Positions 1 to 64,000 of a DNA stretch of 64,000 nt are shown here, piece by piece. The notes below the pieces were generated by a model. That model was not told the origin of the DNA and searched no databases. It saw only the letters and a program-made list of their open reading frames with translations. The DNA is from Haemophilus parainfluenzae (GTDB lineage Bacteria; Pseudomonadota; Gammaproteobacteria; Enterobacterales; Pasteurellaceae): positions 1,090,501-1,154,500 of the forward strand of contig NZ_UGHY01000002.1 in the NCBI RefSeq assembly GCF_900450995.1, written 5' to 3'. A program made the position numbers and the translations under genes. The stretch's first letter is position 1. Each line of letters opens with the position of its first letter.

Positions 1-775
1 ATAAACCTTCCGCTATTAATGGAATTAAATCATCTACGTGAGGATAAGGATAAACGTAATGTAAACGCACCCAAATACCTAATTTACCAAGCTGTTTACA
101 CAAGGTCATTAAGTCATTTTTAATTGGCATACCATTCCAGAAAGCCGTTTTCACGCCACCTTCTTTGCGTTGTGTATCCATCGCATAAGCTGAAGTATCT
201 TGTGAAACGACCAACAATTCTTTCACACCCGCGTCAGCAAGACGTTTTGCTTCATCCAATACTTGCGTGATAGAGCGACTTTCTAAATCCCCACGTAATG
301 AAGGGATTATACAGAATGTACAACGATGATCACAGCCTTCTGAGATTTTCAAATAAGCGTAGTGTTTTGGTGTCAATTTCACCCCTTGTTTTGGTACAAG
401 GCTGGTGTAAGGATTATGCTCTGGTTTAGGAACATACTTGTGTACTTGTGCCATTACCGTTTCATAACTATGCGGACCGCTCACTTCCAATACTTTCGGG
501 TGAACTTGGCGAATTTGATCTTCTTTCGCACCCAAGCAGCCGGTCACAATCACGCGTCCGTTTTCTTCCAACGCCTCTCCAATGGCTTCTAGAGATTCTT
601 GCACGGCACTATCAATAAAGCCGCAAGTATTCACAATGACCAAGTCTACATTTTCGTAACTTGGCACAATATTATATCCATCTGTACGTAATTCGGTCAG
701 AATACGTTCGGAATCCACTAAATTTTTAGGACACCCTAAACTTACAAAGCCAATATTCGGCGTTGATTTTTGCAT
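1..775 (-). CDS. rimO: Ribosomal protein S12 methylthiotransferase RimO (C-terminus cut by window edge)
   Basis: Radical-SAM enzyme that methylthiolates an aspartate of ribosomal protein S12 in the cytoplasm. The frame is open from the ATG at 775 to base 1, giving 258 residues of a family usually near 440, so the end of the radical-SAM barrel and the TRAM domain lie outside the window. Visible marks are the N-terminal SLGCPKN motif (Cys15), VNTCGF (Cys51), a third cysteine near residue 80 that would complete the auxiliary cluster set, and the radical-SAM motif CDHRCTFC (Cys148, 152, 155). The segment [10 protein letters not shown] near the edge is typical of RimO rather than MiaB. It is transcribed divergently from the MgtC-family gene. 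The identity is sure; only truncation by the edge limits it. Confidence 0.95.
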
Positions 776-937
776 AAATTTATTCTCAGCTATATCTTTC
801 AAAGCTCTAGATTTTACTCAATTTCAAGCCGAAAGGCGATAAATTAAAGGTAAATTGATTGTAAATTTGCCCATTAAAGTCCTTTTTTCAGGTAGAATAA
901 CGCCCGTTTTTTTTATTTACTCATATTCATTATTAAC

Positions 938-1654
938 ATGGAAAATTCTTTTCTTTTTTCGACCGCTCTTGAACAGACGGCTTATTTACTTATCCTAGGG
1001 AAAATGCTACTTGCACTTGTACTTGGCGGGATTATCGGCTTAGAACGTGAACTTAAACACAAACCGGTTGGCGTCAAAACCTGTGCCATTATTGCGGTGA
1101 CGACTTGTGTACTGACGATTGTATCCATTCAAGCCGCAGAACATTATGCGCAAGTTTCAGATAATATTCGAACTGACCCTATGCGACTTGCCGCACAGGT
1201 AATCAGTGGTATTGGTTTTTTAGGTGCAGGGGTAATTTTACACAAGAAAAATGATGCTATTTCTGGCTTAACCACTGCAGCCATTATTTGGGCTGCGGCG
1301 GCTATCGGTGTGGCAACAGGTGCAGGCTTTATTTTTGATGCCATTATTGCCACTTTAATGATTTTAATCGCTATCCGTATTAGCCCGATTGTGCAGCGTT
1401 ATGTTCGCCGTAAAACCTATAAAAAGCGTACTCGCTTGGCTATTCAACTGAGCTCTGCAAACGGCATCAGTAAAGTGACAGATTTATTATTGAAACATGA
1501 TTACCGCATTGAAAATATCTCAGTCAAAGACCAAGCAAGTGGCGAAGTTCGCTTGCAAGTTCGATGCTACAACATTGATAATGAAATGCTAAAAGATGTC
1601 TATACGCTGTTAAAAACAGAAGATGAAGTACTGAGTGTGGATGTAGAAAATTAA
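938..1654 (+). CDS. MgtC/SapB family inner-membrane protein
   Basis: A 238-residue protein with an MgtC/SapB N-terminal membrane domain: about four hydrophobic segments between residues 15 and 150, containing GLERE (near residue 35) and DPMRLAAQVISGIGFLGAG (residues 80-100), both hallmarks of the family. The C-terminal 80 residues form a soluble, ACT-like segment. MgtC of Salmonella affects magnesium homeostasis and virulence, but many family members lack a proven function, so no specific role is assigned. A TAGAAT -10 element at 893-898 lies about 40 bases before the start. The gene stands alone between rimO (divergent) and mutS (same strand). Confidence 0.85.
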   Translation: MENSFLFSTALEQTAYLLILGKMLLALVLGGIIGLERELKHKPVGVKTCAIIAVTTCVLTIVSIQAAEHYAQVSDNIRTDPMRLAAQVISGIGFLGAGVILHKKNDAISGLTTAAIIWAAAAIGVATGAGFIFDAIIATLMILIAIRISPIVQRYVRRKTYKKRTRLAIQLSSANGISKVTDLLLKHDYRIENISVKDQASGEVRLQVRCYNIDNEMLKDVYTLLKTEDEVLSVDVEN

Positions 1655-1719
1655 AATAACACATTACTTCTATCGTAAAACCACTACTTGCTAAACATAT
1701 AGTTAAATTGGATAACATC

Positions 1720-4302
1720 ATGAATTTACAAGATAATTTCGAGCAGCATACGCCGATGATGCAGCAATATCTCAAGTTAAAAGCAGAAAATCCTGACATT
1801 TTGTTATTTTATCGAATGGGGGATTTTTACGAGCTTTTTTATGATGATGCAAAAAAAGCGGCGGCGTTGTTAGATATTTCTTTAACGAAACGTGGGCAAT
1901 CAGCAGGTAATCCAATTCCCATGGCGGGCGTGCCTTATCATGCGGTAGAAGGTTATTTAGCAAAATTAGTGCAGTTAGGTGAACCAGTAGCCATTTGTGA
2001 GCAAGTGGGTGATCCCGCCACATCAAAAGGCCCAGTTGAACGCAAAATTGTGCGAATTGTGACACCAGGTACGGTAAGTGATGAAGCGCTTTTACCAGAA
2101 CGCCAAGATAACTTAATTGTGGCGGTTTATCAGGAAAAAGAAAAATTCGGTCTAGCCACATTAGACATGACGTCTGGTCGTTTCCAGCTTTGTGAACCTC
2201 ATTCAAAAGAAGCCTTACAAGCTGAATTACAACGTATTAATCCCGTAGAATTACTTTATTGTGAAGATTTTGCTGAAATGGCCATTATCGAACCTTATAA
2301 AGGTCTACGTCGTCGCCCAATTTGGGAATTTGAGCTTAGTACGGCTATTTCCGAACTTAATCGTCAATTTGGTACGAAAGATTTACGTGCATTTGGTGTA
2401 GAAAAATCACCTCTTGGCTTGGCAGCAGCAGGTTGTTTATTGCAATATGCAAAAGAAACACAACGTGCTTCTCTTCCACACATTCAAAGCATTAGTGTTA
2501 TTCAAAATAACGATAATATTCAATTAGATGCCGCAACACGCCGAAATTTAGAACTCACTCAAAATCTTGCAGGTGGCACAGAAAACACACTGGCTTCAGT
2601 ATTAGATAAATGTGTTACGCCAATGGGTAGCCGTTTGTTAAAACGTTGGATTCATCAACCTATCCGTCAAACAGACATTCTATTAAAACGCCAAAAAACC
2701 ATTGGTGAAATTATTGAGCAAGATTTATATCACGAATTGCAGCCTTATTTGCAACAAGTGGGGGATATGGAACGGATTCTTGCTCGTGTAGCACTGCGTT
2801 CTGCACGTCCTCGAGATCTCACGCGTTTACGTACCGCATTAGAACAAATTGAACCGATAAAATCACTGATTCATACAAAAATATCGTCAAATTTGACCGC
2901 ACTTTCTGCACAAATTGATGATTTTTCCGCGCAAATCGAGCTACTTCAAAAAGCAATTATTGAAACTCCTCCATTATTAATTCGCGATGGTGGCGTTATT
3001 GCTGAAGGCTATCATGCAGAATTAGATGAATGGCGAACCCTTTCCGCTGGCGCAACGCAATATTTAGAAAATTTAGAACAACGCGAACGAGAAAGCACAG
3101 GTATTGATACCTTAAAAATTGGCTTTAATGCGGTGCATGGTTATTACATTCAAATTAGCCAAGGACAAGCCCATAAAGCACCAATTCATTATGTTCGTCG
3201 TCAAACCTTAAAAAATGCCGAGCGCTATATTATTCCTGAATTAAAAGAATACGAAGATAAGGTTTTAAAATCAAAAGGGGTGGCGCTTGCTTTAGAAAAG
3301 CAACTTTATGATGAATTGTTTGATTTATTATTACCACATTTAGGTCAATTACAATTAGCCAGCTTGGCATTGTCTGAATTAGATGTGTTAGTTAACCTCG
3401 CAGAGCGAGCAGAAACCTTAAATTATGTTGCTCCACAATTTAGCGATGAAATTGGTGTAAAAATTGAAAATGGTCGTCATCCTGTAGTGGAACAAGTCTT
3501 AAAAGACCCATTTATTGCTAACCCTGTTAACCTCAATCAGCAGCGTCATTTACTGATTATTACTGGCCCAAATATGGGCGGTAAAAGTACCTATATGCGT
3601 CAAACCGCTTTAATTACATTAATGGCGTATATAGGCAGTTTTGTGCCGGCTGATAGCGCGGTTATTGGGCAAATAGATCGTATTTTTACTCGAATTGGTG
3701 CCTCTGATGATTTAGCCTCGGGTCGTTCTACATTTATGGTAGAAATGACCGAAATGGCTAATATTCTTCATCAAGCCACTTCGCAAAGTTTGGTTCTTAT
3801 TGATGAAATTGGACGAGGCACTTCTACTTATGATGGGCTTTCTTTAGCTTGGGCTTGTGCTGAATGGTTGGCGAAGAAAACTCGTTCACTTACATTATTT
3901 GCGACTCATTATTTTGAACTCACTGCACTGCCAGAACAAATTGAAGGCATTGCTAATATTCATTTAGATGCATTAGAACATAACAATACCATCGCCTTTA
4001 TGCACGCGGTTCAAGACGGTGCGGCAAGTAAAAGTTATGGCCTTGCTGTTGCAGCACTGGCTGGTGTGCCTCAATCTGTCATTAAACTGGCGAAGCAAAA
4101 ATTGCATCAATTAGAAAAATTGTCGGCACAAAATGGTGATCAACAAATTCAACATTTAAGAGCGTTAAATCAACATCAAGGTGAATTGGCTTTTGAAGCA
4201 GAACCGGATGCTTTACGCGAAGCCATTGAGCAACTTGATCCAGATGAGTTAAGTCCAAAACAAGCCTTAGCTTATCTGTATCAATTGAAGAAAATGCTGT
4301 AA
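1720..4302 (+). CDS. mutS: DNA mismatch repair protein MutS
   Basis: Recognises mismatches and starts methyl-directed repair with MutL and MutH. The 860-residue protein has the N-terminal mismatch-binding domain with [11 protein letters not shown], including the Phe-X-Glu that contacts the mismatch, then connector, core and clamp, and a C-terminal ABC ATPase with Walker A GPNMGGKS (616-623) and Walker [13 protein letters not shown] (Asp695-Glu696). An upstream in-frame TTG at 1708 is possible, but the ATG at 1720 gives the usual family N-terminus ([17 protein letters not shown]) and is preferred. Length and motifs are complete. It ends at a shared terminator facing glpX. Confidence 0.97.
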
Positions 4303-4310
4303 GAAATAAA

Positions 4311-4355
4311 AAGAGCGGTCAAAAAATTCATTGTTTTTTATGACCGCTCTTTTAT
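4311..4355. terminator. Bidirectional terminator built from two uptake-signal-like arms
   Basis: AAGAGCGGTCA (4311-4321) pairs with TGACCGCTCTT (4341-4351), with A-rich and T-rich flanks on both sides. It lies between the convergent mutS and glpX. The arms are one base off the uptake core, GAGCGGT in place of GTGCGGT. Confidence 0.8.
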
Positions 4356-4360
4356 TTTCA

Positions 4361-5374
4361 CTAATTTCTTAAAATCTCATAGATTTCAGAATCTTTTCTA
4401 TCGAGATAATGGATGGATTGGATTTTACGAATGGTGCGTGATTTACCACGAATTAATAAGGTTTCTGTAGTTGCCAAGTTACCACGGCGGGAAATCCCTT
4501 TGAGTAATTCACCGTGCGTAATTCCCGTTGCAGCAAAAACAAGATTATCATCACGTACTAAATCTTCTAATTTTAAGATTTCATTGACCTTCACACCTAA
4601 GGCTTCACAACGTTGAACTTCTTCAGCGGCAATTTTACGGTTTTCTTCTGTATCGCCTTTCACTTCATTACGTGGAATAAGACGAGCTTGCATATCCCCA
4701 CCTAATGCACGAATTGCAGCGGCAGCTGCCACACCTTCAGGTGCACCACCAATGCCATAAACCATATCCACTTCAGCATCCGGTAAACAACATAAAACCG
4801 AAGCAGCAACATCACCATCTGGAATGGCCATCACGCGAATACCTAGATTATGCATTTGCTTAATCACTTCATCATGACGTGGTTTAGCGAGTACCATCAC
4901 GGTTAAATCCGATAAGGATTTACCTAAACGAGAAGCCACACGGCGAAGGTTTTGTTCAATCGGTAAACTTAAATCAATCATGCCTTTCACTTCAGGGCCG
5001 ACAACCAATTTTTCCATATACATATCAGGCGCTTTTAAGAAGGTACGTTTACCACCAGCAGCCAACACTGAAATGGCATTTGATTGGCCCATAGCGGTCA
5101 TTCTTGTACCATCAATCGGATCAACCGCAATAGAAACGAGCTCGCCATTACCTGACCCCACTTTTTCGCCAATATAAAGCATTGGTGCTTCGTCAATTTC
5201 CCCTTCACCAATCACAATTTCACCGTCCATATGGATTAAATTCAGCATATAACGCATGGCTTTGACTGCCGCATCATCTGCCGCATTTTTATTACCACGC
5301 CCAAGCCAAGTATAAGCCGCTAACGCAGCTGCTTCGGTTACTCTTGAAAATTCAATAGCTAATGCACGATTCAT
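4361..5374 (-). CDS. glpX: Fructose-1,6-bisphosphatase class II (GlpX)
   Basis: Hydrolyses fructose 1,6-bisphosphate in gluconeogenesis, using a metal. The ATG at 5374 gives 337 residues, close to E. coli GlpX (336). It follows GGGAG at a good distance, so it is preferred over a TTG at 5392. Family motifs are GEGEIDEAPM (56-65) and DPIDGTR (85-91), the metal and phosphate site, plus GDGDVAAS-like IPDGDVAAS and GIGGAPEG further on. It is a single gene, convergent with mutS and divergent from zapB. A LacI/PurR-type palindrome lies about 40 bases upstream (5415-5430). Confidence 0.96.
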   Translation of the reverse strand: MNRALAIEFSRVTEAAALAAYTWLGRGNKNAADDAAVKAMRYMLNLIHMDGEIVIGEGEIDEAPMLYIGEKVGSGNGELVSIAVDPIDGTRMTAMGQSNAISVLAAGGKRTFLKAPDMYMEKLVVGPEVKGMIDLSLPIEQNLRRVASRLGKSLSDLTVMVLAKPRHDEVIKQMHNLGIRVMAIPDGDVAASVLCCLPDAEVDMVYGIGGAPEGVAAAAAIRALGGDMQARLIPRNEVKGDTEENRKIAAEEVQRCEALGVKVNEILKLEDLVRDDNLVFAATGITHGELLKGISRRGNLATTETLLIRGKSRTIRKIQSIHYLDRKDSEIYEILRN

Positions 5375-5414
5375 TTTTTTCTCCCAATACAAAAAGTCTC
5401 GTTATTTTATCATT

Positions 5415-5430
5415 AAGCAAACGTTTGCAT
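5415..5430. promoter_or_regulatory. PurR-like operator palindrome
   Basis: The sequence AAGCAAACGTTTGCAT holds a perfect 12-bp palindrome, GCAAACGTTTGC, identical to the core of the PurR consensus ACGCAAACGTTTGCGT. It lies in the divergent glpX-zapB promoter region, 41 bases before the glpX start and 88 before zapB. Binding by PurR or another LacI-family repressor is inference. Confidence 0.5.
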
Positions 5431-5517
5431 AATAATTTTTGACAAGAGGCTTTTAAAAATAGGATTAAGTGGGTAGAATAAAGCCGTTTCGGACTTATTT
5501 TAAAAAAGGAAATCACT

Positions 5518-5736
5518 ATGTCTTTAGAAATTTTAGATCAGCTTGAAGAAAAAATTAGACAAGCAGTAGAAACCATTCAATTACTTCAACTTGAAGTGGA
5601 AGAATTAAAAGAACAAAAAAATCAATCTCAACAAGCGGTAGAAGCGTTGCAGCATGAAAATGAACAACTTAGAAATGAACACCGCAACTGGCAAGAACAC
5701 ATTCGTTCATTGTTGGGTAAATTCGACAACGTATAA
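5518..5736 (+). CDS. zapB: Cell division protein ZapB
   Basis: A 72-residue protein, coiled coil almost throughout, with heptads of Leu, Ile and Val among Glu, Gln and Lys from residue 3 to 65. It begins MSLEILDQLEEKI like other ZapB proteins. ZapB joins the Z-ring through ZapA and helps link it to the terminus region of the chromosome. An AAGGAAA ribosome site lies just before the ATG. A TAGAAT -10 is visible at 5474-5479. A strong hairpin terminator follows directly, so it is probably transcribed alone. Confidence 0.9.
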   Translation: MSLEILDQLEEKIRQAVETIQLLQLEVEELKEQKNQSQQAVEALQHENEQLRNEHRNWQEHIRSLLGKFDNV

Positions 5737-5743
5737 TGACTAT

Positions 5744-5772
5744 AAAGGCTTAGAAAATCTAAGCCTTTTTTC
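5744..5772 (+). terminator. Intrinsic terminator after zapB
   Basis: AAAGGCTTAGA (5744-5754), loop AAA, TCTAAGCCTTT (5758-5768), then a run of T. The 11-bp stem is perfect. Confidence 0.9.
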
Positions 5773-5787
5773 TTATTAGGAAACAAT

Positions 5788-6225
5788 ATGAATATTTGCG
5801 TGATTTCAGGCAGCACATTAGGCAGCGCTGAATATGTGGCGGAACATTTAGAAGATGTGTTAAAAACACAAGATTTTTCTACCGCACTTTTCCACGGACC
5901 AGAACTTGATGATGTGATTGATGAAAATATTTGGTTAATTGTCACTTCAACACATGGTGCAGGTGAATTACCTGATAATTTGAAACCACTCTTTGAACAA
6001 ATTGCGGCATCAGATAAAGATTTCTCTTCCCTCCGCTTTGCCGTTGTAGGCTTAGGTAATTCAGATTACGATACATTCTGTTATGCCGTGAATAAAGTCG
6101 AAACACAATTAAGTGAAAAAAGTGCGGTCAAAATCTGCGAGAGTTTAAAAATCGATGTCTTGCACGTTGATGATCAAGAGCAATTTGCTGAAGATTGGTT
6201 ACCACAATTTATTCATGCACTTTAA
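5788..6225 (+). CDS. mioC: MioC flavodoxin-like protein
   Basis: A 145-residue short-chain flavodoxin. The FMN phosphate loop is [12 protein letters not shown] (7-18), with [11 protein letters not shown] and [12 protein letters not shown] forming the two flavin loops. In E. coli MioC can serve as electron donor in biotin synthase assays, and transcription of mioC enters oriC. Here too it sits directly next to the origin and is transcribed towards it, which supports the name over other flavodoxins. A terminator separates it from the origin. Confidence 0.92.
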
Positions 6226-6233
6226 TCATAATA

Positions 6234-6263
6234 AAGCGATAATTTGAGTTTATCGCTTTTTCT
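6234..6263 (+). terminator. Intrinsic terminator after mioC
   Basis: AAGCGATAA (6234-6242) pairs with TTATCGCTT (6250-6258) and is followed by TTTTC. It would shield the origin from mioC transcription. Confidence 0.8.
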
Positions 6264-6640
6264 TTATCCGTTATCCAAAAAAATCACCTGTGGATAACTT
6301 TAATAAAACCTGTCAAAAACTTGTTCTTTTCCACTGATTAAATATGATGATTGTTTTAACTGTGGATAAAATTAAAGGTTATCCACAAGAAAAAGCCTCC
6401 AAACTGATGACATTTCAACACAGTCTAAAATGATCTAACTTCTTCATTTAAAAAAGGAAAAGGATCTTATTAACAAGGTAAAAGGATCGTAATAGTAACA
6501 ATAATAAGATCTTTATATATAAATAGATCTTATCTTTATTACCTCTCGATCTTCTCTTATCACAGATTGAATTCTTGCTTTCAAGCACACGTAATTTTCA
6601 GTAGAATAGCGCCTATTTTTAGATCGAAGATCAAATAGAA
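6264..6640. other. oriC: Chromosomal replication origin oriC
   Basis: The 430-base gap between mioC and mnmG has no open frame. Next to mioC it holds DnaA boxes: TTATCCAAA (6271-6279, plus, one mismatch), TTATCCACA on the minus strand at 6289-6297 and 6361-6369, and TTATCCACA on the plus strand at 6379-6387. A weak box, TTTTCCACT, is at 6327-6335. Towards mnmG lies an AT-rich unwinding region with GATC sites at 6432, 6463, 6485, 6508, 6526, 6548, 6622 and 6629. Several begin 13-mers of E. coli type; for example the minus-strand reading of 6517-6529 is GATCTATTTATAT, close to the E. coli left 13-mer. The mioC / DnaA boxes / unwinding region / mnmG order equals that of E. coli. Confidence 0.93.
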
Positions 6641-6655
6641 GACAAAGAGAGAGAT

Positions 6656-8545
6656 ATGTTTTACACTGAAAATTATGATGTGATCGTCATTGGAGGCGGT
6701 CATGCTGGTACAGAAGCGGCATTAGCACCAGCACGCATGGGATTAAAAACCCTGTTATTGACACATAATGTCGATACTCTAGGACAAATGTCATGTAACC
6801 CAGCCATTGGCGGCATTGGTAAAGGCCATTTAGTAAGAGAAATTGATGCGATGGGTGGTCTTATGGCTCACGCAGCGGATAAAGCCGGTATTCAATTTCG
6901 TACTTTAAACAGCAGTAAAGGGCCTGCTGTACGTGCAACTCGTGCTCAAGCTGACCGTGTGTTATATCGTCAAGCGGTACGCATCGCACTAGAGAATCAA
7001 CCAAATTTAGATATTTTCCAGCAAGAAGTGACCGATATTTTAATTGAGCAAGATCGCGTTTCTGGTGTAGAAACCAAAATGGGGCTTAAATTCCGTGCTA
7101 AATCAGTTATTTTAACTGCCGGTACTTTCTTAGCGGGTAAGATCCATATTGGTTTAGAACATTATGAAGGAGGCCGTGCAGGTGATCCGGCATCCGTTAC
7201 ACTTTCTCATCGTTTACGTGATTTGAATTTACGTGTAGATCGTTTGAAAACGGGTACACCGCCGCGTATTGATGCACGCACGATCAATTTCGATATATTG
7301 GCTAAACAACATGGTGATGCCGTATTACCGGTATTCTCTTTTATGGGATCAGTAGATGATCACCCTCAACAAATTCCTTGTTATATCACCCATACTAATG
7401 AACAAACCCATGAAGTGATCCGTAATAACTTGGATCGCAGTCCAATGTATACCGGCGTGATTGAAGGGATTGGTCCACGTTATTGCCCATCCATTGAAGA
7501 TAAAGTAATGCGTTTTGCAGATCGTAATTCACATCAAATTTATTTGGAACCAGAAGGCTTAACCAGTAACGAAGTGTATCCAAACGGGATCTCTACCAGT
7601 TTGCCGTTTGACGTGCAAATGGGCATTGTGAATTCTATGAAAGGTTTGGAAAAAGCTCGCATCATTAAACCAGGTTATGCCATTGAATATGATTATTTTG
7701 ATCCACGCGATTTAAAACCAACATTAGAAACTAAAGCTATTTCTGGTTTATTTTTTGCGGGTCAAATTAACGGTACAACCGGTTATGAAGAGGCGGCGGC
7801 ACAAGGCTTATTGGCGGGGATTAACGCAGGTCTTTACGTACAAGAGAAAGAGGCATGGTATCCACGCCGCGATCAATCTTATACTGGCGTATTGGTTGAT
7901 GATCTTTGTACACTTGGTACCAAAGAACCGTATCGTGTATTCACTTCTCGTGCAGAATACCGTTTGTTATTACGTGAAGATAATGCGGATATTCGTTTAA
8001 CGCCAATTGCCCATGAATTAGGTCTAATTGATGAGGCTCGCTGGGCTCGCTTTAATCAAAAAATGGAAAATATTGAACAGGAACGCCAACGCTTACGCAG
8101 CATTTGGTTGCATCCGCGTTCTGAATATTTAGAAGAAGCGAATAAAGTACTTGGCAGTCCACTTGTGCGTGAAGCCAGCGGTGAAGATTTATTACGCCGT
8201 CCAGAAATGACCTACGATATTTTGACTTCTTTAACGCCATATAAACCGGCAATGGAAGATAGAGAAGCTGTAGAACAAGTGGAAATTGCTATTAAGTATC
8301 AAGGCTATATTGAGCATCAACAAGAAGAAATTGAAAAACAAAAACGCCACGAAAATACAGCTATCCCGGCTAACTTTGATTACAGCAAAGTGTCAGGTTT
8401 ATCTAATGAAGTACGTGCGAAGTTAGAACAGCATCGTCCAGTGTCTATTGGCCAAGCGAGCCGAATTTCAGGTATAACGCCTGCTGCTATTTCAATTATT
8501 CTGGTTAATTTGAAAAAACAAGGCATGCTGAAGCGTAGGGAATAA
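6656..8545 (+). CDS. mnmG: tRNA uridine 5-carboxymethylaminomethyl synthesis protein MnmG (GidA)
   Basis: With MnmE it builds the carboxymethylaminomethyl group on U34 of several tRNAs. The 629-residue protein has the FAD-binding GGGHAG (13-18) after a beta strand, the family signature [18 protein letters not shown] near residue 47, a second conserved block around [11 protein letters not shown], and the helical C-terminal domain that binds MnmE. Length is standard. It is the first gene right of oriC, as in E. coli. An AGAGAGAG ribosome site precedes the ATG, and TAGAAT at 6602-6607 is a likely -10. Confidence 0.97.
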
Positions 8546-8566
8546 GGTTTTCTGTGTTTGAAAGTA

Positions 8567-8598
8567 AAAGTGCGGTGTATTTTCACCGCATTTTTTTA
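8567..8598 (+). terminator. Terminator after mnmG containing an uptake signal
   Basis: TGCGGTG (8571-8577) pairs with CACCGCA (8584-8590), followed by seven T. The left arm is part of AAGTGCGGT (8568-8576), the uptake signal core. Confidence 0.85.
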
Positions 8599-8715
8599 TA
8601 TTACAAATTAAAAAGATGTAATTAGTAGGCTAAATTTTTGTTGAAATAAAAACACTAAGGATTTTAACCGCGCTTTCAAGTAGAATGACTATAAACAGAC
8701 AAGATAAATAGAAAA

Positions 8716-9327
8716 ATGAAATCAAAACTCGAAAATTTACTCGCTCAAGCAGAAATTCAATTAACCGATCTACAAAAAGATCAGCTGATTCAGTTGGTAC
8801 AATTACTCAATAAATGGAACAAGGCCTATAATTTAACCTCTGTACGTGATCCGCAAGAGATGTTAGTAAAACATATCTTGGATAGTATTGTTGTTAGTCC
8901 TTATTTACAAGGGGAGCGTTTTATAGATGTAGGAACGGGTCCAGGCTTGCCAGGACTGCCTTTGGCCATTATTAATCCTACCAAGCAATTTGTCTTGTTA
9001 GATAGTTTAGGTAAACGTATTAGCTTCATTCGAAATGCAGTACGTGAATTAGGACTAACAAATGTAGAACCTGTTCTTAGCCGTGTTGAGGAATACCAAC
9101 CTGAACAAAAATTCGACGGTGTATTAAGTCGTGCATTTGCTTCGTTAAAAGATATGACAGATTGGTGTCATCATTTGCCAAAAGAAAATGGGTATTTTTA
9201 TGCTTTGAAAGGCATTTATCACGAAGATGAAGTTCAAGAATTAGACAAAAAATTCGAAGTAAAAGACGTGATTACTTTGAATGTCCCTGAACTTGTAGGT
9301 GAGCGACATTTAATCGTTTTACGATAA
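8716..9327 (+). CDS. rsmG: 16S rRNA m7G527 methyltransferase RsmG (GidB)
   Basis: Methylates N7 of G527 in 16S rRNA using S-adenosylmethionine. The 203-residue protein has the SAM-binding loop [14 protein letters not shown] near residues 73-86 and the N-terminal helical segment with [17 protein letters not shown], both typical of RsmG. It lies between mnmG and the ATP synthase genes, the usual place. Its own TAGAAT -10 may be at 8681-8686, since a terminator separates it from mnmG. Confidence 0.95.
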
Positions 9328-9406
9328 AACACACTTTTTTTACGGCTATTTTGTTAATTATTTTTTAAAATTGTGATTTATTTAACATTTTTTAGTGGTT
9401 TAAAAG

Positions 9407-9434
9407 TTGAAACTCTTTGTAGCACGGGTATAAT
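9407..9434 (+). promoter_or_regulatory. Sigma-70 promoter of the atp operon
   Basis: TTGAAA (9407-9412), 16-base spacer, TATAAT (9429-9434), 33 bases before the atpI start. It is the best promoter match between rsmG and atpI. Confidence 0.7.
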
Positions 9435-9466
9435 TAGACAGTTTTTGTATTTTAAAAAATAAAATA

Positions 9467-9841
9467 ATGTCTAAGGTTTTAACACAGGTTAAAAATCGAT
9501 ATCAAAAGGCGATAATCATTGAATCGGTTTGTCTTGTTGTTTTGGGGTTATTCCTTGCAATTTGGCAACGCCAAAGTGCGGTAGATTTTAGCTACGGTTT
9601 TTTAAGTGCCTTTTTGCCTTTTTGTACATTCATATTTATCATTTTTTACAGAAAACAAAATTTTTCAACAAAACTGACTGCACTTTATCGTGCTGAAGCA
9701 ATAAAGTTTATTTTAACGATGGTTTTTATCATTATTGCCATCAAATGGTTATTCGTTATCAATTTTATTGCGTTTTTTGTTGGTTTTTTATTGGCATTAG
9801 TGCTGAATAATATTATTCCACTTATTCTCAATAAAATTTAA
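9467..9841 (+). CDS. atpI: ATP synthase assembly protein AtpI
   Basis: A 124-residue membrane protein with about four hydrophobic segments (roughly 17-33, 43-60, 77-93, 97-118), first in the ATP synthase operon. AtpI helps assemble or stabilise the c-ring and is not part of the finished enzyme. Sequence conservation in the family is low, so the call rests on topology and position. An uptake signal (AAGTGCGGT, 9574-9582) lies inside the coding region. Confidence 0.85.
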   Translation: MSKVLTQVKNRYQKAIIIESVCLVVLGLFLAIWQRQSAVDFSYGFLSAFLPFCTFIFIIFYRKQNFSTKLTALYRAEAIKFILTMVFIIIAIKWLFVINFIAFFVGFLLALVLNNIIPLILNKI

Positions 9842-10672
<831 letters not shown>

Positions 10673-10690
10673 TTTTTATTTTTTATTTAA

Positions 10691-10975
<285 letters not shown>

Positions 10976-11013
10976 TAAACAACAAATTTCCTAATTAACG
11001 AAGGAGGTATGTT

Positions 11014-11484
11014 GTGAATATTAATGCAACATTAATTGGTCAAACCATCGCCTTTATTATTTTTGTATGGTTTTGTGTGAAATTTGTTTGGCCACCAATT
11101 ATTAATGCGATTGAAACTCGTCAAAGTCAAATTGCGAACGCTTTAGCGTCAGCTGAAGCAGCTAAAAAAGAGCAAGCAGATACGAAAAATCTTGTTGAAC
11201 AAGAACTTTCAGCTGCAAAAGTACAAGCTCAAGACATTTTAGATGCTGCGAATAAACGTCGCAATGAAGTATTAGACGAAGTGAAGGCAGAAGCCGAAGA
11301 ACTAAAAGCAAAAATTATTGCTCAAGGTTATGCTGAAGTAGAAGCAGAACGTAAACGTGTTCAAGAAGAATTACGTGTTAAAGTGGCTTCATTGGCAGTG
11401 GCTGGTGCTGAGAAAATTGTGGGTCGTTCTATTGATGAAGCGGCAAACAATGACATTATTGATAAATTAGTTGCAGAGTTATAA
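11014..11484 (+). CDS. atpF: ATP synthase F0 subunit b (GTG start)
   Basis: Peripheral stalk subunit, 156 residues: one N-terminal membrane helix (about 5-27) and a long Ala/Glu/Lys-rich coiled coil to the end. It starts at GTG (11014) and follows a strong AAGGAGG eight bases upstream, which decides the start. It sits between atpE and atpH in the usual order. Confidence 0.96.
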
Positions 11485-11496
11485 GAGGCTTAGCTT

Positions 11497-12030
11497 ATGT
11501 CAGAATTAACTACAATAGCTCGCCCTTATGCAAAAGCTGCATTCGACTTTGCCATTGAACAAAGTGCGGTCGAAAAATGGACTGAAATGTTAGGTTTCGC
11601 TGCAGCCGTAGCTAAAGATGAAACGGTAAAAGCTTACTTAAGTAGTTCTCTTTCTGCACAGAAATTAGCTGATACAGTAATTTCTATTTGTGGCGAACAA
11701 TTGGATCAATATGGGCAAAATCTTATTCGGTTAATGGCTGAAAATAAGCGTTTGAGTGCGATTCCTACCGTGTTTGAAGAATTTAAACATTATGTAGAAG
11801 AACACCAAGCTATTGCAGAAGTTGAGGTAACTTCCGCACAACCATTGAATGCAACACAAATCGAAAAAATTGCAGCTGCAATGGAAAAGAGATTAGCTCG
11901 CAAAGTGAAATTAAATTGCAATGTAGATAGCTCACTGATTGCCGGTGTGGTTATTCGTACTGAAGACTTTGTGATTGACGGAAGTAGCCGTGGGCAACTT
12001 GCTCGTCTCGCAAATGAGTTGCAATTATAA
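11497..12030 (+). CDS. atpH: ATP synthase F1 subunit delta
   Basis: A 177-residue OSCP/delta subunit that joins the peripheral stalk to the top of the alpha3beta3 head. It shows the N-terminal helical domain beginning with the typical [11 protein letters not shown] (9-19) and the C-terminal [22 protein letters not shown] signature. It lies 12 bases after atpF. A forward uptake signal core lies inside near 11565. Confidence 0.95.
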
Positions 12031-12042
12031 GAGGAATACAAG

Positions 12043-13584
12043 ATGCAACTAAATTCAACTGAAATTAGTGAATTGATTAAAAAACGCATCGCTCAATTTG
12101 ACGTGGTGAGCGAAGCCCGTAATACAGGGACTATTGTTTCTGTAAGTGACGGGATTATTCGTATTCATGGCTTAAGCGATGTGATGCAAGGCGAAATGAT
12201 CGCCTTACCAGGCAACCGTTACGCAATGGCACTTAACCTTGAACGTGATTCTGTTGGTGCGGTAGTAATGGGCCCTTACGCAGATTTAGCGGAAGGTATG
12301 GAAGTACAATGTACTGGCCGTATTCTTGAAGTACCAGTTGGTCGTGGTTTATTAGGTCGTGTGGTAAATACACTTGGTCAACCAATCGATGGTAAAGGTG
12401 AAATTGAAAACGATGGTTTCTCTCCTGTTGAAGTGATTGCACCAGGTGTTATCGATCGTAAATCTGTTGATCAGCCTGTACAAACCGGTTATAAAGCGGT
12501 TGACTCCATGGTTCCAATCGGTCGTGGTCAACGTGAGTTAATCATCGGTGACCGTCAAACTGGTAAAACAGCATTAGCAATCGACGCTATCATTAACCAA
12601 CGTGATTCAGGTATTAAATGTATCTATGTAGCGATCGGTCAAAAAGCTTCGACTATTGCAAACGTAGTGCGTAAATTAGAAGAGCACGGTGCACTTGAAA
12701 ACACTATCGTTGTTGCGGCATCTGCATCTGAATCAGCTGCTTTACAATATTTAGCACCTTATGCTGGTTGTGCAATGGGTGAATATTTCCGTGATCGCGG
12801 TGAAGATGCGTTAATCGTTTACGATGACTTGTCAAAACAAGCCGTTGCTTATCGTCAAATTTCATTATTATTACGTCGTCCACCAGGTCGTGAAGCATAT
12901 CCAGGTGACGTATTCTATCTACACTCACGTTTACTTGAACGTGCAGCACGTGTAAATGAAGAATACGTAGAAAAATTTACTCAAGGTGCAGTAAAAGGAA
13001 AAACAGGTTCTTTAACCGCTCTTCCTATCATTGAAACTCAAGCGGGTGACGTTTCTGCATTCGTTCCAACCAACGTAATTTCGATTACCGATGGTCAGAT
13101 TTTCTTAGAATCTAACTTGTTTAACTCTGGTATTCGTCCAGCGGTAAACCCTGGTATTTCGGTATCTCGTGTGGGTGGTTCTGCACAAACTAAAGTAGTG
13201 AAAAAATTAGCTGGTGGTATCCGTACCGCATTAGCTCAGTATCGTGAATTAGCGGCGTTTGCTCAGTTTGCATCTGACCTTGATGATGCTACACGCAAAC
13301 AACTTTCTCATGGTGAAAAAGTCACTGAATTATTGAAACAAAAACAATATGTACCGCTTAGCGTAGCAGAACAATCTGTGTTGCTTTTCGCGGTTGAGTT
13401 TGGCTATTTAGAAGATGTGGAATTGCAAAAAATTGCAAGTTTTGAAGCCGCACTTTTAGATTACGCTCGCCGTAACCACAGCGAGTTTATGGCTGAATTG
13501 ACCAAAACCGGTAATTACAATGATGAAGTTAAAGCATCATTGAAAGCGATTTTGGATAACTTTAAAGCCAACAGCGCGTGGTAA
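12043..13584 (+). CDS. atpA: ATP synthase F1 subunit alpha
   Basis: Non-catalytic nucleotide-binding subunit of F1, 513 residues. Walker A is GDRQTGKT (169-176). The arginine finger lies in the conserved [17 protein letters not shown] stretch, and the N-terminal beta-barrel precedes the nucleotide-binding domain. The length equals that of E. coli AtpA. The gene starts 12 bases after atpH. Confidence 0.98.
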
Positions 13585-13602
13585 AAGTAACGGAGAAATA
13601 AG

Positions 13603-15862
<2,260 letters not shown>

Positions 15863-15892
15863 TCACTTCAAGTCATTTGAAGGAGAACAAAA

Positions 15893-16321
15893 ATGGCGAC
15901 ATTTAACCTAATAATAGTCAGCGCAGAGCGAAAAATCTTTGAAGGTGCTGTGAAACAAATCCAAGCAACAGGTGTGGAAGGTGAACTAGGTATTTTACCA
16001 AACCACACTCCTTTGATGACGGCGATTAAGCCTGGGATTGTTAAATTTACCCTTGAAGATGGCAATGAAGAAGTTATCTATGTTTCGGGCGGCTTCTTAG
16101 AAGTTCAACCTAAAGTAGTAACGGTACTTGCCGATGTTGCAATTCGCGGTAGCGAGTTAGATGCAGATCGTATTCGTGAAGCGAAACGTAAGGCGGAAGA
16201 AAATATTGTGAATCACGCAGTTGATGTAGATCATGATTTACTTGTAGCTAAACTTTCTAAAGAATTAGCGAAACTTCGTGCTTACGAACTTACTGAAAAA
16301 CTCGTTAAATCAAAACGATAA
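15893..16321 (+). CDS. atpC: ATP synthase F1 subunit epsilon
   Basis: A 142-residue subunit with the N-terminal beta-sandwich ([31 protein letters not shown]) and the two-helix C-terminal tail that can inhibit rotation. It is the last gene of the operon and is followed by a terminator. The start follows GGAG in AAGGAGAAC. Confidence 0.96.
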
Positions 16322-16336
16322 GATAATGATAATAAA

Positions 16337-16368
16337 AAAGAGCGGTTATTTTGACCGCTCTTTTTGTT
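16337..16368. terminator. Bidirectional terminator after atpC
   Basis: AAAGAGCGGT (16337-16346) pairs with ACCGCTCTTT (16354-16363), with T-rich flanks. It is shared with the convergent ilvA. The arms are the GAGCGGT variant of the uptake signal. Confidence 0.85.
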
Positions 16369-16371
16369 TTT

Positions 16372-17913
16372 CTATCGTAAGAAATATCGATACGCTTTAC
16401 TTTCACTAACATCTTCATAAACATAGCCGAGTTCTGCTAAAGCTTGTTCAAATTCTGCGTTATCTTTTTCGCCTAATTGGAAAGCCGCAAGAATATTACC
16501 GTAATCGGCTCCATGTGCACGGTAATGGAACAATGAAATATTCCAACGTTTACCCAATATTTCTAAGAATTTAAGTAAAGCGCCTTTCTGCTCTGGAAAT
16601 TCAAAGCTATAAAGTCGTTCATGATGATTAGAAACTCGTCCACCTATTAAATAACGCACGTGAGTTTTGGCGATATCATCATTAGACATATCTTCTACAT
16701 CAAAGCCATTTTTCGTTAAGTCAGCAATAATCTCCGCTTTTTCAGATTCATTGGTCGTGCGCACACCAACAAAAATACAGGCCTTTTGATTATCTGCATA
16801 ACGATAACTAAATTCTGTTACTGCACGGTTACCAATAACATGGGCAAATTTTAAGAAACTACCCGGTTGTTCCGGCATAGTTACCGCCAATAAAGCTTCA
16901 CGGTTTTCACCTATTTCGCAACGTTCTGAAACATAACGCAATGTATGAAAGTTAAGGTTGGCACCGGATAAAATTGCTGCCATATTTTTGCCTTGAATAT
17001 TGTGCTGTTTGACGTATTTTTTCAGACCGGCTAAACCTAACGCACCAGATGGCTCTGATACCGCACGCACATTTTCGAATAAATCTTTCATTGCTGCGCA
17101 AACTTCATCGCTGTCTACCAGCACCATACCGTCTAAATATTTTTGACATAAACGAAATGTTTCGTCACCAATACGTTTTACCGCCACACCATCAGCGAAT
17201 AAGCCAACATGTGCTAAATCTGTAGGTTCACCTTTTTCTAAGGCAGCATTCAAACAGGCTGAATCTTTGGATTCAACACCAATGATTTTGATTTCCGGCA
17301 TAAATTGCTTGAGTAAAATGGCTACACCAGCGGCGAGACCACCCCCTCCAACTTGCACAAAGACATAATCCAAATCAGCCACTTGTTGCAGCATTTCCAT
17401 TGCCAACGTCCCTTGACCCGCGATCACCAATGGATGATCAAACGGCGGAATAAATGTCATATGTTTAGATTTTGAAAGCTCAATAGCTTTGGATTTGGCC
17501 TCATCAAAATTAGCTCCATGTAGCAACACTTCGCCACCAAATCCACGAACTGCATCCACTTTAATGCTTGGTGTGTTTTGTGGCATAACAATTAATGCTT
17601 TTAGTCCAAGCTGTTTCGCTGATAATGCTACGCCTTGCGCATGATTACCCGCAGAAGCAGCAATAACACCAGCCTGTTTTTGTTCATCAGAAAGGCTAGA
17701 AATCATTGCATAAGCACCACGCAGCTTAAAGCTATTTACTGGTTGGCGGTCTTCACGCTTAATCCAAATATTATTATGTAGGCGCTCGGATAATTTCCCC
17801 ATTTTTTGTAGCGGGGTTACAGTAGCGGCTTCATATACTCTGGAGCCAAGTTTAACAATCGCGTTAACATAATCCGATTGAGAGGGTTGAGGATTGGTAA
17901 GTAAATTTTTCAT
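16372..17913 (-). CDS. ilvA: Threonine dehydratase, biosynthetic (IlvA)
   Basis: Pyridoxal-phosphate enzyme that deaminates threonine to 2-oxobutanoate, the first step to isoleucine. It has 513 residues: a catalytic domain with the PLP lysine Lys63 in VNSFKLRGAYAM and the glycine-rich phosphate loop in VQVGGGGLAAGVA, then two C-terminal ACT-like regulatory domains (from about residue 330), which marks the isoleucine-inhibited biosynthetic form rather than the short catabolic one. It is the last gene of the minus-strand ilvG-ilvM-ilvD-ilvA cluster. Confidence 0.96.
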   Translation of the reverse strand: MKNLLTNPQPSQSDYVNAIVKLGSRVYEAATVTPLQKMGKLSERLHNNIWIKREDRQPVNSFKLRGAYAMISSLSDEQKQAGVIAASAGNHAQGVALSAKQLGLKALIVMPQNTPSIKVDAVRGFGGEVLLHGANFDEAKSKAIELSKSKHMTFIPPFDHPLVIAGQGTLAMEMLQQVADLDYVFVQVGGGGLAAGVAILLKQFMPEIKIIGVESKDSACLNAALEKGEPTDLAHVGLFADGVAVKRIGDETFRLCQKYLDGMVLVDSDEVCAAMKDLFENVRAVSEPSGALGLAGLKKYVKQHNIQGKNMAAILSGANLNFHTLRYVSERCEIGENREALLAVTMPEQPGSFLKFAHVIGNRAVTEFSYRYADNQKACIFVGVRTTNESEKAEIIADLTKNGFDVEDMSNDDIAKTHVRYLIGGRVSNHHERLYSFEFPEQKGALLKFLEILGKRWNISLFHYRAHGADYGNILAAFQLGEKDNAEFEQALAELGYVYEDVSESKAYRYFLR

Positions 17914-17963
17914 GATACTTAATTTGTTATGATGAAGTGCGGTTAATTTTTTCTTTATTTTTA

Positions 17964-17989
17964 TCCTCCTCTCTTTTATGAGAGGAGGA
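17964..17989 (-). other. Stable hairpin between ilvD and ilvA without a U-run
   Basis: TCCTCCTCTC (17964-17973) pairs perfectly with GAGAGGAGGA (17980-17989) around a 6-base loop. Read on the minus strand, the 3' side is A-rich, so it is not a standard terminator. It may act in mRNA processing or stability inside the operon. Confidence 0.5.
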
Positions 17990-18000
17990 GCGATTAGAGA

Positions 18001-19839
18001 TTATTTTAATAGACTTTTATCACGCACCGCGCCTTTATCTGCAGAAGTGGCAAAGTGGCCAAACACTTTTAATGCAAAGGACACTTCACGCTCGCGGTGA
18101 GCGGGTTGCCAGCCTTTGGCATTTTGCTCGGTACGGCGTTTTGCTAATTCGTCATCGCTGATTTTAAGATTAATCAAGCGATTTGGAATATCAATTTCGA
18201 TAATATCGTCATCATGCACTAAACCAATCGCACCGCCAGAAGCCGCTTCAGGCGAGGCGTGACCAATAGATAATCCAGAGGTACCGCCAGAGAAGCGGCC
18301 ATCTGTTAATAAAGCACATTTTTTACCTAGGCCCATTGATTTTAAGTAGCTCGTTGGGTACAACATTTCTTGCATACCAGGACCACCTTTTGGACCCTCG
18401 TAGCGGATGACTACTACATGGCCTTCTTTCACTTTGCCACCTAAAATACCGGCTACCGCATCTTCTTGGCTTTCAAATACGATAGCACGGCCTGTGAATT
18501 TCCAGATAGATTCATCCACACCCGCCGTTTTTACGATACAGCCGTCTTTTGCGATGTTACCGAATAATACGGCTAGACCGCCTTCTTGAGAAATTGCGTT
18601 TTCTTTGTTACGGATACAACCGCTTACACGGTCATCATCTACGCTATCCCAACGACAATCTTGCGAGAAGGCTTGTGTGGTACGAATGCCAGCAGGGCCG
18701 GCACGGAAGAATTTGTGTAATTCTTCGTCTTTGTTACGAATAATATCGTATTGATTTAATTGTTCTTCTAGTGTTGTTCCTAGCACGGTTTTGGTGTTGC
18801 GATGGATTAAACCCGCACGATCTAATTCACCTAATAAGCCCATAATGCCACCTGCACGGTGTACATCTTCCATGTGGTATTTATTAGTGTTTGGTGCGAT
18901 TTTACTTAAGCAAGGGACAACACGGGATAAGCGGTCAATATCTGCCATTTTGAAATCTACACCAGCTTCTTGAGCAGCCGCTAATAAGTGTAAAACGGTA
19001 TTACTTGAACCACCCATTGCAATATCTAAACTCATGGCATTTTCAAAGGCTTCAAAGGTACCGATTGAACGTGGCAGAACACTTTCATCATCTTGTTCAT
19101 AATAGCGTTTGCAAAGTTCTACAATTTGACGACCTGCTTTTAAGAATAATTCTTTGCGGTCAGCATGGGTTGCCAACATAGAACCATTGCCCGGTAAAGA
19201 TAAACCTAAGGCTTCTGTTAAGCAATTCATTGAGTTAGCGGTAAACATCCCTGAGCAAGAACCACAGGTTGGGCAAGCGCTGCGCTCAATGGCATCAACA
19301 TCTTTATCGCTGACATTTACATCAGCGCTTTGAATCATTGCATCAATTAAGTCTAACTTGATGAGCTGGTCAGAAAGTTTAGTTTTACCCGCTTCCATCG
19401 GACCACCTGAAACGAAGATGGTTGGAATGTTTAAACGCATTGCCGCCATCAACATTCCCGGGGTGATTTTGTCACAGTTGGAAATACATACCATTGCATC
19501 AGCACAGTGAGCATTAACCATATATTCTACGCTGTCTGCGATCAAATCACGGCTTGGTAAGGAATAAAGCATCCCTCCGTGACCCATCGCGATACCGTCA
19601 TCTACCGCAATAGTATTAAATTCTTTTGCTACGCCGCCGGCTTTTTCAATTTCAGCTGCAACCAGTTGTCCCATATCTTTTAAATGAACATGCCCAGGTA
19701 CGAATTGGGTGAAAGAGTTCACCACCGCAATAATCGGTTTACCAAAGTCATTTTCTTTCATCCCTGTTGCACGCCATAAAGCACGTGCACCTGCCATATT
19801 GCGACCCTGAGTACTAGTCGCTGAACGTAGTTTTGGCAT
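18001..19839 (-). CDS. ilvD: Dihydroxy-acid dehydratase (IlvD)
   Basis: Iron-sulfur enzyme that dehydrates 2,3-dihydroxy acids to 2-oxo acids in isoleucine and valine synthesis. The ATG at 19839 gives 612 residues (E. coli 616) starting [20 protein letters not shown], preceded by GGAGAG; the longer frame from 19854 is not needed. Cluster cysteines are seen in [10 protein letters not shown] and [16 protein letters not shown]. The C-terminal half has [14 protein letters not shown]. It is separated from ilvM by an unusually long 429-base gap. Confidence 0.96.
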
Positions 19840-19882
19840 AAATAATCTCTCCAAGTCAATTTTTGTTAAAGTTCGTTTATTT

Positions 19883-20089
19883 AATTTCTTCGTTAATGAA
19901 TACTGCCAAATCTCCCCTACCCCTCTTTGCTAAAGAGGGGGGAAATCTTTAGCTAATGAACAACAATTTTCTCACTTTCATTTTAGTTAGCTAAATCATA
20001 AACGCTAAGTTCTAATTTCATCTCACTTCAATCCCCTCTTTAGCAAAGAGGGGTAGGGGAGATTTGTCAGAAGATAATACGAAGAAATT
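19883..20089. repeat. Inverted-repeat element between ilvM and ilvD (MITE-like candidate)
   Basis: The arms 19907-19940 and 20033-20066 are perfect 34-base reverse complements. Each arm also folds on itself (CCCCTCTTT pairs with AAAGAGGGG), and each outer part reads CAAATCTCCCCTAC. A further outer match, AATTTCTTCGT (19883-19893), is mirrored by ACGAAGAAATT (20079-20089). The 92 bases between the arms are AT-rich and have no open frame. The rest of the 19840-20268 gap shows only one uptake signal near 20152. No second copy was seen in the window. Confidence 0.75.
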
Positions 20090-20268
20090 ATTCGATAAAA
20101 TTAAGTTTATAAATACAATTATTTAGATAAAGAACTTATTGATTAAAATAAAAGTGCGGTCAGATTTAATAGTTGTTTCTAACTACATGTAAATTAAATA
20201 GCTCCATTAGCTATATCTACGCACTTGTAAACCATTTGTTTTGTATCGTATTGTTCTTCAAATTTTTT

Positions 20269-20487
20269 TTAAATAATATTTAAAACATCCGGCAGTTTTG
20301 CCAATTGATTCACCAACAAATCAAAAGTGCGGTCAGATTTTACAGTGATTTTTAACTTCACTTGGGTTTCTACCAATGCCATCTCCATATTAGTCACAGT
20401 GAAGCCACGTAAACGAATAACGCGTAATACACGTTCTAAAACCTCAGGGCGATGTTGAGCGATCAAGTCAAAAGTATATTGATTCAT
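20269..20487 (-). CDS. ilvM: Acetolactate synthase II small subunit (IlvM)
   Basis: A 72-residue ACT-domain regulatory subunit of acetohydroxyacid synthase II. It shows RPEVLERVLRVIRLRGF, the typical first helix of IlvM. The start at ATG 20487 is chosen because it follows GGAGG and lies one base after the ilvG stop codon (20489-20491). The upstream ATG at 20523 would read deep into ilvG. An uptake signal (near 20325) lies inside the frame. Confidence 0.9.
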   Translation of the reverse strand: MNQYTFDLIAQHRPEVLERVLRVIRLRGFTVTNMEMALVETQVKLKITVKSDRTFDLLVNQLAKLPDVLNII

Positions 20488-20488
20488 C

Positions 20489-22144
20489 TTAAATTTCCTC
20501 CAACATATCGGCATTACATGCACCTGGTGGGACTAATGGCCATACGCATTCTTCAGGTGGAATGCATACTTGTAGCAAATAAGCGGTTTCGCTATTTAAT
20601 AAGCGATTAAGTGCTGCATCCACGTCATCAGCGAGCTCAATGCGTTCAGCTGGAATATCAAAGGATTTCGCTAACATCACGAAATCAGGGTTATCTTCTA
20701 AAATGGTTTCAGAGCGGCGTTTGTTCCAGAAAAGGTCTTGCCATTGACGTACCATACCTAGGCGTTGGTTATCTAACAGCAAAATTTTCACGGGTAGTTT
20801 GCCGCGTTTGATTGAACCTAATTCTTGGATGTTCATCATCAATGAACCATCGCCTGTCACCAAAATCACTTCATCATGAGGACGTGCTTTTTTCGCGCCC
20901 ACCGCTGCAGGTAAACCAAATCCCATGGTGCCGAACCCCGCGGAGGTAATATAGTTTTCTGGTGCGAAATGATGCATATGTTGTGCAGACCACATTTGGT
21001 GTTGGCCCACATCGGTACAAATCACCGCATTTTGAGGTTTACGCTGAGAAAGCGTGTTGAGTAATGACCAAGGGTCAATTGGTCGGTTACCAGCATTGTC
21101 GATGTAAGTGAAATCGAGTTTGGCTTTCAGCGCTTGAATATGTGCACGCCAATCATCAATCGCAAGTGGGATGCTTAAAGCCTCTAAGGCTTGAATTAAA
21201 TCACCCTGAAGGGCAACATTTGCCACACGAAGTTTATTGATTTCTGCTGCATCAATATCACAATGGATCACTTTCGCGTGTGGTGCAAAACTATCTAATT
21301 TACCCGTTACACGGTCATCAAAACGCGCACCGCATACTAACAATAAATCACATTCTTGTACGGCAACATTTGCAGCTCTTGTGCCGTGCATACCAATCAT
21401 GCCCATATAAACGGGATCAGTCGGGTCAATTGAGCCTAAACCTTTCAATGTTGAAACAGATGGCATTTGGGTGATTTGTAGGAATTTTCTGACCGCTTGC
21501 GTTGCGTTTGCCATACCTACGCCACCACCGACATAAAGCACGGGTTTTTGCGCTTTTGTCAATAATTCTTTTGCTTCCGCTAATTTTAATTCTGAAAGTG
21601 CGGTTGGTTTTACGGTTGGTTTGACAATAGGTTTGATATGTTCTGGTACATCGCTCACTTGGATGTTGCGAGGCACATCAATGAGAATGGGACCAGGTCT
21701 GCCACTTTGTGCAATTTGGAAAGCAGAGGCAATAATTTCGGGGAGTTCTTCGATGGATTGCACAATGTAGCTGTGCTTGGTACAAGCAAGAGATAAACCT
21801 AAAACATCAGCTTCTTGGAAAGCATCGGTTCCGATAAGGGGAGCAGCTACTTGACCTGTAAACGCCACGATTGGTACAGAGTCAGCAAAGGCATCACCTA
21901 AACCTGTAATTAAATTGGTCGCACCTGGGCCTGACGTTGCGACACATACTCCTACTTTGCCTGTAGAGCGTGCATAACCAATTGCGGCTATTGAGGCACC
22001 TTGTTCGTTACGACAAAGGAGATGGTCAAGACCTGAGTCATAGATGGCATCATAGGTTGGCATGATTGCCCCGCCTGGGTAGCCGAAAAGATCGGTTACA
22101 CCGTGCGCTTTTAAACATTCGATAATGAGTTGTGCGCCTGTCAT
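20489..22144 (-). CDS. ilvG: Acetolactate synthase II large subunit (IlvG)
   Basis: Thiamine-diphosphate enzyme that condenses two pyruvates, or pyruvate with 2-oxobutanoate, in branched-chain amino acid synthesis. It has 551 residues, with catalytic Glu47 in [18 protein letters not shown], the [12 protein letters not shown] motif, a central FAD-binding domain, and the C-terminal ThDP-binding [14 protein letters not shown]. Full length and intact. It is the first gene of ilvGMDA. No convincing leader peptide or attenuator is visible upstream. Confidence 0.95.
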
Positions 22145-22250
22145 GTTGCTTCCCGTTTTTATGATTATTAAATAATTTTATGAATATTGAAGTTTTGCAT
22201 TGTAGCGGAATTTTTCGCCTTTGGTTAGGTTTTCGCGAAAAAACAGATGA

Positions 22251-22284
22251 AAAAAACACGATAACCAAGATTATCGTGTTTTTT
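22251..22284. terminator. Terminator upstream of ilvG
   Basis: AAAAAACACGATAA (22251-22264) pairs with TTATCGTGTTTTTT (22271-22284), a perfect 14-bp stem with a 6-base loop. Read on the minus strand it ends the DUF533 gene before ilvG. Confidence 0.85.
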
Positions 22285-22329
22285 GATGAGAAGTGCGGTC
22301 AGAAAACACGATGTTTTCTGTACGCAAAA

Positions 22330-22968
22330 TTAGAAGCCGGCTTGTTTTTCTAATTGTTCAACAAGCGCATCGTCTAAGCCTAACGCTTTTGCTAAGTCTG
22401 CTAAGAAAATGATTTCTTTGCGAGATAAATCTTTACTTACTAAACGAGCAGCTAAGTATACATTGCTTGCAAGTGCAGTATCGTTGCCTACAAGACGTGC
22501 AATTTCATTGATAGAAATTGGATTTTGGGTTTCTTGTGCAAGCCATTGTGCTAATTCAGGGTTGTTGCCTGCTTCGTTTTCAATAGTTTGTTTTTCATCT
22601 TCAGTAATTTCACCGTCTGCTGCCGCTGCGGCGATCATGGTGCGTAAAATTAATTCGCCTGCATCGACATGGCTTGATGAATTTAGTACATCAAATGCAT
22701 TTTCTGAGATGTTTGGTTGGCTGTTTTGTTGGGATTTTTGATAGTTTTGGTAAGCTTGGTAAGCAAGGTTACCTAAAACGGCAAGTGAGCCTAATTTTGC
22801 TAAGCTTGCACCGCCACTACGGCCTAAAATCATCGATAAAATACCACCTAACGCTGCACCACCACCAACTTTGGTGAGAGAGTCGATAGTTTGGTTGCCT
22901 GTTTCAAGTTTGCTTGCAGAGTTTTTAGCTACATCTAAAACTTGATTTAAAATTCTGTTGAGATCCAT
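22330..22968 (-). CDS. DUF533 / TerB-like protein (YebE family)
   Basis: A 212-residue protein. A glycine-rich hydrophobic stretch (GGGAALGGILSMILG, residues 33-47) suggests membrane contact. It is followed by a TerB-like helical domain with MIAAAAADGEITEDEKQTIE (near residues 111-130), an acidic loop typical of DUF533. Function is unknown in this family. It is likely transcribed alone, with a terminator after it. Confidence 0.8.
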   Translation of the reverse strand: MDLNRILNQVLDVAKNSASKLETGNQTIDSLTKVGGGAALGGILSMILGRSGGASLAKLGSLAVLGNLAYQAYQNYQKSQQNSQPNISENAFDVLNSSSHVDAGELILRTMIAAAAADGEITEDEKQTIENEAGNNPELAQWLAQETQNPISINEIARLVGNDTALASNVYLAARLVSKDLSRKEIIFLADLAKALGLDDALVEQLEKQAGF

Positions 22969-23126
22969 AAATGTTTCCTTTTGGTTATTAATAGAGATTA
23001 AATTCCACCTTTAGACAGTGATATTAAAAAAAATTCATTATTTTTAACCGCACTTTAAATCAAATTCTTGACTAGGTTTTAGAATTCACTATATTGAAAC
23101 CTTTCTTCATTCAAAAGGAACTTAAT

Positions 23127-24641
23127 ATGACGCAGTCAAACGCAAAGCGTGAGACCTTTTCTGGTCGGAAGGCATTTATTATGGCGGCGATTGGATCCGC
23201 TGTTGGCTTAGGAAACATCTGGCGTTTCCCTTATACTACTTATGAAAATGGTGGTGGTGCATTTATTATCCCTTATCTTATTGCACTTTTAACCGCTGGT
23301 ATTCCATTGCTTTTCTTAGATTACGCAATCGGTCATCGCCATCGTGGTGGCGCACCACTGTCTTACCGTCGTTTTAACCCACATTTTGAAGTGTTTGGTT
23401 GGTGGCAAGTAATGGTGAATGTTATCATTGGTCTTTACTACGCCGTGGTATTAGGTTGGGCAGCAAGCTATACCTATTTCTCTCTTAATTCTGCGTGGGG
23501 TGATCAGCCGATTGATTTCTTCCTACACGAATTCTTAAAAATGGGTGAGATCAGCAACGGTGTGAGCTTTGAGTTTGTCGGCATGGTGACAGGCCCATTA
23601 ATTGCTGTATGGTTAGTGGCGCTAGGCGTGCTTTCTTTAGGTATTCAAAAAGGAATTTCTAAATCTTCAGATATCTTAATGCCTGTTTTAGTCGTAATGT
23701 TTGTGGCATTGGTGGTTTATTCTTTATTCTTACCTGGTGCAGAAAAAGGCTTGAACGCATTATTTACACCAGACTGGTCAAAACTATCTAACCCAAGCGT
23801 GTGGATTGCAGCTTATGGTCAAATCTTCTTCTCTCTTTCCATCTGTTTCGGGATTATGATCACGTATGCATCGTACTTGAAGAAAGATTCTGATTTAACA
23901 GGTAGTGGCTTGGTTGTCGGTTTTGCGAACTCAAGCTTTGAAGTGCTTGCCGGTATCGGTGTATTTGCGGCATTAGGTTTCATCGCAACCGCACAAGGCG
24001 TAGAGGTGAGCGAAGTGGCAAAAGGCGGTATTGGTTTAGCCTTCTTTGCATTCCCAACTATTATTAACAAAGCACCATTCGGTGAAGTATTAGGGGTACT
24101 GTTCTTTGGTTCATTAACCTTTGCGGCATTAACCTCATTTATCTCTGTTATTGAAGTAATCATTTCAGCGATTCAAGATAAACTCCGTTTACGTCGAGCA
24201 AAAGCGACCTTTGTTGTTGGTTTACCAATGATGGTAGTATCAGTCATTTTATTTGGTACTACAACCGGTTTACCAATGCTTGATGTATTCGATAAATTTG
24301 TGAACTATTTTGGTATTGTTGCAGTGGCATTTGTTTCATTAATTGTGATTGTAGCAAATGAAAAACTAGGCTTATTAGGCAACCACTTAAACCAAAGTTC
24401 TTCATTTAAAGTGGGTTTCCTATGGCGTTTATGCATTGTCATCACCACCGGTATTCTCGCCTTTATGTTATTCAGTGAAGGCGCAAAAGTATTTACAGAA
24501 GGTTATGAAGGCTATCCAAGCTGGTTTGTCAATATCTTTGGTTGGGGAATGGCAATTTCGCTAGTGGTCGTTTCATTCATTCTTTCTCGTTTAAAATGGA
24601 AAAATGAAGACAACTTCAAGCTTGAAGAAAAAGGAGAATAA
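23127..24641 (+). CDS. NSS-family sodium symporter, MetP-like (methionine/alanine uptake)
   Basis: A 504-residue neurotransmitter:sodium symporter family protein. Helix 1 carries the sodium and substrate site motif [20 protein letters not shown] and is followed by [10 protein letters not shown]. About 11-12 membrane helices are visible. The ATG at 23127 follows AAAAGGAA; an earlier frame start at 23094 adds an unlikely leader. The micro-gene 2 bases downstream encodes a MetS-like subunit, which points to the MetPS methionine/alanine importer of Corynebacterium. Substrate is inferred from that pairing only. Confidence 0.85.
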
Positions 24642-24643
24642 AG

Positions 24644-24742
24644 ATGACGAGTATTGCAATTACAATGATGATTGTGTCGCTTCTAGTGATTTGGGGCGGC
24701 TTGATCTTTTCCTTAATCAGACTTCCAAAAGAAGAAAAATAA
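24644..24742 (+). CDS. MetS-like small subunit of NSS transporter
   Basis: A 32-codon gene starting 2 bases after the transporter stop, with AAGGAG six bases before its ATG. The peptide begins MTSIAITMMIVSLLVIWGGL and ends LIRLPKEEK: one membrane helix with a short charged tail. This matches the methionine/alanine import small subunit family (MetS), which is needed for activity of its partner in Corynebacterium glutamicum. It is easily missed because of its size. Uptake signal and terminator follow. Confidence 0.8.
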   Translation: MTSIAITMMIVSLLVIWGGLIFSLIRLPKEEK

Positions 24743-24773
24743 GGTCAAAATTGACCGCACTTTGAAATAAGTA

Positions 24774-24798
24774 GGGCGTGCTGGGCACGCCCTTTTTT
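24774..24798. terminator. Bidirectional terminator between metS-like gene and cpdB
   Basis: GGGCGTGC (24774-24781), loop TGG, GCACGCCC (24785-24792), then six T. A reverse uptake signal core lies just before it near 24754. Confidence 0.9.
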
Positions 24799-24799
24799 G

Positions 24800-26773
24800 T
24801 TATTTCGATAAATCGATTTGATATACCGCAAATCCCACTTCATCAGTGCCGACTTTCTTCATTGGGTATTGCGCATTGTCTTGAATGAATTTCGCCGCTT
24901 GTTCGCTTGGCGAGGTTTCAAAACGCACATCTAATTTATCGTTACCTTTAATCGGTGCAAAACGCCAGTTTTTATCCGCACTTGGGTTTACATGGCCATG
25001 TTTTTCACTTTCTGCTTTGATGTAATCCGCAAGGATTTGGCGGTTTTCATCAGGAGAAGCGTAAACAATGTGTGCATCGCCAGTGCCAGGGAATTTATTA
25101 CCGTAAGCACGATAGTTATTAGTCGCAATTAAGAATTCTGCTTTTGGATCAACCGGTTTACCTTGGTAAGTTAAATTTACTACACGGTGTGAGTTCGGGT
25201 TAATCAATTTGCATTCGCCGTCATAACGTGCTGGTTGAGTAAGGTCGAATTCATAATTTACGCCGTCAATTACATCGTAGTTATAAGTACGGAAACCCTC
25301 CCAATCAAGTAAAGATTGTGGTTTGTCGCTTGTAGGATCGATTTGTTTGAACATACCTGCGCTACATTCTAACCACTCTTTCAGTTCTTCACCGGTTGCT
25401 TTCACAACAACTAAGGTATTTGGATAGAGGTATAAGTCTGCTGCGTTACGGAACGTCAATTCACCTTTGTTCACTTCTGTATAGCCTGTTGGGTCGTTTT
25501 TACGTCCACCCGCTTTAAATGGTGCGCCTGCACTTAAAATTGGTAAGCCAGCCATTGCGGCAACACTTGGTGCCACTTTTTCAACATAAGCTTTTTGTGC
25601 TTGGTTCACAATTTGAATGGTTGGGTCATCTTGTACTAACGCTAAGTAGCTGTACATATTATCGGTAGCTTTACCGATTGGTTGTGCCACGAATTCACGG
25701 GTGGCTTCATGTACAGGTTTTAAAAGTGCGGTCAATTCTGCGTCACTTTCTGTGGTCGCTTTTTTGTTTTCAGCATCGTAAATTGGGCGAAGTGCCGCTT
25801 TACCATCAGCCACTAACCATTTGCCGTTGTGTTGAGCAAGGGTTAAGTCGATTACACTGATGTTGTTTGCCCAGTAGCCTGCCATACTTTCAGGCACGCC
25901 TTTCACAGTACCTTTAGCAATATCTGCATTTGGTGATTTTGCGAACTCTTTATTCGGGAATAAACGGTGAGAGTGACCGAAAACAATCGCATCAATATGT
26001 GGTACATCAGCAAGGTAGAATGCTGAGTTTTCTGCACCTTCTTGATATGGTTCGTCAGATGGGCCAGTGTGCGCAAGTGCCACAATAATATCTGCGCCTT
26101 TTTGTTTCATTTCTGGCACATATTTTTGTGCGGTTTTCACGATATCGCGCGTTTCTACTTTGCCTTGTAAGTTCGCTTTATCCCACACCATAATTTGTGG
26201 TGGCACAAAACCGATATAACCGATGTTTAGTTTATGCGTTTTACCTTGGCTATCGACCACTTCTTTGGTTTGAATCACATAAGGCGTGAAATATGGCTCT
26301 TCAGTACCGACTTTCACTACGTTAGCATTGATGATAGGGAATTTCGCTTGTTTAATTGCATCGGCTAAATAATCTAAGCCATAGTTAAACTCATGGTTAC
26401 CTAATGTTCCTACTTCATAGTGCATTGCATTTAAGCAATCTACAGCTGGGTTTGATTTGCCTTCTTTGTAACCTTTCGCAGCTTGATAGTCAGCGATTGG
26501 GTTACCTTGGATTAAGTCACCGTTATCAACTAAAACGCTGTTTTTCACCTCTTGACGAGCTTGACGAATCAAGCTTGCTGCACGGGTAAAACCGAATTTC
26601 TCAGTAGGTGCATCTTTGTAGTAATCGAAGTCAGTTAAAAAACTGTGAATATCTGTCGTTGCCACAATACGTAAATCGACTTGCGTGTCGTTTTTTGCAA
26701 AAGCAAAGCGGCTAGCACTTAACGCTAAAATGCTGCTTGCGCCAAGTTGGATGAAATCTCTTCTGTTGATCAT
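24800..26773 (-). CDS. cpdB: 2',3'-cyclic-nucleotide 2'-phosphodiesterase / 3'-nucleotidase CpdB
   Basis: Periplasmic enzyme that opens 2',3'-cyclic nucleotides and removes 3'-phosphate, allowing use of nucleotides as nucleoside and phosphate sources. It has 657 residues. The N-terminus has a twin-arginine-type signal (NRRDFIQLG, then a hydrophobic stretch ending SRFAFA). The metallophosphatase motifs are [33 protein letters not shown] and GHSHRLFP. The C-terminal 5'-nucleotidase domain contains [15 protein letters not shown] consensus CRP site lies 93 bases upstream. Monocistronic by appearance. Confidence 0.94.
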
Positions 26774-26858
26774 ATGAGCTCCTGTTGTGTAAGAATCGGC
26801 AAGATTTTAAAGCTCTTTTATATATAAAGAAAGCGCAATATAAAGTTATGAAATGAAG

Positions 26859-26874
26859 TGTGATATGCATCACA
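26859..26874. promoter_or_regulatory. CRP-binding site between cpdB and the arcB-like gene
   Basis: TGTGATATGCATCACA is a perfect TGTGA-N6-TCACA consensus. It lies between divergent genes, 93 bases before cpdB and 137 bases before the carbamoyltransferase gene. On the minus strand a TATATA element near 26822 could serve cpdB. Confidence 0.7.
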
Positions 26875-27002
26875 AAATAAGGGATTTAATTTGGTTGCAA
26901 AACTTCACGTTTGGGACAAAAATAGGGTATCCAATCCGCTAAAAATCACTTCATTCACAGTAAGGTAACCATTTATTGATGGCATCCGATAAGGAGATCG
27001 CT

Positions 27003-28006
27003 ATGGCTTTTAATCTTAAAAATAGACACCTATTGAGTCTTGTTCATCATTCAGAACGCGAAATTAATTATTTGTTAGATTTATCGCGTGATTTGAAACG
27101 AGCGAAATATGCGGGAACTGAGCAACCTAAACTGCAAGGTAAAAATATCGCATTAATTTTTGAAAAAACCTCAACTCGTACTCGTTGTGCTTTTGAAGTG
27201 GCTGCTTATGATCAAGGTGCTAGAGTGACTTACATTGATCCAAATTCATCTCAGATTGGACATAAAGAAAGCATGAAGGATACGGCTCGAGTTCTTGGAG
27301 GATGTATGATGCGATTGAATATCGGGGCTTTAAACAAAGTACTGTGCAAGAGCTTGCAGATTATGCTGGTGTCCCAGTGTTTAATGGTTTAACGGATGAG
27401 TTTCATCCTACACAAATGCTCGCGGATGTTCTCACGATGATTGAACATTGTGACAAGCCACTTCGTCAAATTAGTTATGTGTATATTGGTGATGCACGCA
27501 ATAACATGGGGAATTCTCTTTTACTGATTGGAGCAAAACTGGGGATGGATGTGCGTATTTGCGGCCCAAAAGCTTTATTACCTGAAGCAAGTTTTGTTGA
27601 GATGTGTGAAAGTTTTGCTAAAGAAAGTGGGGCACGCCTTACCGTAACTGAAGATATTGATAAAGCGGTAAAAGGTGCTGATTTTGTGCATACCGATGTT
27701 TGGGTTTCGATGGGCGAGCCATTAGATGCTTGGGGAAAACGGATTAAGTTATTGCTTCCTTATCAAGTCACACCTGAATTAATGAAACGCACTGGTAATC
27801 CAAAAGTGAAATTTATGCACTGCTTACCAGCCTTCCATAACAGTGAAACCAAAGTTGGTCGTCAAATTGCTGAAAAATATCCTGAATTAGCTAATGGTAT
27901 TGAAGTGACTGAAGACGTATTTGAATCGCCAATGAACATTGCATTTGAACAAGCGGAGAACCGTATGCATACGATTAAGGCGGTAATGGTGGCAAGTTTA
28001 GCTTAG
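27003..28006 (+). pseudogene. arcB: Ornithine carbamoyltransferase, frameshifted (probable sequence error)
   Basis: Transfers a carbamoyl group between ornithine and citrulline. The N-terminal part (27003 on) has [14 protein letters not shown], the carbamoyl phosphate site, and reads to DTARVLGG. The rest continues in another frame from [10 protein letters not shown] and includes [20 protein letters not shown] and [12 protein letters not shown]. One base is missing near 27299-27302, where GGA-GG-ATG lacks one base of an arginine codon. Restoring it gives 334 residues, the normal family length. The ATG at 27003 follows AAGGAG. arcB is chosen over argF because of similarity recalled to H. influenzae ArcB; no arcA or arcC is present here. 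Confidence 0.9.
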
Positions 28007-28111
28007 GAAAGCTCTCGTTAAATTGATAACTTTATTCATCATCTAATTTTAAGAATAATTTATTTCCGTACTTTTTGTGGTTTTATTTTATATGAAATTT
28101 AAATTTATTTT

Positions 28112-28125
28112 TTGATAATGATCAC
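28112..28125. promoter_or_regulatory. FNR-like site upstream of the speF leader
   Basis: TTGATAATGATCAC matches the FNR consensus TTGAT-N4-ATCAA at 9 of 10 positions. It lies about 20 bases before a TTGACA element (28144-28149) and 92 bases before the leader ORF. Regulation is inference. Confidence 0.4.
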
Positions 28126-28216
28126 ATTTTTTAAAAAATATTATTGACATAATCTTTGTACGCGAAGAGAATATACCTAACAAAAGTTAGTTTAGATAAA
28201 AAGAGGGACTTTTTCT

Positions 28217-28366
28217 ATGCTACTTCGTACATATATACACAGATACGTCCATACGAAAGTATTGAGACTTTTACGGTTTAATCCGATAAAAGGTCGTTCT
28301 TTGATGGCGCATATCCGTCGTACACGCCATATTATGATGCCATCGTATCGCTCTTGCTTTTCATAA
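28217..28366 (+). CDS. speFL: SpeFL-like ornithine-sensing leader peptide
   Basis: A 49-codon ORF beginning MLLRTYIHRYVHTKVLRLL, with AAGAGGGA before its ATG. Residues 32-40 read HIRRTRHIM, matching the core HIRRTTHIM of E. coli SpeFL, the leader peptide that traps ornithine in the ribosome tunnel and induces speF. The stop comes nine residues after the core (MPSYRSCFS), earlier than in E. coli. An internal ATG at residue 30 would give a 20-residue form with the same core. Position 295 bases upstream of speF fits the role. Product identity is strong; which start is used is open. Confidence 0.85.
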   Translation: MLLRTYIHRYVHTKVLRLLRFNPIKGRSLMAHIRRTRHIMMPSYRSCFS

Positions 28367-28403
28367 TCAGTATTTGCTTCTCAAAATAAACCATCCAACA
28401 CGG

Positions 28404-28510
28404 CTCTCTAAACAGAGTTGTCCTCTCTGTTTAGAGAGTCTTCGCAGATTAATTTCTGAATATTTTTGCATTACCTAGAACAGGTAAGAAGTATCTTTAG
28501 AAATTAACTT
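28404..28510 (+). promoter_or_regulatory. Structured speF leader with large stem-loops
   Basis: Right after the leader ORF, CTCTCTAAACAGAG (28404-28417) pairs perfectly with CTCTGTTTAGAGAG (28425-28438). A second, larger structure pairs AGATTAATTTCT (28446-28457) with AGAAATTAACTT (28499-28510), enclosing TTACCT/AGGTAA (28471-28476 and 28482-28487). None is followed by a T-run, which fits Rho-dependent rather than intrinsic control, as known for E. coli speF. The remaining 28511-28661 is AT-rich with no further gene seen. Confidence 0.6.
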
Positions 28511-28661
28511 GATCTTATTTAATTTAAAATAAATATATTCTTACTTTAGTTTTTATAATAAAAATCTAGAGCGGATTATTTTATTCTAAATAAATCTATT
28601 GCGTTATTAAAATTAATAATGCAGGGTAACTTTACGTCAAAAATAAATAAAGGAGTTCATT

Positions 28662-30824
28662 ATGCCAAACTTAAAAATTGCATATAGCCCAAAAGTTGAA
28701 CAATATTTCTCTACAAATAGAGAATTGGTTGAGATTGCCAAAACAGACTTTACAGATGTTGCGGCTATCGTGTTAAGTTCAGGTGATGTAGGAGAATACC
28801 TCGGTCGAATTCAAGCAACAAAATTCGGCGTTCCAGTATTCGTTGTTCAAACAGAAGAACAACAAGTGGATCCAAAATTCTATGATTCTATTTACCATAT
28901 CCAAGATTTAAACGGTTATGACATCAAACTTTATAGCCGCCAAATCGAAACTGCAGCAAAACTTTATGAAGAAAAAATGTTACCGCCATTTTTCAAAATG
29001 TTAAGTGAATATGTGGAAATGGGTAATATTGCTTTTGACTGTCCGGGACATCAAGGTGGTCAATACTACCGTAAACATCCAGCAGGTCGTTTCCTTTATG
29101 ACTTCTACGGTGAAAACATTTTCCGTTCAGATATTTGTAATGCTGACGTGAAATTAGGTGACTTGTTAATTCATGAAGGTGCAGCTTGTGATGCACAAAA
29201 ATATGCCGCTCAAGTATTTAATGCGGATAAAACTTACTTTGTATTAAACGGTACTTCATCTGCAAATAAAGTAGCATTAAACGCAGTGCTTTCTCCAGGC
29301 GATTTAGTGTTATTTGACCGTAACAACCACAAATCAAACCACCACGGTGCGTTAATTCAAGCAGGTGCAACGCCAATTTACTTGGAAACTGCACGTAACC
29401 CATTTGGTTTCATCGGTGGTATTGATAGTCACTGTTTTGAAGAAGATTACTTAAAATCATTAATCAAAGAAGTGGCACCTGAAAAATTAAACCAAAAACG
29501 TCCATTCCGTTTAGCAGTTATCCAATTAGGTACTTATGACGGTACGATTTATAACGCTCGCCAAGTTGTGGATAAAATCGGTCACCTTTGTGATTACATC
29601 TTATTCGACTCTGCATGGGTAGGTTATGAACAATTCATTCCAATGATGAAAGATTGCTCGCCATTATTGCTTGAATTAAATGAAAATGACCCTGGTATTT
29701 TAGTGACACAATCTGTTCACAAACAACAAGCTGGTTTCTCACAAGCTTCACAAATCCATAAAAAAGATAAACATATCAAAGGCCAAGATCGTTATGTAAA
29801 CCATAAACGTTTCAATAACGCCTTCATGTTACATGCTTCAACCAGTCCGTTCTATCCATTGTTTGCAACATTAGATGTGAACGCGAAAATCCAAGGTAGT
29901 GAAGCAGGTCTTCGCTTATGGCATGAATGTGTGAAAGTGGGTATCGAAGCACGTAAGTTAGTGTTGAATCATTGTGACTTAATCCGTCCATTCATCCCTA
30001 CCACAGTAAAAGGTAAAAAATGGCAAGATTATGACACAGAAGAAATCGCAACCAACCTCGAATTCTTCAAATTCCACCCAACTGATACATGGCATAAATT
30101 TGAAGGCTATGCGGATGAACAATACTTCGTTGACCCATGTAAATTCTTGCTTACCACGCCAGGTATTAGCTTAGAAACAGGCGAATATGAAAAATTTGGT
30201 GTACCAGCAACCATTCTTGCAAACTATTTACGTGAAAACGGTATTATTCCGGAAAAATGTGACTTGAACTCAATCTTATTCTTGCTCACTCCGGCAGAAA
30301 CCCTCACGAAAATGCAAACTTTAGTTGCTCAAATCGCCTTGTTTGAAAAACACATTAAACAAGACTCTTTATTAAAAGATGTCTTGCCAACTGTGTATAA
30401 AAACAATGAAGACCGTTACAAAGGTTACACCATTCGTCAATTATGCCAAGAAATGCATGATCTTTATGTCAGCCGAAATGTAAAACAACTTCAAAAAGAT
30501 TTGTTCCGCAAAGCGACATTACCAGAATATGTATTAAATCCACATGATGCAAATATTGAGTTAGTGCGTAACAAAGTTGAACTCGTTCCGTTGACTGATA
30601 TTGTTGGGCGAGTGGCCGCGGAAGGTGCGTTACCTTATCCTCCAGGTGTGTTATGTGTGGTGCCAGGAGAAAGATGGAGTCCAACTGCACAAAAATACTT
30701 CCTTGCATTAGAAGAGGGAATCAACACATTACCTGGCTTCGCACCTGAAATCCAAGGGGTCTATTTACAAAAAGATCCTGATGGACGTACTCGTGCATAT
30801 GGCTATGTTTTAACTGACTATTAA
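28662..30824 (+). CDS. speF: Inducible ornithine decarboxylase SpeF
   Basis: PLP enzyme that decarboxylates ornithine to putrescine; consumes a proton and so aids acid tolerance. It has 720 residues: an N-terminal wing domain, the large PLP domain with FDCPGHQGGQYYRKHPAG and the Schiff-base lysine Lys354 in SVHKQQAGFSQ, and the C-terminal domain containing PYPPGVLCVVPGE. It begins with an AAGGAG ribosome site. It is paired with potE downstream and with the SpeFL-like leader upstream, the classic inducible arrangement, which argues for SpeF over the biosynthetic SpeC. Confidence 0.97.
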   Translation: MPNLKIAYSPKVEQYFSTNRELVEIAKTDFTDVAAIVLSSGDVGEYLGRIQATKFGVPVFVVQTEEQQVDPKFYDSIYHIQDLNGYDIKLYSRQIETAAKLYEEKMLPPFFKMLSEYVEMGNIAFDCPGHQGGQYYRKHPAGRFLYDFYGENIFRSDICNADVKLGDLLIHEGAACDAQKYAAQVFNADKTYFVLNGTSSANKVALNAVLSPGDLVLFDRNNHKSNHHGALIQAGATPIYLETARNPFGFIGGIDSHCFEEDYLKSLIKEVAPEKLNQKRPFRLAVIQLGTYDGTIYNARQVVDKIGHLCDYILFDSAWVGYEQFIPMMKDCSPLLLELNENDPGILVTQSVHKQQAGFSQASQIHKKDKHIKGQDRYVNHKRFNNAFMLHASTSPFYPLFATLDVNAKIQGSEAGLRLWHECVKVGIEARKLVLNHCDLIRPFIPTTVKGKKWQDYDTEEIATNLEFFKFHPTDTWHKFEGYADEQYFVDPCKFLLTTPGISLETGEYEKFGVPATILANYLRENGIIPEKCDLNSILFLLTPAETLTKMQTLVAQIALFEKHIKQDSLLKDVLPTVYKNNEDRYKGYTIRQLCQEMHDLYVSRNVKQLQKDLFRKATLPEYVLNPHDANIELVRNKVELVPLTDIVGRVAAEGALPYPPGVLCVVPGERWSPTAQKYFLALEEGINTLPGFAPEIQGVYLQKDPDGRTRAYGYVLTDY

Positions 30825-30874
30825 TAAAGTGAGGTTATGAGGATTTTCCTCATCAGCCTCTCAGCACAAACAAA

Positions 30875-30912
30875 AAGTGCGGTTAAAAACATCTGATTTT
30901 TTGACCGCACTT
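30875..30912 (+). terminator. Uptake-signal hairpin between speF and potE
   Basis: AAGTGCGGT (30875-30883) pairs with ACCGCACTT (30904-30912) around a 20-base loop, followed at once by the potE ribosome site TAGGAG. A smaller hairpin, ATGAGGA/TCCTCAT, lies at 30837-30853. With no T-run after the right arm, it may act as an attenuator, an RNA end protector, or only as an uptake signal pair. Confidence 0.5.
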
Positions 30913-30927
30913 GTAGGAGTATAAATT

Positions 30928-32247
30928 ATGAGTGCTAAAAGTAATAAAATTGGTGTAGTACAACTCACCATTCTTACCATGGTTAATATGATGGGTTCCG
31001 GTATCATTATGTTACCGACCAAATTAGCCGAAATTGGGACTATTTCTATCGTTTCTTGGCTTGTAACCGCAGTTGGTTCAACAGCTTTAGCTTATGCATT
31101 CGCACAATGCGGTATGTTTAGTAGAAAATCTGGTGGTATGGGTGGCTATGCTGAATACTCTTTCGGTAAAGCAGGTAACTTCATGGCAAACTATACTTAT
31201 GGTGTGTCATTAGTTATTGCGAATACTGCGATTGCGATTTCTGCTGTAGGTTATGGTTCTGAGTTCCTCGGAGCAACCCTTTCTCCACTTTCTATTGCAT
31301 TATGGACAATCTTCACTCTTTGGCTTGCGACTATTCTTAACTTCGGTGGTGCAAGAATTACGGGTAACATCAGTTCATTCACCATTTGGGGTGTAATTAT
31401 TCCTGTGGTCGGTATTTCAATCATCGGTTGGAAATGGTTTGATGGTTCAATGTATGTAAACTCGTGGAACCCACACAATGTGCCTACCTTTGAAGCGATC
31501 GGTGTGTCTATTTCAATGACATTATGGGCGTTCTTAGGGTTAGAATCAGCTTGTGCGAATGCAGATGCTGTTGAAAACCCAGAGAAAAACGTACCAATTG
31601 CAGTACTTGGTGGTACTTTAGGGGCAGCGGTAATTTATATCGTTTCAACTAACGTGATCGCAGGTATTGTACCTAACCTTGAACTTGCTAACTCAACAGC
31701 ACCATTTGGTTTAGCTTTTGCTCATATGTTTAATGACACAATTGGTAAAGTCATCATGGGCTTAATGGTGATGTCTTGCTTTGGTTCATTACTAGGCTGG
31801 CAGTTCACTATTGCTCAAGTGTTCAAATCTTCAGCAGAAGAAGGTTATTTCCCGGCATTCTTCAAAAAAGTTACCAGTAAAGATGCACCAATCGTTGGTA
31901 TGGTAACTATTACCGCGTTACAAACTTTACTTTCTTTAATGACAATCAGCCCATCATTAAATAAACAATTCAATGTGTTAGTGGACTTAGCGGTGGTTAC
32001 AAACGTCATCCCATATTTACTCTCAATGGCTGCTCTCGCAGTGTTATTGAAAGCAGAAAATGTTGCGCCACAAAAATATAAAACAACCGTTTTTGTTGCC
32101 TTTATTGGTTCACTTTATAGTATCTATGCACTTTATGCAGCCGGTGAACAAGCGATGTTATACGGTTCAATTGTGACCTTTATTGGTTGGACATTGTATG
32201 GCTTTGTTTCTTACAAATTTGATCTTAAAAAATCACAAGCTAATTAA
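30928..32247 (+). CDS. potE: Putrescine/ornithine antiporter PotE
   Basis: Inner-membrane APC-family exchanger that exports putrescine in return for ornithine. The 439-residue protein has about 12 membrane segments and begins with the family motif LTMVNMMGSGIIMLPTKLAEIG. The conserved WAFLGLESACANADAVENP lies near residues 200-218. It follows speF by 103 bases and completes the ornithine decarboxylation cycle. The terminator after it ends the unit. Confidence 0.96.
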   Translation: MSAKSNKIGVVQLTILTMVNMMGSGIIMLPTKLAEIGTISIVSWLVTAVGSTALAYAFAQCGMFSRKSGGMGGYAEYSFGKAGNFMANYTYGVSLVIANTAIAISAVGYGSEFLGATLSPLSIALWTIFTLWLATILNFGGARITGNISSFTIWGVIIPVVGISIIGWKWFDGSMYVNSWNPHNVPTFEAIGVSISMTLWAFLGLESACANADAVENPEKNVPIAVLGGTLGAAVIYIVSTNVIAGIVPNLELANSTAPFGLAFAHMFNDTIGKVIMGLMVMSCFGSLLGWQFTIAQVFKSSAEEGYFPAFFKKVTSKDAPIVGMVTITALQTLLSLMTISPSLNKQFNVLVDLAVVTNVIPYLLSMAALAVLLKAENVAPQKYKTTVFVAFIGSLYSIYALYAAGEQAMLYGSIVTFIGWTLYGFVSYKFDLKKSQAN

Positions 32248-32252
32248 AAAAG

Positions 32253-32279
32253 AAAAGCCTACATATGTAGGCTTTTATT
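32253..32279. terminator. Terminator after potE
   Basis: AAAAGCCTACAT directly followed by ATGTAGGCTTTT (32253-32276) is a perfect 24-base palindrome that can stop transcription from both potE and the convergent res gene. Confidence 0.85.
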
Positions 32280-32282
32280 CTT

Positions 32283-34568
32283 CTAGATATGGTGTTCCAA
32301 TGGCTGCCAGCGTTCATCTGACATATCATCAACATATTCCGTATTATTTAAATAAAGTTCGCCGTCTTTATCGCGTATAAAACCAAATTTGTAGCCGTGT
32401 TTTTGGCAAAAATCTTGTAGGGCATTAAATTTCACTTTGGCATGTTTGTCGATATTTTTATCTTGTCCGTTGGCTTGCTCGCCACCTTTGGTTTCCAGTA
32501 ACCACGTCGCGCCATCTTGAGTTTGTACGATGTAGTCAGGGAAAAATAAGCGTTGTTTACCAAATTGGGTGGTGTAAACGATGGAAAGATAATTTTGTCC
32601 GGAATCACCGTTTTTATACACATATTTCACATTGGAATTTTGCTCGCAGCTACGTTCAAAAAGACGTTCACTTGTGGAACGCAATATTCCGGCAATCATG
32701 GCAAAGTTGTAATCATGATAAACATTGCGGTCTAATAGTTTTTTTTCTTTTGCCAGGCTGTCAATGGGATACATTTCCTCAATCGGGATAGAAAATTTTT
32801 CGAGTCGAATTTGATTATAATCACCTAAATTTAAATTGTGCTGTGCTTTAGAGGAGAAAGAAGTAAAATCCATAAAAAGCGTTTTAAATTTATTCACATT
32901 ATTAATAATAAACGCATAGAAATTTTTCAATGAAAGATGAAGTAATTTAAATTTTGGCTCGCCGGCATCTTTTAAGAAATAAATTTCGAGTAGCTGTCGC
33001 GTTTTCTCATAACTTAATCCGGTATATTTTTTCAAGCTATCAATATGATGGCGTAAATATAAACCATGATCGTGTGTATTTACCCCATATTGCATACTTT
33101 TTCCTTGATAATGTGCTGCTTCTTCCTGAATTTTCTTCAAAGTTTCGAATCGGCCTTCTAAATAATGGGCTTCAAGGTAAGAATGCAGTTTAAAGCCTTG
33201 ATTTTCGAATCGTCTTTCATTTTCTTTGCTGTCATCGGTGAGTTTGTATTTTTCTTTAATGAAAGAAAAAAGTTGTTTTCTGACCGCACTTTCATCGCCA
33301 AAATCCGCATCTTTATCGCGCAGTTCTTTTTTCAGCTCAATACCTTTCGGTTCATCTTTCAGCACAACACGTTTATATTCTGCGCCAAGATGATTGCCGG
33401 TGACTTCATTTTTGTAGTCTTCATCAAAGGTATAAAGATAAGAACAGTCAAGAATATCTCTGCCATAATGTTTTGCATTTGGCATGCGACGCAAGCGTCC
33501 AAGCGTTTGAATTTCAAAGGTTTCGGACATATTTTCACGCAGTTTCACCAACACTTTGGCGCGAGGACAATCCCAACCAGTGGCAAGGGCTTGCTTAAAT
33601 AATAGGAATACGGGTTCTGCGTTATTGTGGGTAACGCTGTCCTTGGAATGAACTTCACCCACATTAATTTTGCCTAGCTTTTTGGATTTGCGTTGTTTAT
33701 CTTGCGTATTTTCCTCGCTCATCCATTTAGCGACTAGTTTGTTTTCATAGGTATAGCCCATATCCGCCAATTGTTTCTCCACAAATTCGATTAATTCATC
33801 ATTAAGATTTGGGAATTGAATCAGCACTAAAGGACGAATATCTTCGTTTTCCTGCAAATATGCTGTGGCAATTTCTTTTCTGATTTCATTGGCTTTTTTT
33901 AATAAAAGAGTTGTCTCCGTTTGAATATTTTCCATGGTTTCTGCATTGAGATCTTTATTGATATACATGGCGCGTGTAATTAATCCTTCATTAATCACAT
34001 CCACTTCATCAATTTCATAGAAGACAGCCTTTTTATTTTGTGCTGGTGTGGCAGAAACGCGAATTTCATAATTGGCATTGATGGCATCAATAATATCATT
34101 GGCTTTTGCGGTATTATTAAGATGTTCCTCATCAATAATCACAATGAATTGTTTGTTATTACGATGTGCATCAGCAATATGTTGCTTGATATTTTTACGC
34201 TCACTATCTTTTAAGGCTAAATTGCCTTTTTTCGTAATGGTTTTCCAGTTGATAAAATAAGTTGTACCACACTCAAAACCTTGATTGAGTACATCAGTAA
34301 TATTACCGGTTGGGAGCGTAGGAGAAAATCGTTCCATTTTTTCCTTTGACTGTTCTTCTAAATCGCCTTTACCTACAGTAAACCAACAAAAAATAGTATT
34401 AGGATAGTTGAGTAAATAGTTTTCAATGTAACTAATTAGAATAATAGTCTTACCGCTTCCAGTAGGACTCTTTACAATAATTTGTTGTTGTTTATGTTGT
34501 TCTATGGTTTTTTCTAATAGGAAATCAACAGTTTGTTGTTGGAAATCTTTTAATTGAAGGTTGATCAT
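32283..34568 (-). CDS. res: Type III restriction endonuclease, Res subunit
   Basis: ATP-dependent helicase and nuclease that works with the Mod subunit to cut DNA carrying unmethylated sites in head-to-head pairs. The 761-residue protein has Walker A SPTGSGKT (34-41), DEEH (146-149), SATPAQ after it, a second RecA-like half with LATGWDCPRAKVLVKLRE and QTLGRLRRMP, and a C-terminal nuclease site PD-X13-ETK (Asp678, Glu692, Lys694). It is shorter than EcoP15I-type Res (about 970). Its ATG overlaps the mod stop as ATGA, so translation is coupled. Accessory, likely horizontally shared. Confidence 0.92.
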   Translation of the reverse strand: MINLQLKDFQQQTVDFLLEKTIEQHKQQQIIVKSPTGSGKTIILISYIENYLLNYPNTIFCWFTVGKGDLEEQSKEKMERFSPTLPTGNITDVLNQGFECGTTYFINWKTITKKGNLALKDSERKNIKQHIADAHRNNKQFIVIIDEEHLNNTAKANDIIDAINANYEIRVSATPAQNKKAVFYEIDEVDVINEGLITRAMYINKDLNAETMENIQTETTLLLKKANEIRKEIATAYLQENEDIRPLVLIQFPNLNDELIEFVEKQLADMGYTYENKLVAKWMSEENTQDKQRKSKKLGKINVGEVHSKDSVTHNNAEPVFLLFKQALATGWDCPRAKVLVKLRENMSETFEIQTLGRLRRMPNAKHYGRDILDCSYLYTFDEDYKNEVTGNHLGAEYKRVVLKDEPKGIELKKELRDKDADFGDESAVRKQLFSFIKEKYKLTDDSKENERRFENQGFKLHSYLEAHYLEGRFETLKKIQEEAAHYQGKSMQYGVNTHDHGLYLRHHIDSLKKYTGLSYEKTRQLLEIYFLKDAGEPKFKLLHLSLKNFYAFIINNVNKFKTLFMDFTSFSSKAQHNLNLGDYNQIRLEKFSIPIEEMYPIDSLAKEKKLLDRNVYHDYNFAMIAGILRSTSERLFERSCEQNSNVKYVYKNGDSGQNYLSIVYTTQFGKQRLFFPDYIVQTQDGATWLLETKGGEQANGQDKNIDKHAKVKFNALQDFCQKHGYKFGFIRDKDGELYLNNTEYVDDMSDERWQPLEHHI

Positions 34569-36292
34569 AGTTCACCCGCCTCAATAAGTTCATGTCTAAA
34601 ATAATATTCAGGAATTTCAATCAGTGTAGCTTGCTTTTTTGCAACTAAGGCATTTTGTGCACGAGAAAGTAATACATAAGGTGCAATAAAAAGTCGGGCT
34701 TTTATTGGTAAATTCTCATTCAGTACTGCATCTAATTCCGATTCATTTTTGACGAGAATATTATGCACACCATCAATTTCACACATATACTCCAACTCAA
34801 TAAGCTCCTTGATGTAATCCATCAGTTGCACTTTTAAAGTTCGGTCATTTTCATCAAGTTTTTTAATAAAGTCGGTTTTGAAATATTTCAGATTATGTGG
34901 TAAGTCTGCTTGAATGTTTTTTAGTCGTTGATAAGTCACCTCTTCGCAAATATTATTTTCATTATTGGTACAAAGAATATATTGGCGATTTCTACCGTCC
35001 TCTTTATTCAGTTGTGTGACGGCGTGTCCTGTTGTACCAGAGCCAGCAAAGAAGTCGAGAACTATTTCGCATTTTGTATGCTCAAGTAAGTATTTTATTA
35101 ACTCAATCGGTTTAGGGTTAGAAAAAATATCTTTTTCATTGAATATTTTTGTAAGGAGCTTTGTAGCAGTACCAGTCTCAGCTAAGTCGTATAAAATACT
35201 TCTACTTTTTAATATTTTTATTTGATTTTCATTGTAAAAACTCATCTCATATGGAATCCAACGATTCTCTTTTTTGTCTTTTATCCAATGAATATGATTA
35301 TTTTTGATTAAGTTATGTAATCTTTCTTTTCCTACTCTCCATCTGCCATCCTTTTTATCAGGTGCAATAGGATAAAGATTATTTCCATCTGGATCTTTAA
35401 TTGGAAAATACATGGTTGGTCGATCTTCTTTATGTGATGAACTTCCCCATTTCTCCAATTTAGTAATTTTATATAGTGAACCATCAGAGGATTTATATTT
35501 GTATTCGTTTTGGTCAATTTTTTCATGTTTATCATTCCAAATAAATTGAGTTGATTTTCTATATCCAAATATATATTCATGTTCCGTTACAAAAAACTCA
35601 TCAGTTTGTCCCCCTCCTGATTTTTTTCTCCATATCATTGTCCCTATAAAGTTATTTTCTCCAAAAATTAAATCACATAATAACTTTAATTGGGCAAATT
35701 CATTTTCATCAATCGAAATAAAAATAACACCGGTTTTACTCAATAAATTTCGAGCAATCTCCAATCGCTTACTCATAAAAGAAAGCCACTTAGAGTGTGT
35801 ATAACCATCATTTTTATCTATATAACAGTCATCATAGATGAAATCTTTATTGCCGGTGTTATAGGGAGGGTCGATGTAGATGACATCGATTTTATTGCGG
35901 TGAGTTTTTTCAAGAAGTTTTAAAGAATGGAGATTATCCCCTTCAATTAGGAAATTAAATTTTTCATAATCTTGCTGGACAATCGCTGGACAATCGCTGG
36001 ACAATCGCTGGACAATCGCTGGACAATCGCTGGACAATCGCTGGACAATCGCTGGACAATCGGATGTGGTGATTTTACGTGTCGTATCTTCAACAAAAAC
36101 AGGAATATGCTCTTGTAGCATTTCATCCACATGCTCGGAATGTTCTTCCCATACTAAGCCGTATTTTTTATTTAATAGTGCATTTTCAATTTCGTTGAGT
36201 GCAATAATTGACTCATCGTCAGAATGAGTTTGCTTAAGTGATTGCAAAAAAGAGAGCATTTTTTCCCTTTTTTTCTGTGATAAATTTGCCAT
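34565..36292 (-). CDS. mod: Type III DNA methyltransferase Mod, with phase-variable repeat
   Basis: Adenine-type methyltransferase that gives sequence specificity to the type III system. The 575-residue protein has DPPY (141-144) before FAGSG (415-419), the beta-class order, with the target recognition region between them. AAGGA precedes the ATG at 36292. Residues 78-107 are encoded by eight copies of an 11-base repeat and read as a cycle of SDCPAIVQRLS. In this sequence the frame is open from start to stop, so the gene is predicted to be ON. Gain or loss of a single unit shifts the frame. Confidence 0.92.
   Translation of the reverse strand: MANLSQKKREKMLSFLQSLKQTHSDDESIIALNEIENALLNKKYGLVWEEHSEHVDEMLQEHIPVFVEDTTRKITTSDCPAIVQRLSSDCPAIVQRLSSDCPAIVQQDYEKFNFLIEGDNLHSLKLLEKTHRNKIDVIYIDPPYNTGNKDFIYDDCYIDKNDGYTHSKWLSFMSKRLEIARNLLSKTGVIFISIDENEFAQLKLLCDLIFGENNFIGTMIWRKKSGGGQTDEFFVTEHEYIFGYRKSTQFIWNDKHEKIDQNEYKYKSSDGSLYKITKLEKWGSSSHKEDRPTMYFPIKDPDGNNLYPIAPDKKDGRWRVGKERLHNLIKNNHIHWIKDKKENRWIPYEMSFYNENQIKILKSRSILYDLAETGTATKLLTKIFNEKDIFSNPKPIELIKYLLEHTKCEIVLDFFAGSGTTGHAVTQLNKEDGRNRQYILCTNNENNICEEVTYQRLKNIQADLPHNLKYFKTDFIKKLDENDRTLKVQLMDYIKELIELEYMCEIDGVHNILVKNESELDAVLNENLPIKARLFIAPYVLLSRAQNALVAKKQATLIEIPEYYFRHELIEAGEL
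35974..36061. repeat. Eight tandem copies of an 11-bp unit inside mod
   Basis: The unit GCTGGACAATC is repeated exactly eight times without mismatch (88 bases). On the coding (minus) strand it reads GATTGTCCAGC. It lies in the 5' part of the mod frame, so copy-number change by slippage would switch the gene. Eleven is not a multiple of three; in-frame copy numbers are 5, 8, 11 and so on. Confidence 0.98.
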
Positions 36293-36390
36293 TTATACAT
36301 CCTTAGGGTAAAGAAAATTAATTTATAAGGTGTCTGGTATCATAGCGTAAAATATATGGCTTTTCGACTACGCTTTATTAAAAACTTGGC

Positions 36391-36831
36391 TTAAGACAAC
36401 ACTCTCAATAAAATAGGCTGAAACTCCGTTTGTTGGCCAAGTTTTCGGGTGTAACGCTTAACCATCACAAAGGAAAGTGCGGTCAAAATAAAGATTAAAA
36501 TTGCACGGATGAGTTCATTTTCACTGATATAGCTAGAAAGTAATGTTGCAATTAATAGCGTGAAAAGTGGCACGATATACATTAACAGTGCGGAGAAAAG
36601 CATGGATTTTTCTTCTAGACCGATTTCTACCATTTGACCTGTGCGCAGTGGCGTAATGGTTTCTAGCGTGAAGATATGCTCGCCTCGCTTTCCGTTAAGT
36701 TCAGACAGGGAAGCTGTTCCACAGGCTTCTCTAGCTGAACAAGCCCCACAGGCGCTTTGTGATTGACATTTCACTTTAGCAAGCCCCGTTTCTGCATCAT
36801 AGCTCATCACAACTGCACTTTCTTTTAGCAT
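36391..36831 (-). CDS. rseC: RseC/SoxR-reducing system protein
   Basis: A 146-residue inner-membrane protein. The N-terminal part has a cysteine cluster, [17 protein letters not shown] (Cys22, 28, 31, 37), of the type seen in RseC. Two adjacent membrane helices lie at about 78-98 and 104-122. RseC homologues are in SoxR reduction and in sigma-E gene clusters. Here it is away from rpoE-rseA-rseB (59.7-61.9 kb) and instead overlaps the end of rsmJ by 7 bases. Confidence 0.88.
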
Positions 36832-37592
36832 TGCGCTTCTCCCATATAAATATCAAAGCGGTGGTTTTTGGTTTCGCGACTGACATGGGGCGCTTTTTGC
36901 GCTAAGAATTCCGCATAATCAGGACGTTTTACCACCACACGTTTACGGGCTAATTGTAACGCAGGTGTCAAGAGCTCATCGGCATCCAAATCGGCGCCAA
37001 CCAAATGTTGGAATACACGCATTTCTTTTTTAACTAGGGCGGATTTTTGTTTGTGCGGATACATTGGATCCAAATACACCACATCGGCACTCTCGGTTTG
37101 TGGATTGAGTTCGGCAATATGATGAATATCTAGTAAACGCATATTTTGTTGCATCATTTCGCCTATTTCTGCATCCTGATAGGTACGGTTGAGCCCATCC
37201 TGCAATAGCAAATATACTACTGGATGACGTTCTACTAAACGCACTTGGCAACCGATAGAAGCTAGAACAAAGGCATCTCGACCAAGTCCGGCTGTGGCAT
37301 CAATTACGCTCGGCAATTCTGCGCCCTTAATGCCTACAGCTTTGGCAATAGCTTCGCCACGTCCACCACCAAATTTACGACGATGAGCCATCGCACCGGC
37401 AACAAAATCCACAAACACATCGCCCAACTTGGGCTCGTCTAGTTTACGCAGGGCAAGATGGGTTTCTGTTCGCACCAATGCAAGCGGACTTTCAGTACAA
37501 TGCTCGATACCAAAAGGGGAACAAAGTGCGGTCAATTCTGACAATGTTCCCGCTTCGGCAAGCAGTTGAATTTTTATTTTCTCACCAGCCAT
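36825..37592 (-). CDS. rsmJ: 16S rRNA m2G1516 methyltransferase RsmJ
   Basis: A 255-residue SAM-dependent methyltransferase. It contains [20 protein letters not shown], the SAM loop [15 protein letters not shown] and the catalytic-type [18 protein letters not shown], all signatures of RsmJ (formerly YhiQ). It overlaps trmA upstream by 19 bases and rseC downstream by 7 bases, so the three are likely one operon, trmA-rsmJ-rseC. Confidence 0.93.
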
Positions 37593-38665
37593 ACGCCGCT
37601 TTCCATATGATCTGTGTAAGGGAATTGATCAAACAGCGCCGCCTTTTCAATGCGGTGGGTTTGGCTTAGGGTTTGTAAATTCTCACAAAGGGTATGTGGA
37701 TTGCAGGAAATATACAAAATACGATCGTAATTCTGCACCAGTTTTACCGTGTCAGGATCAAGACCTGCTCGGGGTGGGTCAACAAAAATCGTATTGCATT
37801 GATAGGCTTTTAAATCAATGCCTTTTAAGCGATTAAACTCACGTACGCCATTCATTGCTTGGGTAAACTCTTCTGCGGACATACGGATAATTTGTAGATT
37901 ATCTATACCATTTTCCGCAATATTAAATTGTGCGGCAGCCACGGATGGCTTGGCGATTTCGGTAGCAAGCACTCTACGGAAGTTTTGTGCAAGGGCGATA
38001 GAGAAATTGCCGTTACCACAGTACAGCTCCAATAAATCCCCTTGCGAACCTTGGGTGCAATCAATCGCCCACTCCAACATCTTGCAATTTACAGCTGCAT
38101 TAGGCTGGGTAAAGCTGTTTTCCACTTGGCGATAAACATAATTGCGCCCTTTTACCGGTAATACTTCATCGACAAAATCCTGCTCTAAACAGATTTTTTG
38201 TTTACTCGCACGACCAATCAACTGCACATCAAAACCAAGTTGTTGTAATTCGCCTTTCAAGTTTTCGGCAGCATTTTGCCATTCTTCCGTGAGTTGCTTG
38301 TGGTAAAGCAGGCTTACAATAATCTTATTGCTGAGCGTGCTCAAATAATCAATTTGGAACAGTTTTTTATGTAATACTTCCTGCATTTTTAACAATGGCA
38401 GTAAGCTTTTCATCATGCGATTGATCAGTTCGCTGGCAATTGGGAATTCATCCACTCGATAACGTTGCAAGGTACTTTGATCAAACATAATGTGATAAAA
38501 ATCGCCTTTATCATGCCAGATACGAAATTCTGCACGCATCCGATAATGGCTAGTCGGCGAATCAAACACGGCTATTTCTGGGGCGTTAAAGGGCTGCAAA
38601 AGTGCGGTCAGCTTTTCAGTCTTTTTTTGCAGGAGTTCGGTATATTGGGAAATGGGTAGTTGCAT
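37574..38665 (-). CDS. trmA: tRNA (uracil-54-C5)-methyltransferase TrmA
   Basis: Makes ribothymidine at position 54 of tRNAs. The 363-residue protein has [14 protein letters not shown] early, [11 protein letters not shown], the SAM motif [27 protein letters not shown], and the catalytic cysteine in [11 protein letters not shown]. Length agrees with E. coli TrmA (366). It heads the minus-strand unit trmA-rsmJ-rseC. Confidence 0.97.
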
Positions 38666-38723
38666 TGATGTTTACGTTTGAATAATAAATATCCCACAGC
38701 CCTTGGCAAGCATGGGGATTGAG

Positions 38724-38758
38724 TAAAAAAGCAAAAGGCAAGCTTCTGCCTGCCTTTT
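38724..38758 (-). terminator. Terminator after maoP
   Basis: On the minus strand AAAAGGCA pairs with TGCCTTTT (38733-38740 and 38751-38758), and the T-run lies at 38724-38730. Confidence 0.75.
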
Positions 38759-38766
38759 AAAATGTA

Positions 38767-39102
38767 TTATTCGCCAGAATAATCTTCGCCGCCAGAAGCC
38801 GCTTCGCTCACATCACCTGATAAGGTGTAAACACGTTTTGTTGTGTTAATGCGAGTACGATATTTATTCCACGTTTTTTCGAAGAAAGTTTCCGGTGCAC
38901 GTTCACCACGGCAAAAAGCAACAAATTCTTTTTCTTCTTTTGTCGTCGGCTTACGCTCGCCTGAATCTAATGCTTTAAACGCTTGGCCATATTGCTCTAA
39001 TACTTGGGATTCTTTGATTGTATAATCACCGTGACGGGAAAATCCGCGTGGGTAGTTTTTGTCGTCAAAAAAACGACGAGTAACACTGAAACTAGCAGCC
39101 AT
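38767..39102 (-). CDS. maoP: Macrodomain Ori organization protein MaoP (DUF413)
   Basis: A 111-residue small basic protein with [20 protein letters not shown] near the N-terminus, highly typical of the MaoP/YifE family (DUF413), and a C-terminal TLSGDV...EDYSGE tail. In E. coli MaoP acts with the site maoS to shape the Ori macrodomain, so its presence about 32 kb from oriC fits. Whether a maoS site exists here could not be seen. Confidence 0.88.
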
Positions 39103-39157
39103 AATATCATCTCTCTTCTTTATATTTAAAAACGGCAGGCATTAAACCAATTTTTTT

Positions 39158-39763
39158 TTATTTTTGCAATAAACCTTTCACGGTTTCTACATAATCTTTG
39201 ACGAAATCGTCGTAATTTAAGCCTTCAGGGTTTACGCGATATTTGCCATTGACATAGAAATCAGGTACGCCACGTACTTGAAACTGTTCCGCTGCATTTA
39301 CTTGTTTATTCACTAAACCGTTTACAGCAAAGCTGTTGATGTTGTTATCAAATTGTTCAGCTGTAACGCCGTTATCAATGAAAATTTTGCGAATATCGTC
39401 CATTGAGCTTAATTTATCTTGTTGTGCTGCTTCAAATAAAGGCGCTTTTACTTTGCTTTCTGCACCAAGTGCCATCGCTAATGCCCATGCACGAGTGAGG
39501 TTTTCAGATTGACGACCTAAGAAATTGACGTGATATTGTTTAAATTCAGTGCCTTTTGGTAAGCTTTCCGCAACTTGTTTTGGGATGTGGTATTCCATTT
39601 CAAAAGCATAGCAATGCGGGCAGTAGAAAGAGAAAAATTCAATCACTTCTGGTTGTGCGGAAGCCGTTTGACTCACTTGAACGTATTGTTTGCCTTCTTC
39701 TAGGTTGGCTGCGAATGCATTAAATGAAAATAAAGCACCGAGTAAAAATAAAACTTTTTTCAT
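39158..39763 (-). CDS. dsbA: Periplasmic thiol:disulfide oxidoreductase DsbA
   Basis: Forms disulfide bonds in exported proteins. The 201-residue precursor has a signal peptide ending FNAFA (about residue 18), the active site CPHC (48-51) with FFSFY before it, an inserted helical domain, and the cis-proline loop RGVPDFYVNG. It follows yihD by 9 bases, the same pair as in E. coli. Confidence 0.96.
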   Translation of the reverse strand: MKKVLFLLGALFSFNAFAANLEEGKQYVQVSQTASAQPEVIEFFSFYCPHCYAFEMEYHIPKQVAESLPKGTEFKQYHVNFLGRQSENLTRAWALAMALGAESKVKAPLFEAAQQDKLSSMDDIRKIFIDNGVTAEQFDNNINSFAVNGLVNKQVNAAEQFQVRGVPDFYVNGKYRVNPEGLNYDDFVKDYVETVKGLLQK

Positions 39764-39772
39764 TTGTTTTCC

Positions 39773-40039
39773 TTATTTAATAATTCCGCGAGCTTTTAAC
39801 AATGCGGTTTTAAAATCTTCTTCATAATCTTTTTTGATGCCTGGGATTGGCTCAAATTTATCTGTGCCGTGCATTTTTAAATGATAAATAATAATTTCAT
39901 CAGATAATTCTGCTACCGGTTTATCAAATCCTGCTTCATCAGCAATTTTTTGCAGAATTTGTAACAAGCTCAGATCTGGGTCTTTAGACCAATAAGGTTG
40001 TAAAAGTTCCAATACTTCATTTAAACGTTTACATTTCAT
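39773..40039 (-). CDS. yihD: YihD family protein (DUF1040)
   Basis: An 88-residue cytoplasmic protein of unknown function. The beginning [17 protein letters not shown] and the block [17 protein letters not shown] match the YihD family closely. It forms an operon with dsbA and is divergent from mobA. Confidence 0.88.
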
Positions 40040-40105
40040 TGCTATTTCCTTTTAAATAGAGAAAAATAGGGCTAGATCATACTTCAAATAAGGCAATAAG
40101 AAAAT

Positions 40106-40672
40106 ATGAAATACACAATAAGTGCGGTTATTTTAGCGGGTGGAAAAGCGCGTCGAATGAACGGAGCAGATAAAGGCTTACAGCTTTTACAAAATAAACC
40201 ATTAATTAGCCATGTGATTGAGCGCTTACAACCTCAAGTGATTGATATTTCAATTAATGCTAATCGTCACCATGCGGAATATGCACAATGGAGTTTTCCT
40301 GTATTTTCAGATGAATTGCCTGATTTTCAGGGGCCATTGAGCGGTATGTTAACAGCACTCGAACAAGCTAAAACAGATTTTGTACTTTTTGTGCCTTGTG
40401 ATAGTCCGTATTTTCCACAAAACTTATTAGAAAAATTAAAAAGTGCGGTTAAAAATGATCGCACTTTAATGGCTTATGCAAAAGATAAAGAGCGTGAACA
40501 CCCGACATTTTGTTTGATGTCCGTTCAGCTTAAAGAAAAATTACGAGCCTATTTAAACGAGGGCGAACGTCGTTTATTACAATTTATGAACAAAAATGGC
40601 GCGGTTGCTGTCCAATTTGACGAACAAGAGGGACGATTTGTAAATTTTAATACCTTAGAAGATTTACAATAA
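40106..40672 (+). CDS. mobA: Molybdenum cofactor guanylyltransferase MobA
   Basis: Attaches GMP to molybdopterin-type molybdenum cofactor. The 188-residue protein has the nucleotidyltransferase loop VILAGGKARRMNGADKGL (9-26) and DELPDFQGPLSGM with the conserved LxGPLxGM block. An uptake signal lies early in the frame, in ISAVILAG. mobB, its usual neighbour in E. coli, is 21 kb away at 61993. Confidence 0.93.
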   Translation: MKYTISAVILAGGKARRMNGADKGLQLLQNKPLISHVIERLQPQVIDISINANRHHAEYAQWSFPVFSDELPDFQGPLSGMLTALEQAKTDFVLFVPCDSPYFPQNLLEKLKSAVKNDRTLMAYAKDKEREHPTFCLMSVQLKEKLRAYLNEGERRLLQFMNKNGAVAVQFDEQEGRFVNFNTLEDLQ

Positions 40673-40753
40673 ATTATTTGTTTAACCTTGAATTTTGTAA
40701 AAAATTCTCCATTATTGCAGTGTTTACTTTCTATTTTATTGAGGAACTTTATT

Positions 40754-41602
40754 ATGATGCGAATCCTTTTATTTTTAGCCACTAACTTTGCTGTGATGCT
40801 TGTGTTAGGGATTATTTTAAATGTGACCGGTATTGCAGGAAATAGTACAGGTGGCATTTTAATTATGGCAATGCTTTTCGGTTTTGCCGGATCATTGATT
40901 TCATTATTTTTGTCAAAAACCATGGCATTGCATTCTGTGGGCGCGGAAGTGATTACTGAACCACGTAATCAAGCTGAACGTTGGTTAATGGAAACTGTAC
41001 GCCGTCAAGCGCAACAAGCAGGTATCCCAATGCCTGATGTGGCGATTTACCATTCTAATGATGCGAATGCTTTTGCTACGGGGGCAACTAAAAACAATTC
41101 TTTAGTGGCGATTAGTACGGGCTTATTAAACTCCATGACAGAAGAAGAAGCTGAGGCGGTATTGGCTCACGAGGTCTCACACATAGCGAACGGTGATATG
41201 GTGACCATGACTTTATTACAAGGCGTATTGAATACCTTTGTGATTTTCTTATCTCGCGTGATTGCCAATGTAGTGGCAAGTTCTCGTAATGGCGATGAAG
41301 AAAGTCGCAGCTCAGGCATTTACTTCTTAGTCTCAATGGTGTTAGAAATCTTGTTTGGTATTTTAGCGAGCATTATCGCGATGTGGTTCTCACGTTATCG
41401 TGAATACCGTGCAGATGCAGGTTCTGCACAGCTTGTCGGTAAAGAAAAAATGATTGCGGCATTGCAACGTTTACAACAAATTCATGAGCCGCAAGAGATG
41501 GAAGGTTTACTTAATGCCTTTATGATTAATGGCAAACGTAGCGAGCTCTTTATGAGTCACCCTCCACTTGAAAAGCGTATCGAAGCATTACGTAGTTTAT
41601 AA
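40754..41602 (+). CDS. htpX: Membrane protease HtpX
   Basis: Inner-membrane zinc metalloprotease that degrades damaged membrane proteins. From the ATG at 40754, preceded by GAGGAA, it has 282 residues (frame can be extended to 40688, but without support). Two N-terminal membrane helices precede the zinc motif HEVSH (139-143). Two more hydrophobic segments follow, then [11 protein letters not shown] with the third zinc ligand. Typical length. Confidence 0.95.
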
Positions 41603-41614
41603 AAGATAAAAAAT

Positions 41615-41645
41615 AAAGGGCTAAATGTAATATTTAGCCCTTTTT
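41615..41645. terminator. Bidirectional terminator between htpX and pepD
   Basis: AAAGGGCTAAAT (41615-41626) pairs with ATTTAGCCCTTT (41632-41643), with T- and A-rich flanks. Confidence 0.88.
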
Positions 41646-41654
41646 ATTTGTAGA

Positions 41655-43103
41655 TTATTTAATATCCGCTAAGACTTTAGTGAGTAATTCCCAGTACGTT
41701 TGTACTGTTGAAATTTGGACTTTTTCATCTGGCGAATGCGCATTACGAATAGTTGGCCCTACAGAAATCATATCAATATTTGGATAATGTTCTTTCAATA
41801 AGCCACATTCAAGCCCCGCATGAATCACTTTAATCTCAGGCTCTTTGCCAAGCACTTCTGCATAATGTTTTTTCATTAAGGCTAAAATTGCCGTGTCGTT
41901 TACCGGTTTCCAACCAGGGTAAGAACCTGAAAATTCAACTGTTGCACCCGTGAGTTTGGCGAGTGATGTTAAGGTGTTTTCTACATATTCTTTGCCACTT
42001 TCAATCAATGAGCGAATAAGAATGGTACCTTTGATTTTATCTTCAAGGGTTTTTAATACACCAATGCTTAACGAGCTCTCCACGACATTTTTGATTACAT
42101 CACTGTTGCGGATTACGCCATTTGGTAAGACGTTTAGCAAATTAATCACTTTTTGGGTGGTTTCAAGCGTGAAAGTTTGTTGTGGATTTTCAACTAGCTC
42201 AGCGGTTAAGGTTAAGTTTGGTTCAGCGATAGCAAGCTCATCTTTCAATAAAACTTCAAAATTTTTGACCGCACTTTTTACGCTTTCTACATCATGATTG
42301 AAGCAAATGGTTGCGGCGGATTCACGTGGAATCGCGTTACGAATTGAGCCTCCGCGAATTTCTGCAAGGGCAAAGTGCGGTTGATTTTGTGAAAGTTTTG
42401 CTAATAAACGCGCCAATACTTTAATTGCATTCGCACGTGTGGTGTGAATATCACAACCAGAGTGACCGCCACGCAAACCTTTTAAGTTAATTTGCAAAGT
42501 ATGGCTGAATGAATTGGTTTCACGGTGAACAGGTAGTTCAACATTAGCATTAACCCCGCCAGCACAACCAATATAGATCTCACCGATTTCTTCAGTATCC
42601 GTATTAATTAAGATTTCTGATTTTAACCAGTTACGGCGAAGGTGTACGGCACCATCCATGCCGGTTTCTTCAGTCATGGTGAGTAACACTTCAAGTGGTG
42701 GGTGTGCAATATCGGTACTTTCTAATACCGCTAAGGTCGAGGCTAAGCCGATACCGTTATCCGCGCCAAGTGTGGTGCCTTGTGCTTTTACCCAATCCCC
42801 ATCAATATAAGGACGAATTGGGTCTTGAGCGAAGTTATGTGGATTGCCTTCATTCGCTTGCGGAACCATATCTAAATGTGCTTGTAATACAACAGGTTGG
42901 CTGTTTTCCATTCCTGCTGTGGCAGGTTTACGAATTAATACATTACCGGCTTCATCACGCTCGGCAAAAAATTGTTTTTCTTTCGCCCAGTTAACAATAA
43001 AGGTCGCGAGCGCATCTTCGTGATGAGATGGATGTGGAATCGCACAAATTTGATCAAACCATTTCCAAAGTAATTGCGGCTGTAATGTGGTAATTTCTGA
43101 CAT
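41655..43103 (-). CDS. pepD: Aminoacyl-histidine dipeptidase PepD
   Basis: Cytoplasmic zinc peptidase that splits Xaa-His and other dipeptides. The 482-residue M20 family protein has [12 protein letters not shown], the metal ligands in [10 protein letters not shown] and TLGADNGIG, and [10 protein letters not shown] with the general-base glutamate. HAGLECGLL near the end is also family-specific. Monocistronic and divergent from gpt. Confidence 0.95.
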
Positions 43104-43214
43104 AATGAACTCCTTTTTTCATTAAAATTTTTGCGGAAATCATAGCATAAAACGCCATTTCGGGTTAAAATTCTGCAATTTTTTTATTTAGCGACAAAGT
43201 TTAAGGTATTTGTT

Positions 43215-43673
43215 ATGAGCGAAAAATATGTTGTGACTTGGGATATGTTCCAAATGCATGCCCGTAAATTAGCGGAACGTTTACTTCCTGCCACTCAGTG
43301 GAAAGGTATTATTGCAGTAAGCCGCGGTGGTTTATTCCCAGCAGCGGTACTTGCTCGCGAATTAAATATTCGTTTCGTAGAAACCGTGTGTATTGCCAGT
43401 TATGATCACGATGAACAAGGTGCATTAAAAGTATTACACCGCGCAGATGGTGATGGTGAAGGAATGATTGTGGTAGACGATTTAGTGGATACCGGCAATA
43501 CCGCTCGTGCAATTCGTGAAATGTATCCGAAAGCGAAATTCGTCACAGTATTCGCAAAACCTGCAGGAGCTGAGTTAGTGGATGATTACGTGATTGATAT
43601 TCCACAAAATACTTGGATTGAACAACCTTGGGATTTAGGTTTAACTTTCGTGCCACCATTGGCAAGAAAATAA
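43215..43673 (+). CDS. gpt: Xanthine-guanine phosphoribosyltransferase Gpt
   Basis: Salvages guanine and xanthine to nucleotides with PRPP. The 152-residue type I phosphoribosyltransferase has the PRPP loop [16 protein letters not shown] near 87-102, with [18 protein letters not shown] earlier, and ends with [11 protein letters not shown]. The length and start ([20 protein letters not shown]) match the family. Confidence 0.95.
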
Positions 43674-43690
43674 TTACAAATATGAATTGG

Positions 43691-43722
43691 AAATGCGGGG
43701 TTTAGCCTCGCATTTTGTTTTA
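43691..43722 (+). terminator. Terminator after gpt
   Basis: AAATGCG (43691-43697) pairs with CGCATTT (43709-43715), with inner GG/CC pairs, followed by a T-rich stretch. Confidence 0.75.
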
Positions 43723-43782
43723 TTGAGCCAATTGCAAAATCCCGTTAGAATTAACCGCACTTTTACTTAACAAGGAATTTGA

Positions 43783-46700
43783 ATGTCAGCCAAACCGCGT
43801 TTTGTGCATCTTCGTACGCACACTGATTTTTCTATGATTGATGGAATCGCGAAAGTGAAACCATTAGTCAAGGCGTGTGCAGCAGATAACATGGTCGCGT
43901 TGGCATTAACAGATTTTACTAATTTTTGTGGTGTGGTGCGTTTTTATGGTGAAACCCTTTCTTCGGGATTAAACCGATTATTGGCGCTGATGTTCATGTT
44001 AAAAGCGAGTTATGTGGTGAGGAATTATTCACTCTCACTTTACTTGCTAAGAACAATGAAGGTTATAAAAACATCACATTACTGCTTTCAAAAGCCTATC
44101 AACGTGGCTATGTGGATCTACCTTATATTGACCAGGAGTGGTTGATTGAACACCGTGAAGGTGTAATTGTTTTATCAGGTAGCACACAAGGCGATATTGC
44201 AAAAAAACTCCTTAAAGAAAATATTTCCGAAGCTGAAAGTGCGGTCAGTTTTTATCAAGAATTTTTTCCAGACCATTTTTACCTTTCTCTTTCTCGAACG
44301 GGGCGTCCAGATGAAGAACGTTATATTCAAGCCGCATTAAAACTTGCTGAAGCCCATGATTTACCGCTTGTCGCAACCAATGATGTTGTCTTTCTCGCGC
44401 CTGATGATTTTGAGGCACACGAAATTCGAGTTGCTATTCATGATGGCTATACCCTTGATGATCCGAAACGTCCAAAACGTTATACCGAGCAACAATATTT
44501 CCGTTCAGAAGAAGAGATGTGTCAATTATTTGCTGACATTCCTTCTGCGCTTGAAAATACGGTATTAATTGCGCAACGCTGTAATGTCACTTTGCGTTTG
44601 GGTGAGTATTTCCTTCCAAAATTCCCAACAGGCGATCTGAGTACGGAAGATTATTTGGTGATGAAAGCCAAAGAGGGTTTGGAAGAGCGTTTGGTGTTTT
44701 TATTTCCCGATGATAAAGTGCGGGCAGAGAGACGACCGGAATATGATGAGCGTCTTCAAGTCGAACTCGATGTGATCAACCAAATGGGCTTCCCGGGTTA
44801 CTTCTTAATCGTCATGGAGTTTATTCAGTGGTCAAAAGATAATGATATCCCAGTTGGACCAGGACGTGGTTCTGGTGCGGGTTCATTGGTGGCTTATGCA
44901 CTAAAAATTACCGATTTAGATCCTCTTGAATTCGATCTTCTTTTTGAGCGTTTCCTCAATCCGGAGCGTATTTCCATGCCCGATTTCGACGTCGACTTCT
45001 GTATGGACGGACGCGATCGCGTTATCGATCATGTGGCAGAAACCTATGGTCGTGGTGCGGTATCACAAATTATTACTTTCGGTAGCATGGCAGCCAAAGC
45101 GGTAATTCGAGATGTGGGTCGCGTATTAGGCCATCCTTATGGTTTTGTGGATCGTATTTCGAAAATGATTCCACCGGATCCAGGCATGACCTTAGCCAAG
45201 GCTTTTGAGGCTGAACCACAGTTACAAGTGGCATATGATTCAGATGAAGAAGTTAAAGCCCTAATTGATATGGCACGTAAGCTAGAAGGTGTTACTCGAA
45301 ATGCGGGTAAACACGCGGGTGGCGTGGTGATTTCCCCTTCTTTGATTACAGACTTTGCGCCACTTTATTGTGACAACGAGGGGCTTCATCCGGTTACTCA
45401 CTTTGATAAAAATGATGTCGAATATGCCGGTTTAGTGAAGTTTGACTTCTTAGGTTTGCGTACGCTCACCATTATCAAATGGGCACTAGATATGATTAAT
45501 GCCCGCCTTACTCGTGAAGGCAAACCTCCAGTCGATATTGCCGCCATTCCATTAGATGATCCCGAATCCTTTGAGTTGCTGAAACGGTCTGAAACGACTG
45601 CCGTATTCCAGCTGGAATCGCGCGGGATGAAAGATTTGATTAAACGTCTGCAGCCAGACTGTTTTGAAGATATTATCGCGTTGGTGGCGTTATTCCGACC
45701 AGGTCCATTGCAATCGGGCATGGTGGATAACTTTATTGACCGTAAACATGGTCGAGAAGAAGTGTCTTATCCTGATGCAAACTATCAACATGAAAGCCTT
45801 AAACCGATTTTAGAGCCAACTTACGGTATTATTTTGTACCAAGAACAAGTGATGCAGATTGCTCAGGTGCTAGCAGGTTATACTCTTGGCGGTGCGGACT
45901 TATTACGCCGTGCGATGGGTAAGAAAAAGCCAGAAGAAATGGCAAAACAGCGCTCAGTGTTTAAAGAAGGCGCTGAAAAAAATGGGGTTGATGGCGAGCT
46001 TTCCATGAAAATTTTCGACTTGGTGGAAAAATTTGCCGGCTATGGTTTCAATAAATCGCACTCCGCTGCCTATGCATTGGTATCTTATCAAACCCTTTGG
46101 CTGAAAACCCATTTCCCTGCTGAGTTTATGGCAGCAGTAATGACCTCGGAAATGGATAATACGGATAAAATTGTCGGCTTATACGATGAATGTTTGCGTA
46201 TGGGCTTAAAAGTCACCCCACCAGATATTAACGTAGGGAAACATCATTTCAGTGTGAATGAAAATGGTGAAATTGTTTATGGTATTGGGGCGATTAAAGG
46301 CGTGGGTGAAGGTCCTATTGAAGCTCTAATTACCGCGCGTAATGAAGGTGGAATTTTCAGAGATTTATTTGATTTATGTGCTCGCGTTGATCTGAAAAAA
46401 ATTAACCGTCGTACCTTTGAAAGTCTGATTATGTCAGGCGCATTTGATAAGCTAGGACCACATCGTGCAGCATTATCTAAGAATCTAGAAGATGCACTCA
46501 AAGCCTCTGATCAGCATGCAAAAGATGAGGCCATGGGGCAAACTGATATGTTCGGTGTGCTAACAGAAACACACGAAGAAGTGGAAAATGCTTATGCCCA
46601 CACGCCACCTTACACAGAAAAACAAATTCTAGATGGTGAGCGTGAAACCCTTGGTTTGTATTTAAGCAGCCATCCGGTAAGTCGTTATTTAAAAGAGCTT

Positions 46701-47261
46701 TCTCATTACAGCTCTACGCGATTAAAAGATCTGACACCGAATCGCCGTGGACAAATTAGCACAGCAGCTGGTTTGTTAGTATCAACTCGCTTTGCAACAA
46801 CGAAAAAAGGCAATCGAATTGGTATTGCAACCATAGATGATCGTTCTGGACGTTTGGACTTAACTCTGTTTGGGGAAAGCTTAGACCAATTCGGTGAAAA
46901 ACTGCAAAAAGACACGGTTGTGGTGGTATCTGGCCAAGTAAGTTTTGACGATTTTTCAGGTGGATTAAAAATGTCTGTACGGGATTTGATGACTTTAGAT
47001 GAGGCGCGCTCCCGTTATGCGAAATCTTTGGCAATCAGTTTGTCCGAGGAGCAGATTAGCCCAAGTTTTATTAAGAAACTGAAAGAAAGGTTAGAACCTG
47101 TTAGTGGCGGTACTTTACCAATTAACGTATATTATCAAAGTGCAAAAGGCCGTGCGTTATTGCGTTTAGGGATTCAATGGTCGATTACACCAACGGATGA
47201 GATACTAACAGAATTGGTGAATTTGCTCGGTGAAAATGCGGTAGAGCTAGAATTCGGCTAA
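43783..47261 (+). pseudogene. dnaE: DNA polymerase III alpha subunit DnaE, frameshifted (probable sequence error)
   Basis: Replicative polymerase catalytic subunit. Residues 1-60 ([24 protein letters not shown] domain) are in frame; at 43965-43970 the text TCGGGATTAAACC lacks one base, and the correct continuation ([11 protein letters not shown]) runs in the next frame through [11 protein letters not shown] to the stop at 47261. Restoring one base, probably a fourth G, gives 1159 residues, the normal Haemophilus length. The catalytic aspartates are in PDFDVDFCM. Other intact blocks are [14 protein letters not shown] and the C-terminal OB region. Because DnaE is essential and the rest is well kept, a base-calling error is far likelier than gene loss. 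Confidence 0.93.
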
Positions 47262-47272
47262 TATTCCAGTAA

Positions 47273-47311
47273 AAGTGCGGTCAAAAAATCAGTGTTTTTT
47301 TAACCGCACTT
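47273..47311 (+). terminator. Uptake-signal hairpin after dnaE
   Basis: AAGTGCGGT (47273-47281) pairs with ACCGCACTT (47303-47311) with a 21-base, T-rich loop. Probable terminator, made of paired uptake signals. Confidence 0.65.
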
Positions 47312-47339
47312 GGGCTATGTAAACAAAGCGAGAGATAAA

Positions 47340-47879
47340 ATGGAAAAAATCATTATTGATGCAGACAGATTTTTACGCACCATTTCACGTATTTCCCATG
47401 AAATTATTGAAAAGCACCAAGATTTCGATAATGTGATTTTAGTTGGGGTGAAACGTCGAGGAGCAGAAATTGCAGAATTGATTCAACGTCGTATTGAAGA
47501 GTTAAATGGAGTAAGTCTTCCAATGATGGAATTGGATATCATGTTTTACCGCGATGACCTAGAGTATGTTGAACCTGAAAATCCAACTCCTGTGTATAGT
47601 GGTGCTTCAAGTTATATGAATATTCAGGGTAAAGAAGTCATTTTGATCGATGATGTGCTCTTTACCGGTAGAACTATTCGTGCTGCGATGGATGCGTTAA
47701 CGGATTTTGGTCGAGCAGCTAAAATTGAATTGGTGATTTTAGTCGATCGTGGACACCGTGAATTGCCTATTCGGGCCGATTATGTGGGTAAAAATGTGCC
47801 GACTTCCCGTGATGAGCAAGTTCAGGTGCGTACATTAAAATATGATGGTTGTTATGAAGTGGCGTTATTGCCAAAATAA
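47340..47879 (+). CDS. pyrR: PyrR: pyrimidine attenuation regulator / uracil phosphoribosyltransferase
   Basis: A 179-residue type I phosphoribosyltransferase. The PRPP loop is VILIDDVLFTGRTIRAAMDA (near 101-120), and DRGHRELPIRADYVGKNVPT is specific to PyrR. In Gram-positive bacteria PyrR binds pyr mRNA; here no pyr operon is in view, so the regulatory role is not shown. The start at ATG 47340 follows GCGAGAG; a longer frame from 47310 begins inside the preceding hairpin and is not used. Confidence 0.92.
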   Translation: MEKIIIDADRFLRTISRISHEIIEKHQDFDNVILVGVKRRGAEIAELIQRRIEELNGVSLPMMELDIMFYRDDLEYVEPENPTPVYSGASSYMNIQGKEVILIDDVLFTGRTIRAAMDALTDFGRAAKIELVILVDRGHRELPIRADYVGKNVPTSRDEQVQVRTLKYDGCYEVALLPK

Positions 47880-47956
47880 CGATCAGCCTATTGTGAACCT
47901 TTGATAAAATTGATAATCTAACGAGCATTATCCTATTATTTTTTAAGACAACTAAA

Positions 47957-48889
47957 ATGAAAAAATCAATGTTAAAATCTTTTTTATTTGCCATGATCGG
48001 TCTGTTTACTTTTTCTCAAGTACAAGCAGAAGAACGCGTTGTGGCGACCGTAAATGGCACACCAATTTTACAAAGCCAAGTGAATGCTGTAATGGGCAAG
48101 AAAGGTAGCCAACGTGCCGCATTAGATAAGATTATTGATGATATGCTGACTGATAAGGCTATCAAGGAATCAGGCGTAAAAGTAAACCAAGCGGAAGTAA
48201 ACCGTATCGTAGAAGATATTGCGGCAAAAAATGGTTTAACTTATGGTCAATTCTTAGATGCATTGGATTATCAAGGTATTTCCTTAAATGCATTTAAACA
48301 ACAAATCTCTCGTCAAATGTTAATGGCTGGCGTGCGTAATCATGCTATTCAAAACAGCGTAGATGTCACTCGTGAGCAAGTGGATGCATTGGGTAAACAA
48401 ATGCTCGATGAAGCAAAAGCAAAAGGTACGGCACAAAAAGTGATGGGCAAAGAGTATGAAGTTCGTCATATTTTATTAAAACTAAACCCGTTACTGAACG
48501 ATACCCAAGCAAAAGCAGAATTAGAACGTATTCGTAGCGAGATTATTTCGGGCAAAATGACATTTGCTGATGCCGCATTAAAATATTCTAAAGATTATTT
48601 ATCAGGTGCGAATGGCGGAAGTTTAGGCTATGCCTTCCCTGAGGCTTATGTAGGCCCATTTGCAAAAATGGTTGAAACTACACCACAAGGTACCATTTCA
48701 GCGCCATTTAAATCTGAATTTGGTTGGCATATCCTTGAAGTAACTGGCAGTCGTGATGGCGATAAAACAGAAGATGCCTATCGTCAAAAAGCTTACGAAC
48801 AAATTGTAAATAGCCAATTACAAGAAGCAACCAAAGACTGGGTGAAAGCATTACGTAAAAATGCTGATATTCAATATTTCGATAAATAA
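47957..48889 (+). CDS. surA: Periplasmic parvulin-type prolyl isomerase / chaperone SurA
   Basis: A 310-residue periplasmic chaperone for outer-membrane proteins. The signal peptide ends FSQVQA (about residue 24). The N-terminal SurA domain starts VVATVNGTPILQSQVNAV. One parvulin domain (about 168-265) contains EVRHILLKL and GGSLGYAFPEAYVGPF. E. coli SurA has two such domains and 428 residues, so this is the shorter form known from Haemophilus. It starts the run surA-mltG-tmk-holB-tatD. Confidence 0.87.
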   Translation: MKKSMLKSFLFAMIGLFTFSQVQAEERVVATVNGTPILQSQVNAVMGKKGSQRAALDKIIDDMLTDKAIKESGVKVNQAEVNRIVEDIAAKNGLTYGQFLDALDYQGISLNAFKQQISRQMLMAGVRNHAIQNSVDVTREQVDALGKQMLDEAKAKGTAQKVMGKEYEVRHILLKLNPLLNDTQAKAELERIRSEIISGKMTFADAALKYSKDYLSGANGGSLGYAFPEAYVGPFAKMVETTPQGTISAPFKSEFGWHILEVTGSRDGDKTEDAYRQKAYEQIVNSQLQEATKDWVKALRKNADIQYFDK

Positions 48890-48905
48890 CAGAAAACATT
48901 AGAAT

Positions 48906-48928
48906 AAGGGGGCATTTGGCCCCTTTTG
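48906..48928 (+). terminator. Possible terminator between surA and mltG
   Basis: AAGGGGGCATTTGGCCCCTT forms a short G/C-rich stem followed by TTGTC. It may only partly stop transcription because mltG starts 25 bases later. Confidence 0.55.
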
Positions 48929-48952
48929 TCGTTTTTATAAAATGAGTGACGC

Positions 48953-50002
48953 ATGAAAAAATTTTTTGTCTTTTTATTGATTCTTCTGCTTATTCTTGGC
49001 GGTGTTGGTTTTTGGGGGTATCAAAAACTAACGGAGTTTGTTCATACGCCGGTGAATGTCACACAAGATCAATTGCTTACGATTGAACGAGGCACCACCG
49101 GTAGTAAACTTGCTGCGTTATTAGAGCAAGAAAAAATTCTTGATCATGCGGATTTGTTGCCTTGGTTATTGAAATTACAACCGAAGCTAAACAAACTGAA
49201 AGCGGGGACTTATTCTTTAACGGGTGTGAAAACGTTGCAAGATTTATTGGATATGATTAATTCCGGTAAGGAAGCACAATTTAGTGTGAAGTTTATTGAA
49301 GGTAAAACATTCAAGGAATGGCGTAAAAACCTTGAAAACGCACCGCACTTAAAACAAACCTTGCAAGGTAAAAGTGATAAAGAAATTATGGCGTTATTGG
49401 ATATTCCAGCTGTTGCAAAAGCCGTTTACGAATGGAATAACATGGATGGCTGGTTGTATCCAGATACCTATAATTACACGCCAAACTCAACAGATCTTGA
49501 ATTATTAAAACGTTCAACGACTCGTCTACAAAAAGCCTTAGATAAAGCGTGGAATGAACGTGATGAAAATCTCCCATTAGCGGATCCGTATCAGATGCTG
49601 ATTTTGGCTTCTATTGTGGAGAAAGAAACTGGAGTTGCGGCGGAGCGTCCACAAGTGGCTTCGGTATTTATTAATCGTTTGAAAGCCAATATGAAACTAC
49701 AAACTGATCCAACCGTGATTTATGGAATGGGTGAGAGTTATACCGGTAATATTCGTAAGAAAGATTTGGAAACGATAACCCCTTACAATACCTATATGAT
49801 TGAGGGGCTACCACCAACACCAATTGCGATGGTGAGTGAAAGTGCTTTGCAGGCAGTAGCTCATCCAGCTAAAACGGACTTTTATTATTTTGTTGCCGAT
49901 GGAAGTGGCGGCCATAAATTTACTCGTAATCTGAACGAGCATAATAAAGCCGTGCAAGAATATTTACGTTGGTATCGTAACCAACAAAAAGGAGCCAATT
50001 AA
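48953..50002 (+). CDS. mltG: Endolytic murein transglycosylase MltG
   Basis: Inner-membrane enzyme that cuts nascent peptidoglycan glycan strands and may end their growth. The 349-residue protein has one N-terminal membrane helix (about 4-23), a LysM-like segment and the YceG domain with [20 protein letters not shown], in which the EKET motif (Glu223, Glu225) carries the catalytic glutamate. [10 protein letters not shown] and [13 protein letters not shown] follow. It overlaps tmk by one base (TAATG). Confidence 0.94.
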
Positions 50003-50634
50003 TGCAAGGCAAATTTATCGTGATTGAAGGGTTGGAAGGCGCAGGTAAAAGTACCGCCATGCAAACGGTGGTAGATACATTAAAATCCCTTGGTGTAAGC
50101 GATATCGTGTTTACTCGGGAGCCTGGTGGTACACCATTAGCAGAAAAATTGCGCCATTTAATTAAACATGAAACAGAAGAACCTGTTACGGATAAAGCGG
50201 AATTATTAATGCTTTATGCGGCACGAATTCAATTGGTAGAAAATGTGATTAAGCCAGCATTGGCAGAAGGTAAAATTGTGCTGGGTGATCGTCATGATAT
50301 GTCTTCACAAGCCTATCAAGGTGGTGGGCGTCAGTTTGACCAAACGCTTATGGCGAATTTAAAAAATATGGTATTAGGCAATTTTGAGCCTGATTTTGTA
50401 CTGTATTTAGACATTGCTCCTGCAGAAGGTTTAGCTCGTGCAAGAGGACGTGGAGAATTAGATCGTATAGAACAACAAGGACTCGATTTTTTCTATCGCA
50501 CCCACCAACGTTATTTGGAATTGGTGCAAAACAATCCAAAAGTTGCGATTATTAATGCAGGTCAGCCCTTGGAACAAGTACAAGTAGACATTCAAAGTGC
50601 GGTCAAAAATTGGTGGGTTTCACAAGTAAAATGA
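50002..50634 (+). CDS. tmk: Thymidylate kinase
   Basis: Phosphorylates dTMP to dTDP. The 210-residue protein has the P-loop [10 protein letters not shown] (9-18), the [15 protein letters not shown] substrate-binding stretch, and the lid [10 protein letters not shown]. The stop overlaps the holB start as ATGA, so the two are coupled. It lies in the surA-mltG-tmk-holB-tatD run. Confidence 0.96.
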
Positions 50635-51614
50635 GTGAACTTTATCCTTGGTTAGTACCTACTTATCACAAAATTAGCCAAACTTTTAGCGAAGGTTTGG
50701 GGCATCATGCATTATTGATTAAAGCTGATCAAGGTCTAGGTGCTGAAGGTTTGTTTGAGGCTTTGACAAAACGCATGATGTGTCAAACGCCAGATAATGA
50801 ACCTTGTGGCCATTGTCATGCTTGCCATTTAATGGCAGCGCACAGCCACCCTGATTTTCATGTTTTAGCCTCTCAAGAAGGCAAAGACATTGGTGTTGAT
50901 CAGGTACGGGCGATTAATGAAGTTGTCAGCCAACACGCGCAACAAAACGGCAATAAATTAGTATATATTCAAGATGCAGAACGTCTTACGGAAGCGGCAG
51001 CTAATGCATTGCTTAAAACCTTGGAAGAGCCGCGTCCGAACACGTATTTCTTATTGCAAATAGAGCCATCCTCTTCGTTGTTAGCGACTATTTACAGCCG
51101 TTGCCAAGTGTGGAATGTGCCTTTGCCAACGGAAGCAGAAGCCTTAACTTGGCTTTCCTCTCAATTTCAGGCAGAAACATCAGAATTATTGACTGCTGCA
51201 CTTGCGATGAATTTGGGTCGTCCACTGTTAGCATTAGACACACTTCAGCAAGGATTAATTGAACAACGGAAGAATTTCCTACGTCAATTTTGGCTTTTTT
51301 ATCGTCGTCGTTCGCCTTTGGAGATTTTGCCTTTCTTTGAAAAAGAACGCACCGTACAGCAAGTAGATTGGATTTTAGCGTTTTTAAGCGATGCCATTAA
51401 ATACAAACTCGAAATACAAAGTGGCTGGCAAACACTTGATCTTAAAACAGGTGTAACTCAATTTGCAGACGAGCAAACAGCGCTTGGGTTATTAACCGCA
51501 AATAAAATTATGCAAAAAGTACGTTCGGATTTACTCACTATCAACGGCGTTAACACAGAATTAATGTTACTAGATGGTTTGACAAAGTTAATTACCGAGG
51601 TATTTAAGGACTAA
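50631..51614 (+). CDS. holB: DNA polymerase III delta' subunit HolB
   Basis: Part of the clamp loader. From the ATG at 50631 it has 327 residues. The degenerate P-loop [10 protein letters not shown] lacks the lysine, as normal for delta'. A zinc-binding group CGHCHACH follows an earlier cysteine. [16 protein letters not shown] and [11 protein letters not shown] are the sensor and SRC motifs. An in-frame start at 50610 would lie deep in tmk and is rejected. Confidence 0.94.
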
Positions 51615-51617
51615 ATT

Positions 51618-52399
51618 ATGTTTATCGTAGATTCCCATTGCCATTTAGATGCATTGGATTATGAAAATTTACACAAAGATATTGCTGATGTAGTGGCCAA
51701 AGCCCAAGCGCGAGATGTGAAGCATTTATTGGCGATTGGCGTAACATTAAGCCGTTTTGAAAAAGCTTACCCTGAGTTAGCAAAATTTCCGAATGTGTCT
51801 TTAGCTTGTGGTGTGCATCCATTAGATCTTGAAGAAGAACCTTACGATGCCGAGCGTTTATTACGTTTATCCAAGATAAAAAAGTGATCGCAATTGGCGA
51901 AATTGGTTTGGATTATTATTACAGTGCAGATAATAAGGCATTGCAGCAAACGGTTTTTGCGGATCAAATCAGAATTGCTAATGAAGTGGATAAACCCGTG
52001 ATTATTCATACGCGTTCAGCGCCAGAAGATACCATTGCCATGTTGCGTGAGCACCATGCAGAAAAGTGCGGTGGATTAATTCATTGTTTTACGGAAACCT
52101 TGGATTTTGCGAAAAAGGCACTTGATTTAGGCTTTTATATTTCTTGTTCAGGCATTATAACCTTTAAAAATGCGGAAAGTATTCGTGAAGCTATTCGTTA
52201 TGTACCAGCAGATCGTTTGTTAGTTGAAACAGATTCGCCTTACTTAGCGCCCGTGCCTTATCGTGGTAAAGAGAATCAGCCTGCCTATACGCGTGAAGTA
52301 TGCGAGTATGTGGCAGCGCTAAAAGGGCTGTCTATGGAAGAGTTTGCACAAATTAGTACACAAAACTTCGAGCGTTTATTTAAAATTAATGTACAATAA
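51618..52399 (+). pseudogene. TatD family deoxyribonuclease (YcfH), frameshifted (probable sequence error)
   Basis: A metal-dependent hydrolase. The first frame starts [19 protein letters not shown] and runs to about residue 85. Near 51870, TTATCCAAGAT lacks one base of TTATC-N-CAAGAT; then the second frame continues with [22 protein letters not shown] and [20 protein letters not shown]. Restoring one base gives 260 residues, the normal length. All metal ligands are present. It directly follows holB, as in E. coli. Confidence 0.9.
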
Positions 52400-52425
52400 A
52401 TCATCGATTTAAATGAGAGAGTTTT

Positions 52426-52950
52426 ATGCGTAAGTTTTTTAAATATTTTTTATTTTTAGTGATCTTTGTTTTCCACGGCTTTATGTTTGCCGTGGTGGAC
52501 TACGTTTTCCCGCACTATGATGTAACGCGAGTAACCGGTGTGGAAGTGAAACGTGTGGATAAAGATGGCCCGATTACAAAATCGAATCCGGCTGATGGTC
52601 CAACGCGCGATGTGTATTTTATCAATACACAAAATGATGATGGCAAAATCATGGTGTATCGTAATGAAGATACTCGTTGGGGTTTCCCGTTTTACTTTAA
52701 ATTTGGTTCAGCGAACTTACAGGCTCAAGTGCAAGCTTTGGGTAATGAAAACAAATTAGTACAAATCAAGTATTATGGTTGGCGTATGACGATGTTCGAT
52801 GAATATCGTAATGCGGTTTCGGTGAAAGAAATTAGTGGCGATGTGACACCAAGCCATCCGATTTTATCTTGGGTATTCTATGCTTTCTTATTAGTTACTC
52901 TTTTCCTTTCTATACAATTTGTACGTGGCTGGTTCGACAGCGAAAATTAG
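52426..52950 (+). CDS. DUF1523 family membrane protein
   Basis: A 174-residue protein with membrane helices at both ends (about 5-27 and 146-168) and a soluble middle part with DVYFINTQ...WGFPFYFKFGSANLQAQ. This matches DUF1523, which has no known function. It starts 26 bases after tatD and is likely in the same operon. It is conserved at this place in Haemophilus, to my recollection. Confidence 0.75.
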   Translation: MRKFFKYFLFLVIFVFHGFMFAVVDYVFPHYDVTRVTGVEVKRVDKDGPITKSNPADGPTRDVYFINTQNDDGKIMVYRNEDTRWGFPFYFKFGSANLQAQVQALGNENKLVQIKYYGWRMTMFDEYRNAVSVKEISGDVTPSHPILSWVFYAFLLVTLFLSIQFVRGWFDSEN

Positions 52951-53062
52951 CGTTTCTCAAATATGGGGTGTCAAAGCACGCCCTCATAATTTAATAATCA
53001 CATTTCTAACCTAAAAACCAGCGGTAAATTGACCGCACTTTAAAACCAATAAAGAGAACATT

Positions 53063-54373
53063 ATGAGTTTATCTGCAGCGATTTTTATTTTAATCGTATT
53101 AATTATTGTCAGTGCAATCTTATCATCAGCTGAGATTTCTCTCGCGGGTGCAAGACGCATTAAATTACAAACGTTGGCCAATGAAGGTAATATTAAAGCG
53201 GAGAAAGTTTTAAAATTACAGGAACAGCCAGGGCGTTTCATTACTGTAGTACAAATTGGACTTAATATGGTCGCCGTACTTGGCGGTGTGATTGGTGAAG
53301 CAACCATTAGTCTTCACTTACAGAGTTTTTTACATGAATACACTACGGCAGAATGGGTTGAGCCAGCCTCCTCTTGGATTGCTTTTTTCCTGGTAACAAC
53401 AACATTTGTTTTATTAGCTGATTTAATTCCGAAACGTCTTGCACTGATTAATCCTGAAGGTGTTGCGTTACGGACTATTGGCATTATGCAAGTCTTCATT
53501 TTCTTCTTAAAACCTATTGTATGGTTTTTTGATGGTCTTTCTAATATCTTCTTTCATTTAATGGGGATATCCACTAAGCGTGAAGATAATATGACACCAG
53601 AGGATATCGTGGCAATAGTGGAAGCTGGGGCTGAAGCGGGGGTGTTAAAAACACAAGAGCATTATTTAATTGAGAATATCTTTGATATGCAAGAGCGGAC
53701 AGTCTCTTCCACGATGACAACCCGTGAAAATATCGTGTTTTTAGACCGCACTTTCTCCCGTCAGGAAGTGTTGAATACCTTATCAGCAGACTCTCATTCT
53801 AAATTAGTGATTTGTGATAATGGTTTGGATAAGATCTTAGGTTATGTGGAATCTCATACTTTATTAACACTCTATCTTCAACAGGAAGTAGTGGATTTAA
53901 CCGATAGCCGTTTATTGCGTAAAGCGTTATTTATTCCAGACACGCTTTCGTTATACGAGGTATTGGAGTTATTTAAATCTACGGGTGAAGATTTTGCCAT
54001 TATCGTCAATGAATATGCACTTGTGATGGGTTTAATTACCTTGAACGATGTGATGAGTATTGTGATGGGCGAATTGGTTTCCAACGAAGAAGAGCAAATC
54101 GTCAGTCGCGATGAAAACTCTTGGTTGATTGATGGTGCAACGCCGCTCGAAGATGTTATGCGTGCTTTAGATATTGAATCTTTCCCTGATTCAGAAAATT
54201 ACGAAACTATCAGTGGCTTTATGATGTATATGTTACGCAAAATCCCGAAAAAAACCGATTTTGTGTTATACGATAAATATAAATTTGAAGTTATTGATAC
54301 TGAAAACTTCAAAATTGATCAAATTTTAGTTTCTATTGTCAAAGACAGCAGTGTAAGCAAAGAGTCGGCGTAG
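53063..54373 (+). CDS. paeA: PaeA/YtfL-like CNNM-CBS transporter (polyamine export candidate)
   Basis: A 436-residue protein: an N-terminal CNNM/DUF21 membrane domain with AEISLAGARRIKLQTLANEG and TVVQIGLNMVAVLGGVIGE, paired CBS domains (about 200-340) and a C-terminal CorC/HlyC domain with ETISGFMMYMLRKIPKKTD. It is much closer to E. coli and Salmonella YtfL than to CorC. YtfL was renamed PaeA, for cadaverine and putrescine export. This would fit the putrescine-making speF-potE in this window; the substrate here is inference. Confidence 0.82.
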   Translation: MSLSAAIFILIVLIIVSAILSSAEISLAGARRIKLQTLANEGNIKAEKVLKLQEQPGRFITVVQIGLNMVAVLGGVIGEATISLHLQSFLHEYTTAEWVEPASSWIAFFLVTTTFVLLADLIPKRLALINPEGVALRTIGIMQVFIFFLKPIVWFFDGLSNIFFHLMGISTKREDNMTPEDIVAIVEAGAEAGVLKTQEHYLIENIFDMQERTVSSTMTTRENIVFLDRTFSRQEVLNTLSADSHSKLVICDNGLDKILGYVESHTLLTLYLQQEVVDLTDSRLLRKALFIPDTLSLYEVLELFKSTGEDFAIIVNEYALVMGLITLNDVMSIVMGELVSNEEEQIVSRDENSWLIDGATPLEDVMRALDIESFPDSENYETISGFMMYMLRKIPKKTDFVLYDKYKFEVIDTENFKIDQILVSIVKDSSVSKESA

Positions 54374-54453
54374 TACTAGGCGTCGCCTTGCTTAATCCCT
54401 CATTCTAAGTATAATTAACAGCAGTTTTAACTGCTTATAATAAGGAAAATTTA

Positions 54454-54984
54454 ATGTTTAAAAAAATCTCGGTATTCTTTGTAGCAATAATGCTTGCAGG
54501 TTGTTCTTCAATTTCAGATATAACCTCTTACATTCCGTTTATGGGTAAAGACAAAAAGGTCATTGATTTAGATAAAGATAAAATCGATCAAAAATCTTAT
54601 GCGGCAGCTTATGAAGCCACTGTGGCAACGTATAAAGATCGTGTAACAAAAAATTTCTTTGTGGATAATTTTGCAAGTGGTGCAAATGACTGGTATCTCG
54701 GTCGTATTGTTGTACCAATCAAACAAATTCAAGATAAACTCTACACGGGTGGTCATGACTCTGATGTGTATGCTTACTACAGTGGTGTGTTGCATGCAGA
54801 AGCATTACAAACCAACTTCAGCCGCTTAAGCGCGAATTGTTGGCAAAAAGTGGATTCACCAAGTGTGACACAAGGGATCTACGATGCAATGCGTGATTTG
54901 CAAAAAGGCAAAGAGCGCGGTGAAAATGACGCTTACATTTCCCAAGGTAGCGAAATGCTACTCAAAGCCTGTACCGGCCAATAA
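54454..54984 (+). CDS. Predicted lipoprotein of unknown function
   Basis: A 176-residue protein with a lipoprotein signal, hydrophobic VFFVAIMLAGC, where Cys17 is the likely lipidated residue. The mature part is charged and partly helical, containing KNFFVDNFASGANDWYLGR. I do not recognise the family with certainty; similar proteins occur in Haemophilus between the PaeA gene and fruB. It is followed by a terminator upstream of fruB. Confidence 0.7.
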   Translation: MFKKISVFFVAIMLAGCSSISDITSYIPFMGKDKKVIDLDKDKIDQKSYAAAYEATVATYKDRVTKNFFVDNFASGANDWYLGRIVVPIKQIQDKLYTGGHDSDVYAYYSGVLHAEALQTNFSRLSANCWQKVDSPSVTQGIYDAMRDLQKGKERGENDAYISQGSEMLLKACTGQ

Positions 54985-54992
54985 TCAATTTG

Positions 54993-55031
54993 AGCTGTTG
55001 ATGAGCGATCTCATCAGCAGCTTTTCTTTTT
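54993..55031 (+). terminator. Terminator before fruB
   Basis: AGCTGTTGATGAG (54993-55005), loop CGAT, CTCATCAGCAGCT (55010-55022), with one T/G pair, then a long T-run. It sits 28 bases before fruB, so it could end the lipoprotein transcript or attenuate the fru operon. Confidence 0.85.
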
Positions 55032-55058
55032 TTAAATCATCAATGTGAAGGAGCAAGA

Positions 55059-56579
55059 ATGTTAGAACTTTCGGAAAGCAACATTCATTTAAATGCTACA
55101 GCAACAAATAAGCTGCAAGCTATTGAAATGGCTGCAAGTGCGTTAGAGCAAGCTGGCAATGTTGAACAAGGTTATTTGCAAGGCATGCTTGGACGTGAAC
55201 AACAAACCTCCACTTTTTTAGGCAATGGGATTGCGATTCCACACGGTACATTAGAAACCCGTTCAATGGTGAAAAAAACTGGTGTACAAGTTTTCCAATT
55301 TCCACAAGGTATTGAGTGGGGAGAAGGCAATATTGCTTATGTTGTGATTGGTATTGCTGCCCGTTCTGATGAGCATCTTGCTTTACTTCGTCAATTAACG
55401 CATGTTTTAGGTGATGAAGACACCGCAGCACAGTTGGCGACATTAGCAGATGTTGAAAAATTCCGTGCGATTTTATTAGGTGAAAGCGATGCTTTTAGCA
55501 TGACTGAAGAAACATTAAGTTTAGATATTGAAACGCAAAGTTTGCTCACCCTTACCGCTATCAATGCAGGCAAATTACAACAGCAAAGTGCGGTTGAAAA
55601 TAGCTTTGTTTCTGAAGTAGTCTCCAATTCTGCTCTGCCACTTGGCAAAGGGTTATGGGTAACAGATGCCGTATCTGGTAACGTGAAAAATGCGTTGGCA
55701 TTCAGTCGTGCGAAAACCATTTTTAATCATAATGGCAAAGCGGTGAAAGGTGTATTGACGATTTCGGCTGTCAGTGACCAAATCAATGAGACGTTAGCAC
55801 GTTTATTGGATGATGAAGTCCAAAATATTTTATTAAGTGGTAATACGCAGCAAATTTTGACCGCACTTAATGGCGGTAAAGTGCCGGCTTCGCCAGCTAC
55901 TCAATCTGAAGACCAAATCGCGACAGGTACAGTGATTGGTACCTTTACGATTCGTAATGAACATGGCTTGCATGCTCGCCCAAGTGCCGTACTTGTTAAT
56001 GAAGTGAAAAAATTCGCCTCCAAGATTACCGTACAAAATCTTACTCGAGAAACCGCTCTGGTTAGTGCAAAAAGTTTAATGAAAATCGTGGCATTGGGTG
56101 TGACTCAAGGTCATCGCTTACGTTTTGTGGCAGAAGGTGATGATGCAAAACAAGCCATTGAAGCCTTAGGTAAGATTATTGCGAGTGGGCTTGGCGAAGC
56201 GGTCTCTACCGTGCCACCAGCTGAACCGGATACCATTGAAGTAAGCAGTGAGCACGCACCACAAATTCACGAAGAAAAAACAGGTTTACCAGCCGATGCC
56301 ATTGAAGCCGTATTTATGATTCGTAATGAACATGGTTTACATGCTCGTCCAAGTGCGGTACTGGTTAATGAAGTGAAAAAATACAATGCGTCTGTTGCGG
56401 TACAAAACTTAGATCGTGATAGCCAATTAGTCAGCGCAAAAAGTCTGATGAAAATTGTGGCGCTCGGTGTCGTGAAAGGTCATCGCTTACGTTTTGTGGC
56501 GAGCGGTGAAGAAGCTCAACAAGCGATTGACGGTATCGGCGCAGTCATTGAAAGCGGTTTAGGTGAAGGTAAGGAGTAA
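55059..56579 (+). CDS. fruB: Fructose PTS EIIA with two HPr (FPr) domains (FruB)
   Basis: Phosphoryl carrier for fructose uptake. The 506-residue protein starts with an EIIA domain (1 to about 145; active His62 in GIAIPHGTLE), then a linker domain (about 150-285), then two tandem HPr modules with active histidines His305 and His428, each in NEHGLHARPSA. E. coli FruB has one HPr module. The modules are about 123 residues apart and joined by a proline/glutamate-rich linker. It is the first gene of fruB-fruK-fruA. Confidence 0.93.
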   Translation: MLELSESNIHLNATATNKLQAIEMAASALEQAGNVEQGYLQGMLGREQQTSTFLGNGIAIPHGTLETRSMVKKTGVQVFQFPQGIEWGEGNIAYVVIGIAARSDEHLALLRQLTHVLGDEDTAAQLATLADVEKFRAILLGESDAFSMTEETLSLDIETQSLLTLTAINAGKLQQQSAVENSFVSEVVSNSALPLGKGLWVTDAVSGNVKNALAFSRAKTIFNHNGKAVKGVLTISAVSDQINETLARLLDDEVQNILLSGNTQQILTALNGGKVPASPATQSEDQIATGTVIGTFTIRNEHGLHARPSAVLVNEVKKFASKITVQNLTRETALVSAKSLMKIVALGVTQGHRLRFVAEGDDAKQAIEALGKIIASGLGEAVSTVPPAEPDTIEVSSEHAPQIHEEKTGLPADAIEAVFMIRNEHGLHARPSAVLVNEVKKYNASVAVQNLDRDSQLVSAKSLMKIVALGVVKGHRLRFVASGEEAQQAIDGIGAVIESGLGEGKE

Positions 56580-56582
56580 GTG

Positions 56583-57524
56583 ATGGCAAAAGTAGCAACA
56601 ATTACCTTAAATGCCGCTTACGATTTAGTCGGGCGTTTGTCGCGTATTGAAATCGGCGAAGTGAATACTGTTGAAACACTTGGTCTTTTCCCTGCCGGAA
56701 AAGGCATTAATGTTGCCAAGGTGTTGAAAGACTTGGGCGTAGATGTCGCGGTTGGTGGCTTCTTAGGTGAAGACAACGTGGGTGATTTCGAAACCCTATT
56801 TAAAAAACAAGGCTTAGAAGATAAATTTCATCGCGTAGCAGGTAAAACTCGCATTAACGTAAAAATTACGGAAACCGAAGCCGATGTGACAGACCTAAAT
56901 TTCTTAGGTTATCAAATCACCCCAGAAGCTTGGCAGCAATTTACAGTAGATTCATTAGCGTATTGCCAAAACTTTGACATCGTTGCGGTTTGCGGCAGTT
57001 TACCGCGTGGTGTCAGTCCTGAATTATTTGCAGATTGGCTTAATCAGTTACATCAAGCTGGTGTGAAAGTCGTATTAGATAGCAGTAATGCTGCACTCAC
57101 AGCAGGTTTGAAAGCCCATCCTTGGTTGGTGAAACCAAATCATCGTGAATTGGAAGCGTGGATTGGTCACCCACTAAATTCTCTTGATGAAATTATTGCT
57201 GCAGCTAAAAAACTTAAAGCAGAAGGCATTGCTAATGTGATTATTTCGATGGGCGAGAATGGTTCTTTATGGCTGAATGATCAAGCTGTTATTCAAGCTC
57301 AACCACCTAAATGTGAAAATGTGGTGAGCACTGTAGGCGCAGGCGATTCTATGGTGGCTGGCTTAATTTTCGGTATTGAAAAAGGCTTGTCTCAAGCGGA
57401 AACTTTAGCGTTTGCAAGTGCTGTTTCTGCTTTTGCTGTTTCGCAAAGTAACGTGGGGGTGAGTGATATCGCCTTGCTTGAGCCAATTCTGGCGAATGTC
57501 AAAATTTCTGTGATTGAAGGATAA
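56583..57524 (+). CDS. fruK: 1-phosphofructokinase FruK
   Basis: Phosphorylates fructose 1-phosphate to the 1,6-bisphosphate. The 313-residue PfkB-family kinase has FPAGKGINVAKVLKDLG near the N-terminus and the catalytic STVGAGDSMVAGLIFG near the C-terminus, with the conserved Asp base. The ATG at 56583 lies three bases after the fruB stop. It ends five bases from the start of fruA. Confidence 0.95.
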   Translation: MAKVATITLNAAYDLVGRLSRIEIGEVNTVETLGLFPAGKGINVAKVLKDLGVDVAVGGFLGEDNVGDFETLFKKQGLEDKFHRVAGKTRINVKITETEADVTDLNFLGYQITPEAWQQFTVDSLAYCQNFDIVAVCGSLPRGVSPELFADWLNQLHQAGVKVVLDSSNAALTAGLKAHPWLVKPNHRELEAWIGHPLNSLDEIIAAAKKLKAEGIANVIISMGENGSLWLNDQAVIQAQPPKCENVVSTVGAGDSMVAGLIFGIEKGLSQAETLAFASAVSAFAVSQSNVGVSDIALLEPILANVKISVIEG

Positions 57525-57528
57525 TGTA

Positions 57529-59205
57529 ATGAATTTGTTTTTAACTCAATCTCCGCAAATTGGTGCGGCAAAAGCCTATTTACTTCGCCAAGCATTGAGC
57601 GTGGCAGCGAAAAAAGCCAATCATATTGTGGTTGAACAAGCCAAAGAGGCGGATTTAGTGATTGTTTTCGGATCTAGTTTGCCAAACTCTGCTGAACTTG
57701 TGGGCAAAAAAGTCTTTTTAGCCAATGAAGATGTGGCGATTGCTTCACCTGAAGTAATGCTTACGAATGCACTCAATCAAGCAGTGGATTATGTTCAACC
57801 TACTCAAAGTGCAGTTGGATTTGGCGGCGTTTCTGGCGTTAAAAATATCGTCGCGGTTACAGCTTGTCCAACGGGTGTTGCGCATACCTTTATGTCTGCT
57901 GAAGCCATTGAAACCTATGCGAAAAAACAAGGTTGGCAGGTAAAAGTCGAAACGCGTGGCCAAGTGGGCGCCGGTAATGAAATTACCCCTGAAGAAGTCG
58001 CTGCGGCAGATTTAGTCTTTGTTGCGGCGGATATTGATGTGCCGTTAGATAAATTCCAAGGAAAACTGATGTATCGTACGTCGACTGGTTTAGCGTTAAA
58101 GAAAACGGCACAGGAATTTGATAAGGCATTTAAAGAAGCGAAAATTTATGAAGGTGGCGCAGCAAAATCTTCTGCTAAATCAGAAGAAAGCGGCGAGAAA
58201 AAAGGCGTCTATAAACATTTGATGACAGGTGTATCACACATGTTGCCGTTGGTGGTTGCTGGTGGTTTGTTAATCGCGATTTCCTTTATGTTTGGTATCG
58301 AAGCCTTCAAAGATGAAACGATTTTCCATGGTATTCCAAAAGCCTTAATGGATATCGGTGGTGGTGCAGCATTCCATCTAATGATTGCAGTATTTGCCGG
58401 CTATGTGGCTTTTTCTATCGCAGACCGTCCAGGGCTTGCGGTAGGTCTCATTGGCGGTATGTTAGCCACCACAGCAGGTGCAGGGATTTTAGGTGGGATT
58501 ATCGCCGGTTTCTTAGCGGGTTATGTGGTGAAAGGATTAAATGCAACCATTAAATTGCCGGCAAGTTTAACTTCCTTAAAACCGATTTTAATTCTACCGC
58601 TCTTTGGTACTTTGATTGTCGGCCTTGCCATGATTTATGTGATTAACCCACCGGTTTCACAAATTATGACCACCTTAAGTGATTGGTTGAAATCCATGGG
58701 TGAAGTTAATGCGATGGTGTTGGGTGCGATTATCGGTGCGATGATGTGTATTGATATGGGGGGGCCAGTAAACAAAGCAGCTTATACGTTCTCCGTGGGA
58801 ATGTTGGCCTCTCAAGTTCACACCCCAATGGCCGCCGCTATGGCAGCAGGTATGGTGCCGCCAATTGGTATGGCGATTGCAACTTGGATTGCACGCAGTA
58901 AATTTACCAGCAATCAACGTGATGCAGGTAAAGCTTCTTTTGTCTTAGGCTTATGCTTTATCTCTGAAGGCGCATTGCCGTTTGTGGCTGCCGATCCATT
59001 ACGTGTGATTATTAGCTCGGTTATCGGTGGTGCAACTGCTGGCGCAATTTCAATGGCATTAAATATTTCTCTGCAAGCACCACACGGTGGTTTATTTGTG
59101 ATTCCTTTTGTTTCTGAACCATTACTCTACTTAGGTGCAATTGCAATAGGTGCATTATTAACTGGCGTGATCTATGCGGTAATTAAGCCAAAAGTGACAG
59201 AATAA
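57529..59205 (+). CDS. fruA: Fructose PTS EIIBC component (FruA)
   Basis: Membrane transporter that phosphorylates fructose at C1 during uptake. The 558-residue protein has an N-terminal EIIB' domain (1 to about 95), an EIIB domain with the phosphocysteine Cys113 in TACPTGVAHTFMSAEA, a linker, and an EIIC domain from about residue 225 with many membrane segments and FISEGALPFVAADP. The ATG at 57529 gives the typical MNLFLTQSPQ. The operon ends with an uptake-signal terminator. Confidence 0.95.
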   Translation: MNLFLTQSPQIGAAKAYLLRQALSVAAKKANHIVVEQAKEADLVIVFGSSLPNSAELVGKKVFLANEDVAIASPEVMLTNALNQAVDYVQPTQSAVGFGGVSGVKNIVAVTACPTGVAHTFMSAEAIETYAKKQGWQVKVETRGQVGAGNEITPEEVAAADLVFVAADIDVPLDKFQGKLMYRTSTGLALKKTAQEFDKAFKEAKIYEGGAAKSSAKSEESGEKKGVYKHLMTGVSHMLPLVVAGGLLIAISFMFGIEAFKDETIFHGIPKALMDIGGGAAFHLMIAVFAGYVAFSIADRPGLAVGLIGGMLATTAGAGILGGIIAGFLAGYVVKGLNATIKLPASLTSLKPILILPLFGTLIVGLAMIYVINPPVSQIMTTLSDWLKSMGEVNAMVLGAIIGAMMCIDMGGPVNKAAYTFSVGMLASQVHTPMAAAMAAGMVPPIGMAIATWIARSKFTSNQRDAGKASFVLGLCFISEGALPFVAADPLRVIISSVIGGATAGAISMALNISLQAPHGGLFVIPFVSEPLLYLGAIAIGALLTGVIYAVIKPKVTE

Positions 59206-59221
59206 TCGATTTTTTCGATTA

Positions 59222-59254
59222 AAAAGTGCGGTAATTTTTAACCGCACTTTTAAT
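59222..59254 (+). terminator. Uptake-signal terminator after fruA
   Basis: AAAAGTGCGGT (59222-59232) pairs with ACCGCACTTTT (59241-59251), an 11-bp stem of paired uptake signals followed by T-rich sequence. Confidence 0.88.
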
Positions 59255-59290
59255 TTATCAGGTATAATTACAATGATTTAGGGAGGAATT

Positions 59291-59548
59291 ATGGATAAGT
59301 ATAATAAACTCCGCATTGAATGGGATTGTCGTCGAGGCATGCTTGAGTTGGATAAAATTATCATGCCTTTTTATAAAGCGCATTTTGACCAACTGACTGA
59401 TAATAAAAAAGATATTTTTATTCGTTTACTTGCCAGTACGGATTTACAGCTTTTTTCGTGGTTTTTTAATGGCAGTCAATCAGAAGATGCTGAAGTGCAA
59501 GCGATGGTTGAATATATCCAGGATGTGCAGAAAACGAACGTTCGTTAA
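59291..59548 (+). CDS. sdhE: Succinate dehydrogenase flavinylation factor SdhE
   Basis: Helps attach FAD to flavoproteins such as SdhA and FrdA. The 85-residue protein has CRRGMLELDKIIMPF, including the RGxxE motif (Arg15, Gly16, Glu19) required for function, and ends in a helical bundle. It precedes the rpoE operon, and its last bases are followed by the sigma-E promoter. Confidence 0.9.
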   Translation: MDKYNKLRIEWDCRRGMLELDKIIMPFYKAHFDQLTDNKKDIFIRLLASTDLQLFSWFFNGSQSEDAEVQAMVEYIQDVQKTNVR

Positions 59549-59572
59549 TTTTTTGAAATTTTTTATACATAA

Positions 59573-59600
59573 GGAACTTTTCAATTTTAACTCTGTCTGA
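59573..59600 (+). promoter_or_regulatory. Sigma-E promoter of rpoE
   Basis: GGAACTT (59573-59579), a 16-base spacer, TCTGA (59596-59600) followed by TAA. This is a full match to the sigma-E promoter consensus and lies 65 bases before rpoE, which indicates autoregulation. Confidence 0.88.
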
Positions 59601-59664
59601 TAAAGCAACAATAGCTTGCTGTCTTGAATATATGAAGGCGTGTTAGACGTAGCATAGGAGATAT

Positions 59665-60240
59665 ATGGCTGAACAGCTAACAGATCAGGCTTTGGTAGAA
59701 AGAGTGCAGCAAGGCGATAAAAAAGCCTTTAATTTATTGGTTTCTCGTTATCAAAATAAAGTAGCCGGACTTTTAACCCGCTACATTTCTCATAACGACA
59801 TTCCAGATGTTGTACAAGAATCCTTTATTAAGGCTTATCGTTCCATTGAATCTTTTCGGGGCGATAGTGCATTCTACACTTGGCTATATCGAATTGCCGT
59901 AAATACGGCGAAAAACTACTTAACGGCACAGGGGCGCCGTCCACCGAGCGAAGATATTCTGGCTGAAGATGCCGAAGGCTACGATGTGGGAACCCATTTA
60001 CGTGATGTAGATACCCCTGAAAATGAAATGTTATCTAGCGAACTTGAAAAAGTGGTATTTGATACTATTCACAGTTTGCCGGAAGATTTAAGAACCGCGA
60101 TTACCTTGCGTGAACTTGAAGGGTTAAGTTACGAAGAAATCGCAGAAATAATGGATTGCCCAGTAGGCACTGTACGTTCTCGCATTTTCCGTGCTCGGGA
60201 AGTGATTGAGAACAAAATACAACCGCTTATGCAACGTTAA
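59665..60240 (+). CDS. rpoE: RNA polymerase sigma-E factor RpoE
   Basis: Extracytoplasmic-stress sigma factor. The 191-residue protein has region 2 (RYQNKVAGLLTRYISHNDIPDVVQE, split by ordinary sequence; FRGDSAFYTWLYRIAVNTAK) and region 4 with LRELEGLSYEEIAEIMDCPVGTVRSRIFRARE. Length equals that of E. coli RpoE. It is followed by its antisigma factor genes and driven by the sigma-E promoter above. Confidence 0.97.
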   Translation: MAEQLTDQALVERVQQGDKKAFNLLVSRYQNKVAGLLTRYISHNDIPDVVQESFIKAYRSIESFRGDSAFYTWLYRIAVNTAKNYLTAQGRRPPSEDILAEDAEGYDVGTHLRDVDTPENEMLSSELEKVVFDTIHSLPEDLRTAITLRELEGLSYEEIAEIMDCPVGTVRSRIFRAREVIENKIQPLMQR

Positions 60241-60261
60241 AATAAAGTCGGAGTTTATAAA

Positions 60262-60843
60262 ATGCAAAAAGAGTTACTTTCAGCCTATATGGATGGAGAA
60301 GAAGTCAGTGCCGAGTTGACGGAACAACTTTGTCAGGATAAAGATTCACAAGAATCTTGGGCGGCATATCACACCGTAAGAGCAGTAATGCGTAAAGAGT
60401 CACCAGTGTTGCTAGGTGCTGATTTTACGGCGAAAATGGCTGATTTAATTGAATTAGAAGAAGTAAAACATGTTGAGATTACTGTTTCTCAACCAACACT
60501 GGAGGAAGCCGATAGCTTACCATTCGTGCAAAAATTAAAAGCATTCTTTGCACCAATGACACAAATTGCTGTGGCTGCAGGTGTGTGTTTAGTAGCAGTA
60601 GTAGGTGTACAATCATTTAATGCGAAAAACACCTCGGTTACACCTGAAAACCCAGTTTTACAAACCTTGCCATTTAACAGTTCTGTTCAAGAAGTAAGTT
60701 ACAACGCTCCGACCAAAGATGTAGCCACTTCGGAACAGGTTGAGCAGAAAAATCGCCGTATTGGTACGATGTTGCAAAACTATGAATTACAGCGTCGTAT
60801 GCATGCAGATAGCTTAAATGTGGGTAGCAACCAAGCGAAATAA
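60262..60843 (+). CDS. rseA: Anti-sigma-E factor RseA
   Basis: A 193-residue single-pass protein that holds sigma-E at the membrane. The N-terminal cytoplasmic part starts QKELLSAYMDGEEVSAELTE, the anti-sigma domain, with WAAYHTVRAVMRKES. One membrane helix is at about 94-113. The remaining part is periplasmic and would be cut by DegS. It is 21 bases after rpoE. Confidence 0.93.
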   Translation: MQKELLSAYMDGEEVSAELTEQLCQDKDSQESWAAYHTVRAVMRKESPVLLGADFTAKMADLIELEEVKHVEITVSQPTLEEADSLPFVQKLKAFFAPMTQIAVAAGVCLVAVVGVQSFNAKNTSVTPENPVLQTLPFNSSVQEVSYNAPTKDVATSEQVEQKNRRIGTMLQNYELQRRMHADSLNVGSNQAK

Positions 60844-60862
60844 TTACAGCAATTAATCGATA

Positions 60863-60892
60863 ATTCACCACCTAGGCGTGGTGAATTTTTTT
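60863..60892 (+). terminator. Intrinsic terminator between rseA and rseB
   Basis: ATTCACCA (60863-60870) pairs with TGGTGAAT (60879-60886), followed by six T. It lies inside the rpoE operon and would reduce rseB expression. Confidence 0.8.
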
Positions 60893-60912
60893 ATGGATCA
60901 ATTGATTTATTT

Positions 60913-61857
60913 ATGAAAAAAACGTTTCTCAAATTAACCGCACTTTTAGGATTATTCTTATTGCCTTTTACGGCATTTGCAGAAGAGCCAATCCAGTCAT
61001 TAAATAAAATGTCGCAAGCAATGCGGGATTTAAATTATGAGATTGCTTTTGTGCAAACTACGCCAACGAATATGGACTCGTTCCGTTATCGTCATATTAA
61101 GCAAGGGCAAAAAGTGTATGCACAATTGGTGACATTAGATGGTGAACAACAAGAAATCATCCAACGCGGTAATTTAGTCAGCTATTTCCAGCCAGGTTCA
61201 AGTGCTTTCACAATTAACAGTGGTGAAATTGTGGATGCACTACCTGCAGTAATTCGTACTGATTTTAGTAAGCTTAGTCAGAATTATGATTTTATTAAGC
61301 TTGGAAAAGACCGAATTGCAGGACGATTTGTCGATACCATTCGCATTGTGCCAAAAGACGATTTTCGCTATCAATATCTCATTTTCTTAGATGAAGAAAA
61401 TAGTTTGTTATTGCGTGGTGATATGCTTGATCGCGAAGGTAAGTTGCTTGATCAATTCCGTGTGGTCACGTTATATATCGATAATCGTCTACGAGGTTTA
61501 ACAGATTACCTTAATAAGGTGTCAGTGCCACCACTTTTAAGTGAAGGGAAACAAGAGTCATCGCTTTCAATCAATTGGAAAACTGATTGGTTACCACAAG
61601 GTTTTGATTTAGTTCGACAAAATCAAGATGTGATAGATGGTGAAGTGATTGAAAATGCGTTATTTAGTGATGGTCTTTTCACTTTCACCCTTTATGTCAA
61701 TAAAGCCGACAGCACCGCTGCAAAAGAAAATACGTGGAAACAAGGGGCTTATACGATTTACAGTGAAGTAATGGGCGATAAAGAAATTACCTTTATCGGA
61801 CAGCTTCCAATTGCCGCTGCTAAGCGAATTGTGCAAGGTGTAACATTCCTAAAATAA
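60913..61857 (+). CDS. rseB: Sigma-E regulatory protein RseB
   Basis: Periplasmic partner of RseA that senses outer-membrane stress signals and protects RseA from DegS. The 314-residue precursor has a signal peptide ending PFTAFA, then the MucB/RseB N-terminal domain (LNKMSQAMRDLNYEIAFVQT) and the C-terminal domain (NWKTDWLPQGFDLV). Third gene after rpoE and rseA; rseC is not next and lies at 36391. Confidence 0.94.
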   Translation: MKKTFLKLTALLGLFLLPFTAFAEEPIQSLNKMSQAMRDLNYEIAFVQTTPTNMDSFRYRHIKQGQKVYAQLVTLDGEQQEIIQRGNLVSYFQPGSSAFTINSGEIVDALPAVIRTDFSKLSQNYDFIKLGKDRIAGRFVDTIRIVPKDDFRYQYLIFLDEENSLLLRGDMLDREGKLLDQFRVVTLYIDNRLRGLTDYLNKVSVPPLLSEGKQESSLSINWKTDWLPQGFDLVRQNQDVIDGEVIENALFSDGLFTFTLYVNKADSTAAKENTWKQGAYTIYSEVMGDKEITFIGQLPIAAAKRIVQGVTFLK

Positions 61858-61910
61858 TTCACTAGAAGTGAGAAAGTTGCTATTTTATGTCCCCTTGCTA
61901 TACTTTCTTC

Positions 61911-61957
61911 ACCTAATGGATTTTGATAGCTAAACCCCGTCCTGCGGGGTTTTGTTT
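61911..61957 (+). ncRNA. Candidate small RNA or attenuated leader upstream of mobB
   Basis: A strong promoter, TTGCTA (61877-61882), 16-base spacer, TATACT (61899-61904) with an extended TGC before it, is followed after about 28 bases by an intrinsic terminator: AAACCCC (61932-61938) pairs with GGGGTTT (61946-61952), then TTGTTTT. A transcript of about 45 bases would result. It is a free small RNA or the attenuated leader of mobB. Prediction only. Confidence 0.4.
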
Positions 61958-61992
61958 TATCAAGTGCGGTCATTTTTCTTAAGGTTTTTACA

Positions 61993-62502
61993 ATGAATAA
62001 TCCCTTTCCTCTTCTTGGCATCACTGGTTACAGCGGTAGTGGCAAAACCACATTATTGGAAAAATTACTTCCTCAATTAATCAAAAAAGGTCTACGTATT
62101 TCAGTCATTAAACACAGCCATCACAACGCTCACGTGGATAAAGAGGGCAAAGACAGTTGGCGCATGAAAGAGGCAGGTTCCGCGCAAGTTATCATGGCTT
62201 GTGATACTCGTTGGGCATTGATGACAGAAACCCCTCAAGAGCCGGTTTCATTAGCCTATTTAAGTCAACAATTTGATTGTCATTTAACGGATTTAATTTT
62301 GGTGGAAGGATTTAAACAAGAACCTATTCCAAAGATTCTGTTGCATCGACAAGAGATGACAAAACCTTTGCCGGAATTAGATGAAAACGTGTTGGCTTTA
62401 GCAACAGATTATTCGCTTGAAACTGACCGCACTTTATTAGATATTAATCACATTGAACAGATCGCTGAGTTTATTTATCAATGGTGGAAAAAGACACAGT
62501 AA
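61993..62502 (+). CDS. mobB: Molybdopterin-guanine dinucleotide biosynthesis adaptor MobB
   Basis: A 169-residue GTP-binding protein that aids MobA. The P-loop is GYSGSGKT (12-19), and ISVIKHSHHNAHVDKEGKDS with DLILVEGFKQEPIPKI is typical of MobB. The MFS gene begins inside its 3' end. It is not next to mobA, which lies at 40106. Confidence 0.92.
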   Translation: MNNPFPLLGITGYSGSGKTTLLEKLLPQLIKKGLRISVIKHSHHNAHVDKEGKDSWRMKEAGSAQVIMACDTRWALMTETPQEPVSLAYLSQQFDCHLTDLILVEGFKQEPIPKILLHRQEMTKPLPELDENVLALATDYSLETDRTLLDINHIEQIAEFIYQWWKKTQ

Positions 62503-63890
62503 TAGAACGTCAGCATTATAAAGGGCTGGCTTGGGTAGCTTCCATGGCTTTGTTTATGCAAAGCTTGGATGCGACTATTTTAAATACTGCCTTACCCACC
62601 ATTGCAACAGATCTGCAAACCCCTGTCTTTGAAATGCAAATGGCGATTATCGCCTATTCTCTTGCCGTAGCCTTATTTATTCCTTTAACTGCTTGGGCGG
62701 CAGCTAAATTTGGTACGCTTACTGTTTTCCGCTCAGCAGTTTTTACCTTTGTATTCGGTTCAGTCGCTTGTGCGATGGCCACTTCTCTCGAGACCCTTGT
62801 GCTTGCACGGATTCTCCAAGGTATTGGCGGTGCGTTTATGATGCCGGTTGCTCGCCTTGCGATTATTCAAACCGTACCGAAAAATCAATTAATTAATGCC
62901 TGGAATTTAATGGCGACAGCGGGATTGATTGGCCCGATTCTTGGTCCGATTTTAGGTGGTTGGCTTGTGGTGCATACATCATGGCATTGGATTTTCTTAA
63001 TCAATATTCCGATTGGCATGTTAGGCTTTTGGGCTGCGGCTAAAGTGATGGGCAATCATAAGGGTAATGCGAATAAGTTAGACTGGACGGGCTTTTTGCT
63101 CTTTGCGTTTGGTTTAGTTGGGCTCACTCTTGGGCTTGATTTACTCGGAGAAAGTCACCGTGACAATATGACCACATACAGTGCATTGTCGGTTGGTATT
63201 GCATTATTGGTCGCCTATTATTTTTATGCGAAAGGTAATGAACGTGCCATTTTGCCGTTATCTCTTTTCAATACAAGAACATTCCGATTAGGCATTGCAG
63301 CCAATATCTTTATTCGTCTTTCTGGCTCAGCAGTGCCGTTCTTATTGCCATTAATGTTCCAACTTTCCTTTGGCTATTCAGCTGAAGAGTCAGGCTGGTT
63401 GCTTGCACCCATTGCGCTAATGTCCGTCGTATTTAAACGCTTTATTGGGCATATTTTAAATATGCTAGGTTATAAAACCACACTAATTTTATCGTCACTT
63501 TTAATGGCAGCCTCGACGGTTTCAATGTCATGGCTTGATACCTCATCATCAACGACATGGATTATATGTAATCTGATGTGGTACGGTGCCTGCATGTCGA
63601 TGATTTTTACCTCAATTAACACTCTTACCGTTGGCGACCTATCACAGGCACAAAGCGGTGTAGGCTCAACGGTGCTGAGTATTGTGCAACAAGTAGGAAT
63701 CGGATTTGGTATCGCCGTAGCATCCATTATTTTAACGTTGTACCGCCAATTCATTGGTAACGAAGGCGATGCATTACAACATGCTTTCAGTTACACTTTT
63801 CTAACCACTTCTGTTTTTGCTATCGCATTAGTTTGGATATTAAGCTATTTGCACAAAGCAGACGGAGATCATTTGCGGAAAAAACGCTGA
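62481..63890 (+). CDS. MFS transporter, DHA2-type (MdtD-like) drug efflux family
   Basis: A 469-residue membrane protein with about 14 hydrophobic segments. It starts with FMQSLDATILNTALPTIATD, the DHA2 motif, and has GPILGPILGGWLVVHTSWHW (motif C type). It is closest to YegB/MdtD in character; the substrate is unknown. The ATG at 62481 overlaps mobB by 22 bases, so expression is probably coupled; a GTG three bases later is an alternative start. A short, weak hairpin follows. Confidence 0.83.
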   Translation: MVEKDTVIERQHYKGLAWVASMALFMQSLDATILNTALPTIATDLQTPVFEMQMAIIAYSLAVALFIPLTAWAAAKFGTLTVFRSAVFTFVFGSVACAMATSLETLVLARILQGIGGAFMMPVARLAIIQTVPKNQLINAWNLMATAGLIGPILGPILGGWLVVHTSWHWIFLINIPIGMLGFWAAAKVMGNHKGNANKLDWTGFLLFAFGLVGLTLGLDLLGESHRDNMTTYSALSVGIALLVAYYFYAKGNERAILPLSLFNTRTFRLGIAANIFIRLSGSAVPFLLPLMFQLSFGYSAEESGWLLAPIALMSVVFKRFIGHILNMLGYKTTLILSSLLMAASTVSMSWLDTSSSTTWIICNLMWYGACMSMIFTSINTLTVGDLSQAQSGVGSTVLSIVQQVGIGFGIAVASIILTLYRQFIGNEGDALQHAFSYTFLTTSVFAIALVWILSYLHKADGDHLRKKR

Positions 63891-64000
63891 TATTGAATAC
63901 CTTAGTTTAATTTGTTATAAGAAAGATCTTTTTCTTATTTCGTAAAAGTTTGATTTGCTTATATCTTAAGTAAAATTTTATATTTATGTTTGGGTGTTCC

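Follow-up and report, generated by a model that had tools for sequence, protein, structure and literature searches.

Among described systems, those closest to the locus reported here are Type III DNA methyltransferase (mod) genes in which the copy number of a tandem repeat acts as a switch. The modA gene of Haemophilus influenzae and Neisseria combines a 4-bp AGTC or AGCC unit with many recognition-domain alleles, and its phenotypes and regulons have been published (PMC5149525). The same design is found in modB, modD, modM and the mod gene of Pasteurella haemolytica, and the Type III mod units in the table of a 2016 review are homopolymers or 4–5 bp long only (PMC5149525). Pentanucleotide versions, with CACAG in P. 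haemolytica and GAGCA in Streptococcus suis modS, belong to the same gene class and follow the same logic. A REBASE survey counted repeats in 17.4% of mod genes (Atack 2018, as cited in PMC7394358).

The mod gene analyzed here shares with modA both the switchable repeat and the variety of recognition domains, but its unit is an 11-mer as called by TRF rather than an AGTC or AGCC array, and it is known from sequence alone. It looks like a switch of a known kind, set apart by the unusually long 11-bp unit. The literature searched yielded no description of an 11-bp mod repeat, although the 2018 REBASE survey, represented in that literature by citation, may already list the family. Our analysis makes it very probable that a Type III restriction-modification (R-M) system is frame-switched at this locus through changes in the copy number of the 11-bp repeat.

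The repeat array and its host genes

The window, i.e. the whole 64-kb stretch of DNA that was analyzed, contains the following features (positions are those of the window):

32277..36390, no strand assigned: mod-res block, between what we take to be potE-like and rseC-like genes
32283..34568, minus strand: res, Type III restriction subunit, 761 aa, apparently complete, with a ResIII helicase domain
34565..36292, minus strand: mod, Type III DNA methyltransferase, 575 aa, ON at 8 copies
36062..36292, minus strand: N-terminal part of Mod, codons 1–77, upstream of the array and mostly helical in the model
36130..36132, minus strand: alternative ATG in frame +1, which would join the mod frame only at 1, 4, 7 or 10 copies, judging by the frame table
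35974..36061, minus strand: 11-bp array of 8 perfect tandem copies, unit GATTGTCCAGC on the coding strand, mod codons 78–106
35858..35872, minus strand: DPPYN, residues 141–145, presumably catalytic motif IV
35099..35623, minus strand: variable target-recognition region, residues 224–398, exchanged between alleles
35036..35050, minus strand: FAGSG, residues 415–419, presumably the SAM-binding motif

An earlier sequence-only reading had reported eight perfect tandem copies in the 5′ part of mod, and both points were confirmed. A script located eight perfect copies of the forward-strand unit GCTGGACAATC at 35974–36061 plus one further base, TRF called 35974–36062 with period 11, 8.1 copies and 100% match, and the codons concerned (78–106 of 575) fall within the first fifth of mod. 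The same script found no further perfect array of units of 4–40 bp and at least three copies in the 64-kb window. For units of 4–20 bp, the longest lag-match run divided by unit length reached 7.09, vs. a maximum of 3.5 in 100 dinucleotide shuffles. Exact two-unit matches in the window's own genome numbered seven, all within the array. The unit is free of stop codons in every frame, and all three frames encode the 11-residue cycle DCPAIVQRLSS. A GC content of 39.5% and 41 copies of the 9-mer AAGTGCGGT in the window are in keeping with a Haemophilus-type member of the Pasteurellaceae, without narrowing it further.

The reading's assignment of the gene as a Type III mod is supported by matches to Pfam N6_N4_Mtase (PF01555, 1.5e-38) and PADLOC MTase_III (5.3e-170), by sequence matches to Mod chains in the PDB (6k0w, Mbo45V 7dsu and EcoP15I 4zcf), and by the best fold match, the EcoP15I Mod (E 1e-29, TM 0.54). 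EcoP15I and Mbo45V Mod are among the top fold matches and share the Type III Mod fold, but identity in the fold alignments is 22–25% and TM-scores to the query are only 0.46–0.54. The gene has the layout of a Type III Mod, with DPPY preceding FxGxG, a central variable recognition region, and an adjacent res with a ResIII helicase domain; the DPPYN and FAGS columns were invariant in 48 sequences. Identification of the product as a Type III modification methyltransferase is thus supported, and site-specific methylation is predicted. A PF01555 search found no second such gene in the window's genome. The start of res overlaps the mod stop by 4 bp (ATGA), and its product matches ResIII (PF04851, 3.9e-16) and REase_III (best 9.5e-19). 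We take SPTGSGKT to be its Walker A motif and the C-terminal PD...ETK to be endonuclease-like.

In an AlphaFold2 model of Mod (mean pLDDT 82.3), the array-coded residues 78–106 nearly coincide with a stretch of pLDDT < 50 (residues 80–108) that separates the N-terminal helices from the catalytic core. As the repeat peptide falls in this low-confidence loop, in-frame changes in its length should be tolerated by Mod.

Scans for other signals returned six terminator-like sites vs. 2.9 in shuffles, including a 10-pair stem at 32253–32276 in the gap between the potE-like gene and res and a weak 5-pair stem within mod just after the array (35929–35941). The promoter scan gave 20 sites vs. 17.7 in shuffles and was not used, and Rfam at the gathering score had no match in 28–42 kb.

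Copy number, reading frame and natural variants

By frame arithmetic, 2, 5, 8 and 11 copies yield Mod proteins of 553, 564, 575 and 586 aa, whereas 3, 6, 9 and 12 copies lead to a stop at 96, 107, 118 and 129 aa, and 1, 4, 7 and 10 copies to one at 83, 94, 105 and 116 aa. This bears out the claim that mod is ON at eight copies and OFF at seven or nine. The locus has the sequence hallmarks of an SSR phase-variable gene: an array inside the reading frame, a unit length not divisible by three so that copy number toggles the frame, and a copy number that varies among natural sequences (2 to 9 in 21 sequences).

Gain or loss of a single 11-bp unit, most likely through slipped-strand mispairing in replication, would shift the reading frame. 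Long loops escape mismatch repair. With 2, 5 or 8 copies, full-length Mod would be made and the repeat peptide of 7, 18 or 29 residues tolerated as a flexible linker; at other copy numbers, translation would end after 83–129 codons and Mod would be lost. Res, whose gene overlaps mod, would be expected to fall silent too. In Type III systems Res depends on Mod for its activity, so that modification and restriction should disappear together in an OFF cell, and harmlessly. We infer that switching would be reversible within a clone and would change methylation, with effects on a regulon, gene expression or phage defence. The open res makes a role in turning R-M on and off no less likely than a phasevarion. 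According to a passage of a 2025 review, the link from R-M phase variation to gene expression lacks clear demonstration, and phage resistance may have driven phase-variable R-M systems (PMC11868660).

At 1, 4 or 7 copies, a shortened Mod might be made from the alternative ATG, which would turn the switch into one with three states. P0105 (Aggregatibacter aphrophilus NJ8700) starts with the same peptide, MWMKCYKSIFLFLLKIRHVKS, as the product of this ATG. An active product from this start is thought unlikely, because the invariant residues between Y44 and E68 are missing.

Natural variants were collected from a protein search, of which the best 120 of 7996 matches were considered, from a second search using residues 1–106 as query (38 matches) and from a genome scan; the resulting counts do not amount to a full inventory. 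Copy numbers were read from peptides rather than DNA, save for the window and a genome of another genus (G128). Among the 21 usable sequences, no copy number between 2 and 9 is missing and all three frames are represented, with 13 sequences in frame and 8 out of frame:

2 copies: P0006
3 copies: P0126
4 copies: P0124, P0125 and P0105 (alternative-start form)
5 copies: P0001–P0005, P0007, P0015, P0017, P0018 and P0020
6 copies: P0121 and P0123
7 copies: P0122
8 copies: the window and P0014
9 copies: genome G128

These counts leave out P0127 (degenerate unit), P0128 (changed unit, fragment), P0131, P0132 and P0155 (garbled or chimeric frames), and P0158 (garbled, with no repeat left). The frame-toggling variation in repeat number that had been proposed is strongly supported by the natural lengths of 2 to 9 in all three frames; the outcome named as speaking against it, exactly eight copies in all strains, is not what relatives display.

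Seven short OFF peptides have precisely the predicted lengths, namely 94 (P0124, P0125), 96 (P0126), 105 (P0122), 107 (P0121, P0123) and 118 aa (G128). Another seven open reading frames without a start (P0008–P0013, P0118), counted apart as they could in part be mis-called starts, begin inside the array and run on into an intact Mod, which is what OFF copies should look like; their first codon is TTG in the window, and P0010 is listed with L, the others with M. Full-length and start-less forms can have identical tails (P0002 and P0008; P0003, P0010 and P0011; P0004 and P0013; P0006 and P0012), and P0014 and P0020 share a tail at eight and five copies, respectively. Between the window (eight copies) and P0001 (five copies), there is no difference over the 469 residues downstream of the array.

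Could the lengths differ mainly through recombination, or because mod alleles of another length are imported by natural transformation, rather than through slippage? Such an origin would contest the mechanism only, with the on/off consequence remaining the same. It draws on the exchange of recognition domains between alleles, on the 41 copies in the window of the 9-mer AAGTGCGGT, which presumably has a role in DNA uptake, and on the high identity of the mod 3′ end and res to those of another genus (91.8%, vs. 78% for trmA). Yet the unchanged 469 residues despite unequal copy number are explained more simply by a local change, and in another genome (G109, see below) the block is no more alike (69%) than trmA (75%). 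We therefore hold recombination or import to be unlikely as the main source of length change, and slippage to be the better account.

It is highly improbable that the array is a static polymorphism or an assembly error, with no hypermutability and with OFF copies that are dying genes or miscounts. The length variants do stem from different database entries and species, largely as proteins, and assemblies can miscount repeats. However, the OFF-type forms retain fully open downstream halves, G128 also has an open res, the eight copies of the window and the nine of G128 come from assemblies of two contigs each, and peptides from all three frames occur at the predicted lengths. Hardly credible, finally, is the idea that the repeat works chiefly as a linker in the protein, adjusting Mod-Res or Mod-Mod contacts through its length, with frame loss as a by-product. 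In its favour, in-frame repeat peptides of 7, 18 and 29 residues do occur, and their place is between the N-terminal part of Mod and the core; yet out-of-frame lengths are frequent (8 of 21) and alleles P0021, P0037 and P0040 do without the repeat. A copy-number-driven frame switch remains our preferred reading.

Recognition-domain alleles and genomic setting

The two ends of Mod are conserved among the compared alleles, with 82–100% identity to the window's protein over residues 1–77 (leaving aside G128 and P0105, which lack most of this part) and 88–98% over residues 399–575. Because identity over residues 224–398 drops to 22–29% in P0014, P0015, G128, P0105, P0021, P0037 and P0040, at least four recognition domains occur together with the repeat, i.e. 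the window type, P0014, P0015/G128 and P0105. Two further domains, that of P0021 and that of P0037/P0040, are found without it; these three proteins have TTSHSQQ or TTSNSQQ at the repeat's place.

Of 10 congeneric genomes, seven lack the mod-res block, their potE-like and rseC-like genes being separated by about 70 bp; in the remaining three a different sequence adjoins the rseC-like gene. No close mod turned up in these 10 genomes, the best match having an E value of 9.8e-53 and 41% identity. The gap between the rseC-like and potE-like genes is an insertion hot spot.

In G128, mod-res adjoins a gene that we take to be cmoB-like. Compared with the window at the DNA level, 2.75 kb comprising the mod 3′ end and res are 91.8% identical, the mod 5′ part 84.8% and trmA 78%; because the block is more alike than trmA, this suggests transfer of mod-res between genera. 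G109, a Pasteurella oralis metagenome-assembled genome, gives no sign of transfer, with 69% identity for the block and 75% for trmA.

In the congeneric genomes G074 and G081 (L063 1938–7580 and L064 2057–7700), the rseC-like/potE-like gap holds other cargo, presumably peptidase-like, transporter-like and dipeptidase-like genes, and about 3.6 kb further on part of the rseC-like 3′ end occurs a second time. The second contig of the window's genome, 4.2 kb long, contains a cation-transporter segment (L047 2727–3815) whose identity to plasmids of many genera is about 98%; the matches to named plasmids cover about a quarter of the contig and correspond to a metal-transport segment common to many genera. 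No match was found among viral contigs.

Unit length across the family

Two exact tandem units occur in only 2 of 140 family genomes (one of them the window's), which makes the array rare among representatives of species; in the collection of named genomes, where entries close to the window may be missing, a single record has them. To place the unit length, 30 mod loci were sampled, one each from 30 of the 74 matching family genomes including the window's. An array of at least four units was present in 17 and absent from 13, and the units of these 17 loci were of 5 bp in 12 cases, 7 bp in one, 8 bp in one and 11 bp in three. That the 11-bp unit is unusual, as the sequence-only reading had remarked, is supported by this preponderance of 5-bp units (12 of 17) and by the homopolymers and 4–5-bp units of the 2016 review table. 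The three 11-bp arrays all lie 101 bp before DPPY, the 12 5-bp arrays 277–431 bp before it (one 1330 bp). The 7-bp array comprises 12 copies 120 bp before DPPY in the mod homologue of G092 (L045 2446–2530), the 8-bp array 13 copies at 424 bp in that of G033 (L022 846–950).

In the related mod of P. oralis (G109), the third of the 11-bp cases, the array consists of 7.7 perfect copies of another 11-mer, GCGAACAGCGA, out of frame and at the same 101-bp distance as the window's array. A search for a second ladder of lengths, built on this unit, gave one near-identical cluster, P0159, among the 120 matches listed. It is conceivable, if quite doubtful, that the length of 11 bp rather than the unit sequence is selected, giving a lineage of switches in which the sequence turns over and the length persists. 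If so, searches for short units can miss 11-bp switches. Such switches may be overlooked, because searches for phase-variable genes often set their cut-offs by short unit types; a Campylobacter study using PhasomeIt speaks of 1, 2, 4 and 5 bp at one point and of 'longer repeat units' elsewhere.

Within one gene family, nature offers every copy number from 2 to 9 along with at least four recognition domains, so that the effects of unit length can be tested in a single system: on the rate of switching, on its dependence on repair, and on the biology of turning restriction-modification on and off.
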